DNA of 64,000 nucleotides, taken from positions 1,075,744 to 1,139,743 of the forward strand of contig MU004230.1 in assembly GCA_010405405.1 (NCBI GenBank), read 5' to 3'. The notes below the pieces were generated by a model. The model worked only from the letters and a program-made list of their open reading frames with translations, made no database searches and was not told where the DNA came from. This document shows positions 1 to 64,000 of this stretch, in pieces (positions within the stretch are counted from its first letter, which is position 1; each line of letters starts with the position of its first letter). The DNA comes from Microthyrium microscopicum (lineage: Eukaryota > Ascomycota > Dothideomycetes > Microthyriales > Microthyriaceae). The translations under genes were made by a program, and so were the position numbers.

Positions 1-445
1 TCTCTTGTTAGCCGCAAATATAGCAGTTTCTGAACTCTTGGAGACTTGGAGGAAGAAAGCGGGCAAGGCTGAGATAGACCGTGAGTGGAGAACGACGTCA
101 TGGACTGATGTGATTGGATGCTGGAATTTGGCAGTGAAATTGATGCCAAGACTTCAAATCTGGGCGACTGGGATGCTCCTACTTCATCTGAAAAAGGCTG
201 CCCCGTGCTTGGTTGCTCGTGTTGTTGCACAGTTGGTTACGCTACTCGCCAGACTCTTTTGCATCAACATCTCTCCAGGCTCCCACTTTCTACGATCCTC
301 CTCGACTCAACCGCTCGCCATTATATTGCCTTGTCTGCTTCAGTTCTTGATTTTCCTGCCATTGTCTTTTGGTCCTAAACCCCCCAAGCCAACAAAGTGA
401 CGTTGGTGACGAAGCTTCTTGGAACCGCATATATCTCCACCCATC
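1..445. other. Upstream region of vps1
   Basis: Non-coding as far as I can see. An open frame of about 130 codons (5-400) begins with TTG, has no family resemblance and ends just before the vps1 start, so I read this as promoter and 5' leader of the dynamin gene. A pyrimidine-rich stretch precedes the start codon, as is common in fungal leaders. Confidence 0.5.
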
Positions 446-2963
446 ATGACGAGTTTGGGAGAAGATCTATTGCATATTGTCAACAAGCTACAGGATCTTG
501 TTTTCAATACCATAGGCAATGATTCCCTCGATCTCCCTCAAATCGTCGTTGTCGGCTCTCAATCCTCCGGAAAATCTTCCGTGCTAGAAAACATCGTCGG
601 TCGCGACTTTCTACCTCGAGGCAGCGGAATCGTTACGAGACGGCCTCTTATACTTCAGCTCATCAATGTCCCATCCGAAGATGATGTTTCTGGTGAAGCC
701 GCGATCCCTCACACTCCTGCCAGTGTAGCAACTCAACAAGAATGGGCCGAGTTCCATCACGTTCCTGGCCGGCGGTGGTATGATTTCAGCGAAATAAAGC
801 GAGAAATTGAAGCGGAAACTGCGCGCATTGCCGGGAACAACAAGGGAATCAACAGACAACCTATAAATCTCAAAATATACTCTCCTCATGTCCTTAGTCT
901 GACATTGGTGGATCTTCCGGGCTTGACAAAGGTTTGTTGATTCGCACCTGTTCAATTCATGAGCTAAATATTTTAGGTTCCAATTGGCGACCAGCCTGGC
1001 GACATTGAAAAACAAACCCGAAATCTCATCACCGAGTACATTGCGAAACCCAACAGTATCATTCTCGCCGTGTCTCCTGCAAACGTTGATCTCGTCAACT
1101 CTGAGGCTTTAAAACTTGCTCGACATGTTGATCCTATGGGCAAGCGGACAATTGGCGTACTCACCAAGATCGATCTCATGGACCATGGCACAAATGCCAT
1201 GGACATTCTTTCTGGTCGCGTTTATCCCTTGAAGCTGGGATTTATTGGGGTGGTCAATCGGTCGCAGCAAGATATCTCGGGCAACAAATCTCTTTCTGAT
1301 GCTCTACAATCGGAACGAGATTTTTTCAAGCACCACCCAGCATATCGGAATATGGCGAATCGATGTGGCACTCAATTTCTGGCCCGAACTTTGAATACTA
1401 CGTTAATGACCCACATTCGGGAGCGTCTGCCGGACATTAAGGCTCGGCTTAACACACTCATGGGCCAAACTCAACAAGAACTGGCTAGCTATGGAGATGC
1501 CGCATTCACCGGTAAAGAGCATAGGGGTTCTCTCGTTCTACAATTGATGACCAGATTTGCGTCATCTTTCATCGCCTCCATTGACGGTACATCTTTTGAG
1601 TTTACTACAAAAGAACTGTGTGGTGGAGCAAGAATATACTATATCTTCAATTCTGTGTTCGGAAACTCATTGGAAACCATCGATCCCACTCAAAACCTTT
1701 CTGTTTCTGACATCCGGACCGCAATCCGCAATTCGACTGGTCCTCGCCCAAGTCTCTTCGTCCCAGAAATGGCTTTTGATCTCCTCGTCAAGCCTCAGAT
1801 CAAGCTACTTGAGATACCAAGTCAGCGATGTGTGGAGTTAGTCTACGAAGAGTTGATAAAGATTGGGCATACCTGCGGCTCGACAGAGCTCAGTAGATAT
1901 CCACGACTACAGGGCAAACTAATTGAGGTGGTGTCCGACTTATTACGAGAACGCCTGGGCCCATGCTCTCACTACGTCGAGTCGTTGATTTCAATCCAGC
2001 GCGCGTACATCAATACCAATCATCCTAATTTCCTGGGCGCGGCCGCTGCCATGTCCTCCGTGATCAGCGATAAACAAGATCGTGAGAAGAAGGCCATTCT
2101 CGCTGACGAAAGAAAAAAGCGCGACAGACGGCGTCAAAAAGAGCTCAATGGTCTGAACGGAGTGGAAACTCCAGAAGAGGAAGAAGATGCTGATTTAGGC
2201 GCCGATAAGAGCCGAGCGCTTCCGATAAGAAATAGCAAAGCCAGTAGAAGCATGTCGCCAGCAGTCGGCAATAGAGCCCTTAATGGATCTCACGCTCTCA
2301 TGAGTCCCGGTCGAGAAAGCGGCATGGCGGGAGGACAAGCACACTCTGCTCGTGATAGTTTTTTGAACTACTTCTTTGGAAAGGAAGGCGGACCTCACGG
2401 ATCACTTCCAAATGTCTTATCCCCTAGCATGAACGAGCGACCAGGCAGTAGGCATGTTAGCAACAACATCGAGCCAAGTTTCGCCAATAGCATTCGTAGA
2501 GGCGACACTAGGGTGCAGGAGCGAACGATCTCCGAGTCCGTTACAGATTATGGCGAATATAACCAACCAGATTCCATCATGGTAAGTACCACTCATATCC
2601 AGAAACCGCATTGCAAGGATTACAAACTGACTCGATTTTGTTTAGCCTTGGGACCACGAAACAACTCCAGCGTTAACGGAGCGCGAGGCGCTAGAGACAG
2701 AACTGATTCGTCGATTAATATCATCGTATTTCAACATCGTCCGGGAATCGATCGCCGACCAAGTCCCCAAGGCCATCATGCATTTATTGGTCAACTTCTC
2801 GAAGGACGTTGTTCAAAACCGATTGGTCTCATCGCTCTACAAGGAGAACTTGTTTGAAGAGCTGCTGTACGAAGATGATACAATCAAGGCCGAGCGTGAA
2901 AAGTGCGAGAAGCTTCTCAGCACGTACAAGGAAGCGGCAAAGATTGTTGGCGAAGTGTTGTAA
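446..2963 (+). CDS. vps1: Dynamin-like GTPase Vps1
   Basis: Large GTPase of the dynamin family that drives membrane scission in Golgi-to-vacuole and peroxisome traffic. Exons 446-931, 977-2581 and 2646-2963 join to about 802 residues. The N-terminal G domain is visible: P-loop [16 protein letters not shown] (G3) and the TKIDLMD G4 motif. The stalk/middle domain follows, then a low-complexity basic and Ser-rich insert (about residues 530-690), and a GTPase effector domain ending in [17 protein letters not shown]. The protein is about 100 residues longer than yeast Vps1 because of the insert. There is no PH or proline-rich domain, as expected for Vps1 rather than endocytic dynamin. The ATG at 446 gives the family N-terminus; the frame before it begins with a non-ATG codon. 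The gene converges on the SmG gene. Confidence 0.95.
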
Positions 2964-3365
2964 CGAAATCAACTAGAGACGAATGATGGGTCAAACAGTG
3001 TACAAAATCGGCGGGCTGGAATGCCTTTATTTCTTTTGGGTCTCAACTCAATCTGGCTTGCAAAGGGCTCTGTTACATTACGCTTTCTTGTGGCTACTAG
3101 TCATGGATATTCATCAGCAACTCAGCTGCTCATGTAGAATATTGAATCTCATTTCCTCTTATCCCAGACAAACCATTTGCACATGGACTCTTGACCAAGT
3201 CGCGATCTGAATTGGTCTTTGCTTTAAGTCTTTCGTGACAATCTGCGGTCTAACCGATGATAACAGTAACGTCGTCCATCGAAGATGAGCTTTGCGGAGG
3301 TAGCGTAGAAAGCTAGGCCGAGCTTCGTAATATCTTTTGAGCAGCATGAACATTTCAGAGCATTT
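2964..3365. other. Convergent 3' region vps1 / SmG
   Basis: About 400 bp between two converging stop codons. I see no further gene. It presumably holds both 3' UTRs and polyadenylation signals. Confidence 0.4.
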
Positions 3366-3783
3366 TCATCTGTGGCCACGCTCATCATCGCCGCCTCGGC
3401 CTCCTCCACCACCACCGCCACCTCCGATTCTCTCAAGTGCTTCCAGCATTACGACAGAGTTGCCGCGAATGACCTATTAAAAGATCAGTGATGTATAACA
3501 AGTTCTGTCATCAGCAACTTACCACCATCCCGATTTGAACCTTGTCGCCATTGGCCTTTTCCTCGACAGCTTCGTCTAGAACAATATTCAGAAAGACCTG
3601 CGGTTTGATTAGTTGCTGGAAGACATGCTAATAATATGATTTGCAAAAGAGGAAACAGTTGGGCGGTGTGCTTGTACTTACGTCGTATCCGCGCAGTATT
3701 CCAATGACTTTGCGGCTTCCATTTAGTTGAACGAAGAGGCGCTTCTCGAGGTATTTTTTGAGTTCAGGCTGAGGGGGTGCCAT
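3366..3783 (-). CDS. Small nuclear ribonucleoprotein SmG
   Basis: Sm-fold subunit of the heptameric Sm ring on spliceosomal snRNAs. Reading on the minus strand, exons 3682-3783, 3523-3597 and 3366-3473 join in phase 0 to 94 residues. The product begins [20 protein letters not shown]. Sm motif 1 includes [14 protein letters not shown] and [10 protein letters not shown]. Sm motif 2 is [17 protein letters not shown], the IRGNS signature of the Sm/LSm family. Yeast and human SmG have about 76 residues; here a C-terminal tail of nine glycines followed by [10 protein letters not shown] is added. All introns are GT-AG. The start lies close to a shared upstream region with rev3. The assignment to SmG rather than LSm7 rests on the [14 protein letters not shown] start and is fairly firm. 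Confidence 0.92.
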
Positions 3784-4168
3784 GGTGGGTGTATTTGTTG
3801 ATGGAGTTTATTCTGAAATGCGCTGCGAAATAGAATTATTCTTTGGCTTGGAAGTTAGGCGACAAAGATGGCAGGAGTGCACGGGACTAATACAAAGCGC
3901 TAGTATGTTCTGGGTGTGTATATTTCAATGCTAGCCTTGGCGCGAGGCGCGTCAACTGTTCTTAGAGCCTCAACCTCTCGTGTTTTGGCGTTCAATCTTC
4001 ACCTCTAAATATGCACGACTTCCTTAATTATTGATGTATTTACCTTTTGGTGGGCACGTTGCCCCGCTTCCTCAGGTCTCTATCTCGTTTTCCTAATTAT
4101 AGTTTGTCCTACCAATTTCAATTACCACCGCGTCGAGTATTGGCGCGAACAGAGCAGAATGCCTAACG
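3784..4168. promoter_or_regulatory. Divergent intergenic region SmG / rev3
   Basis: A 385 bp gap between two divergent start codons, so it must carry both promoters. I see no clear TATA box or other named site. Confidence 0.5.
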
Positions 4169-7100
4169 ATGGAGACGACTGACTCTCCCAAATCGTTTCG
4201 ATTCCGCTTAAATTGCATAGATCAATACCAGGCGACACCAAGCTGGTTGGATCCCGATTTAGCGACTGTTGGTCAATTCGATGCGCCAACAGTCCCAGTT
4301 ATACGCATCTTTGGAGCCACAGAGACAGGCCAGAAAGTGTGTGCCCATATCCATGGCGCATTGCCATATTTATATGTGGCGTATAATGGTAGTATTGAGG
4401 TAGATCAAGGTAAGATGGCTTTTCTAGAACCGACAGGTAAATTTCTCACGATTCATATAGTGAAAACTTATATACAAACTTTTGCAACCTCCACCGATCA
4501 TGCTCTGGCCCTTTCTTATCGTCACGACGCCTACCAAAAGCGGCCGAAGAGTTATGTTGCGCACATATCGCTTGTAAAAGGTGTACCTTTTTATGGCTAT
4601 CATGTTGGATATCGTCATTTTCTCAAGGTTTATCTCCGCAACCCAGCCAATATGACCCGGCTTGCAGACCTTCTTGGTCAAGGAGCGATTCTATCTCGAC
4701 CAATGCAACCATTCGAAAGTCACTTGCAGTATCTACTCCAATGGATGTGCGACTACAATCTCTATGGTTGCGGGCTGATTGTGTGTAAGAAAGCTTTGTT
4801 TCGCCAGCCATTTCCAGAATCAGTGGACCCTCGGTCCTATATTGGAGCGCGGGAGCTGGATCCTGTTCTTGACTCTCTTGACTTCCCACGCCAATCGCAT
4901 TGTGCGATTGAGGTTGACATTCAAGTCCAAGACATTCTGAATCGATTTGATGTACAGCAACGCAACATACACCAAGACTTTAAAGAGCGTCTGCTCAAAA
5001 CAGGTCCAACTGACAAGTTCGTTCCTTCTATGGCCGATCTTTGGCGCGACGAAACCATCCGGCGCAAGAAAAGACTGGGCCTGAATTCCATGGATCCTAG
5101 TCCTTTCCCTCCGGAAGCATTAGCTACCATGAGTGCAGACTCTCGATTGACTAGAGGCAACTGGGTACACGAAGAAGAACATCTTGCGACTATAGACAAC
5201 ATCATCGAGGCTGAAAGAAAGTCAGAGAAACCAACCTTTGAAAGTTTCCTTCAATCGCAATTGAGAGACAGCAGCGCCAAATCGGTCTACGACAGTGTAG
5301 AGGACCTCTACACGGGCAATATTGCTTCCTCTTTGTTCTACCAGTCTATCCACCAGCAAAACAAAGCGGCAACTCAGCCTAATGTAGACGAGAACGCTAT
5401 AGGAGAACTGAACGACGTTCTAAACAACGAGGCACCCCAAGAAGAACCGGTCAATATATTAGCTGATGATGTCAAACCTATTGCATTGGTGTCGCGGAGT
5501 AAGTCAGGTATCAGCGAGGTTGGTGGGGAGTCTAATCACACCCATACGCGCCCACAAGACAACGCAAAAGCGGCTACACAGTTATCGCAGGCCAGTATCA
5601 AGGCTAGCGGAACATCAAAACAGCGTGTCGTCTCCTTTGCTGTGACAAAGCCCAATTCAGGACAGTCGCCAGTCGAGAGAACCCCCTTGAAGCGCCATAA
5701 TTCTCTGCCTGAGCTAGATCAACGGCCAAGCAAGATTGTGCGAATATTTCCTTCAACAATGGACGTGGGAGGCAAGCTTCAGATTCAGCCCGAGCCGGTT
5801 CAATCTCAAGATGCTACTTTCCCCAAATGTGCTCACTTGAAGCTCGCTCCCGGTGCGAGGCTCATGCTCTTCCATCGGCCATCACCTTCACCAAGCAGTA
5901 TCACGTCCAAACAGTTTGAAATGGACCCCACAGCAACGAAGTACAAGGCCGCGTTCTACAGCGTAGCCTCTGATGCGAAGGATCAGCCGAACGTCCGACC
6001 TGTAGAGCCACTATATGACGGGTTTTCTGATCTGGATGTCGGTCGTAAGGTGCATGAACTAAATGTGCTCATCGGTTCCGCAACGGAAGACCAAGCCAAA
6101 TCAGACAAATCAGAGAGTCGGAAACGGAAGAGCGACGATAGCTCATTTAGGTGCTGGCAAATTGGTAAACCACCGCCGTCAGTTGCTTTTGTGAACAAAT
6201 GGGTTCTCAAAAAGGAAGCAAACCACCAGCTACTTACCAAGGCGCCTCAAACCCTAAACCCGCCGGTCAAAATCAAAGAGCCAAAAGCCAAGAACAAGTC
6301 CAAAGGAAAGAAAAAAGCCAAATCTAAAGCGAAAGCTTCCAAAAAGAAACAGCCAGCGAATGGGCACTCAAGTCACAAACAGGGTACCCAATACATGAGC
6401 GTGATGAGCCTGGAAGTTCACGTACGAACACGAAAAGACTTGGTTCCCGACCCGGCGGAAGATGAAATATGCTGCATATTCTGGAGTGTCCAGATGGAAG
6501 CCGCCAGCACTCAACTTCGGAGCGGTATAATCATGGTTGTTTCTGAAGATGAGTCATCAGCTCAATTTGAGCGGCTTGTAGGCGCTGAGATTCACTATGA
6601 AACATCTGAACTTGATGCTATCAATAATTTGGTCGACATCGTCCGCGATATAGATCCTGACATTCTATGTGGCTTCGAAGTCCAAAAGTCAAGTTGGGGA
6701 TATCTCATTGAACGTGCGCGCCTCAAGTTTGAATTTGAGGTCTGCGATGAGCTATCTCGAGTCAATTTTGGTTCCAAGGGACGTTTCGGCAAAGATGTTG
6801 ACAGATGGGGATATACCAAAACTTCAGCTATACGCATAACTGGTCGGCATATGATCAACATTTGGAGAGCCATGAGAAGCGAATTGAACTTACTCCAGTA
6901 CACGATGGAAAATGTTGTGTTCCGCGTGCTGCACAAACGCATTCCGCACTACAGTTTTGAAACTTTGTCGAGGTGGTTCGAAGAGTGTCCTCTCCGAGAT
7001 GTTGCCAAAGTCCTCAATTATTTCCTCCAAAGGACTCAATTGAATCTGCATCTTCTTGGAGGAGTTGATCTAGTGGCCAAAACGAGTGAGCAGGCACGCC

Positions 7101-9061
7101 TTCTGGGTGTCGACTTCTTCTCGGTCATTTCCAGAGGCTCCCAATTCAAAGTCGAGTCGTTGATGTTCCGAATTGCAAAGCCTGAGAGTTATGTTCTCGT
7201 CTCTCCCAGCAGGAAACAAGTCGGTCAGCAAAACGCGTTGGAATGCCTACCATTGGTCATGGAACCTCAAAGCAACTTCTACAACTATCCTGTCCTAGTC
7301 CTTGATTTTCAGAGCTTATATCCCAGTATCATGATCGCGTATAACTACTGTTACTCGACATGCCTGGGACGTGTCTCAAGCTGGCGAGGTCAGAACAAGA
7401 TGGGCTTCACAGAATATGACAGAGAGTCTGGTATATTAGAGTTGCTTGGCGATCAGGTCAACGTCGCTCCCAATGGAATGATATACGTTCGTCCAGAAGT
7501 CCGGAGGAGCCTGCTGGCCAAGATGTTGACCGAGATTCTCGAGACAAGAGTGATGGTCAAAAGTGGCATGAAAGAAGACAAGAAGGACCGCGCTCTGCAG
7601 CGACTGTTGAACAACAGACAGCTTGCATTGAAACTCATTGCAAATGTTACATATGGCTATACATCGGCGTCTTTCAGCGGAAGATTGCCATGTGCAGAGA
7701 TTGCCGACAGCATTGTGCAGTCTGGCCGCGAAACTCTCGAAAGAGCCATAGCAATCATTCATGCAGAGGAGAGATGGGGCGCCGAGGTTGTCTACGGCGA
7801 CACCGACTCACTGTTCGTTCACTTGAAGGGCAAGTCGCGAGAAGAAGCATTTAAGATCGGGAAAGATATCGCTGACACTATCACGAAAGCCAACCCACGG
7901 CCAATGAAGCTCAAGTTTGAAAAGGTATACCACCCATGCGTTCTATTGGCAAAGAAACGATATGTCGGTTACAAATATGAGCATCCTGGTCAGCAAAAGC
8001 CGGAATTCGACGCCAAAGGCATTGAAACTGTTCGCCGAGATGGAACGCCATGTGAACAACGCATTGAAGAAAAATCTTTGAGGCTGTTGTTCAGAACCCG
8101 AGATCTCAGTCGAGTCAAAGCATACTTCCAAAAAGAATGCTCCAAGATCATGATCGGCCAAATCAGCATTCAGGACCACATTTTCTCTCGCGAGGTAAAA
8201 CTGGGTTCATACTCCGAAAAAGGCCCTCCTCCCCCTGGCGCCCTCATTTCCACCCGCAAAATGCAGGACGACCCGCGAAAGGAGCCGCAATATGGGGAAC
8301 GTGTGCCATTTGTCGTCATTGCGGGTCCTCCTGGCTCCCGACTCATGGATCGATGTGTTGACCCCGACGTCTTGCTTCACGACGACCAGGTTGAGCTTGA
8401 TGCAGACTACTATATCTCCAAGAACCTGATACCACCCTTGCACCGGATCTTTTCCCTCGTTGGCGCAAATGTGAAGGGCTGGTACGACGAGATGCCCAAA
8501 ATACAAAAGTTGCGAGCTCTTCAGCTTGACCCAATTAGTGATGGAGATTCTGCACCTGAAGAAAATGTGACCGGCAAAAAAGCTCTCGAAGCCTATATGA
8601 ATGAAAAGTGCTGTTTTATTTGCTCAGCGCAATTCTCAATGTTCGACGACATGGATGATGTATCAGACTCTTCAGACAACGAGGCAACTGACGACGAGGA
8701 TACAAGAGGATGTGAATCAAAGCAAACAAATAACGATGCTATCACCGATGACGAGCGCTACAGCTTCAAAAACCTTGAAGGAGTTATTTGCAAAGACTGT
8801 ATGCGTAATATACCTGCATCTACGCATCTGCTGTATACTCAACAAGCAGCTCAGGAAACAAAGGTCAAACAGATCGACAGCCTTTGCCAGCACTGCGCTA
8901 GGCTGGATCACGGCGAATCCGTTGAATGTGATAGTAGAGATTGCCCTGTCTACTATGTCCGGACCAAGGAGACAAGTAATCTCAGGTCACTCCGCACTAA
9001 GGTACAGGTTCTGATGCGCAAGGTACGATCGGATGGGAATGGTAATGATGAGCTCTTTTGA
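4169..9061 (+). CDS. rev3: DNA polymerase zeta catalytic subunit Rev3
   Basis: B-family polymerase for translesion DNA synthesis and mutagenic bypass. The frame is open over 1,630 codons from the ATG at 4169. The N-terminal block begins FRFRLNCIDQYQATPSW, as in Rev3. A long polar, Lys-rich linker follows (about residues 300-760), then the exonuclease-like region and the polymerase motifs: DFQSLYPSIMIAYNYCYST (motif A), KLIANVTYGYTSASFSGRLP (motif B) and YGDTDS (motif C). Two C-terminal cysteine clusters follow: CCFIC...CKDC (CysA) and CQHC...CDSRDC (CysB, the likely iron-sulfur site for Rev7/Pol31 docking). A 51-nt intron is almost certainly present at 4410-4460 (GTAAGA...CATATAG). It has no stop and length 3n, so the open frame hides it. 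Removing it restores the family spacing before STDHALALSYR and gives 1,613 residues. Confidence 0.96.
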   Translation: METTDSPKSFRFRLNCIDQYQATPSWLDPDLATVGQFDAPTVPVIRIFGATETGQKVCAHIHGALPYLYVAYNGSIEVDQGKMAFLEPTGKFLTIHIVKTYIQTFATSTDHALALSYRHDAYQKRPKSYVAHISLVKGVPFYGYHVGYRHFLKVYLRNPANMTRLADLLGQGAILSRPMQPFESHLQYLLQWMCDYNLYGCGLIVCKKALFRQPFPESVDPRSYIGARELDPVLDSLDFPRQSHCAIEVDIQVQDILNRFDVQQRNIHQDFKERLLKTGPTDKFVPSMADLWRDETIRRKKRLGLNSMDPSPFPPEALATMSADSRLTRGNWVHEEEHLATIDNIIEAERKSEKPTFESFLQSQLRDSSAKSVYDSVEDLYTGNIASSLFYQSIHQQNKAATQPNVDENAIGELNDVLNNEAPQEEPVNILADDVKPIALVSRSKSGISEVGGESNHTHTRPQDNAKAATQLSQASIKASGTSKQRVVSFAVTKPNSGQSPVERTPLKRHNSLPELDQRPSKIVRIFPSTMDVGGKLQIQPEPVQSQDATFPKCAHLKLAPGARLMLFHRPSPSPSSITSKQFEMDPTATKYKAAFYSVASDAKDQPNVRPVEPLYDGFSDLDVGRKVHELNVLIGSATEDQAKSDKSESRKRKSDDSSFRCWQIGKPPPSVAFVNKWVLKKEANHQLLTKAPQTLNPPVKIKEPKAKNKSKGKKKAKSKAKASKKKQPANGHSSHKQGTQYMSVMSLEVHVRTRKDLVPDPAEDEICCIFWSVQMEAASTQLRSGIIMVVSEDESSAQFERLVGAEIHYETSELDAINNLVDIVRDIDPDILCGFEVQKSSWGYLIERARLKFEFEVCDELSRVNFGSKGRFGKDVDRWGYTKTSAIRITGRHMINIWRAMRSELNLLQYTMENVVFRVLHKRIPHYSFETLSRWFEECPLRDVAKVLNYFLQRTQLNLHLLGGVDLVAKTSEQARLLGVDFFSVISRGSQFKVESLMFRIAKPESYVLVSPSRKQVGQQNALECLPLVMEPQSNFYNYPVLVLDFQSLYPSIMIAYNYCYSTCLGRVSSWRGQNKMGFTEYDRESGILELLGDQVNVAPNGMIYVRPEVRRSLLAKMLTEILETRVMVKSGMKEDKKDRALQRLLNNRQLALKLIANVTYGYTSASFSGRLPCAEIADSIVQSGRETLERAIAIIHAEERWGAEVVYGDTDSLFVHLKGKSREEAFKIGKDIADTITKANPRPMKLKFEKVYHPCVLLAKKRYVGYKYEHPGQQKPEFDAKGIETVRRDGTPCEQRIEEKSLRLLFRTRDLSRVKAYFQKECSKIMIGQISIQDHIFSREVKLGSYSEKGPPPPGALISTRKMQDDPRKEPQYGERVPFVVIAGPPGSRLMDRCVDPDVLLHDDQVELDADYYISKNLIPPLHRIFSLVGANVKGWYDEMPKIQKLRALQLDPISDGDSAPEENVTGKKALEAYMNEKCCFICSAQFSMFDDMDDVSDSSDNEATDDEDTRGCESKQTNNDAITDDERYSFKNLEGVICKDCMRNIPASTHLLYTQQAAQETKVKQIDSLCQHCARLDHGESVECDSRDCPVYYVRTKETSNLRSLRTKVQVLMRKVRSDGNGNDELF

Positions 9062-9182
9062 ATAATGCTAAGGCTATGTTGGGATTTAATGATGCATAAT
9101 GATACCCAGGTTCTTTTAGGGATGCATTGGCTGGTATGCCAGGTTTTTCTTCTCAGTATCAGTAAGAATATTTTCGAGGCGC

Positions 9183-11369
9183 TCAGGCTGTTGCCTTCGC
9201 ACTCTCAACAATCTTTATCCGTCCCTCTAAGCGAGGTGCTATAGCTTTTGTCCAATCTATTGACATTTCACTCTCGTCCAACGAGTCGCAGGTTTCCGAG
9301 TGCTCAACCAGGCCAGCCAAACGGCGCCATTTTCGTACGACTTTGCGTGCCAGCATCAGTTTCTGTTCACGCCTTTCACCCGAGGATCCCAACTTCTCAT
9401 TTTTCAAGTCCTTCTCCGAAGCGTAGCCTTCACTGTCGTAGCCTGATAGGTCTTCCGCTGAAGAAGTCTCCGAACTTTGGTATATGCCGGTCTTCTGAAT
9501 TGCTCGCCGCGCTGCCTCAACAGCGCCGGACCGGCCACTCGACTGCTTGGGTGGCTCAACCACCGCACAACTGGACTGAATCAATCCCTGGTTGACGTTA
9601 TCCCAGTGCTTCAGATGTTCAGTACTAAACATCTTCCAACGACCAAGGACCTTGAGGCTCATAAAGTACTGCCTCAGAATTGTCGAAATGAGCACACCAT
9701 TCTCTTCATTGACGATTTGATCCTCTGGAGGAACCATGAGTGATTCGAAACCATCTTTTCCTCGCGCCATATAATCTCGGGTAGTCAGTTTGTACCTTCG
9801 CTTTGGGTCGAGGGGTTCTCCAGCTACGGAGACATCCATAATGCGGGACTCGACAGGCTTGGATGGATCAAAGGTAAATGTGATGTTTGAAACTTGGGGA
9901 AAGCGTCCTTCCAAAGCTGGATGCTGGCTGACACTATTTTGCAGCGCGAGCAAAAGTTGCTCTCCAGTGACCATGATAACTACTACTGGGTCCTCAAATG
10001 GGAAGCTATAGATGTTAGCAAACGTTCTGAATTATTCACTTAGGTACCATGCTATTGATTAGCCAAGGGGCACGTTTCTCGCAATATGCAAATACCAAAC
10101 CAACTCCATGCCTCTGTGAATCATGCCTCATCGCAGAGTTGTGGCTTGCTTGGTGCCGAAATGGTATGGGATGTTCTGTGACTTACCAGTTCATAATGTC
10201 CTTCATTTTTATGATTCCTGGTGGGTAAATTTGATCTCCACGTATAGTACCAGAAGCCATTATACAAGCATCGCTGTCATAATAATACCTCATCAAATCA
10301 CAGACGAAGTTCCCCATGTTGCTTTCCTTGGTGCGGACTGTGACGAACCGCGCGTCGAGAGGTGCGAGAGTATACCCAATAGGTTGCTCAAGTCGTGCCT
10401 TAAGTGTTTTGGTGAGCTTGCCCACATTCGACAGCGCTGTTGCGTCCTCCTGAATACTCGACACCACATCTCGTCGGGTAACTCGAAGCTTCCATGCTTT
10501 TCCTTCCGAGTTGCGCCAACATTCAATATAACTTAGTTGCTTGAAGTCTGTACCTGACCGGAGGACTTGAACGCCATTGATGCAGTTATGACTATAGAAG
10601 TGATCATGGCCTCCGAGAACAATATCCAGGACATCGCTACCCGTTTTCTGCGCTAGTTTGTTGTCATTCGGCTCTCGTTGGTGAGTGAGAGCTATTATGA
10701 TGTCTGCCCCCTGGCTTTTGAGTTCCGGAACGAGCTTCTTTGCAGTCTCGCTAACGGATCGATACTCTAGATTAGGTGGTAGAGAGTTGACTGTGGCTAG
10801 CCACTCCCTCTCTCCAAGGCCAATCACACCTAATCTGATGCCATTCGAAGAAGTCAGCATCTTGGTAGGCAGAGCATTCCCTAATGGAACATTGTCGCCC
10901 AAGGATTTGTCCAGGATGTTGGCAAGCAACCAAGGAAATTTGCACTTAGAGGCCAAATTCTGAAATTGAGGAACTCCAAAATCGAGATCATGGTTCTACA
11001 ACGAAGTTAGTTGATCGCTCTTGGGGCAATTGACAGGCGAACATAACATACTCCAATACAAGCAACATCGGTCCCAATATCGTTTAGAATTTGGACCATA
11101 TGTGCGCCTTTTGTGATGGTGGACTCCAAACTTGGATTGAATGCATCGCCAGAAAAGAAAGTTAGCAAGTCTGGCTGGCCTTTGAATTTTGGATCATGTC
11201 GATAGTAATTGATGAGAGTTTGAAAGCGGCTGATACCTCCAACCGGCTCGGAAGATGAGCTATCGACATGGTAAACATCATTATAATGCAGAAGACGGAG
11301 GTCAGGAAGTGAGTCTGGAAGGGAAGGTGATTCGAAGGTTATTGATTCGCCTTCGGCAAGTGGTGGCAT
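9183..11369 (-). CDS. 5'-nucleotidase / UshA-family metallophosphoesterase
   Basis: Calcineurin-like phosphoesterase fused to a 5'-nucleotidase C-terminal domain. Minus-strand exons 11052-11369, 10187-10995 and 9183-10005 join to 649 residues. Metal-site motifs in order: LRLLHYNDVYHVD, FFSGDAFNP, GNHDLDFG (created exactly at the first splice junction), ALTHQREPND and LGGHDHFYSH. The nucleotide-binding domain starts around residue 320 and includes TVRTKESNMGNFVCDLMR and the spliced NCFPFEDPVVVI block. A polar C-terminal tail of about 150 residues contains SSAEDLSGYDSEGYASEKD. I see no signal peptide, unlike secreted 5'-nucleotidases, so it is probably cytoplasmic; the substrate cannot be read from the sequence. 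The gene converges on rev3 with only about 120 bp between stops. Confidence 0.9.
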
Positions 11370-12133
11370 GATTAACAGGCTGACGTTGGAAATATTGCGC
11401 GAATTGATACTTGTTATTTTTGATTATAGGCTTTATAGGGCGTATTAAGTTTCGCGTCGAAGGTATTGTAGAGTTTGTACTCAAGGTTGGTTAAGAGATG
11501 AGTTGGCGCCTGTGGTGAGACCCGAGGGGCGTGGCAATTGCATGGCACTCCGAACTCATTTCAAGAAGTTACGGCTCTTGAAACAGTTTCGACACTCTGC
11601 CAATTTGAAGCTTTCGACTTTAAGACTCGTGCGAAATAAATCAGGTCCAAATACAGACCCCCAAGGATTTTAGCATTCTAAAGTTTGGATCAGAGATTAG
11701 CTATGCGTGGGTTTAGGCTCTACTTCTGACATGCATTCTATCGACTTCTCTTTCTAGTACGGAGTATAACCTTAAGAGTGGTTTGTTATATTTTACAGTT
11801 ATATAAACACGAATTCATCCAACTGATAGACAAAATAACTGGCGTGCCCCCACCAACTTCAATGGCTCCCAACAGCACACGCTGGTAATAAGTGCTTTAT
11901 TTACCATACAGGGCGGCCAGACTCGGATGTTTATCGATTGGAATACAAAACATAACACCTCTGAATTAAATGCGTTTGTGGGAGCCAGTCGAGTTGATGG
12001 GAGAGCACCAGTTATTTTGTTATGCGGTTGATCGTCCTATCTTTCAGGTTTCCGAAGTTTGAGATGCTCGAGCATATCATGTCTACTACTTGACTCAGCA
12101 AAATGCCCAGTCACCACCCCTGTTGAGCTCTCT
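11370..12133. other. Intergenic region between nucleotidase and SCO1
   Basis: No gene seen. It contains the upstream region of the nucleotidase gene and a 191 bp inverted-repeat element described separately. Confidence 0.45.
11830..12020. repeat. Short inverted-repeat (MITE-like) element
   Basis: The 49 bases at 11830-11878 recur in inverted orientation at 11972-12020. The outer 13 bases (ACAAAATAACTGG) match exactly, and I count about 37 of 49 matches overall. The loop of about 93 bases has no open frame. The size and architecture fit a MITE or decayed short foldback element. I cannot define a target-site duplication by eye. Confidence 0.55.
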
Positions 12134-13272
12134 CTACGCTGATGCAGCGACAGGCTTCGCCGTGGTGTTGGGTACAGCCAAAGGTTCTTTGCGCCTGGGA
12201 CTTTCGTCCAAGAAGCCGTCCCAGTCTCGTATATGGTCAATGATGACTTTTGATGCTTCTGGCGCGTTTACATTCCGCCCAATGACCTCAACAAAGTCGC
12301 CTTCCGGATCTGTTTCAGTGGTGTTAGTAAGTATTTCAAAATCGGGATGATTTGTAGTATACCCATAAGATAGAAGTATATGCTGTGATCAACCAAGTAG
12401 TCTTGGCCGGGCTTGACATGCGGAGGTGTTGAAAAGTAGACTCGATAAACCTTGCAGGTTTGTTTAATATCTTCATATTCCCCAGTCAACCCGATGATAT
12501 CCGGGTGGAATTCTTTCAGATACTGCTTTAACACAGCAGGTTGATCTCGAGCGGGATCGCAGGTGATCATGGCCGGTATCAGCACATCTCCGCATGCAGC
12601 CTTGATTCGATCAATCATCTCGCTCATCTTGTCAAGTTCGTCGGGGCATATATCGGGACAATGGGTGAATCCGAAATAGAGCTTTGAGAGTTAGCCATAG
12701 CGTCGCAACCACAAGAACAACATCTCACCAGAGCGTATTTATCTTTGAGATCCTCGTGCGTAAAGGGCCTGCCATTTTGATCCATCAAGCTGAAAGGTCC
12801 GCCGACCTTTGGTTTTCCAATGCCTTTAGTTTGACTCGCAATTCTCTTTCGTTCCATTCGAGCTCTTTCCTCGCGGAAGTATAGTACAAGTCCGGCACCA
12901 ACAAGGATGAAGACGACGCCTGCCTTCAACGTCAAGGGCTGTTCAAAAACAAAGACAAATCAGCCAACTGGCCTAGCAAAAAGCTTACGCACCTCTGAGC
13001 AGGGCCTGGCGCGGGGATATTTCGAGAATCTTTACCCCTAGCTTGTTCCGGGACCGTATTTGATCCATTGATCTGGGAGAGTATGCATGAGAGCTATTCG
13101 AGAATGGGCGCGAGCCATTCTTAGAGGGAGACCGAACGTGAAGGTGGTTGCGCGAAGACGATGAAAGCTGTTGAGCTCGAATGAAGGGTTGAAGGATGGG
13201 GCGGCTGCGGTAGGGACAGGAGTTCTCAAATGACTGGAAAAGTCGAGATGTGCCACGTCTAGATACCGCCAT
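12134..13272 (-). CDS. sco1: Mitochondrial copper chaperone SCO1
   Basis: Thioredoxin-fold inner-membrane protein that delivers copper to subunit 2 of cytochrome c oxidase. Minus-strand exons 13036-13272, 12729-12938, 12363-12681 and 12134-12309 join in frame to 313 residues. The N-terminus is an Arg/Ser-rich mitochondrial presequence, followed by one membrane span (about residues 84-99, AGVVFILVGAGLVLYF). The domain contains GGPFSLMDQNG, the copper-binding CPDIC in LYFGFTHCPDICPDELDKM, and the conserved downstream His in DYLVDHSIYFYLM. The C-terminus is DPEGDFVEVIGRN plus a short tail. The first intron donor GTAAAG at 13035 is chosen because two later GT sites break the frame. The start at 13272 is preferred to 13373, whose frame stops early. 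Confidence 0.93.
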
Positions 13273-13586
13273 GTTGACAATGATCGGGAAGTATCAAGGA
13301 AGACGTGGGTCGTAAAAGCAGCACCGTGGTGGTTGAAGAGACGTGCTTGACGTTCAATGTTGCGCATCGTCAACTTTTTTGAGCCGGCAACGCTGATTGG
13401 TCAACAGCCCGTCATCCATTTTGGCCATTGTTCATTACGATACCAACATTATTGGACGAAGCTATTGATCATTTATTTCTGAGATTGAATCACGACATGT
13501 AGAAGCACAGGATAATCGATAAATCTGGGCAAAATGACTAGTTCATGCCGTGAAATTGAATGAGCACGACCATATAATTATGTTTA
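13273..13586. other. SCO1 upstream / CENP-O downstream spacer
   Basis: About 310 bp separating the SCO1 start from the stop of the next minus-strand gene. Nothing else recognised. Confidence 0.4.
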
Positions 13587-14483
13587 CTATTGCTTCATGT
13601 CTTTCAGAGCTCGACAGATACTCTCAATCCGATCTGAACATTCTAGTATAGCTTTCTCTATCCGTCGCTTTTCATCAATATCCGCATTCTGGGGCATCCG
13701 CACTGTCACTTTGTCCAAGTCACCCGACGACCTAAGGAGCAATTTGACCAGCGTACCGTCTCGTAGTTCCAATTCAATATTGCTAGCTCCAGGGTCGTAA
13801 GCCTTCACGTCCTTGACGCAATATCGACCATGGGCTCCAAAAGCATAACTTTGTTTCAGTGCTTCGATCTTGTCCGATCGGGTAGTGAGCCCAACCAACT
13901 CTTTGCGCACACCTTTCGCGAATGCATGAAGGTCTTGAGAGTGACCAGGAAGCGATGCTGCACTCTCGTCTTCGTCTTTGGTAGGCATATGCTTACGCAG
14001 TATCGGTCGGAGTGATATGCATGCGGGGATAGTGTGCTGATGAAGCTTTAAGACTCCGTCTTCGAACTGACGAAAAAGAAGGTAGTAAGGTGGTACAAAG
14101 CTATTTTGACCAGTGGAATATAAATCCAATCGAACCCCCAGTATTTTACCATTATTGACTGCATTGGGGTCGGGATCTTTAACGCGAAATGCTGTGATGC
14201 CTGCTGTGATGCGAGCGTTGTTTGCGGCAATAGCAGAGGAGGTTTCCGAGAGTGTTGCTAACGCTCGATCGATGCCTGGAGGCTTTTGTGCACTATCATA
14301 TGATTGGAGTGCAAGTTTTGTTCGTCTTGAACCGATCAGACTTGTAGACAATAAGGATTTTCTGTGTCGCAAAGCTTCGACTAGGAGGGGTTAGCGAGAC
14401 GATACGCGTAGGAGGATGAATAAGACGAGCAACTCACTCTGCGCTCGTACTTGCGCAATTTCAGTATCGATCGCTGAATTCAT
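13587..14483 (-). CDS. CENP-O / Mal2 (Mcm21) kinetochore protein
   Basis: Component of the inner kinetochore COMA/CCAN complex. Minus-strand exons 14438-14483 and 13587-14380 join to 279 residues. The start MNSAIDTEIAQVRAQIEAL is a predicted coiled coil and is followed by RHRKSLLSTSLIGSRR, which resembles the CENP-O family N-terminus. The middle carries an RWD-type region (VNNGKILGVRLDLYSTG, PPYYLLFRQFEDGVLKLHQH, TIPACI) and the end is a helical segment rich in Arg and Glu. The 57-nt intron (GTGAGT...CCTCCTAG) has a GCTAAC branch site. Family assignment is from overall pattern and length rather than a catalytic motif, so it is less certain than the enzymes nearby. Confidence 0.75.
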
Positions 14484-14897
14484 TTTGGAATCCAAGCAGT
14501 TGATCTAGGAGGTTTGATCACGGCACTTCCTATGATTATGGAAATTGTCCCTTGACGCGTGTTTGGCGTTGCGTTGAGACTCGATTGCAAGTCAACAAGA
14601 TGCGCGCGATTTTGCACGTGCGCAGGCGGGACGGCAAGTCGGCCCGACCCTAGCGCAGCCTAAAAGAGTTAGCCGCTCGAGAACTTCCATCTTTGATCTT
14701 CCTGAAATCGATACACGGAGAACAATTTAGACGCACATGACGAGCCTGTGAACAGTTATCATTCTATCCTTTCATTATCAGAAGCAAGAAAGCCATGCTA
14801 TCTACGTGTACTACTCTATCACTTTCTGTCGCAATTCTCTATGGGTTATGCTCCAATGGAATCCTTGATTCTGGCCCCTGACTTGCTGATCCGATCT
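14484..14897. other. CENP-O upstream / MET3 downstream spacer
   Basis: Upstream region of the CENP-O gene and 3' region of the ATP sulfurylase gene. No additional gene seen. Confidence 0.4.
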
Positions 14898-16951
<2,054 letters not shown>

Positions 16952-18683
16952 TGTGATGCGTGGTTGAAATCTCAAGTTACAAACGACGTCAGTGGTGGGA
17001 TGTTGTCCTGCAAGGCTGAGGTGGAATAAGCAAAGGAAAAGAGAAGTTCTTCAGGAAGGCAAGTTGTCGAGAATTATATGGGGATTCCAGTTACTTGTAG
17101 TTTTGAATTTTCGTAGTGACCGGGATAAAGGTTCTGTTGGCGTTTTGGGAGGGAAAAGTAGCCGTGAACCTTGAAGGTCCATTGTTGTTTGAATTGCGTG
17201 ACGAGGCTATTGCGTGCTTGTTCCGCCCTCAACTCAAAATAGCACCTAAGCTTTTCCAATTTTCTTTACTACATCGCCACCTCATCAATTTTTTACTGGC
17301 TCCTAACAATATAACCGGACTCTAAAGCCAGGTACCAATCTGTACATCTACTTTGGTGGTAAATTATACACGGCGGTGACAAGTATATGCCATATCAACC
17401 AGAGAATTGTAAGAAAAGATACAGGTACATTGCACGCTTTTATCAATTGAGATATTGATTATCACACCAGGTGCTCAAAATACATATATTTTCTTGCTCA
17501 CCCTACGCACTTCACATTGTCAAGACCTGGTTCTCTTAGATTGGCTATACTACTTAAGAAACTGGCCAGCAATAGAGCATGTTAATGAAATGTTCGACTT
17601 ACAACGGCCAATTTGAATGCAACAAATCTTTGGTATCAAAATGGCCAAGAGTGACCTGGAATCTCGTTTCATGGCATAGGTACTAACGGTCCTTGTTTGC
17701 GTTTCAGTCAAAACAGTCCAAGAGTTCGAAGAAATGAGAACGTGCATCGTCACTGGACGAGAAGCGTTTGGAACATCGTGCTTTACACTGCTGGATCTCG
17801 ATTGCTTCCAGCAGAAATTTGCCCAATGGATAGGCAAGTGCTTGCAAACTATAGAAAGTCACTAAGCAAGAGCACATCAACTTGAAGTAGTTTCTACCAT
17901 GCTAAAGAAATTACAGCACGTAAGCACTTGATATGTCCGTAATTGAGCCAGTTGCGAACTGGTATATGTAGGTATTCAGGTTCTTAGCCGTCACGCTCTT
18001 GCTGCGCTACAGAAGCTTCTTTGTTGCGGCCCGGCCTCAAGTATTGTCGTAAAGATATGATACTCGAGGCAGCATACTCCGCTGAGTCCAGGAGAAGAAA
18101 ACAAAACTTTAGTATTCGAAGAAGCAGGGCTCAAGAGTCTTGATAGTATTCTTGTTAAAGTATCGGTACTATAATGCTAGTCGTTTTGGGAAATCCTGAG
18201 CATCGTGGAGTTAACTTGGATACGGAGACTTGATCAAAGAAACTTGTCCCTTGTACGACAACACCATACCTCGTCCGTTGTTTCTTCTCAAGCCATTCGG
18301 GCCTTCTATCCATTGTTTGAGAATGGAAGAGCTGCACTTACCAAAGACGGTGGCAGTGCCTATACACCGATGCAGTATTCACCTGCTACGGTTAGACTTT
18401 AGACGCATACATGGCTTCCTCAAGTCATTCAACTGGGCGAACGCTCGCCATACATCTTAGTTTACATCCGCCTTGACGAACCTTTCTCTTCTTCCTCCCA
18501 ACATCGCCATCTACCTAAGTACCTTTACGTACTGCATCGGCATCCTGAAAGCTTTTTAGCTCAGATTCCCTATCTGACCTGTTACACACACACTCGTTTG
18601 TTTGCTTTCATTAGGCATTTCATCCGAGATCGTCCTAGATTAACCCATCATACTTGTCTGAAAGTCTTTCCACCACATCTACG
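16952..18683. other. 1.7 kb divergent intergenic region MET3 / aquaporin
   Basis: Upstream DNA of two divergent genes. Short open frames exist (for example minus strand 17550-17837), but none resembles a family or has a convincing start and codon pattern. The part just upstream of the aquaporin start (about 18470-18683) is pyrimidine-rich and probably the transcribed leader. Confidence 0.45.
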
Positions 18684-19984
18684 ATGAATGTTAATCCACC
18701 AGCGGCGACGCCAGTCGTCCTACCATTTACTCACCCACGAGCCACTGATCCAGTCAATCCAGCTCCACGACGTCTTCCAGGCGTGAAATGGATGGGAGAT
18801 ACTTCGAGAAACCACACCGTTGCCATGATCGGAGAGTTTACAGGAACCTTCCTCTTCCTATTCATGGCATTCACTGGAACACAAGTGGCAAACACATATG
18901 CCGCTAATAGCAACGTCCACGGCCCAAATCCTAGTGTACTACTTTACATTTCTTTGAGTTTTGGCTTTTCTCTTGCGGTGAATGCTTGGGTGTTCTTTCG
19001 AATTTCAGGAGGTCTTTTCAATCCAGCTGTTAGTGATCTGATTGACTTTTGATGACATAGTCACTCACGTTTATAGGTCACGTTTGGTCTCTGTCTCATT
19101 GGGGCTGTTGGATGGCTTCGGGGTTTACTTGTTGCAATTGCACAAATAGTCGGAGCGATCGCAGCAGCGGCTGTCGTCTCGGGTCTCTTTCCTGGTCCCC
19201 TTTTAGTGGAAACGAGAGTCGCCGCAGGGACCAGTCTCCAGAGAGCCGTCTTCATCGAAATGTTCTTGACAGCACAGCTAATCCTCACAATGTATGCAAT
19301 TCCGTCGTGTTTACATGTGATACTGATGAAGTTGTAGTTTCATGCTTGCGGCAGAAAAACATCGCGGAACCTTTCTTGCTCCGGTCGGAATTGGCCTCGC
19401 TCTTTTCATTGCGGAACTGGCTGGTAAGCTCGAGCTCGATATTCCATAGCCCATCTTCTGACATTTTGTAGGCGTGTATTGGACTGGCGGATCGCTCAAC
19501 CCTGCTCGTTCATTTGGACCCGAAGTTGCTATTGGTAATTTCAAATCCGATCACTGGGTTTATTGGGTTGGTCCAATGCTCGGTGCTCTTATAGCAGTGA
19601 TTTTCTATCGCCTCATCAAAATCTTGGAATACGAAACTGCCAATCCAGGCCAAGATTATGATGGAAGATCCACTCGTACTGCAGATGCAGGTCAGTCTTT
19701 CGATTCCCATGTCTCGTGAAGATCTTGCAACTGATTATCTCGTAGGAGTAGATGGCCACTCTGATGGCACATATCCCACCAGTCGAGGCGGACCTCATCG
19801 ACAGCCATCTAGCGAGATAAGCTCCAGAGCATTCCCCATGCCAGCAAAAGCCCAGCTACCCATGAAAAACAGCCACGCTATCTCAACGAGTCCTACTAGT
19901 GAGTTTGGTCGAAGTGGTCGAACGGTCCACCCTGGCCTTGACACATTCTCACGAAGCAACGATGTCGAAAAAGCTCAGGTCTGA
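18684..19984 (+). CDS. Aquaporin / aquaglyceroporin-type channel (MIP family)
   Basis: Membrane channel for water or small neutral solutes. Exons 18684-19028, 19077-19291, 19338-19423, 19472-19690 and 19746-19984 join to 367 residues. Both pore signatures are present: [11 protein letters not shown] in loop B (the NPA is at the end of exon 1) and [12 protein letters not shown] in loop E. Six hydrophobic spans are visible, with a long N-terminal cytosolic stretch rich in Pro and a polar C-terminal tail of about 90 residues. Ser or Arg after the second NPA (NPARS) is normal. The last intron (GTCAGT...CTCGTAG) is inferred: reading through it would end the protein at 19719, so two C-termini are possible. 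The TTG-started extension at 18654 is not used. Substrate specificity cannot be read directly. Confidence 0.92.
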
Positions 19985-20173
19985 AGTTCCAACACAGCAA
20001 TCCAGATGTTATCCTCAGCATGTTAACCAAGATTATATTTACTTTCACCACACCTAAGAGCGGAATATGGCACTGGCTGCCATCGGACACAGAATTAGAG
20101 GTTTGGAGTTGAGCTCGGAACCATTCTTAGTCTTGTTGTAGTCCGCATCGCATTCTCGTCAAGGACAGCAGAT

Positions 20174-20830
20174 TTATATTGTCGGTAGAATTGATGCATC
20201 AGATTTCTCCAATCGCTTGATGGCTTTTCGTGATCGTCCAATGTCAATTTCTAGTTGACGCATTTGTGTACTAATGTTCAGGATTTGGGGAACTGATTCG
20301 CCCACGGCAGTAACAAATTGGGCTTGTGTGTCTTTCAAAGCATTAGGAACAATCATGCCGAACCATCGAATTGGATCATTGGGTTTGTCGTCAGCTTGTT
20401 GCGACGATTCTGCTTCCGTACTGGATATGGTCTTGTCTGGAGTGGCCTCGGATATCTTAGACGCTAAAACTGAGTATTTCAGGACATCTTTATTCAAAGA
20501 ATCCACCTTGCTAGAGACTGGTTAGTAAAAATCACATAGAATGGATGGACAGGAACTTGCACAAGTTTAGTGGCTTGCATTCTGTAGTCATAGTCATCCT
20601 GCCCAAACCGCTTCCCGCCCTGAGCGGAACTGTTCGCTCTTGCTAAGGAAATAAAGCCCTATAGTCTATTAGAGATATTCGGATAATCAGGACACCAGAA
20701 GAATGACCAGTGAAAGTGATTTGTGGAGCGTCTCTCGAGCCTTTTGATGTTCATCGAGGAGGTAGAGGTATTGTTCTAATAAAGCATCCAGTGCTGTGAT
20801 ATGTTGCTCTAGCTCCGGTGAGGATGACAT
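20174..20830 (-). CDS. Vma22-like V-ATPase assembly factor (CCDC115 family)
   Basis: Probable ER factor for assembly of the V-ATPase V0 sector. Minus-strand exons 20708-20830, 20557-20658 and 20174-20506 join in phase 0 to 185 residues, close to yeast Vma22 (181). The N-terminal half is a coiled coil (PELEQHITALDALLEQYLYL, LDEHQKARETLHKSLS) followed by GFISLARANSSAQGGKRFGQ. The diagnostic C-terminal block is DPIRWFGMIVPNALKDTQAQ, with an AVGESVPQ and MRQLEIDIGRSRKAIKRLEK tail. The first intron donor is GTCATT, weaker than its neighbours. The assignment rests on this block and the length. A divergent V-ATPase proteolipid gene lies 5 kb away, which may be chance. Confidence 0.75.
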
Positions 20831-21066
20831 GATGATAGCGTCCACGTAAGAACCATAAGAAAGGACTTGCCCTTTGGAACTTTGGAACTTTGGATGCTGC
20901 TGAAGAAGCCTGGAAGTTGTCGTTCAAAGTCAAAAGGTCTGTGCGCAAGCTCCCTTTCCATTGACCTCCAGTCTGGTGTTGAACCAAGTTCTTCCTGTCA
21001 CTCTCCAAGGTTAAGTAAACTCGCATCTACGCTATCGCCGACACCAGGGGCTCATGAGATATCTCG

Positions 21067-21980
21067 ATGGCCACGATATGTAGCGCATGTCTCAAGAGAT
21101 CTTCCCGACTCCTGCGCCTCGTAGATGACGCACATCGTCTGGCACCATCAAACTATCGAGCCTTCTCGATCCTTAGCCGCCCAGCACCAACATACGAAGG
21201 CCATGTTCCGCTGACATCGATCGAGCGTACTGCACTAGCAGTAGGCTCTGGTGTGATGGCCTATTTCAACCCACGAAGAGCTGGTCAGTCACATTGAGGT
21301 GTACATTTGCTATTCGCTCATCGACATTAGACCTCATTGCTCTCTTCGGCGAGACGACTGCGCAGCCGTTCTTCATCAATAGGCTTCGCAATGCAATGTT
21401 GAAGTCTCCCACAGGTCGACGAATACTCCGAGACCGGCCGCGTATAACTTCCACCAGCCTATCGCTCCCATACTTAGCCTCCCTCCCCACGAATACCGTT
21501 GGTCACACATACTACGAGTGGCTAGAACGAGAGAAGGTTTCACCGGATACACGTTCCGCGGTTCGATACATTGACGATGAAGAATGTGCATATGTCATGC
21601 AACGATACCGTGAATCTCACGACTTTTACCACGCGTTGACTGGACTACCTACAGTGCGTGAAGGAGAAGTGGCATTGAAATGCTTCGAATTTGCAAACAC
21701 AGGACTTCCCATGACAGGATTGAGCGTTTTCAATGTCTTTACTCTCAAGGCACAAGAAAGGGAGCGCTTTTGGGGAACATATGGTCCGTGGGCTGTCCGG
21801 AATGGCGCATGTTCTGACGACGTGATCAATGTGTACTGGGAGGAAGAAATGGAAACGGATGTTGATGAGCTCAGGACACGACTAGGAATTGAGAAGCCTC
21901 CGGATCTGCGGGATATTAGGAAGCAAGAGAGAGAAAAGCGGAAGGCTATGCAAAACTCTGCGCCCGCAACGGCTGCCTAG
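21067..21980 (+). CDS. coq4: Ubiquinone biosynthesis protein COQ4, mitochondrial
   Basis: Matrix-side inner membrane protein that organises the CoQ biosynthetic complex. Exons 21067-21283 and 21331-21980 join to 288 residues. The N-terminus is a cleavable presequence type ([20 protein letters not shown]). The conserved core begins [20 protein letters not shown] and runs through [17 protein letters not shown] across the splice site. The zinc ligand signature HDxxHx11E is intact as [17 protein letters not shown] (about residue 168). The C-terminal segment is conserved ([31 protein letters not shown]) and a charged tail ends the protein. It starts only about 240 bp from the divergent Vma22-like gene. 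Confidence 0.95.
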
Positions 21981-22107
21981 GTATAATGAAACAACAGAAT
22001 GATACCAAGTCTGCGCCTGCTAGTGGTGAATGAAGTGGCAGATCGAGGAATGGATATCGATGATGAGGAAAACCAGCGCCGGTATCGTACAGCCGTACTC
22101 CCAAGGC

Positions 22108-22644
22108 TCAATCATCAAGTAGCGCTTCTAAATCATCGTCGTCATCCCAACTTCCACCACCACGCCTCACAACTTCAATCTTCCCGCCCTTCTGTTTTTC
22201 TTCACTCTCAGCAACCTTCTCCAAGAAGCCCTTGAGCTCGGTTTCTGTGACTTTTTGTCTGATCTGGCCGGATCGTGCTAGGGAGATGAGGCGGGCCTCG
22301 ACATCGTTCGCGCGTGAGGCTTTGACAAGGCGGATGCGACCAAGACGGTCGGCGGCGTCGGGAGTCAGAATTTGGTTGAGGATGTTTTGACGTGCTGCGG
22401 CTTCAGCATCCCTATATAACAACCTTGGTTAGATTGCGGAGGTCTTAAAGAGGTGCAAAAGGTATTCAGAATTACTGTTTTTGCTCCTGCTCGGAAGAGT
22501 CATCGTTTGCGCCTGATTGCTGTTTGAGTTGGGCAAGGCGTGCTTGACGAATCTAGAGTAATCGAAAGGTCTGGTTAGTTGGCTGCAGGACCCGACACAT
22601 GCGAGAGTTGAAAGACATGCCTCTTCTAGATCGGCGTCCGCCAT
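22108..22644 (-). CDS. PDCD5 / TFAR19-family DNA-binding protein
   Basis: Small helical protein of the PDCD5 family, conserved from archaea to humans and linked to apoptosis and chaperonin function in animals. Minus-strand exons 22621-22644, 22476-22552 and 22108-22411 join to 134 residues: MADADLEE then IRQARLAQLKQQSG, then DAEAAARQNILNQILTPDAA and LGRIRLVKASRANDVEARL. The end is acidic (DDDDDLEALLDD). The first intron (22553-22620) begins with GC: GAG|GCATGT...CTCTAG|ATT. Only this donor keeps the frame, so it is a GC-AG intron. The gene is tail to tail with coq4, with about 130 bp between the stops. Confidence 0.93.
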
Positions 22645-23542
22645 AATGCGTAGTGATCTCTTCTAGACTGGCAGTACTATTTGAAGAGTTTGGTAAGATT
22701 TCAGAAGTTGTTGGGTGAACCGGAAGCGCAGGCGACAATAGTAGAGGAATTTACGGTTTACCCCAGTCCAGAATTGTAGCGGGGCAAAGAGCTTTGGTGG
22801 ATTTCGAGGTTCAATATACCAACTTAAGCCTCGATTGAAAATAATAGAAGGTGAATATGCCTAGTATGTTCTTACTAGTAGTTATTGTACGCTGTCGGAT
22901 CCACTCAAAGTAGTCTTGTCTTCATTTAACCGATCGTGTTGGTAAATGTTCGAAGATCGATTGTGAGTCGTGACTTATATGTCCAACATGCACCACCATA
23001 CCTAGGAGAATTGATCATAGCACTTGATTATAGAATGAGCCTGATATTGACTGTCCTACCCTACTGACTACTTCTTTTTATAGTAGTAAGTACCAATTGT
23101 AAATTCGAAGTCAATATCAAAGGTTCAGTTGATCAGGCCAGGGTTGGCGGCGACAATGTTCAAGGTTGATGTTGAGCCGGGATGGTGATCCTCTGATCCC
23201 TGCAAACGAGACGACTCCCTTCAACTCATTGCTCTCTGAGTCTCTATCCCAAAACGGTAATGTCTTGGCATGCGCTCTCCTTTCTGCCCCAACTCCCAAC
23301 AGATTCCAACCCTCAAACTGCACTCTTCACTTTCCACAATTGCGATTCCTTGCCCAACCTATCTACAATCTAGCATCTTCCCTCGAATCCTCCCCGTCGA
23401 GACATATATCGTATTCGCTTGAACTTCTGTCGTCAATCAACTTAACGTATTACCGGAGAGACAGCAGCATTTTATATTGGCGTCCCGCGTCAACACCATA
23501 CACTGCCATGGTTACGCGGCAGCACTCTCTTCAATACCAGTC
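22645..23542. other. Divergent region PDCD5 / Ted1-like
   Basis: About 900 bp between two divergent starts. A pyrimidine-rich stretch around 23200-23540 is probably the leader of the downstream gene. No additional gene recognised. Confidence 0.45.
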
Positions 23543-25453
23543 ATGAATCGCCTTCCGCAGCTGCATCTTTCTGCCTGGCCATCTCTAAAGCAATATCCCG
23601 CGACCTCGTTTGTCTTTCGCTTTCTCTCTATACCCAATATCCTCATACTATTATGGCTTTATGTTGTTTACTGGAGCGAGCGCACTGTCTTCACGAAAAG
23701 TATACAAGAATGCCAATGGGATCAGTGGGAAACATTTGTCAGTTCTCATATTTGACAAGCCTCCATTCCTCCTGTATACTAACGTGTATAGCCCGCCGAG
23801 TCATCACCCCATCATGTGGCATTTATTGCAGACCCTCAAATCGTGGATCCTCATACTTATCCGGGCCGACCATGGCCATTGTCTACGTTGACGGTCATGT
23901 ATACCGACTCTTACCTACGCCGGACCTATAGCCTTATACAACAGCAACTCTATCCCGACACTACTGTTTTTCTGGGCGACTTGTTTGACGGTGGAAGAGA
24001 GTGGTCAACTTCTCATAGCTCCAGCCCTGAGAAACGATACAAAAAGTACGGCGAAAAGTTTTGGCACAAGGAATACGTGAGATTTGCTGGCATGTTCTTC
24101 AAGACATGGTTGAATGCTGGTGTAATAGGTCGGGAAGGGCAACCCAGCAGACGACAAATACTCTCGAATCTCCCCGGAAATCATGATCTGGGATTCGCTT
24201 CTGGAATTCAAGAGCCAGTTCGCAACCGGTTTAATGCCTATTTTGGAGACGGCAATTCGATAGATGTGATTGGTAACCATACTTTCGTATCCATCGATAC
24301 CGTATCACTAAGCGCAAAGGAAGATGCTGGCGCAGAAGAGACTCTTTGGGAACCTGCGCAGAGCTTTTTGGACGGGTTTTCGGGCTCACTGGATCGAGTG
24401 CTGGGAACACATATGGCATTGCAACTACAAAAACACCGCGGGCCCGTCTATGATCACAAAGTGGTTGATACCGATGACTTGGAATCGGACCAAATACCAG
24501 ATAACTCTTTCAAAACAAATGCCTCTTTTCCAATGGTTCTTTTGACACATGTACCTCTTTACCGGGAACCTGGAACACCATGTGGACCAATGCGAGAAAG
24601 ATGGCCACAATCCAAGGACGCCAGCGGCAAATTACTTGACGTCGATGACCGGAATGCAATCGTGGTACATCGAGGGTATCAATATCAAAATGTGCTTTCA
24701 GAAGACCTTTCCAAAGAAATTGCGTCTAAACTAGAGAATGTCAGCCATGCATTTTCCGGAGATGATCACGACTACTGCGAGCTTGTTCATCGTAGATATC
24801 CCTCAGCTGGAAGTGGCATCCGAGAGATCACAGTCAAGTCAATATCCTGGGCTATGGGAGTGAGAAAACCAGGATTCCAGCTATTGAGTCTTTGGAATCC
24901 CATCAACGAGGAAGGGGCATCAATCAAGCAAGGTGGTGAAACTGAAGGCACTTTACAGACAAAGCTCTGTCTTCTCCCAGATCAACTAGGCCTCTTCATT
25001 TTATATGCCAAAGTTCTTGCATTTTCTCTGATCGTCCTAGCGACGAGAGCAATGTATCTCATGTTACACCCTGAGCTATCCACTCTGGGACTGTCTTCAG
25101 AACCTCTTCTGCCTCTTGCACGGTCCGCTTCACAGTCCGAAATTGAACGAGCTGCTAGTTCCAGTTCCGATGATGGTTCTGGTGCATTAACGACAAGGTC
25201 GCGACTCTCAGTCAAGCAAGAAGGTGTGAAGTCGAGAGGCGCCAGTCCCAAACCATCTTCTGGATACGGTCTTCCCGCCGATCAGTACATTCCTCTTTCT
25301 TCGAAACAGGCACCATCGAATATTGGCACTAATACTATTCCACAAAGTCGGTTCAGAGGTCGCCAAATGTTTGTTCAAGAGTTTCGGTGGAGTTTATTCA
25401 AGGTAGCTCTTGTCGTCTTGCCCTGGTACAGCTGGCTGTTGTATCGTGGATAG
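23543..25453 (+). CDS. Ted1/Cdc1-like ER metallophosphoesterase
   Basis: Calcineurin-fold phosphoesterase of the Cdc1/Ted1/PGAP5 group, which removes ethanolamine phosphate from GPI-anchor mannose in the ER. Exons 23543-23737 and 23792-25453 join to 618 residues. A membrane span near the N-terminus (FLSIPNILILLWLYVVYW) is followed by the metal motifs FIADPQIVDP, FLGDLFDGGREW, NLPGNHDLG and HAFSGDDHDYCE in order. Two hydrophobic segments near the C-terminus (LFILYAKVLAFSLIVLATRA and FKVALVVLPWYSWLLY) flank a Ser-rich luminal or cytosolic loop. The ATG at 23543 is the first in frame. Whether it is the Ted1 or the Cdc1 orthologue I cannot decide by eye. Confidence 0.85.
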
Positions 25454-25696
25454 AAGTACAGTTTGGTTGAGTTATTTATCAGCATTTGTGGCGTACGGCT
25501 TTTGGATTGCATTTGGGCGGTGCTTGACATCACATGAATGCATAAGCGCATGTACTATTATCACTGTAATTGACGGAGATGTTACCTCTAGGAGTACACC
25601 AATACAGCATTTGGCCAGTGGTATCTACCGTCTTAAGACGTACGTCAGACATTCTCAAGCCTTTCATCTCTAGAGTCATGACACTGGATTAAATCA

Positions 25697-26397
25697 TCAA
25701 CATGGGTCCGTTGTGGTCCTTGAAATCATGAGCAATCCTATAACCATGCCATACATTCCTTCGCAAGTCAGCCAAACCGTCGAGAACGCTTCATCTTAGG
25801 TACTCACCCAGAACTTCAGAGAAGATCTGCATCAACATCATTCCAATAAACAGCCTTGGCTGCTGTGTACATCCTCTGACACCTGCATCTCCAGTAATAC
25901 CAATAGTGAATCCAGCGGCCAGAGACGAGATCCCGACTGACAGGCCAGCTCCAAGGTGTATAAATGCGTTGAACATGTGTGTTTCAGGCTTCATGGAGTT
26001 GGCAATCATGACGGAAACGACAAGCCCGTAGATGGCTAGAACGGCTGCCATTACTATTGGGATGCAATCTGTCTTTCTTCAGTAATGCGTACTTTATCTG
26101 TATGGTGATGAGCCCACTCTGTATCACTAGATTCGGTCGTATAACACCCGAGGCAGCGATGCCAATGCCTGATTTCGCAGTGCCATAGGCGGCTCCGAGA
26201 CATGCGAAGATGATTGCACAGGCACAGCCTAGACAGCTAAAGAATGGCTGTATGCTGTTAGCAACACGATTTATTGAGCAAAGTATATGTTTCTCTCCAC
26301 CAGTGGCGATGACTACACATACTGCATATATAGGACTGTTTGGTATATTCGTTAGCTGATACTCAAGCAAGAAGAACCAATGGATAATACCAAACAT
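25697..26397 (-). CDS. Divergent V-ATPase proteolipid (c/c' type) subunit
   Basis: Four-helix proteolipid of the V0 rotor. Minus-strand exons 26323-26397, 26118-26247, 25808-26068 and 25697-25758 join to about 175 residues. Diagnostic pieces: [12 protein letters not shown] (formed at the first splice), [57 protein letters not shown] and the proton-carrying Glu in [18 protein letters not shown]. Both halves are divergent: canonical fungal c and c' have YMQQSR or SFMLQSR, LILIFGEVLGLYG and AGYAIG/AGYCIG where this has [19 protein letters not shown] and AGFTIG. The start is uncertain; the first 12-15 residues ([13 protein letters not shown]) look unlike the family and the true first exon may be shorter or further up. 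Confidence 0.8.
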
Positions 26398-27631
26398 CAG
26401 ATGGATACATGACTGCGTATCTCCAGGCCAGGCCAACACACGGACAGGAAGCGAGACCAACGTATGCGTTTTCAAGTTGAGCAGTATCTTAAATAATCTT
26501 GAAAATCAACGCATTTCTCCTCAAATGCCTCCCAAAGTTAAGTAATTCTGCTGCCTGATATGCGCCTTGTAAGAGCGAAATCCGAGCCAAGAATGGTCCT
26601 TAAAATATCTCAGCGATTCAGAGACTGCGATAACATTGAGCCAGGTCGCTGCCTAAAAGCTAAGTACTTCTCTATGAAATTTTACACGAGCGATACTTGG
26701 TTGGATAGGCACTTCCGTCTTCTGCGTGGCAAGGCTGAAGCCTTGTGGAACGGCCCACAATACAAGGTAACGTTCAGCTAGAGCGATATTCTCTAAGCTA
26801 TAGTGACATCCTTTTGACTAGAGTATTTCTGTAGGAAGCCAGACTTACTCAGCACTATATTTAACTGTTGAATAGCATTAATACCAAATAAACTATTCAA
26901 ACAACTTGCTTGACATGAGGAAGCACAGTGCTTTAGGATTTTTTATGTGAATAAACTGACAACCTGAATATGACTCTCTACGTTTTGGCAGGATCACCAA
27001 GTCCAGTACAAGAATATTTCATACTTTGTGTACATTTCAAATTTATAGCCTACGGAACAGTCTCACAGGTCTCAGAAATTGACCAGCCGGATGAGGCGAG
27101 GTTGGATCTGCAGGTCCCACAGCCGGAAACAGACCCCACCACAACAGCGATATTGCACAAAGCCGATGTTGAATAGTGTTGGTCGTTTTATTTGGTAGAG
27201 TGGTGTCGCCTGGAATAAAGCTTCCAATTGTTCCACTGGTGGAATATTGTATGATACTCTTGCTGTGGTGGAAAGACAGCAATCGATAGATTCAAACCAT
27301 CAATGTGCCCATGATACGAGCAATGTAAGATAATAAGGAAGCATGCCACAGCAGACAATCAAAACAAAGAAAATTCTCATTGAAAAATTGTATGGTGAGA
27401 AAAAAACTCAAAGCCCCACCTGGCCACTTCAACGGTTCAACCCAAGGGCAATCTGAAAATTTGGGGCAGATTGGCAGAGGTCCTTGCAAAATCACGGCAC
27501 GTCACTCGTCACGCAACGACAAACCTTTCCACCAGCAATTTTTTCTTGCTCTTCTCTACTAATTCCGCCATCTCCCATCATTCAATTACCTCCCTTCCCA
27601 TCAGTGGTTTTCCCAACGAGTCGCCGCTCTC
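26398..27631. other. Divergent region proteolipid / carbamoyl-phosphate synthase
   Basis: About 1.2 kb. The right part (from about 27400) is likely the transcribed leader of the arginine gene, since it leads into the attenuator uORF. The left part is AT-rich and without a recognisable gene; short open frames there have no family features. Confidence 0.45.
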
Positions 27632-27907
27632 ATGACAAGAGCACCAACAATCTTCACTTCCCAGGTAAGCCAGACGTCCTCCCACCGCTCTTTTGACATG
27701 AATTCATTGGCAAACCCCGCCAAAACCCTTATCTCACTATCCGTTTTCACCCTTATTCATGCTCGCCGCTGTTAGCTTCGTTAGAAGTTCAATTGACTGA
27801 CTGTATTATGTAGGACTACATCTCTGGTTGGTCTTTTCCCGCTTTGTCGGTGACTCTGAATACTAACTTCATTCTTTGACCACGTCTGGAAGGCCTCAGT
27901 AAACTAA
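27632..27907 (+). CDS. Arginine attenuator peptide (uORF of CPS small subunit)
   Basis: Upstream reading frame that in Neurospora arg-2 and yeast CPA1 stalls ribosomes when arginine is plentiful. Three pieces give 24 codons, the same length as the Neurospora peptide: exon 27632-27664 (start through FTSQ), exon 27814-27826 (DYIS plus one base) and 27879-27907 (DHVWKASVN, stop TAA at 27905). The core reads FTSQDYISDHVWKA against FTSQDYLSDHLWRA in Neurospora, and the critical Asp at position 12 is kept. Intron 1 (27665-27813) is GTAAGC...TAG. Intron 2 (27827-27878) starts GTTGGT, has a perfect TACTAAC, but ends in TG. The nearest AG is 14 nt later and would destroy the conserved C-terminal half. 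The family match is seen; stalling function is inferred. Confidence 0.85.
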
Positions 27908-27985
27908 AACACCCCACAACAACCCGATCCCGCTTACTACTACAATAAATCAATTGACGATACAACAAATCGATTGAACATCAAG

Positions 27986-29491
27986 ATGCTTTCCCTTTTC
28001 CGAACCCGATGTGGCCCAAAGGCCTCGAGTGCCTTTGGCTCTATGGTTCAATCCTCAGCTCGCGTCCGATACATGGCAACTGTCCAAACAACCACAACTG
28101 GTCGTGTACCACAGCTCACTCGACCGAAAGGAACTCCTATATCTCGTGAACGTGCTACTTTGACTATCAAGGTAAGACTGCGTTGACCACGCTTGACATT
28201 GGCATTAACTGACTTGGCATAGGACGGCCCCATCTTTCACGGCAAATCCTTTGGAGCAAAGGCCAACATATCCGGTGAAGCAGTTTTCACTACATCCCTG
28301 GTTGGATATCCCGAATCAATGACAGACCCCTCATATCGTGGACAAATCCTCGTCTTCACCCAACCCTTGATTGGAAATTACGGAGTGCCATCTTCTGCTC
28401 GCGATGAGCACGGCCTGCTTCGTTACTTCGAGTCTCCAAATATTCAAGCTGCTGGCATCGTTGTGTCTGATGAAGCAGAACATCACAGCCATTGGACCGC
28501 CGTTGAAAGTCTAGCGGACTGGTGTGCTCGGGAAGGAGTTCCAGCAATTTCTGGAGTCGACACCCGAGCCATCGTAACATACCTGAGAGAACAAGGTTCA
28601 TCTTTGGCTCGATTGGCTATTGGTGAAGAATACGATGCAGATGAAGATGAGGCATACATTGATCCTGAAGGTATCAACTTGGTCAGACGGGTTTCTACAA
28701 AAGCACCTTTCCACGTGGCATCAAACAAGGGCGATCTACACGTTGCTTTGCTCGATTGCGGAGTCAAAGAGAACATTCTTCGAAGCTTGGTTAGCCGAGG
28801 AGCATCTGTAACAGCTTTCCCATTCGATTACCCGATCCACAAGGTGGCTCATCACTTTGATGGTGTTTTCATTTCCAACGGACCGGGTGACCCAACCCAT
28901 TGTCAGGATACAGTTTACCACTTGAAGAAGCTGATGGATGACCACGAACAGCTTCCAATCATGGGAATCTGCATGGGCCATCAGTTACTTGCCTTGGCAG
29001 CCGGAGCCAAGACGATCAAGCTCAAGTATGGAAATCGAGCTCATAACATCCCCGCATTGGATCTGACGACCGGAAAATGCCACATCACTTCGCAGAACCA
29101 CGGTTATGCGGTTGATGCTACTTCGCTTTCAGCAGAGTGGAAAGAGTATTTCATCAACCTCAACGATTCCAGCAACGAAGGCATGATCCATAAGACACGA
29201 CCAATCTTTTCAGCACAGTTCCATCCAGAAGCAAAGGGTGGACCGCTTGATTCTGCTTGTAAGTAGCATGCATCATTGGCAAATGACCAAATACTAATTC
29301 TTACAGATCTGTTCGATGCCTATATGGAGAGCGTCTCAAAATACAAGCAGTCGAATGCAAAGTTTCAGAAAGATAACAAGCCTTCGCCGCTCTTGGTTGA
29401 TTTGCTCAGCAAAGAGCGAGTGGGCGTACATCCAGGTCTTCCAGATTTCCATGGACATGCAGCTGGCATGGTGGAGGCACAGGCGGCGTAG
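27986..29491 (+). CDS. Carbamoyl-phosphate synthase, arginine-specific, small (glutaminase) subunit
   Basis: Glutamine amidotransferase subunit supplying ammonia for carbamoyl phosphate in arginine synthesis; mitochondrial in filamentous fungi (Neurospora arg-2 type). Exons 27986-28171, 28223-29258 and 29307-29491 join to 468 residues. The N-terminus is a basic, Ser/Arg-rich presequence ([18 protein letters not shown]). The CPSase small-chain domain starts at [19 protein letters not shown] across the first splice. The class I glutaminase triad is visible: Cys in [15 protein letters not shown] (about residue 311), and His/Glu in [15 protein letters not shown]. The C-terminal region ends [20 protein letters not shown]. 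Translation is probably controlled by the attenuator uORF upstream. Confidence 0.96.
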
Positions 29492-30820
29492 ATGTTTTGT
29501 GGCTGGATAAGCTGGGGGCGAGACTGAAAGACATGGGCATGAGCATGATTGAAAGCTGATGATAGCAATTGTTGGGATTCAAGGCGTTTAGGGCATACAG
29601 GCGTAACTATCAGAATCAATAACGGACAAAATACTTCAAAAACCAAGGCAGCACTGTGTTGAAGGTTAGAAGAGCTAAGTTGTATATCCTCTGGATGCGG
29701 CTGTTTAGGATCCGAATGGCGGGACATGCGATGGACAAGGATATGTTGGAGCCAGGTGAGTTGATGGTCTCGAAGGATGACTTAATATAAAGGCATGAAA
29801 GAGCTAATATAGGGTAATATCCATGGAGGCTATACCAATAGGTTAGCGGCAATTGTAACGTTGGTGAGAAGAAGAGGCATTATAAGTATCACTCTGCAGA
29901 GTACAATCACATATACGAGGACTATTAATACTATTGGAGTACTCTAAGCATCTATCTTATACCAAGACTAAGCCAAGAATGGCGTACACTCAGTGGGGCA
30001 AGGGCAATTTGCGTCTGTGGCTGAGTAGCGTTTCGGGTGTACAGCCATCCCGGAAGGAGACTAGTGCTAGTCAGATTCGATCTTAGCGCTGTCTATCGCA
30101 TGCAGTGGGACCAATGACAGACTCGCGTGGCGGGCTACTCGGCCAATGGCTGGCAGCTCATTTAGGAAGGGCCAACAAAGAGCCGGCGACAGTGATGAGA
30201 GGCAGGCAAAGACAAGCACTGGTGGGCGGGAAAGAGTGTGAAAGCCCTGGCAGGCTGGCCCAGGACTGAGCACAAGCAACATTTGAAGAAAACAACCAAC
30301 GATCAACGACCAACGACCAACGACGAGGCCCTGGCCAAACGCAACGCCTAAGCCTCCTGGATCATCCTCATTTGACTTCGCGGCTGCTCTCCCTACGCCA
30401 ACCTTCTCTCTCCCATTCCATTATTCCATACACCTATTCTACCTACTATTCACTCTTCAGCCAGGTTGCTAGAAATACCACAACATACATTCGAAACCAT
30501 CAGACGGGATACTCCTGCCCTTTCCAACCATCGTACCTGCCATACCTTCATTGTCCTCGACCGCTCTTACCTCTTACTCCGTCACGCCCATCGCAGCTGC
30601 AGCCCCCGGCTAGACGACGTGGATTCCCTAAAGGGCAATTACATCTTGCTTAGTTGCATCAGCGCGCAGCCCGGTGCCTGCCAATATAATACTTCTCAAC
30701 TTCGCCTCAAGCTCAAGTGCTCTATTCAACTTCCCATGCGCCTTAAACTTCTGGTCTCCTCAATTCCTCCTTTGCCCTGGACAGTTTGCCCTCTGTCGTC
30801 AACTCCCATAATTCTTCATA
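29492..30820. other. Intergenic and leader region before TMEM184 gene
   Basis: About 1.3 kb between two plus-strand genes. The pyrimidine-rich stretch 30360-30800 looks like a long 5' leader. Open frames in it lack family features. No other gene seen. Confidence 0.4.
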
Positions 30821-32676
30821 ATGGGCGGACAGTGTAATAACACACTGTTCGAGCTGGGCGAAAAAGCCGGTGAGTGCTGACAACACACTTTTGGACCCCA
30901 ACAATTACTAACTTGGCTATAAAGTCGAGGTAGAACAACCGCTGATAGGCACCCTAACATTCCATCAAGTTGGACTCCTCATATCTGTGGCATTTGGCGG
31001 ATTTGCCTGTCTAGTAGCCCTCATCCTCATATTTTTACACGCGACCCATTATTCCGTTCCCAATGAACAAAAACAGTTTGTCTCTCCTTGGAAGGTATGC
31101 GCGCACCGTCAGCTAACAATTGCGACAGTATTATTCGTATTCTTTTTATGATACCCATCTATGCCACCATATCCGTTGTCTCGTACAAATTCTATACACA
31201 TGCGCTATACTGGGAAGTCTTGCGCGACTGTTACGAGGCGTTTGCCATTTCCAGTTTCTTTGCCCTGCTTTGCAACTACTGCGAACCTACTCTTAAGGAG
31301 CAGAAGAACTTCTTCAGAAACATTCCAAGAGTAAAGAACTGGGTTCTTCCAATCAACTGGTTCCAGGGATGTTTTGGTGGTAGAGATGAGGGTGTCCTGC
31401 GGAGACCCAGAAGTGGCTTGACATGGTTCAACGTATGTGATATACCTATCATAACGGGATACATGCTGACAAAACTAGATCATCTGGGTTGGTGTCTTCC
31501 AATATTGTTTCATTCGCGTTGTCATGACCTTTACTTCCATGATTACTCAACTGCTGGATCGATACTGCGAATCCTCGCTCAATCCGGTATTTGCACATAT
31601 CTGGGTTCTGGCGGTCAACGCTTTATCCGTGACAATCGCAATGTACTGTTTGATCCAGTTCTACGTTCAACTGAAAGACGAATTGAAACATCACAAGCCT
31701 TTCCTCAAGGTAGCCTGCATCAAACTGGTCATCTTCTTTTCTTTCTGGCAATCAGTAAGTTCCAAGTTCTGCAAGTTAGTGCTATAATTAGCTGCTAACA
31801 TACTCGAAGCTTTTCATTTCTTTCTTCTCTTCTGGTAACAACCCAATCATAACCACAGGCCCGAGAGTTTCATATGTGGATGTCAAGGTTGGCATTCCAT
31901 GCGTACTTCTTACCATCGAAATGGCCATATTCTCAATTCTCCACATTTTCGCCTTCCCATACAAGCCATATGATATCAAAAATTCATCGGCTCCAAGCGC
32001 ATACTACTATGGTGGCTTTCTCGGCTTTTACGCACTCGTTGACACCTTCAATCCATGGGACATTATCAAAGCTGGAGCGCGCGGTTTCCGTTGGCTATTT
32101 GTCGGCATTCGAAAACGACATGACGATGTTTCCTACAAGATGGAACCAGGTATGAGCAGTAAAGAAATCAACCTTAGAAAGTTACACGCCGACGAGGATT
32201 CATATGAGAACGACATGTCTACAGCACAGCACAACAAATACAATAGCCCAAAGCTACAAAACGAGCCACTTGGTGGTCCGCCGCAATCGCTTGGTATCAC
32301 TAGACGACCAACAAACGACGACGATTTTAACGATCGCGCAGCGCTGCTCAATCATACTCAGCGACCACCAATGGCTGGTTTCCCAGATAATAACCTATCG
32401 CATCCACCTTCTGGAATGAGCACCCCACAATACCGTCATGGTAGCCCAGCCCCAGCCTACGCACCGTACCAGCAACAATCTTCCACATATCAAAGTCTGA
32501 TGCCTCATGCAAGCCCCAATTTGCCGCCGATAGAGCGCATCAACACACCACCATCGCCAATCGATCCTGGCGCTCCAGTAGGTCACGCGGTGACAACAAA
32601 CGAGCGAGCAGAGCAGCGGATAGACCATACATCCCGGTTACCGCGTCAAGGGACACGAGGAATGGACAGGCGATAA
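30821..32676 (+). CDS. TMEM184 / Hfl1-type DUF300 seven-TM protein
   Basis: Member of the organic solute transporter Ost-alpha/TMEM184 family; the fission yeast member Hfl1 sits in the vacuole membrane and recruits lipidated Atg8. Exons 30821-30869, 30925-31075, 31129-31432, 31479-31754, 31810-31834 and 31859-32676 join to 540 residues. Conserved blocks: EQKHIIRILFMIPIYA (across a splice), YWEVLRDCYEAFAISSFFAL, LLCNYCEPTLKEQKNFF, VFAHIWVLAVNALSVTIAMY, FLKVACIKLVIFFSFWQS, GIPCVLLTIEMAIFSILHIF and FNPWDIIKAGARGFRWLF. The last 190 residues are a disordered, Pro/Ser/Gln-rich tail. Exon 5 is only 25 nt (LFISFFSS). The ATG at 30821 is used; the membrane topology matches the family. Confidence 0.88.
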
Positions 32677-32898
32677 GTTAAGCATGAAGACGATTGATGA
32701 CTCGGAAAGAAATTATATTGGTTTAATACAGGCGTTTTGACAATGCTTCATGTGTATCATATCACCAGCGGTCTTTATGAGCGGTGTTTGGGGTCTTGCG
32801 ATCATCCCATTTTGCTTGTATATACCACTTTTGGCATTGTTTTTGGCGTAGAGCCTTGTGTGCAAGACCATGAAATTCATTATTACAGAAATGCTGCT

Positions 32899-33976
32899 TC
32901 ATTTTGCGTGATGTACCAGGCGCTCATACAGCTCATCTGGTATCCTGGGTATAAAACTGATGGCAATAGCCCGAATTTTACTGGCTTGTAATGGTGGAAA
33001 GGAGCGGAGTACTTGATTTGGACTGGTTCAAATTAGCCATTCGACCGTTTGCAACGTTGATGTGCTTGTCAACATACCTTTCCGCACTCAAGATCTGATC
33101 CCTAATAAGCACCAGCTGCGCAACAATGCACAGTATATTCAAATGCATCCCATACGCAAACAAAAAATCCCACAACTGCAGTACCTCCGGCAGCGGCGGC
33201 GTGCAAGCACACATTGTCAGCACACTGGGAAACGCATAAATACTCGCATGCAGTCCCTTGCTCGTCAAGTACGCATACAACTTCGGATCGCAAATCCCCA
33301 ACACCTCATCCACCAACGCCAACCCGCGATGCACACCCTCCATACTCCCCCGTATATAGCCCGGACACTCCCGCCGTATAAACGCATCAAACGCCGCAAA
33401 CGCCTCCGCCTCACTGCGCGCAACATACAGAAACGGCGCAGCCAACACATTCATGCCCTGCACATAGCCCACATAATCCGTCTTCTCGCCCGCCTGACTT
33501 CCACCCGCTCCACCACCCGCATCACTTCTCAGCGAACTCGTATCTGGCGGCGGCGGACTACTCGCCGGATTCAGCGTTGGCGGACTAAGCCAGCCATTAA
33601 CCCGCGCCTCATGCGCATCATGCAACTTCCACGCCACCGCATTCAGCACACGGGTAAGGCTATTTTCGCTAACTTTTCGGCGGAACAGCGGATCGGTTGC
33701 GAGGGTGCGGAACGTGTCGTTGCGGATTTTACTGTATGCGGGGGAGGATCCTTGGTGCACGAGATCGATGTAGACGTCTGTGGAGACGGGGGGTGAGTCG
33801 AGGAGGATGAGCCAGAGGTAGATGCGGATGTCGGATTGGCCGTCGGCGCTGGCGGGGATGCCGTCGATGAGGACTTTGTAGCGCAGGTCGGAGAGGGCGG
33901 TGGAGATGGTGGTGGTTTGTGGGCCGCGGCGGAGGAGGGTGTCAAAGTCGGTGTTTGGGGATATGGTTTGGGACAT
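32899..33976 (-). CDS. bub2: TBC-domain Rab GAP, Bub2/Cdc16 type (spindle checkpoint)
   Basis: GTPase-activating subunit which, with Bfa1/Byr4, holds back the mitotic exit/septation network. Minus-strand exons 33078-33976 and 32899-33022 join to 340 residues. The start MSQTISPNTDFDTLLRRGPQ and TALSDLRYKVLIDGIP resemble Bub2. TBC motifs seen: LRYKVLIDGIPA, RIYLWLILLDSPP, IRNDTFRTLATDPLF, VGYVQGMNVLAAPFLY and YAFPSVLTMCACTPPLPEVL, then WDFLFAYGMHLNILC. Splicing creates AESPNQVLRSFPPLQASKIR, matching the family end, while reading past the donor gives an unrelated tail. A Pro/Ser/Gly-rich insert (about residues 155-185) interrupts the domain. Unusually GC-rich at third positions compared with the neighbours. 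Confidence 0.9.
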
Positions 33977-36058
33977 GGTTGCTGGATTTTGTGGTGGTTT
34001 TGGAGGTGGTGGGGTTGGAGGGCCCACAGTATGGTCTCCGGAGGGAGCGGGAGGAGAATTGGATGTCGGCGAAGATTGAATTGTTGAGCAAAAGCAAAGG
34101 TAGAATTGTGATTGGTGTTTGGATGGATTGATGTTAAGCAGCGCGTCTCACGCGTTTGGATTCTCGAGAGTCGCGTCAAGAGAGCTATCACGTGCGGTGG
34201 GTCTAGGCTAGGCTGAGATTCAGCCTCGCGGAAGCCACCCATCAATTCTTTGATCGTCAATGCTTCTGCAAGCTTCATGCTAATCTTGCCCGTTAATCGA
34301 TGAGCAATCACGACGCATTATTGTATACACCACCATCAGCTATCGGGCTCAAATCAAATTACGGTATGTTACGACCCTCGTTCTGCGACCTACCAGTCGC
34401 CGTCGTATATCACTTTGAAATCGCAAACTCTTCAAGAAGCACTAAGACTGCGAAGAGCATGGAACACGATATATATTGAGTGAAATGCTAGCTAGCTCAT
34501 CGGCCCGACCAGGCACGCGACCAGAACCAGACAATTGGGACCAACAAGCTCGCCAATGCGCAGAAGTGCTCTTTTCCACACTGATATCCTGGTTCGGGAG
34601 TACGCTGAGAGCTTTTTGTGACCAGCGCGCCAAAAGCGCCATGCGCAAATTGATTCTCACCGAAACCAACAACTTCATCAACTGTCAATGGTTGCATGCA
34701 CTATTATTTGATATTTCAGATGCTGCGAGTGCATCGAGACCCCAGAGTTGGTTTGCATGGGAATGACCCAAGATCTGGGTACGTCTGGCACCAGCTCTAG
34801 ATGCAAGAAAGGATTAGTCGTTGCAAAGAATTATTGGCACACAGAGATTTCATTTCCACCCTTTACACATTTGTTAGGTAAAGCAGAGTGATATTTGCCT
34901 CTTATGATGGTGTAATGACTTGAACCAAATGCTGATATTTTACCGATCGTGAGTAGTCGTACCTAAAGTACTAGAACAGGGAAAGGGAAGGTTAAAACGA
35001 AGACAGATATTGGCAATTGCCAGGGCAAAATGACGCGATATACACGAATGCTTTCGCAATTCGGCCATTTGGGCAGCGTGGGCACGTCATTGGTTGATAG
35101 TCAGCCTCCTTGGTCCGCGCTGGTCCGCAAGCTCGCTTGTTGACGCTTGTTGGCTGCAACCGGCTGCAAGCGTAAGCTCCCAGAGCTCCAACATCCAAAC
35201 ACCACAACTGTTTTTCAACTTCACCTCTCCAAAAAGCCTTGGATTACCCAGCCTTACCCACGCCTAGCCACCTTGAGTTTACGCTTGACCTTGACCTTGA
35301 GCTCGTCTCATCATCCAGATGCTGGAACCCAGCTGAGCCTACGCCCAGTGCTTCGGGTTTGCGCATCTAGCTGCTAGACCTCTTCCTATTTGCTGGCTTG
35401 TCCTTCCTGAAAGGATATGGACCGAATTTAAACACCAGTCAGTCTGCATGAATGACGATCATTCCAAGGCGATTACAAGGTGCCCGGGTGTCGATGATCA
35501 GAAGCTAGAGTTTGTAAGAAGAGAATATCAATTTTTAGCGCAAGAAATCCACCCAGTAGTGCGTTTAGTATCCGCCTTCTAAACCATGGCTCCGCAATCC
35601 CAAAGTGACACCATAGATTTCTGGGCGTTGTCAAGATATTTCTCCTTTCAAAATCAGTAGCACCACCGTCCACAACATGCATACCTGACTGTATGTTTTC
35701 CTGCAGGTCGAGACCATTCCCCCACACGATTCTAGCCGCTCGACAGTCATTGCACACAATTCGTGGCTTATATCGCCATTTGTTAGTTTTACACAGGTTG
35801 TAGAAAAAAGCACATCAAACCTTGTACCATAAAACCCTGCGTAGCACCACCTTGATTGCACTTGCAGCTTGCATTCCTATTCCCAAGTTGTTGGATTTGA
35901 CTCTCAAACGCTTCCTGCCAATACACCGGCACTCATAGGCACTTGCCATACTTGCTCCAACAAAGCAAGCTCTTTCCAACCGGTGGACAACTTGACCTGT
36001 ATCTAGTCCATCATGGCACACGAGTAAGTCTTCGCCGTCCGCTTCCTATATTTCTATC
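33977..36058. other. 2 kb divergent region bub2 / sulfate permease
   Basis: Divergent upstream DNA. One 93-codon frame (34485-34766, plus) has no recognisable relative. A four-codon uORF at 36013-36027 lies just before the permease start. The rest shows nothing I can name. Confidence 0.45.
36013..36027 (+). promoter_or_regulatory. Four-codon uORF in the sulfate permease leader
   Basis: ATG GCA CAC GAG TAA lies 31 bases upstream of the permease start codon. No downstream AG keeps the permease frame if the overlapping GTAAGT is treated as a splice donor, so a minimal uORF is the simpler reading. Its effect on translation is inference. Confidence 0.45.
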
Positions 36059-38607
36059 ATGGTCAATGCGGCTCCTGGCTTCCGCCAACGTTTCATTTTG
36101 TTCCTAGAAGACCACCTGAATGAGAACAAAGATCCTAACTATCACTACAGACGAGGTGGCGAGTCCATCTACTCCGTCTCGACGGCTGACGGATATATCG
36201 AAGAAGAGCCAACTGTGAAAGAGTATTTGAAAGAGATTACACCCACCGGAAAAGAGGTTCTTGGCTATTTCTCAGGCTTGTTTCCCTTCATACACTGGAT
36301 TACCCGGTACAACCTCCAATGGCTCGCTGGTGACCTAATCGCTGGTATCACGGTCGCCGCTGTCGTCGTTCCCCAAAGCATGGCTTACGCGAAGTTGGCG
36401 AATCTCGCGCCAGAATTTGGTCTCTACTCTTCCTTCATGGGTGTTATAATCTACTGGTTCTTCGCCACATCCAAGGATATTACCATTGGGGTATGTTTCT
36501 GATATCACTTCTTGGTCGATTTGATCTGAAGTACTGACTTTTCATAGCCTGTCGCAGTTCTATCTACCCTAGTTGGTACTGTCGTCACAGACGTTCAAAA
36601 GCATAACCCAAAGATACAAGGCTACGTTATTGCAAGCGCGCTTGCTGTAATATCTGGTGCTGTGGTTACCTTCATGGGCTTGATCCGCATAGGCTGGATT
36701 GTTGATTTCATCTCTTTGACTGCTATCGCCGCCTTCATGACTGGATCTGCCATCAATATTGCTGTAGGACAAATTCCGACCTTGATGGGTATCACTGGCT
36801 TCAATACACGCGATTCGACTTACAAGGTTGTGATCAATATCTTGAAGCATCTGGGAAGAACCAAGCTCGACGCCGCCATGGGTCTCACTGCATTGACTAT
36901 GCTGTACGTGATCCGCATTGGATGCAGTCAAGCATCAAAGCGATGGCCTCGGAAGCAAAAGATCTTCTTTTTCCTCTCCACTCTCCGCACGGTTTTTGTC
37001 ATTCTCCTCTACACCATGATCAGCTGGCTAGTCAACCGTCACCACAAGAAGAAGCCTAGTTTCGTTATCCTTGGCACTGTTCCTCGAGGTTTCCAACATG
37101 CCGGAAAGCCATTCATTGACAAGCACTTGATATCAGCATTTGCCGGACATTTGCCCTCGACAATTATTGTTATGTTGATAGAGCATATCTCCATTTCCAA
37201 ATCTTTCGGTCGAGTAAACAATTATCAGATCAATCCTTCCCAAGAACTTGTTGCCATGGGCGTTACCAACCTTCTCGGACCATTCCTAGGCGCCTATCCT
37301 GCGACAGGTTCATTCTCCCGTACTGCTATCAAGTCAAAGGCTGGCGTCCGAACTCCACTTGCCGGCGTAATCACTGGTCTTGTGGTTCTCATCGCTATTT
37401 ACGCTTTGACCTCGGTGTTCTTTTACATCTCCAGCGCTGCGCTTGCGGCCGTTATTATCCATGCCGTAGGAGATTTGATAACGTCACCAAAGACACTGTA
37501 CAAGTTCTGGAAAATCTCGCCACTGGAGGTGCCAATCTTCCTCGTAGGAGTTTTTGTAACTGTTTTCAGCAGCATTGAGAATGGTATCTACTGCACAATC
37601 ATCATATCTGCGGTACTGCTCGTCTTCCGACTTGCAAAGGCTCGAGGTCGATTCCTCGGCAGAGTCAAGATTCACTCCGTTGTTGGTGAACCCGGATCTG
37701 CTGAACATTTGCAGTCCAAGGGAGAATTTGCATCCACCAGCGTCGTTAGCGCATTCGAGGATTCCAAGGCCACCCGCAATGCTTTCTTGCCAATTGATCA
37801 TCATGATGGCTCCAATCCGCTGATCGAGCCTGTGGCACCATACCCAGGCGTCTTCATCTTCCGCTTCTCTGAAGGCTACAACTACCCCAACTGCTTCCAC
37901 TATCTCGACTATCTCACCAAATATATCTTCGACAACACCCAGCGGACTAATCCTCAAGCCTTCCCAAGACTCGGTGTAAGTTTTCTCCCTAAAAACCCGA
38001 TACTCAAGACTAACGTTTGTAGGATCGTCCATGGAACGACCCAGGTCCACGCCGTGGCAAATCCCTCCCAGTCAACAACAACCCCCATCTCAAAGCCATC
38101 ATCCTCGATTTCTCCTCCGTCAACAACGTCGACGTCACATCCGTCCAAAATCTCATCGACGTCCGCAACCAACTCGACCGCTACACCGCCCCTGAGACCG
38201 TCGAGTGGCATTTCGCCTCCATCAACAACCGCTGGACCAAACGTGCCCTCGCCGCCGCCGGCTTCGGCTACATCAACGAGCCCACCGAGTCTGGCGAGCG
38301 CCATGTCTGGAAGCCAATCTTCAGCGTCGCCGAGATTGGCGGCGACGATTCAGCCGCCCACGCTGCCCAAGAAATTGAGCGCAGAAATACAGTCTCCAAC
38401 GACCCAGAGACTGGGTTTAAGAGCCACGCCAATGGTGCGACAGTCGGCAAGGTCGCTGCAGTGCATGGTGTCAACCGCCCGCTCTTCCATGTGGACTTGA
38501 CCAGTGCCGTGCAAAGTGCCATCCACTCAGCACGCAACCGGCCACAGGCGCAGGTTGAGTTTGGCACGCCATCGCCGCAAACAGAGGCAGAAGCGGAGCT
38601 TAAGTAG
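36059..38607 (+). CDS. SulP-family sulfate permease with STAS domain
   Basis: Proton-coupled sulfate uptake transporter of the plasma membrane (SUL1/SUL2, CYS-14 group). Exons 36059-36490, 36548-37975 and 38023-38607 join to 814 residues. The SulP signature region is visible: LAGDLIAGITVAAVVVPQSM and AYAKLANLAPEFGLYSS. About ten to twelve hydrophobic spans follow, including IRIGWIVDFISLTAIAAFMT, GVTNLLGPFLGAYPATGSFS and SSAALAAVIIHAVGDLI. A C-terminal STAS domain starts around residue 560 (PGVFIFRFSEGYNYPNC; AIILDFSSVNNVDVTSVQNL). The last splice is GGT|GTAAGT...TTTGTAG|GAT and gives RLGDRPWNDPGPRRG. It converges on the RNA polymerase gene. In this window ATP sulfurylase, the next enzyme, is 19 kb upstream. 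Confidence 0.94.
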
Positions 38608-39332
38608 ACCCCACATACCCAAAAAAGCTCCTTTCTTTTTTTTTTCGAGGACAAATCTTCATACATATTGTTTCTATAATACATTACTGACTGTTGGCTG
38701 GGAGTCACGCCTTGGTCTTGGTCATAGCGAGAGGCCAGATTGGGTTGGCAGTTGGATGCAAACGAATTGATACCACTTTGCGATTAGTGCTAGATGTCTA
38801 TATGTGTTTCGAGAGACGCAAGGCATGGGCTGAATGTAGCTTTTATTTCCTAATGTAATTCTTTAATAAAATACTCTGTCGACAGATGTCGTCTGAGTTG
38901 CAACGTTCATCTTACTCGATCTTACACTCCAGTACGCACCAGACCAAATTTTGGTTAAGATATACGCTGTGACCACATCAACGCATATTGTTAGGTGAGG
39001 TTGGACCAACTGTTTGAAGCGCACTTTTATATATTCTTTCTAAGCAGGGTATCTTAACCGTCTATTTCAAGGATCCGCCTACCCGCAAAACTAAAAACAA
39101 TACCCGCAGGTGTGTATGCACCCATCAGACCCGAATAGACATCAAATTCGGCCCATACCATTTCATACATACAACACTTTGCTGTCGAAAAGCCACCCTA
39201 CGCACTCCGCCATAAACCAGCAATGTTTTTCAAGACACCATTGCCTTTTCCACCGACAATTGAACCTATAACTAGTAATCATAACAGCCCAGAGCACAAA
39301 TGAACCTGTTATTGCCTCGAATTTCCATCGGC
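38608..39332. other. Convergent 3' region permease / RdRP
   Basis: About 720 bp between converging stop codons. Starts with a run of T after the permease stop. No additional gene seen. Confidence 0.4.
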
Positions 39333-42300
39333 TTAAGCTGATAGCTTCAAGCGCTCAAGTCGTTGTTCTAATGCCATTAGCTTTGCATGACCATTGGTTT
39401 CCTCCTGAACCCAGACATCAGGCTCATCGTCAGAGTCAGAATCTTCCTGAGACAAGGTCTCTGCTGTCGAGGGTGTTTCCGCTCCTCCCGCAATTGCTTC
39501 ATCGCCACTGACACCTTCGATTGGCGTCGAGTCTTTCGTGGTGTTGCTAGAAGTATCTGCGGAGGAGGTGGTGTCTAGCTTCAAGCTGAAGCTAGGCCGT
39601 TGGGTCCAGTATGGAGCAATGTCCTTACCGATTTCACGGGTTGTAACACTCGTCGTGTTTGTTGCTTCCACCCATAGTGGTCTCGAATCAGGAACTTCCT
39701 CTTGCGTGTTGATAGTTGTAGGGGTCATCACTTTGTGTCTATAATTTAGCGGTAAGACTGTCGTAGTGCTTCCTGCGCTAGATGGTGGTCCTGTTGATTC
39801 CGAACGGCCACCTCCTCGCAAATCACGAGACTCGGGAGATTCCATGGGAGATATAGATGGTGTTTGCGGACTGACTGAGCGAGAAGCCGAGCTCAGCAAT
39901 ACCACATCCTCACCCTCAGCAGACGCCACAATCATAGCATCTTGTTCGTCATCACTGGCCATCTTCTCGAGCTTTTGGAAAGCTATTGCTTCTTCAGAGT
40001 TTACCTCCGACATCAGAGATGGAGTCATGACCCCCGGTGTGCTAACCGTCTTCTCAGATGCCTGGTCGTTGCCAACCTCTCCTGGATAACCTCTAAGGTC
40101 ATCGCTCGAGCCATCATCAAACATTGGCTGTAAGTCAGTTGGGCTGACCGGAACCACAACCTTCTTCGCTACTCGTCGTTGTCCAGAAGAAAGGATGCTG
40201 ACTTTCTGATCTTGGTGATATTGGCCTGTGGCTATAGCACCGAGTTCTCGAACAAAAATCCAGGGGAACGAGATTAGTGGCATGTCCTTTGCAGTTTTCT
40301 GTCGAAGTGGCATAGTTTGTCCCTCATCATTCACGCTCGTTTGCTCACATTCCAGGAGAGCCGAACGAACCTCTTCCGAGGTGACCTTGTACATACCTGC
40401 AATGAAAGGGCCCATGAGATGATATTCATTTCCGCCAGCAACTCGAATGCACTCCTCTCGAAAGTAGTCTTTGTGACTTTGGGCGATCTGACCCAACTCT
40501 TCGGCAAAGGTGTAATCCTTTTTCTCAAAGTTGTGGTTGATCACAAAGGCTGTGAAAACCTCGTACTCTGTAGCAATGCCGTACTTGGCCATGATACGAC
40601 GGATGTCTGAGTCATATTCTACTTTGATTGCTGCAATCTTTTCGCGGAGATCGTGGTCTAGATCATAGGCCGAAAGTATTCGCTCATCAAATGGGGTGTC
40701 CCACACAGGCTCGAAATCAACTCGCTCAATCATGTCATAGAGCTGGCCCAGAATTTGTTTCGAAGTGTATGTCTGATATTTCGTTTTATACCGCTTTTCC
40801 ATGAAATGAGGCCACTTCGGCGGTTGCTGATGACGTTCCATTACAGCTGGAATGCCGCTCTTCGCATAATCGACAGCGTCAGAATGTAACTTGGCTAAGC
40901 CAATACACTTTTCGTCCATAACTCCATCCTTCTTCTGGTCAGCCCAAGCCAGATGGGCATGAGCAATCTTTGGCAGCACGTCATTCTTCATGTACTGTAT
41001 GAAAAATTCAATCATATCATTGGTAGTGACGTCTTTGTCGAGGACGCGAGGCTTTTGAGCTTCGTACTCCATGGGCTTCTCGTTCCACTTTTTGGGAAAC
41101 AAACGAGGATCCCAGATGACGAGGTAGTCATCCCCGTCGAGGTCTCCACCTGAACACATGCTTGGAACATCACGGTCTCCGGTTTGGGCAAAAACGACTA
41201 CGTTTTTCAGGTGACGCAGTTCTGGCTTGTCGACTGCGCGGGCCATTCGAATATCACCAGGGTGTAAGGATGGGTTGCGAGCAACAGCCACCAAGCCATT
41301 AAGCACTCGATAAGTTCCGCGACGCTCATCATCAACTTGAACGAAAACCTCTGGTAAAGCTGTCATTCTTTCTTCCAAAGAAGCGTCATCAGGAACTTGT
41401 CGGCCGACGTAATAGCCATCGAGGACACCGTATTCGTCTACGCAACCTAGGAGGCACCCACCAGTAGACCGAGAGCCATCACTGACAAAGATCTTTGCTT
41501 TCTCTTTCAAGTACTTGACGGTCCAACTTCGCCATAGACGGAGAACGGAGACTAGAAATGGATCATTCGAGTCCATAAAGCCATCTAAGACCATTCCAGC
41601 GACCATAATGGTCATCTGATTGAAGTCGACGTTTTTCTGAAGTAATGATAAGGCAACGGACTTGTCACTCATCGCAAGCTCCAAATCAGCCAACATTGAC
41701 TTGAGCATGTCGATAAATGCAGAACCATCGACGCCCAGGGCGGTAAGAACTAGAATGATTTGACGATTTAGAGTAGCTGAAACAAACTGCGAGACTCTAA
41801 TGACTTCAAGACCAAGATTCCGACCCTCGAACTTGTTCTGCGAAGGTCGAATATGAATTTCCGAGGTTTGAACTTCTGGCGCAACAGCAAGAACGCCCTT
41901 GCAGCCGGCAATGCGGAATTGTACCACAGATGGAGGATCATTGATCTTGTTGGGAAGCTTGAATTCGGCTGCAATCATTTTCGCAAGGAATAATGATATT
42001 TTGCCTACACCATCGGTAAAACATCGATCATTTCGATTGACATCAGCCAAGCTAGTCTTGATCGTGACTCCCGTGCTAATGGCTCGTGTTGTGGAGAAAT
42101 TTTGACCGTGTCTTGCACAGTATTTTGACACAATGCGGATGGATGCCATGTCACCGAATTCACGTCGTATGAGATCCGCTGTCGTGTTCGACAGAGTTTG
42201 TGGCGCAAAGAAATAAGCACTGTGCTCACGGAACTGGGAATTGCCAAAACCAAGAAACTCGTATCGACGACCTCCAATGAACAGACCATTCGTCATGGCT

Positions 42301-44210
42301 CGACGTACACGATCAAAGACGTTCTCGTTCGAACTGTCCATTTGCGAGTTTAATCTTCCACCATCTTCTTCAGTGAACTTGATGCGAAGAAATCGGTCTT
42401 CAATTTCTCGAAATTTACGTAAAACTCGATTAGAGGTCTCCATCACCGGGGATGAAAGTCGGACTGTGGTTGGGGTGAGGGTGCCCGAGTAGTTAAGAGC
42501 ACAATACGGAGGTATTTTCTTGAATAAAGACTTTCGAACAGGAGTGAGATCAAATATATCCATTGGGTCGTATACTCGCTTTTTGTGGTCGGCCACCTTC
42601 TCCAGGACCGCTCGAGCTGAGTCTTCACTCAATGAGTTGAGCTTTCGGAGAAAATCTTCTGTCATATTGTGCTCATTCAAGAAGCCTTGGGATAGGCAAA
42701 CATCGAGTTGGTAGCGCACGGAAAAGGGAAAGCTGGAGATATCACTACCCATCTGCAGCAATGATTCCGAGTGATGGGCATCTAAATGATCCCAGATGGT
42801 GGATTTGACTTTACTCTTGAAGTTGAAGCCGGTGTTTTCGATGACTCGAATGTTGAAATCTTGCAAAGCGTCTTTCAATTCCTGGTATCGATAGGTTTGT
42901 CGTCCTGAGCCGAAAGTGAAGCGAAGGGTAGTCCAGCGGCCAAGATCAAGGCGAGCAAGTTCATTATGCAATGCAATTGGGGACTGCTGCAAAAGGCTCT
43001 CATTTTGAGTTGAGACGACCTCTGTTTGGCGATGCCAGCTACTCCAGTCTTTCCATTCACTGTTCTGGTCTTCACCATCGCGATTGCTGTGGGTGGCTGC
43101 GAGATCATTGGTCTGACGGAAATAATCTGGCGGACTATCGAGGCAGATAACCAAGGCAAAGCCTCCACCTTTTTGATTGATTTGATGGATTTCTGTAAGC
43201 GAGTTGAACTTCATACGAAACCGATAGTTTTTGGCAGATTGTCTATTGGTGTTCATGCCAGGTGTACCAGATTCATCGAAATGAAAGCGTACGTCAATTT
43301 CTTCTCGACGAAGCTTACACTGAAAAGTGAAACCAGAGCCAACGCCTAATGGTTGTATGCTTTCCATTTGCATCATCTCGTTTGGTCCAGTCATAACCCC
43401 AAAGTCAAGCCCAGAAGCAACGAGCGTTGTCAAAGCATTGTGTTTTTTGTTCGGGTTGATGGGGCTAGGAACTTGTTCCTCAATTCGAGGAGGAGTAAGT
43501 TTGACGTTCAAGGTCAAAGTCTTGAGCTCATTGTCAACCCAAGTCTGGAATCTCACCTGTCTCTCTTCCCAGAAAGCGTATTGCATAGGAGGGAGATAGG
43601 TAATATAAGCGGCTAGTTCTTGTTTGCTGATAGAGATGTTGGTGATAGTGCCATATCGTTCCATGCACTTGTAGATTGGCTGCGTATCGAACATGCCGGG
43701 GGACAGTGGAAATATCTTGACTTTGATCAAATCCCAATTCCGCCATTCATGATGATCCTCTGAACGATATTGGTTCTGGCGAGGTGGAGATGGATGATAA
43801 GCTGAGTATGAGGAGTTCCGTCCCGAGTACTGTGAATTGGCTCGAGTTGACTGCTGCTGGAACTGGCGTGGAGAAGTATTCGGTCGATTATAACGACCTT
43901 GATTGAGATTCGGTGAGACAACGGCACGAGAACTAGAGCTCGTTGATCTGAAGTCTGGGGGTTGACCAGTAAATGGCCTATTGCGACGATTGGTCTGGGA
44001 ACCAGGAGTGTCCCGGAAATTTGGCATGGCTGGAAGGATTCGGTTACGCTCTGGCTCGCTAGCGGTCGACGTGGTATTGGTAGCTGGCATAGACCGACTA
44101 GAAGCTGGTGTGGCTGTTCTAACATCGCTCTCAGTGGCCGAGTTATTCATCTGCGCAGGCGTGACCCGTTTGCGAGCGCCCCATTCGGCTTTTTTGGATC
44201 TGAACGCCAT
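39333..44210 (-). CDS. RNA-dependent RNA polymerase (RNA silencing, QDE-1/SAD-1/Rdp1 family)
   Basis: Cellular RdRP that makes double-stranded RNA for Dicer in quelling, meiotic silencing or heterochromatin pathways. A single exon of 1,625 residues. The first 160 residues are Ser/Arg/Asn-rich and disordered. Folded N-terminal segments precede the RdRP core: FTDGVGKISLFLAKMIAAEF, VQFRIAGCKGVLAV, RPSQNKFEGRNLGLEVIRVS and the catalytic CSGGDLDGDDYLVIWDP (about residue 1023). The core ends with ISFPWIFVRELGAIATG. The last 280 residues are an acidic, Ser/Thr-rich tail. All aspartates of the DLDGD site are present. I lean to the SAD-1/Rdp1 clade from the overall length and N-terminal layout, but a tree would be needed to separate it from QDE-1. 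Confidence 0.95.
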   Translation of the reverse strand: MAFRSKKAEWGARKRVTPAQMNNSATESDVRTATPASSRSMPATNTTSTASEPERNRILPAMPNFRDTPGSQTNRRNRPFTGQPPDFRSTSSSSRAVVSPNLNQGRYNRPNTSPRQFQQQSTRANSQYSGRNSSYSAYHPSPPRQNQYRSEDHHEWRNWDLIKVKIFPLSPGMFDTQPIYKCMERYGTITNISISKQELAAYITYLPPMQYAFWEERQVRFQTWVDNELKTLTLNVKLTPPRIEEQVPSPINPNKKHNALTTLVASGLDFGVMTGPNEMMQMESIQPLGVGSGFTFQCKLRREEIDVRFHFDESGTPGMNTNRQSAKNYRFRMKFNSLTEIHQINQKGGGFALVICLDSPPDYFRQTNDLAATHSNRDGEDQNSEWKDWSSWHRQTEVVSTQNESLLQQSPIALHNELARLDLGRWTTLRFTFGSGRQTYRYQELKDALQDFNIRVIENTGFNFKSKVKSTIWDHLDAHHSESLLQMGSDISSFPFSVRYQLDVCLSQGFLNEHNMTEDFLRKLNSLSEDSARAVLEKVADHKKRVYDPMDIFDLTPVRKSLFKKIPPYCALNYSGTLTPTTVRLSSPVMETSNRVLRKFREIEDRFLRIKFTEEDGGRLNSQMDSSNENVFDRVRRAMTNGLFIGGRRYEFLGFGNSQFREHSAYFFAPQTLSNTTADLIRREFGDMASIRIVSKYCARHGQNFSTTRAISTGVTIKTSLADVNRNDRCFTDGVGKISLFLAKMIAAEFKLPNKINDPPSVVQFRIAGCKGVLAVAPEVQTSEIHIRPSQNKFEGRNLGLEVIRVSQFVSATLNRQIILVLTALGVDGSAFIDMLKSMLADLELAMSDKSVALSLLQKNVDFNQMTIMVAGMVLDGFMDSNDPFLVSVLRLWRSWTVKYLKEKAKIFVSDGSRSTGGCLLGCVDEYGVLDGYYVGRQVPDDASLEERMTALPEVFVQVDDERRGTYRVLNGLVAVARNPSLHPGDIRMARAVDKPELRHLKNVVVFAQTGDRDVPSMCSGGDLDGDDYLVIWDPRLFPKKWNEKPMEYEAQKPRVLDKDVTTNDMIEFFIQYMKNDVLPKIAHAHLAWADQKKDGVMDEKCIGLAKLHSDAVDYAKSGIPAVMERHQQPPKWPHFMEKRYKTKYQTYTSKQILGQLYDMIERVDFEPVWDTPFDERILSAYDLDHDLREKIAAIKVEYDSDIRRIMAKYGIATEYEVFTAFVINHNFEKKDYTFAEELGQIAQSHKDYFREECIRVAGGNEYHLMGPFIAGMYKVTSEEVRSALLECEQTSVNDEGQTMPLRQKTAKDMPLISFPWIFVRELGAIATGQYHQDQKVSILSSGQRRVAKKVVVPVSPTDLQPMFDDGSSDDLRGYPGEVGNDQASEKTVSTPGVMTPSLMSEVNSEEAIAFQKLEKMASDDEQDAMIVASAEGEDVVLLSSASRSVSPQTPSISPMESPESRDLRGGGRSESTGPPSSAGSTTTVLPLNYRHKVMTPTTINTQEEVPDSRPLWVEATNTTSVTTREIGKDIAPYWTQRPSFSLKLDTTSSADTSSNTTKDSTPIEGVSGDEAIAGGAETPSTAETLSQEDSDSDDEPDVWVQEETNGHAKLMALEQRLERLKLSA

Positions 44211-46058
44211 GTCGTCCGAGAATTGATCCTATGTTGAGGTGTTATGGGCAAGGAAAATAACCTACATTGTCAACATTGGTCACAATCCATACATAACAGG
44301 ACGTGAGCCCAAAGTCGAGGCCGGAGTGGACTTACTGCTAGACTAGAAGGGTTGAGGCCGTTAAGGGCTCGAACCGTGATCTATAAGTTACGGTTTCAGG
44401 AAGGCTGTCCGATTCTGAAGACAGCAGAGGTGATACAGTCAAGTTGCTAGATTGCTAACGCTTCGCATAAGGCCTTGGGAATAAATGTTGCTTTTGGCCC
44501 AGGTTGAAGAAATAGTGTCGAGGATGTCCAAGAAGGATTAGGGGAGACAAGGGATGATCTGGAGTATTTGATTTTAGTTTCTAATGTATGAGTGACAAAC
44601 AGGGGTGCATAACAAACCTGTGAAATCGCTTGATGGTTGGCAAGAGCAACCGACTCAACCTGAGGAAAGAGCCACCTGCATACGGTTGACTGCTGACCTG
44701 GTTATTTTCTTGACGGGTCGAGATTTTTGAGATTTCTGTGAAGAAATAGTCTATGTTCCAATATTAGAAATGATTCATGTGCTCTGGTGGGGGCTTTGAG
44801 AGGCGGTGGTGAAGTTGGTGATAGACCAGCAGATGGCACCGGCTGGTCCAGAGGCCAAGGGGGATTTGCTTAAAAGCACGTACCTGTTTCCGTGCGAATT
44901 GTCTGTTATAAAAGACAATGCCTATGGCAAGCCGCAGAATACAGTAAAGGTGATGTTTTCCAAGGTATTAAAGAGGAGGTAAGCAGGGTTGACAAATGTC
45001 AAACTCAGAGAAGCAAAATTGGAAGATGTTGTAAACATGACGGAGGAGTAGAGGTTGCGGTCGAGGAAGGATATCTTAAGTACATGGAATGTTGCACCAA
45101 AAGTGAAATGCTCTTGCCTCTTGAGCTTCAGAATATCAGAATGAAGAGCTCAGTAGTTCTGAGGTTGGAGTTCTGAGCGCGTGCTGTCTTGACTTGATGT
45201 GGTAGGAAGTATGGAAAGGAGGGAAGTTGCATGAGACGAGAGAAAGTACTACGTCCAGCAAACGGTAAGAGCAAACTTGAAGAGCAATGAGACTGAGACT
45301 CTATTTTATCAAAAGAGAAGAGGTCACAGGTGAGAAAGGTTCAACGCCTTCAACATCTCCTAATTGTCTCTTGAAATTTGACGAGTCGCGATAAAAGCGC
45401 CACACCGCCCGCGCTCTTCGCACGCGTTCACGTCTCACGGTCTCACCCAGTCTGCAATTCTGAGACTTGAGACCGTTTCCCGAATTCGGTAGCTACCCGA
45501 ATATCCTCATCCTTGCCGGTTGGGGAACTGTTTGGCGGTGGCTGCTAAATCAAAAGGGCATTGCTGGTCGTTGGTTTTGTGCTGCTTTCATGTGCGTCTG
45601 CGGCGCTGAGATGCAGATAAAATTCCCCGGTGCTTTGTGAAATTTCCCCCTATCTCGGACGCAGCAGCAAATCAATTGACCAATCAAATAATTATAAATC
45701 CCCTGTTTTGCGCGCTAATAAAACCAATTTGCCAGTTACATTTCAGATCTCGCATTCCTGGTTGTAACAGAACATTCTTCCCAGTTTTGATCATGAAACA
45801 CGAAATTTTTATTCAGATAGAGTAGTTGTTCCAAACCCTTGATTGTTCTACTTAAAAAGCTGTGCTACTGATCACGGCATTAGCCCAAAATCTGTCTCGT
45901 AATCTCAACCATGCGTGGCCAATCATAATCCGCTACCGCCAGCCTGGTCCATGGCGCTAGCTCGTACAGCCTTATTGACATCGTGTCCACAAGGCTGAGA
46001 CTGTGGCTATCGAAAGTCTTTAGACTCCCCTCAATTATCTTCCCATCAGACTCTTGAT
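44211..46058. other. RdRP upstream region
   Basis: About 1.85 kb between the RdRP start and the stop of the MFS gene, both on the minus strand. I see no gene. A frame at 44892-45176 has no recognisable family. The length suggests a long leader or a spaced regulatory region. Confidence 0.4.
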
Positions 46059-48505
46059 TCAAACTGGTACGCTCTCAATTGGCTCCGCTTTTGCTTCAAG
46101 CTCTGTCTGACCAGACTTTACTTCCCTTTTTCTTTTCAACTCCTCGTCGTATTTCTTGCCCTCTTCTTTGAGCTTAACATCGTCCTTTCGGTCCAAACTG
46201 ATTTGTGGTAAGAGGACCAATGCGGAGAAAAATCCGAAAGCCGAGAGAGCAGCTCCAACGATGAAAATCACGCGGAATCCCCTTTTGTAAGCATCCAAGA
46301 AAACACTTTTGAGATTAACTGGACTGGTGGCGCCGGGCAAAAGGGTGGAGCCGCTCATAACTGCTCCCGGGTTATTGATCAACCATTGGATGTCGTTATG
46401 GTCAATTCCAGGGTAGCTGGATAGCACTGAGCGCAATTGATTATTTCTTGGCTTGTCAGTGTCTGCTGTCCATGTATGATGATCGGGGACTTACAAGATA
46501 GTTCCAGCTACTGCAAGACCCAACGTGGCACCAAAATTTCGGATGAAGCTGTCTTAAAGTAAGCTTGGTGCATGCGAGAACAAGAACTGCAACGTACGTT
46601 CGAAAGCAAGTGGCAATTGCCATGTCTTTTCTCGGCACACCTGCTTGCATGGCAATGAGAGATCTTTCTGTGGTCAGTACTACTATCAGAAACATATCTG
46701 CAAGACATACGGCTGAAGGGTTTGACCAACACCAAAGCCAGTCAGAATTGCATAACCGATTTGTTTGCCCAACCCGGAATGCTCATCAAGGGTCGAGAAT
46801 AGGCCAAGTCCCACCGCCCAGACAACCCAACCCAACAGAATGCTTTCCTTTTCAATGTGAGTAGGTAATCCAATTATAGTACACGCAGCTTCTTTACTCA
46901 CTCTGTATCGACCAGTCTTGTGAACGACTAAACCGGATAATGTACTAAAAAGTGCTTGATCTTGGTTAGAAGATCTTCTGATATGAATCTGAATAATACG
47001 TACTTTGAGTCAACGTGATTGGCAACAGCAGAGCACCAGATTTTATGGCAGAGTAGCCATAAACCAGTTGATAAAAGGTAGGTATGTAGTACACCTGTGT
47101 GACGAAGTTCCAACCGTTGATACTAGAATTAAGAATCTTAGTATCTGTGCTTTTCAACAGACTCTCTGCTGGGGCTTGGAAGTCTTACCAGTGGCATATA
47201 GAAGCACCACAAACAACCTTGTTCTTGAAGATATAGACTGCGGAATTATTAGAACAGTAGAAAATGCGGAGACATATTCTGACCTGGTACAAGTGGAAAA
47301 GATGTTCCTTTCCATTGCCATAGTACGAAAGCAGCGCAGGTAACAAATCCTAGAACAAGTGTTGCAATAACGGCGGCTGAATTCCAGAGCTTCTCGCCCC
47401 CGGCCCATGTTAAAGCAAGCTTCTTCGTTAGACTTCTTAATTGGCTGTACTTGAACTTCAGCAACATACCACAATTAGCGTCGATCCAGCCAATGCCAGA
47501 AAGGCCCCAAGGAAATCAACAGCTTTGACTTTTCTGTCAAAGAACCTCATGTTAGCACATTGTTCTCTTTATATAAACGACACATTGATTCTCACTTCTT
47601 CCAGTCTCCCTCAACCTTTTTAAGGGGCATAAACCAGATCACCCCAAGAACAGTTATTGCTGTAAGTGGAAGGTTCAGTCGAAATATCCATCTCCTAGAT
47701 TAGATTTGTTAGTTCTCATAATCGATCCTTAAGTATATCTTGCTTGAAAGTCTCACCAAGAATGTACAGCCAAAGCTCCACCGATCACTGGACCCAGTCC
47801 GTTACCAAGTGCAACAAACACACCCTCGCAAGTCAGTCACTAGATGATTCTCAGCGCGGAAGTTGATGTACTCACAAATATGCCTTGATATTTGCCTCTT
47901 TCCCTCAGAGTCACAACATCGCTTACTATGGTCTGGGCAATTGACATCAACCCACCACCTCCGACTCCAGTGAGTGCACGAAAAGCAATCAGCTGGTTTA
48001 CATTTGTTGCCAGCGAAGATGCCAGAGAACCGAAAAAGAAGAATGCAAAGCCAATAAGCAATACAGATTTGCGCGACCAGATGTCTGAAAGTCTTCCATA
48101 TAGCAGCTGCAAAGAAGTAGATGTACTTCACTATCATTAGTAAATGCATGCTGTCATTGTGTTCTTACACTCACATGAAGAATCCACCCGCTATCCAAGC
48201 TACTTGACTACCTGCACCTAGCGACGAACTCACGATAGACAAACTTGCTGCAAGTGTAGTTTGATCCATCAATGTGATGAAATCAATGGTTCCACAAACA
48301 ATGAATATCTACAAAAGTCAGCAAGTCCAGCCATTTCTGATATACGGGTACTTTTCACCGCTATAACCCTCGCAACTGGTAGGTAATTGGTTTGATCATT
48401 GAACTGATGTTTCTCTGTCACCTCCCCATTGTTTGGGCTCGCTGGTTCTGATGAGTCTGCGGACACCGCTTCATGAATCTGCTCTTTGGGGTTGATCTCA
48501 ACCAT
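46059..48505 (-). CDS. MFS multidrug/toxin exporter (DHA2-like, 14-TM type)
   Basis: Major facilitator proton antiporter. I reconstruct 14 exons and 13 introns on the minus strand, giving about 590 residues. Motifs: FITLMDQTTLAASLSIVSSS near TM1; YGRLSDIWSRKSVLLIGFA (loop 2-3 motif A, G-x-L-S-D-x-x-x-R-K); LIAFRALTGVGGGGLMSIAQ (motif B with the RxxxGxGGG core); GNGLGPVIGGALA (motif C, antiporter type); and YYIPTFYQLVYGYSAIKSGA. The C-terminal tail is Lys/Glu-rich and cytosolic. Several junctions confirm the model by restoring family motifs, for example TQ|TLFSTLSGLVV and LQ|PSLIAMQAGVP. It is divergently arranged with a PLP/rhodanese gene 1.1 kb away, which suggests shared regulation; substrate unknown. 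Confidence 0.88.
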
Positions 48506-49602
48506 TCTCGTTGATTGACCTAGCTAGTCGTCAGAAGCGAGGTATGAAACGTTTAGAACACAGTTCTTTATGGTGAAGTTCGAACAAAATTTATTTTTCT
48601 TCTTAACTAAACATTAACCAGTGAATATTTTCTCCGTTCTCGGACTCCAACACTCCAAATATTTGGTACCAACGTGACTTCATGACAAACAAGATATTGA
48701 TAGACCATGTCGTCAAGAGCTAGAGAGCTAGGAACCAAGACGCACGAACTAAAATATGCGCTCAGCAACGTTTAGGCTTGCCATGTCATGGTTACACTGC
48801 ATGAACATAACAGTAAAGTGGCCGCTCAGCAGGTCTCCAGGGCGGGCCGAAGCGAGGGATTAACCCAAGCATGTACGAGACCCTGGTTATGGGGAAACCA
48901 TGCAGAATCGTGAGGATTACCCAGACTTGGCTATGCTTGGTGGTAGCCATGCAATTTCTTAGACCAAGTTTGGGTTCTCCTCACAGCGCCTGGTTTAAGG
49001 TGGGAGGATCGGCAGAGTGGCCTTGTCGATCCCCTAGTATTTCTACCATAGTCCGACTTCAATTTTCGCTCAATTTCACGCATACTTGCGCACCGGCAGA
49101 AAAGACGAGTAATGAAACATATTTGACCAATTTCTGGCCATCTTGTGGTGTTGATCCATGAACTTGTCTCTCGTTAAGCTAAAGATGGTCACCTATCACG
49201 ACATTGACTAACTGCTTTCTTGGGTAGTGAGACGGATGGACATTCTACATTGCCATGTAATCCTTGTTTTCTACTGAAATCTCTGGCTCGATTCGTTAGG
49301 ATGCCTCTGATGTGCGGGCGACTGGTTCCTCACCCACGAGCTTATTGATCACACCGTGATCAACTCAAGGCATGAAGCACCTAGACAGAAACAAAAAAAT
49401 GGGCCTGATGTCCGGAGTCGGAGGATTCTTTGAAGCTGTCGAAGGAATGAACGATTATCTTGATCCTATGCGCTTCGGTAGAATTACTTAGGATAGTCAA
49501 GAGTCAACCATCTGGACCAAAACTCTTCCAGTGTCCGCAGATACCAGTTTACGATCCCAAAGCAGACAATCCGGAACGATTGCCAATATCAAATTAGCAG
49601 CC
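48506..49602. promoter_or_regulatory. Divergent region MFS / PLP-rhodanese gene
   Basis: About 1.1 kb between divergent starts, so it probably holds two promoters. No named site or additional gene recognised. Confidence 0.4.
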
Positions 49603-51436
49603 ATGTCGCTTCATAACCCTTTAAACGTGTACTCTGGCAAAGACTCTCTCAAGAAGTTCTTTGACCCTGATTATGCGCCTCTTCTGCCTCTCGTGGAAGT
49701 TCCAGAAGAGTTCAATCCTTTTGCTGAAGATGGTGTGCGTATTTACGCAAAGCTGATGCAGTGTCTACCAGCAAACAATGTGAAAGCACTGCCAGGTAAG
49801 CGCCTATCTCTGTCTACCTTCAAAGGAGGATACTCACTGTTTATAGCTATCAACCTTCTCGCGGATTGTGTAAAACCTGGGATCACGAAAACAGTGGTAG
49901 AGTACAGCTCAGGATCTACTGTGATAGCAATGTCCATGATAGGTAAAGTTCATTGCCTCTTTTATTTAGCACTATAACCAACAGTTCAGCTCGAATCAAT
50001 CATGGAATCGAGGATGTGCGAGCATTTCTCTCGAATAAGACAAGCGATGCCAAATTGAAATTGATGCAGTTTTTCGGACTGGATCTGTAAGTGATAACAA
50101 GCATCATGATTCTCGGGAGATACTCATCTATAAAGAACCTTGTTTGCTGGACCTTCTCAGCCCGAACCTTATGACGATCGAGGTGGCATTCAAATCGCTA
50201 GAGCCAAAGCCATCGAAGATGATTCTTGGTGCAACCCAAATCAGTATGAGCATGAAGCAAATTGGCGCGCTCATTATAAATGGACTGGACCGCAGATACT
50301 TCAACAACTGCCAGACCTTAACGTTCTTTGCTGCGGCGTGGGCACTTCAGGGACCATGACAGGAATAGGAAAGTTCCTAGGAGAGCAAAAGCCGTCCGTC
50401 GTTCGCGTAGGGTAAGTTAAATTTCTTTGGCTGAAAAGCGCACGCTCATAAACTAAGTGTTTTTACCGCTCCCGGGGACCGGGTACCTGGTCCACGTCCA
50501 TATATCCTCATGGAGCCTGTCCAATTTCCGTGGCGCGCTGCTATTGATGAAATGGAAGATGTTGGCTCTACGGATTCTTTCGGACTTTCGATGAAACTCT
50601 CGCGTGCTGGTCTTATTTGCGGTCCGTCTTCAGGATTCAATCTCAAAGGTAAGGTTTCCTTCTTCTTGGGTTCTTGTGTTTAACAAAGACTAGGTCTTTG
50701 GAAATTCCTCGAGCGACGTAAAGCCGCGGGCACTCTTCGTGATTTGGCTGGACCCAATGGAGAAATCAATTGTGCCTTCATTTGTTGCGACTTGCCATAT
50801 CAATACATCAACGACTACTTCACGAAACTGGATGACACCTGGTTTCCTTCTATTACCAACAAACATCTCACCCAGGTTGATCTCTACAATAATTACGAGG
50901 ACATTGAAAGAGATCCTACCGGAGCCATTTGGGACTTTTATGAGCTCGCGCACAATTCCGCAGCGCCACTGGCGCTCCCTTTAGCCCTTCGTGATAATCA
51001 CACAGTGATTGACCTGCGCACTCCAACAGAGTACGCAGTATCTCATTTGCCAGGAGCAGTGAATATGCCACTTTCCACGTTAAAGCAAAACAGCCCCTCC
51101 CCATTCTTTGACAGTGAATTGATGGCACTACAGTGGCAAGAGCTGGAAGATTTGTATGGAGCAGGTAGCTTGGAATCAGCCTCTCCTTTAGCAAGAGAGC
51201 TGTCAGAGAAGACAAGAGTATTAATCGTCTGCGAAGGTGGCGATACATCTCGAGTAGCAGCTAGTATTCTGAGATCAAAAGGTGCCAATGCAGATTACGT
51301 TAAAGGTGGACTTCGGGCTATTAGCAAATGGCTTTATGAAGAGTTGGGAAACATTTCGGCCAGCGGAAAGGTAAACGGATATCTTTCAAATGGAACGTCC
51401 GTAGCGGTCAAGGAAATATCATTGGAGGCTCGTTGA
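49603..51436 (+). CDS. Cysteine synthase-like PLP enzyme fused to rhodanese (copy A)
   Basis: Fold-type II PLP enzyme (cysteine synthase/cystathionine beta-synthase-like) with a C-terminal rhodanese domain. Exons 49603-49795, 49847-49942, 49990-50086, 50136-50411, 50458-50648 and 50694-51436 join to 531 residues. The PLP lysine is Lys61 in VRIYAKLMQCLPANNVKALP, replacing the usual NPxxSVKDR. The substrate loop is SSGSTV (usual TSGNT), the phosphate loop GTSGTMTGIGKFL and the ring-nitrogen serine lies in LICGPSSGF. The rhodanese part spans about residues 385-520: VIDLRTPTEYAVSHLPGAVN and the Cys loop VLIVCEGGDTSRVAASIL. The substrate is unknown; beta-replacement with sulfur transfer is a reasonable inference. 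Paralogous to the next gene, and divergent to an MFS exporter. Confidence 0.85.
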
Positions 51437-52389
51437 TCATCTGATATTTCGCCACACTCTCACTACCTTTCCTTTGAAGAATTCCTATAGCAAGTAATGA
51501 TAGATACTCTAGCTGCCTAGCTCATTTGCATGACTTTCTAGACTTTTTCGAGAAGCCGAGCTAGCCACCGGATAGTGATAATATATTTTCGTACCTCTGT
51601 GGTCGTTCCATTTGAAGACTAGAATCTCCAAGTACGAGGTCTCTCAAAGCTCGAGGCTGAACCAGCACAGAATACTCAAACGTAACTGGGATATCGAAAT
51701 AAGCTCAGGACCGCAGGTGTCTTGTTTTCTCGGCGCTGATCTTGACAGGTCTGGTTAGAATACTTGCTCAAGTCGAATAAATCTCTCCAGTAGCCTGGTA
51801 ATAACGTGCGCGCATGAGGTCGCATACGTGGTCGCATAGTTCGGGAGGAACCACACTGTGCAGGTATGACCCATCTTGATGTGTGGTTCTTGGTATGAGT
51901 TTGTTCCATTAGAGAGCTTCACCCTGACTCTTGCTATACGAGTACCTTGCTGAGGCACGTTGAGAAAGCTGCTCATCTGCATCTGCATTGCAGTCAAGAC
52001 CAGCATATCATGAGCAGGCTCAATCAGATGCTTTGAACAGAATTGAGGAGCTCTAAATGATACAAGCATTTTTTCAATTCGTCATACGACAGGTGTGTCG
52101 CTAGAGATCCATCACTGCAAGAAAGACCCGGATGAGTTAGGAAGTACAGCCATGTGAACAGAATAAACATCTGGGGGACTGAATCGGCAATTGAATTTTG
52201 GAGCCGCTTTCCCAGATTGACTGAAGTAATTGGTTGCCTGACCAATACCGCCTCGTAATATTCTCAATGCTTTGACAATGGCTAAGCTTTGAGAATTGAG
52301 TGGTTTATCGCAGATATATCAGAGCACTGCCAGGACTTTGACGTAGATCTTGGTATTCAGTGTCATAACTAAGAAGACAGGAAGTCAAA
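51437..52389. other. Spacer between the two PLP-rhodanese copies
   Basis: About 950 bp. Minus-strand frames at 51755-52069 and 52024-52245 are open but lack recognisable features. They may be chance or a gene remnant. Probably the promoter of copy B lies at its right end. Confidence 0.35.
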
Positions 52390-54311
52390 ATGGCACAAAT
52401 CCATTCAAACAATGTGTTCAAAGGCCCAGATTCAGTTCGTAACTATTTCAATCCAGATTATCAACCTCCCTTGCCTTTGGTTGAATTGCCGTCCAGACTT
52501 AATCCTCTTCGAGACGATAATGTCAGAATTTACGCGAAAATGCTTACTGCTCTTCCGGCGCAAAACGTGAAGATGCTTCCTGGTAAGCAACTTAATTATC
52601 CTTCTACAGTCTTTAGTTCTAATCCCTAAGCGTTGAATATGCTTCTACATGAGCCTACGGCCGCTTCAAAATCTATCGTTGAGGCAAGCTCAGGATCAAC
52701 CGCTTTGTCGTTGGGTATGTGTGCGAGAGTGTTATGGGGCCACGACGATGTGTGCGCCTATGTAACAAATAAAAAACACCCTGACCAACTTCGGACTCTT
52801 CGCTTTTTTGGATTGAAAGTGTAAGAAGCCGAGAATTTGGGTGTATAACTTGTCTGACTGCTTTATAGAGCTCTTTATGGGGGATTAGCACAGCAAGAAC
52901 CCGTGGATCCCAAAGGTATAATGTGTAGGCTAAGGAGACTGGCCAAAGAAGATGAGAATGTTTGCTATCCGGGCCAGTATAACAACGATGACGTGAGTCG
53001 ACGCTAAATGCTGTTTTTGTTATTGTTTTCGAATCTAATCATCAACAGAATTGGAAGTCACATATGCTTTGGACGTAAGTCAGCCTTGTTGGCAACGCTG
53101 GATTGCCATTGTTGACATCTGAATCACCGTTCTGCCGCACAAAGCGACAGAATGGGATCCTGATATATTAGCAAGTTATGAAAATGACTCTGCTTCCTAG
53201 TATAAAGCCGTACTTACAAGTTTTCAGTGGCCCTCAGATCTATCAGCAATTACCCGAGATCAATGTGCTTTGCACAACCGTAGGAACAGGAGGTACTATC
53301 TCAGGTACTGGATTGTATCTCAAAACCCAGAAACCCTCAGTCAAAGTGGTCGGGTGAGTAGCTTGAGAACCCAAAAGTGAAAAAATCCATGAACTAACAA
53401 TCATTGCGGTGTCTGCAACGTCTTCGGAGATCCAACGCCTGGGCCTAGACATTTCCCGGGATTCGAAAGCAGTCAATTTCCATGGAAGAAGGCAATAGAT
53501 GTTTTCGAAACGGTTCCATCGGTCGAAGCCTATGACATGTCCATGCAAATGAGCCGAGAGGGTCTTATCTGCGGGCCTTCTTCTGGAGAGGCACTGGTCG
53601 GATTGCTTCAATATCTCGGCAAAAAGAAGGGGGATGGAACCCTGAAAGAACTCGCGGAAGAGTCCACAGGAGAGATATCCTGTGTCATTGTGTGCTGTGA
53701 TTTGCCATATCAGTATATGGATGGCTACTTTCAAAAATTAGGCGAGGAAAAGTTTCCACCTATTATCAACAAGGTGAGAGTGCAGAAATATGAGAGTCAG
53801 GCTAGCACTAACAGAAAAGTTTCTTTTGAAATGCGACCAGGATAAATATGACGAGAGGTGGGAGATATCTGCACAGCAAGCTTCACATTTGCTAGTGCAG
53901 AAGACCAGACCGAAAGAAAAGATACCAATTTGCAGACTCGATGGATGTGCCAGAAAACCAGCCTGCAACCGTACAAAGCCACTTCGACATACCGTGCTGG
54001 ATATCCGGAAAGATGTTGATTTTGGAAAAGCTCATGTTCGAGGGTCAGTCAGTAGTCCGCTCAAAAACATTGATGAAGACGTTACGGATATATTTGGAAA
54101 TCCAAGCGCGTTATATGTGCACTGGGCAGATCTGCAAGCGAAAGTTGACTATGAAGAGAACAGGTTGGGGTCCAAGAAGGAGAAAGTCGTAGTCATATGC
54201 TACGATGGTGAGGTCGCACGATTGACAACGTCAATCCTACGAGGCAGAGGATACACAGCTTACAGCGTGTCGGGAGGATACAAAAGCCTAAGAGCGTTGA
54301 ATACGGTGTAA
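52390..54311 (+). CDS. Cysteine synthase-like PLP enzyme fused to rhodanese (copy B)
   Basis: Paralogue of copy A with the same first-exon length (193 nt) and the PLP Lys at the same residue 61 (LPAQNVKMLP). Proposed exons: 52390-52582, 52631-52820, 52869-52992, 53049-53074 (26 nt), 53228-53353, 53416-53773 and 53820-54311, about 502 residues. Copy A's second intron is absent here. Further motifs: EASSGSTALSLG, TVGTGGTISGTGLYL, EGLICGPSSGEALVG and the rhodanese segment TVLDIRKDVDFGKAHVRGS with Cys in VVVICYDGEVARLTTSIL. The intron at 53354-53415 has GTGAGT and a CTAAC branch site but no in-frame AG acceptor; the only frame-keeping end near the branch is TG. So either a TG acceptor is used or this copy is freshly damaged. 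The rest is intact. Confidence 0.72.
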
Positions 54312-54725
54312 AGTTACATAATATCTATCTTGACAGGATATGACCTCGACATAGTGCTCTACCTGCGATACTCTTTCTTGAAACTTTGAAAAGGCCTTCG
54401 TTCTATTTCCATGTTCTCGTTCAACATTTTGCTGATGCAGATGCTCTCATTGATTGTAATGATTAATGAATATGAAGAAGCAGGCGAGAACAACAAAATA
54501 CTCTAGAACTCAAGGACCTGCCTGTTGCTACATGAACCTTACTGATTGGGGGTCTGAATTTAAAGCTAGAGATGGTCATACAATTTCATAACTACTGTGC
54601 AAAGTCTCATCTGGCCTCTCGAACTTGGCATGTAGCTCTGCCTTCTGCATTCATACTTCGAACAGCGTAGTAAAACCAAAATCCACTTGCTGTAGTGAAC
54701 CATGAACAGCTCTAGCTATAGCATT
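54312..54725. other. Convergent 3' region copy B / hydrolase
   Basis: About 410 bp between converging stops. No gene seen. Confidence 0.4.
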
Positions 54726-55896
54726 CTATTTAAAGTTCTTGAATTTGATCTCCCATCCGTCCTTGTACAACGAGTTCGGTGCGCTTTTGTCTGTACATTG
54801 AGCTTTCGCCTTTGCGTCCCCTCTCATTTGCCATTCCAAAAATGGAACAGCTGACTTTCCACTAAGTCCACCTCCTGGTGACGTATAGGTTGCCATATGT
54901 GTGAGGTTCTTGTTAACCGCTTGCCACACTGGAAGATCCGAACTGAATTGATCATAATCTGCTTGACCCTTTCAAGAACATCAGTCTATGGAAGCAAGAG
55001 CACGAAGGGAAGACTCACATTAGCGCTAGCTTGATCGTAGGCGCCTCCTAAGAAGAATCCAACTGGAGCCTTGAGCTGCTTCAGAAGGGATCGTGTCGTT
55101 GCACTCTTGACACCCGAGTTGAAGATGATTGTAAGCTTGACCCTGTCGTCGTGATAACTCGCCGAATATGCCTTGACAGTGTTAGTGACGCTCGAAGTTC
55201 ATGAAGATCTGTTGTTGTGCATGTGTATAGTGCTTAGTAGGGACTGACTGACCTCGAGACCTCCGCAGCTTTGCCCAGCAGCAATAATCTTATCCTTGTC
55301 AACATTTCCATATGCTGCCCCATTACCTTTTGCGGCCCAGTCAATACTGTCGGTCATTTGTTTCATTTGGGTCTGCCCGCTCCCGCCAGAAGGTGGTCCA
55401 CTGGCTATAATGAGATAGCCATGGCTGGCGATTTCTGTCAGGAATTCGGCAAATCGTGTACCTGAATTCTCACATCCACTCTCACCCCAGGCTATGACCG
55501 GCATAGAAAGCGCCTGTGGTGGAGATTTAGGGGCATAAACTGTTTGGTTCGGAAGAGTCGGATCTTTGGTCCATCCAGCTTTATATGGTCCAGAACCACC
55601 GCTCCTTGGCCCAGACTGTTGAGTACATTGTCAGACTCGAGGAAAGAAAACAACGCTTTTCAGACTTGGTACTTGCCCATGCGTTGGGACCTGCTTTTCC
55701 GCTGGGCGCAGATATTTTTGCTAGACCCTTTCCTTTTGCCATTCCGCCTCCAAATATTCCAGCTATTTCTCCATTGTCACCTGACAGGAGTATGATTAGC
55801 TGTGATTTGATGACCGTAAGCTCTAATACCTTTCGTGGGAACAGAGCCTTGAGCGGCAACCGTCGATATCAAAAGGGTACTCAAAAATCCGCGCAT
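54726..55896 (-). CDS. Secreted alpha/beta hydrolase
   Basis: Minus-strand exons 55830-55896, 55677-55780, 55253-55615, 55019-55171 and 54726-54968 join to 309 residues. The N-terminus MRGFLSTLLISTVAAQGSVP is a signal peptide. The hydrolase core shows MPVIAWGESGC, the oxyanion-side strand GYLIIASGPPSGG and the nucleophile elbow IIAAGQSCGGLEAY (GxSxG as GQSCG, formed over a splice). VGFFLGGAYDQASANG may carry the acid, and HMATYTSPGG the His. It resembles the chlorophyllase/dienelactone-hydrolase-like secreted esterases of fungi; the substrate is unknown. Intron 2 (55616-55676) begins GCAAGT and is the only in-frame solution, so it is a GC-AG intron. A Gly/Lys-rich stretch (GIFGGGMAKGKGLAK) precedes the core. 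Confidence 0.82.
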
Positions 55897-58800
55897 TTTG
55901 GATGTGGAGATGGAATTTCGAGAGGCCGTAGATGTTCAGGACAATACCTGCTTAGGTATGATATACAAGAGTAGGCATTACAATAATCGGTCTTATAGTG
56001 CTATATGCGGATGCATATGAAGTCAAGCCTGGTCAGTGGACAATCATGTCCAAGCTAATCTCGGACGAGCCTATTTGTCTATCCAGTTGCCAGAAGTCCT
56101 AGGAAATTTTCTCTACATGCAAACCTACAATAAATTTTGCGAATGTTTCGGGGGTATAGAGCAACCTCTGTTAGCCCTGGTTGTAATCAATCAGGTCGGC
56201 TTCTCCGAGCACTTTGTCAACTAGAATATCAAAGGGTCATAAGCTCTTCTCCTGAAATGCTCCATCCTGAAAATCGTTATTCTACAATGATTGCAACATG
56301 TATGGTTGTAAAGCTTCAATATGGCCCGAGAACATCGAGTTGCATGATCTGGATTTCTTTTTCTCAAATCGACGATAGTTGTGAACTTATTCTCTGTGAA
56401 GAAGCTCAGGAGAGTTAGCCACGAACCAGTGCCTATCCTGCTTCGGATACTCGAGGTATGTTACTGGAACTGCTCCGTACTCGAAAAGTAGGTACGTAAT
56501 GTGCCAGAGTCGACACTATCCTGGGCTCTTCAGAAACTCGAGAATGGTGTGTGTTGGGTATCTTTGTCATAGAGCAAAGACGTGGTTTCGCATTTCCGAG
56601 ATGCACTCAAAGGGGTGGAATAATTAGAGTCTCATAAACGCTTGCGAACTCTTCGTGATATTCGCCACGTAAGATCAAAACCCCGCGCGAGCGACGCCAC
56701 ATTTCTCCCACGTTGACGTCAAGAATAACGTGGCGGCCTCATGAGGCCCGTGTAACCAGGAAACAGGGGTATGGCTAGTAGGTGGGGAAACGCACGATAG
56801 CCTTATCTCAGGTTTTCAGACGTTGCAAGCTGCTTCAAGTACGGTCGCTATGGCTCCCTACCCCTGTAAACACCCCTGTAAACACCTGAACACCCCTGTA
56901 ATATTTTGAAGCAGCTTGCTGCGTCTGAGTGACTCTTGTTCACTTTTAGTGAGGGCCCTGTTAACTTTGTTAACGAATTCTCCTTACCTTGAAATCACAT
57001 TTATAACCTTATTTTATCTCAATTAGCGATTTTCTATACATTTCTGAAATCGTCTTGTTCTCCTCTTTTCTTTGTTTTTGTCAGATTCTTTATATCTCTT
57101 CTGGTTGTCTCATAAAGCTTCAGTGACTAAAGTCAACATTCATGAAATCTCTGCTTAGATTTCATGAATACTTTCAACTAAGATAACTTAACAACCATAG
57201 TAGCTAATAAGAAACAGACTAAACGAGGAGCTTTGTTAGCTCCTCCTTAATAGATGCGCACTCTTAGAAATTCATTTGGTTAACTTTTGGCAAAGTAAGT
57301 CTTCAAAAAGGTCAAAAAAGCTTCTATTCCGATTGCCTCTTTAGTTTAACAACAACCACTTTTTATTAATACTTCTCTATATGTGCTTATAGATCTCGAC
57401 GAGCTGAATCACCTTGTTCTTTCAGATTTACTATATCTCTTATGGTTGTTAATTAAACAAGGGATAACGAAACAATGAAATAGTTAACCGGGCTTGGCAT
57501 TTTTTTGTCATTACGGAAATGACATCTTAGAAGCCAAAAGGCATCGGATTAGCTTTAAAATAGGCTTTTCTTAAAGCTTAGGTTCTAATCTACAATTTAA
57601 ATTTGGCATATTTTTAATAACTATGGTGGTTATTTAATGGTTCATAAGAACACTCAGAATGAGCCAAAAAGTTAAGCCGAGATGTTAACAAACGGAACAA
57701 GAGTCTCTCAGACTGCGCAGCAAGAAATCAGAGGGAGAATAACGACATCTGATTGGCTAGATTACACCCCTGTAAGCCACTTTTGCTGCACAGTCTGACT
57801 AAGTGAGATAACGATAGCCAAACTTCAATCTAGAGAGCTGTGGCGATTCTGCGAAAAGAAATCTGCATTTCGCCAAAATTCTCCTGACTTAGTATCTGCT
57901 GGATACGTCCATTTCATTACAGCGTGGAACGGGAAAGAGGCGGTGAGGGTCTTGTGCATCTATTGACGCATTTATGTTCTTTTATTGGAAGCTTTGAGTA
58001 AGCCATAAGGCTGATCTTGCGCGAAATAAAGAAGCCCTTCGAACTGCGTAGCGTCCAATCAACCATATTCATAATAAATAGTCGGTGATTGATTTGTTGT
58101 ATGGTGGTGGGTTTGTGATCTGCACCTGTACAAAAACAAATATTTACTGACCGCTTTTCCATGGTTCAAGCCCAGTAGGAATGGTGTTTTATTCAGATTT
58201 CAAACACTCTACGTTGAAATATTCTAGACTGAAAGTTAAGGCGTCCCATAATAATAAGCAGCTCTGAACGATTCGACAAGGAAAAATTTCGAGTTTGCTG
58301 CAAGATATCAGGATCGCCCTGTTAACCTGGATATCGGATACCGGTCTAGGCTTCGGATACAAACCCTTCCAACGAGGCAGTGATGTTATTTTTACCTGTA
58401 TGCTTCCTGAAACTCATATTTGATAATGAAATGTTGTTCTGTAACTCTTTTACTCATAAACAATCAAGCTCTGGCTTATGTTATCCTCCAATTGCTCATT
58501 AGTAGTATTTCGAACCAATGTCAAATCGAATCGAATCAGAATTGTCATTAACCTAGCAGTACATTTTGCTCCTTGATATGACTCTACCCCCACACTTGTA
58601 TCGAATGCATTTGATATTGTAATTCTGGCAATTCACACTATCGACTTCTCAACGAGGCTTGCGCAAGTTTGCTGCAACACTATTTCCGGGGTAAGGCTCT
58701 CGTTTTTCATTGCAGTGCCCTCAGTTGGATGGGCTGTGACTTCCTGGCTTCCCTGATGTTCCGCTGCAAATGCGTTGTCAAGCTTGAGGTTGTACGGCTT

Positions 58801-59843
58801 CGATGCAAAAAAAATGGTAGTGCTCAACTGGTTGCTGGTGTCCTATTTTACGTAAACTTGAGCACGCGACACGCTTTGCTCTGCGTGCGAGTGAAACATC
58901 TGGGAACGTTGATTGTCAAATAGCAGCGATACTATCTGCCAGCATCTTAAATTGCCGGGGTCGCTTCTTGAGATGGAGACGCAGGAAATTTTTTCGCGCA
59001 TGCGCCGCCAGCACTTCTTATTTGAATGGTCAGACTGCGTGGACTTGCTTGACCGACGGCCGCAAACATTTCAGCGTAAGCTTTCCCCGCGCTGATTTAG
59101 TCCAACCACAGGTCGAATGATATGCAAGTAATTGCGGTGGTGGCAGAGAGCCCTGTTGGTCTTGCAGATTTGAATGCCCGTTGAAAGGATGGCCCAGTTC
59201 TTAGAACCTGCAGAAGACATGGATTTACGTCTTGAAGGCTTTTGTTCGATGGAAATGGTCGGGATCTCAGGTCCCAAAACTGATCATTGACTAGTTCATT
59301 CTCAAAGTGTGCATCTTAACTGCATGGTTCTTTAGTCCTCGATATCCTCAACTTAGCAAAACCAACTTTCGTCTTCATGGGCAATCTCATCAGCCCTGAA
59401 GTCATAAAAATCCCACAGCTGGCGCTCTGCAAGATCTCGCAAAGGCCTTTCTTCCAGCCAATCCCCAGCAGGCACATACCTTGGGTCTTGACAAATCGTA
59501 CTTGCTGTTGTGTGTCGTGGTGTCACATCCCACATATTACTCAGTCATGGAACGCCATTATGTACAGCCGTCTTAAAGGATGAGGCGAGTTGCATAAACG
59601 GACATTTTTCCACGCTTTCCGCGTCTATCCCGACATTTCCTTTTCTACTCATTTGGTATGTACATAGCGCTTGTCTCATTGGGGCGTTCCCACATTAGTC
59701 TCGACCCCATTATAGTTTAGAAACTGCAGGGCTCATGGGCTCTTCGTATCGTCCATCCTCTGTGGTTGCCTTCAAGCTTTATAAGGTGTGGCCGCCTCCG
59801 TCTGTCCTGTCTGTCCAGCCGCCATTACCATTCATTTGGAACC
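55897..59843. other. 3.9 kb gene-poor region
   Basis: The largest gene-free stretch of the window. It contains the hydrolase promoter at the left, the AT-rich foldback element described separately, and at the right the leader of the D-lactate dehydrogenase gene. Short open frames between 58600 and 59700 show no family features; I cannot tell whether decayed repeats lie there. Confidence 0.45.
56816..57798. mobile_element. Foldback / MITE-like DNA element with four inverted arms
   Basis: Four related arms of 16-23 bases begin TCAGAC: 56816-56838 (+), 56906-56928 (-), 57708-57724 (+) and 57783-57798 (-). Arms 1 and 2 match in 21 of 23 bases and enclose repeats of ACCCCTGTAA. Arms 3 and 4 match in 15 of 16 and enclose one ACCCCTGTAA. 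Arms 2 and 3 also pair with each other and extend inward (GACTCTTGTT / AACAAGAGTC). The roughly 780 bp between them is AT-rich and non-coding, with an internal direct repeat of 28 bases at 57081-57108 and 57422-57449. This is the architecture of a non-autonomous DNA transposon or foldback element. No transposase, and no target duplication I can define. Confidence 0.6.
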
Positions 59844-61910
59844 ATGTCTGCAGCAACTGCAATCCATCAAGCTGCGCGTTGCTTCTGGTCCCTGTCGTCG
59901 CCTATGCTGCATAAGCCAGCCTCATCAGCTTTACAACGAGCACAGTATTGGTGCTTACAAGATCGGAATCTCCTCCGAAAACCTTGTCGAACTTCATTTG
60001 GCAGCCGATCATTCTCGACAACTCTAAGACAAGCCCAAAGACATGGCAATCCGTCTAAAGCCCCAAAGTTATGGACTTCGGGTAGAGTTGCACTTTTAGT
60101 TGCATTCACTGGAGGGCTAACATACGTCTGTGGTCTCTCTTCGCCGCTGGTGTATATGAAAAGCGAGAATGGCTCGTCCTCATTGACCTTACGGAAGCCA
60201 AATTATGGTAATAAGAAAGACTTGGAAAGAGTATGCTCCACTCAAGAATGACCCCGTCTCGCATTGCGACTTCTATCAATGGACTTGGTACTGAAATTCA
60301 ACTAGGCATTATTGGACATTGCAAAAGCACTGGGAAAAGACGCTATCAGTGTGGACGAGGATGATTTGTATTCCCATGGATTTAGCGACATGTCTAGTAT
60401 CAATTGCGACCGATACCCGAACGCAGTTGTGTATCCCAAGAGCACGGAAGAAGTATCGAAGGTAGCTAAAATTTGCCACAAGTACAAGGTGCCTATGAGT
60501 GAGTCTAAGCTTTGAACACGATATAAGTCAAGGTCAAGGTACTGACTAACTAAAGTACCGTTTTCGGGCGGCACTAGTTTGGAAGGCAACTTCTCCTCTC
60601 CCTATGGTGGATTAAGCATTGATTTCTCTGAGATGGATAATATATTGGAACTCCATGCGGATGAGTCAGTGACGTCCCAGACACTATGAAGTCGAACTAA
60701 TCAACTCTAGTATGGATGTTGTTGTCCAGCCTTCTGTTCCGTGGCAATCTCTTAATGATAAGATCAAGAGTGAAGGACTCTTTTTTCCAGTTGACCCAGG
60801 CCCTACAGCCAGAATTGGCGGAATGGTTGGGACCAACTGTTCTGGAACCAATGCCGTTCGATATGGGACTATGAAAGACTGGGTTATTAATCTTACAGTT
60901 GTTCTTGCAGATGGTACAATCATCAAGACACGTAAAAGACCAAGGAAATCTTCAGCTGGATATAATCTTACCACCCTGTTCGTGGGCTCGGAGGGAACTT
61001 TAGGTCTAGTCACAGAAATCACTCTTAAACTCACTGTGATCCCGCAGACCACCAGCGTTGCTGTTGTCACGTTTCCTTCGATACGAGACGCTGCCCATGC
61101 TGCGGGTAAAATAATGAGGGCTGGGATTCCCGTTGCCGCTATGGAAGTTATGGACGAGGTTCAAATGCGCGTTATCAACAAAACTGGTGCAACGAATAGA
61201 CTATGGAAGGAGGTACCCACTATGTTTTTCAAGTGAGTCGCTCATTTGCACCCTTGATACCTTGACCCAAGCTGACATGATTTTTAGGTTTTCAGGAACT
61301 CGTGGCGGCGTAGCAGAGCACATCCAGCTTGTAAAGGCGATATCCAAGACAAATCACTCGGGGGAGTTTATCTTTGCCGTAAATGAAGATGAACAGCGTG
61401 CTCTCTGGTCCGCTCGAAAGGAAGCACTCTGGAGTATGTTAGCACTTCGAGACGAGAAGGCTGGCAACGAAGTCTGGTCGACGGACGTATGTGTTCCTCT
61501 GTCTCGATTGCCAGATATCATGGGTAAGTTGCTATGAGATGTGCTAAAACAACCCAAGGACAACTAACAGTGGCTTTATAGAGGTTTCTAAACAAGAGTT
61601 GGACTCCCTTGGAGTCTTCGCGTCAATTCTTGGCCATATTGGGGATGGTAACTTCCACTCGTCGCTTTTATATGACGCCAGAGATCCTCGTCAACGCGAA
61701 GCAGTCGCCAAATGTGTGCATGACATGGTTGATCGAGCGCTAGAAATGGATGGCACGTGTACCGGCGAACATGGTGTTGGATTAGGCAAGAAAGAAAGCC
61801 TGATTAAAGAACTTGGACTTGACACAGTTGGGGTGATGAAAAGCATCAAGCAAGCGCTGGATCCCCACTGGCTCATGAACCCAGGTAAGATTATGGATCT
61901 CCCAGAATGA
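59844..61910 (+). CDS. D-lactate dehydrogenase (cytochrome), mitochondrial
   Basis: FAD flavoprotein that oxidises D-lactate to pyruvate and passes electrons to cytochrome c (yeast Dld1 type). Exons 59844-60230, 60306-60498, 60556-60664, 60711-61232, 61288-61523 and 61582-61910 join to 591 residues. The N-terminus is a presequence, followed by a single span (GRVALLVAFTGGLTYVCG) as in inner-membrane-sorted Dld1. The FAD-binding type 4 domain shows PNAVVYPKSTEEVSKVAKIC, MIPFSGGTSLEGN, VDPGPTARIGGMVGTNCSGT, AVRYGT and GSEGTLGLVTE. The C-terminal FAD-oxidase domain shows GHIGDGNFHSSL and CTGEHGVGLGKK, ending WLMNPGKIMDLPE. The in-frame ATG at 59844 is the first; the frame before it starts with TTG. 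Confidence 0.94.
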
Positions 61911-62585
61911 TTAGAGAACAAAAGACATGGCGGCTACATATAATTGATTCACGGGAACTGGCAAGCGAAAATGTTAGCCTGGTTCAGCATAGGATGCATA
62001 TTCGAACTCCAAGGATGGGCATACATACGGCACATTTGAAGGTTAATTTGTACATTCTTTGGTGGCACTGTTCTTCATATTTCAACCCATATTGTGCAGT
62101 TAAACATCTGCAAGTAGAAACTTAGGTAGGGTAAAACAAGATTTCCTTCCCGGTATGTTCGGGATCTCAGAGCATCGGGATTTGCTTTAGTTGAAAAATG
62201 CCTCCCCCGTATATTCGCACTGCAGTAAGGAGTACCTTACTGGGAAGCGGCGAGCGCCATTTCAAATTCCGAGCAGGCACAAACGGCGATGCTTGGAGTA
62301 GAATACTCTTGCACGTTCTGCTTCTGAAGGCTGACTAGACCTCTGCTGCACTTAAAGGGCGATTCAGGTAAGCTGGCCATTGAAGCCTGGATCCCCATCA
62401 TCAAAGTCTAAACAGCGTTAGCATCAAGAGCCACTCAAACCCCCTTGGGCCTGGCACAGCCTATCCGAAAACTTACGACCGCTGCCGGAGAGTTGAGCAA
62501 CGTCACAGGCAAAAAAAAACTTTCCAGCATTTGGAAGCACCACAAAACCCCCTCCATCGCCCCACTTCGCCAACGTTTTCTTGAA
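61911..62585. other. Upstream region of aspartate-semialdehyde dehydrogenase
   Basis: About 670 bp. The frame stays open upstream of the chosen start, from 62445, but without an ATG. No other gene recognised. Confidence 0.4.
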
Positions 62586-64000
62586 ATGGTTGACTCACGC
62601 GACATCAGCCTTACCACAAACATGGATGTTCACGGCTTCACTTCCAATAATCGGAACTTTCCTCAAAAGAAATGCGGTACGTCAAATCATATCGAAGTAA
62701 CGCTGATATCATTGAACCATTGACTGACCTTTGCTAGCTGTCCTGGGTGCTACAGGTAATCATAACCCCTATTCGAGCTTTCTTTAGTATTGGAAGTATT
62801 TATATTTGGCTGAAATCATCATCTAAATATCACTACACCACGACGTCAACTTGCGTATCAAGAACCGATACCATGGCTCTGATGAATCAAATTGTGCAGT
62901 GACACTTTATCTAACTTATACCAGGTAGCGTAGGTCAACGCTTCATACTTTTGTTGGCTTTGCATCCCCATCTAGATCTGCAAGCAGTTGGCGCCTCGGA
63001 GAGATCAGCAGGCAAGAAGTACAAAGATGCCGTGAAATGGAAGCAAGCTTTCCCAATGACAGACCGTATTGGGGAGCTTGTGGTGAGAAAATGCGACCCT
63101 AAGGAATTCTCCGATTGCGAAATCGTTTTCAGCGGACTTGATGCCGACGTGGCTGGAGACATTGGTATGTAACTGGCTTCAATCTGACCTGTATTTCGGC
63201 TAACACTCAACTCACAGAAATGGCCTTCCTCCAGGCGAACTATGCTGTGTTCTCCAACGCCAAAAACTACAGACGTGATCCACTGGTGAGAGCCTCTTCT
63301 CGTATTGCTTAGCCTATATTCGACTGTTCCAATCTTGTGGCAGTTCAGACGTTCGGTGACAGTTCTAACCTGTACACTAGGTTCCTCTCGTGGTCCCGAC
63401 CGTCAACCTGTCTCATATGGAGGTAATTCACCATCAAAGGAAGCATCATAGCTTGCAAAAGGGGTTCCTTGTCTGCAATAGCAATTGCGCGGTCATTGGA
63501 ATAGTCATTCCGTTCGCTGCGCTGCAGGAGAAATTTGGTCCTATCGACCAAGTTTCCATTGTCACCATGCAGGCAGTGAGTGGAGCAGGATACCCTGGCG
63601 TTAGCAGTATGGATATCCTAGACAATGTTGTCCCGTTCATCTCTGGAGAGGAAGATAAAATTGAGAGTGAGGCTCAAAAGATCCTGGGGACTGTCAACGA
63701 GGAAGTGACTGGCTTCGTGGACCAGCCAATGAAGGTCTCTGCGGCATGCAACCGTGTGTCTGTACTCGATGGACATACAGCATGCGTTTCTCTACGGTTC
63801 AAAAATCGACCTCCTCCATCAGCGGAACAAGTGAAGAGCGCTTTACGAGAATATGTGTCAGATGCTCAAAAGCTGGGCTGTCCTTCGGCTCCACAGCATG
63901 CAATTGTTGTTATGGATCAGCCGGATCGGTAAAACCCCTATACTCGATGACCTGTATGAATTTAGTTGTTGCTAACTGCTGCTAGACCGCAGCCTCGCCT
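62586..64000 (+). CDS. Aspartate-semialdehyde dehydrogenase (partial, runs off the right edge)
   Basis: Converts aspartyl phosphate to aspartate semialdehyde with NADPH, feeding methionine, threonine and isoleucine synthesis (yeast HOM2). Exons 62586-62676, 62738-62755, 62925-63164, 63218-63285, 63381-63928 and 63986 to beyond 64000. The NADP-binding motif AVLGATGSVGQRF is assembled from three exons, the middle one only 18 nt. Further motifs: [57 protein letters not shown], the catalytic Cys in [30 protein letters not shown] and [18 protein letters not shown]. The visible part is about 326 residues and lacks roughly the last 40. The start could also be the second ATG at 62622. Confidence 0.94.

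Follow-up and report, generated by a model that had tools for sequence, protein, structure and literature searches.

An arginine attenuator uORF upstream of CPA1 in Microthyrium microscopicum is split by two introns, the second apparently ending in TG

The leader of the CPA1/arg-2 gene of Microthyrium microscopicum carries an arginine attenuator upstream open reading frame (uORF) that has the Neurospora length and is interrupted by two introns. The 24-codon peptide requires that the second intron end in TG. A working TG splice, probably partial and mixed with other products, is our leading reading of this arrangement, tentatively held at a little short of even. The window examined here is a stretch of 64,000 nucleotides from a genome of 36.9 Mb in 20 contigs, and all features of the locus lie on its forward strand.

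The uORF opens in exon 1 (27632–27664), which encodes MTRAPTIFTSQ from an AUG in weak context, with C at -3. Intron 1 (27665–27813; 149 nt, GTAAGC to TGTAG) is canonical and lies in phase 0. It is longer than most introns predicted here and contains several AGs. Exon 2 (27814–27826) consists of the 13 nt GACTACATCTCTG, which supply DYIS and the first base of a D codon. Intron 2 (27827–27878; 52 nt) runs from GTTGGT to TTCTTTG without an internal AG and closes with the TG (UUG) at 27877–27878. Exon 3 (27879–27907) completes the D codon and adds HVWKASVN and a TAA stop. Joined, the three exons encode the 24-codon peptide MTRAPTIFTSQDYISDHVWKASVN. A search for FTSQDY as a contiguous coding pattern gave no match, an expected outcome given that intron 1 separates Q from D. 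The end of the uORF, GCCTCA/GTAAAC (27898–27904), resembles a 5' splice site.

Membership in the attenuator family is supported by profile, structure, and position. Against the Pfam family PF08252 (Leader_CPA1), the TG-spliced peptide scored 41.5 bits (E 8.7e-11; cut-off 18.5 bits). The form spliced at the nearest downstream AAG reached 17.0 bits and the intron-retained form 17.1 bits, so that of these three only the TG-spliced form passed the cut-off. The peptide also matched the 24-residue chain 2xl1_A (E 6.3e-07), the only such peptide among the solved structures listed, with 12 of 20 residues identical over residues 2–21. A first-pass annotation of the window had proposed a 24-codon attenuator of Neurospora length interrupted by two introns, which exon joining, the PF08252 score, and the 2xl1_A match bear out.

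The uORF immediately precedes the CPA1/arg-2 coding region. The main open reading frame (27986–29491; exons 27986–28171, 28223–29258, and 29307–29491) encodes 468 amino acids and was identified as CPA1 by protein search. All 7999 scored candidates in that search fell within E 0.001, and the best named match was the arginine-specific small chain of Coniosporium apollinis CBS 100218, a Dothideomycete (83% identity over 98%). Complete CPA1 proteins at up to 86% identity were also matched on short, transcript-like contigs. Scanning with CPA1 found no relative in viral contigs; in genome contigs it returned 51 loci, all titled bacterial and none fungal among the matches listed. Between 27401 and 28000, the ATGs at 27632 and 27986 are the only ones outside intron 1, which leaves a single uORF in the spliced leader, and 78 nt separate its stop from the main AUG. 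Inefficient initiation at the uORF is reported for CPA1 (PMC7969011), and the C at -3 of the uORF AUG versus the A at -3 of the main AUG is in keeping with that report.

Several other features of the window were recorded. A long unbroken open reading frame at 4169–9061 encodes a DNA polymerase zeta (REV3-like) protein, and another at 39333–44210 an RNA-dependent RNA polymerase (PF05183). An ATP-sulfurylase fused to an APS kinase (PF01747, PF01583) occupies 14898–16016, and a sulfate permease (PF00916) lies at 36662–38500. Within 19500–19900, a frameshift-like change of frame near 19656 coincides with the end of a reading frame and may reflect an error, an intron, or a real end; the product of that frame, judged by a motif, is presumably aquaporin-like.

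The necessity of the TG end was established by enumeration. With intron 1 removed, all excisions starting at 27814–27879 and ending up to 27889 were considered, whatever their terminal dinucleotides. DHVWKA was placed in frame by 355 of them, and three restored the full core FTSQDYISDHVWKA. These three are one junction in three spellings (TG..TT, GG..TT, and GT..TG) that arise from repeated bases, and none ends in AG. The excision of 27827–27878 is the sole one with a GT donor, among all tried, to restore the core, as the first-pass annotation had held. No AG acceptor in the enumerated set joined DHVWKA to upstream codons. Single excisions from the unspliced leader gave a similar picture, with 975 placing DHVWKA in frame and no AG-ended case among those of at least 40 nt. 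The attenuator peptide is thus out of reach of ordinary GT-AG splicing. This is an oddity of splicing and leaves the family identity of the sequence unaffected.

By the measure of an ab initio caller, intron 2 is ordinary for this genome except in two respects, the TG end and a rather weak GTTGGT donor. Intron statistics were drawn from the window plus 20 further 10-kb stretches; the caller required GTNNG and a branch motif and favored YAG ends, which biases its acceptor counts. The donor GTTGGT occurred in 2 of 164 predicted introns. The branch site TACTAAC (27861–27867) places the branch A at 27866, 12 nt before the TG end, so that the expectation of a normal 52-nt intron with a perfect branch site holds. 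Perfect TACTAAC occurs six times on both strands of the window (128 kb of strand), once in intron 2; given this rarity, its presence at the correct place is not due to chance. Among 53 ab initio introns that scored 10 or more and had a good branch motif, the branch lay a median of 12 nt from the end, and in 35 of them at 9–16 nt. The TG therefore sits at the usual distance.

Other peculiarities of intron 2 were tried and rejected. Its lack of AG is at chance level, since 4096 of 20000 base shuffles also contained none. It is not a mobile or repeated intron (introner), as its sole match in the genome, flanks included, was itself. An RNA switch was likewise discarded: the fold was no better than that of shuffled sequences (z 0.45; 130 of 200 shuffles as stable), and an Rfam search returned no match at E<=1.

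Two AGs compete with the TG, and both precede the AAG of the main start codon. They stem from the lysine codon AAG and from a TCA-GTA codon pair, and they lie 14 and 21 nt past the TG, which puts them 26 and 33 nt beyond the branch A. Splicing at the AAG (27891–27892) would give a 33-codon peptide whose stop ends at 27948. The CAG (27898–27899), which belongs to the better acceptor class, would give the 17-codon peptide MTRAPTIFTSQDYISVN with the shared stop at 27907. Retention of intron 2 leads to 32 codons and an in-frame TGA at 27877–27879, in which the TG is followed by A27879, the first base of exon 3. All three products lack DHVWKA, and none extends into the main open reading frame. The initial description of the AAG as leading to a longer tail without DHVWKA stands; its account of a single competing AG does not, because the CAG had been overlooked. 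The DHVWKA half holds the invariant WKA/WRA end, which adjoins the stall site. Since the non-TG products lack it, the corresponding leaders are predicted to be free of arginine stalling, judging by what is reported for the family (PMC7969011, PMC7049704).

Under the leading reading, the uORF would contain two U2-type introns, the second ending at UUG. A lariat would form at TACTAAC, where the next 25 nt hold no AG, and in part of the transcripts the UUG, preceded by a U tract and located 12 nt downstream, would be docked as the 3' splice site. These mRNAs would encode the 24-codon peptide and stall the terminating ribosome at high arginine. The remaining transcripts, spliced at AAG 27892 or CAG 27899 or retaining the intron, would carry a short uORF that does not stall and that scanning ribosomes could bypass, so that a leaky fraction would be built into the attenuator. 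Codons 16–24 and the stop are intact at Neurospora length even though they are reachable via the TG alone, which suggests selection that acted until recently or is still ongoing.

Several observations count against use of the TG. In human genes, AG>TG mutants are reported to activate neighboring AGs, the TG itself not being used (PMC2374985), and two competing AGs are available here. The donor is uncommon. Both Prp18 and Slu7 are encoded in the genome, which rules out Prp18 absence as a cause, and so there is no default reason to expect the relaxed fidelity of Prp18-less yeast. In a frame-joining scan over 264 kb, 16 of 506 tested TG-ended candidate introns passed, versus 17 of 524 for CA, 10 of 319 for CC, and 36 of 570 for AG. 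Genome-wide use of TG acceptors was rejected on this basis, since TG performed no better than background dinucleotides.

Evidence from relatives comes from one protein model. Among the best 120 of the 7999 protein matches, only one, a C. apollinis model (P0009), carries PF08252. This model reads HKNLNDYISDHLWKAS and then continues into the CPA1 body, with DYISDHLWKAS unbroken, and its exon-exon structure looks like an annotation fusion. It exits the peptide after KAS, at the same point as the splice-site-like sequence at the end of the M. microscopicum uORF, before entering the CPA1 body. Intron 2 is probably absent in C. apollinis, because a 13-nt exon would be hard for gene finders to recover; if so, the intron would be lineage-specific. 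A query with residues 114–158 of the fused model retrieved itself alone (1 of 2 candidates), and a 40-residue query around the M. microscopicum peptide found no match.

Two alternatives, both unlikely yet serious, would remove the need for a working TG. In one, the TG does not exist in the living organism, being a one-base assembly error or a minor allele picked during assembly, so that the true intron is canonical and the attenuator ordinary. The rest of intron 2 is indeed canonical, a single assembly is available, and the DNA matches found represent the same locus. Small assembly errors are possible, as a scan of 264 kb flagged 11 frameshift-like places, two of them in the window. However, two reading frames in the window stay open over 1630 and 1625 codons, CPA1 has an unbroken frame, and the genome falls into only 20 contigs, with no runs of N noted in the sampled stretches.

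In the other, comparably doubtful, the TG is real and marks a recent acceptor loss. Transcripts would then use AAG 27892 or CAG 27899 or retain the intron, the stall half would go unmade, and CPA1 in this lineage would have escaped arginine attenuation or weakened it. This is the behavior described for human AG>TG mutants (PMC2374985), and two AGs stand ready 14 and 21 nt past the TG. The fungus should tolerate a loss of attenuation, as it would still produce the enzyme. An intact and unused DHVWKASVN is predicted by this alternative, and DHVWKASVN is intact. On the other hand, branch-to-acceptor distances of 26 and 33 nt would be unusual, given that 26 nt or more was seen in 9 of 53 predicted introns with a good branch motif, and the change would have to be young, as no codon past the intron has decayed.

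A regulated version of TG splicing is quite improbable. It would add a splicing layer over control by the nascent peptide, in which TG use gives the stalling 24-codon attenuator and use of the CAG, the AAG, or retention gives non-stalling leaders. The ratio would be set by physiological state (arginine, or a second-step factor such as Prp18), making the feedback switchable at the 3' splice site. Least probable is another splice architecture (a nested intron, a U12-type intron, or another non-canonical end): nested fungal introns (stwintrons) are documented and intron 1 is long for the genome at 149 nt, but any set of excisions, including the consecutive ones outside our enumeration, ends at the TCT/GACCACGTC junction, before which intron 2 has no AG.

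If the TG is used, as the leading reading holds, this would be a natural fungal U2 intron whose sole functional product depends on a non-AG acceptor. The output of the leader, arginine-regulated CPA1, is easily assayed, so that the accuracy of 3' splice-site selection, and what it does to a switch based on a nascent peptide, would become directly testable. If the TG is unused, the locus either illustrates cleanly how a recent splice-site change disabled an attenuator or shows that individual bases deserve checking.

Comparable splice sites described in other eukaryotes speak for use of the TG. A survey of animals, fungi, and plants presents the 3' end as the more flexible side of introns (PMC7072748), and 22 GT-TG introns (0.024%) are annotated in Ganoderma lingzhi (PMC11590231). 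TG acceptors in human genes are reported as TG-AG tandems with the two sites at most 28 nt apart (PMC2374985). Intron 2 resembles these U2 tandems in having a pyrimidine before the TG (TTG, 27876–27878), a purine at +1, and AGs 14 and 21 nt on. The human tandems are transcript-supported and described as always alternative (PMC2374985), whereas the fungal TG is known from sequence alone and is the sole site giving a functional product. Saccharomyces cerevisiae lacking Prp18 uses UUG sites near the branch point, aided by an upstream U tract (PMC10711555). The M. microscopicum site shares with these BG sites a UUG close to the branch point and after a U-rich stretch. Use of UUG in S. cerevisiae is described mainly as a mutant effect (PMC10711555), unlike the situation in M. 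microscopicum, whose genome has Prp18.

Coupling of alternative splicing to uORFs is also known in fungi, with TPP riboswitches as an example (cited in PMC5640933). The locus would be similar in that a splicing choice would set which uORF the leader carries; it differs from TPP riboswitches in that searches here gave neither an RNA structure nor an Rfam family. In titles and abstract openings, with much subscription literature outside reach, we found no description of an arginine attenuator uORF with a TG acceptor or a choice of splicing. With the arg-2/CPA1 attenuators (PF08252; Neurospora crassa, PDB 2xl1), the M. microscopicum uORF shares its place upstream of CPA1, its 24 codons, the core FTSQDY-SDH-W-A, a weak AUG context, and its standing as the only uORF that precedes the main AUG once the leader is spliced. 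It departs from that family in one respect, namely that its stall half is readable only through a non-AG 3' splice site.
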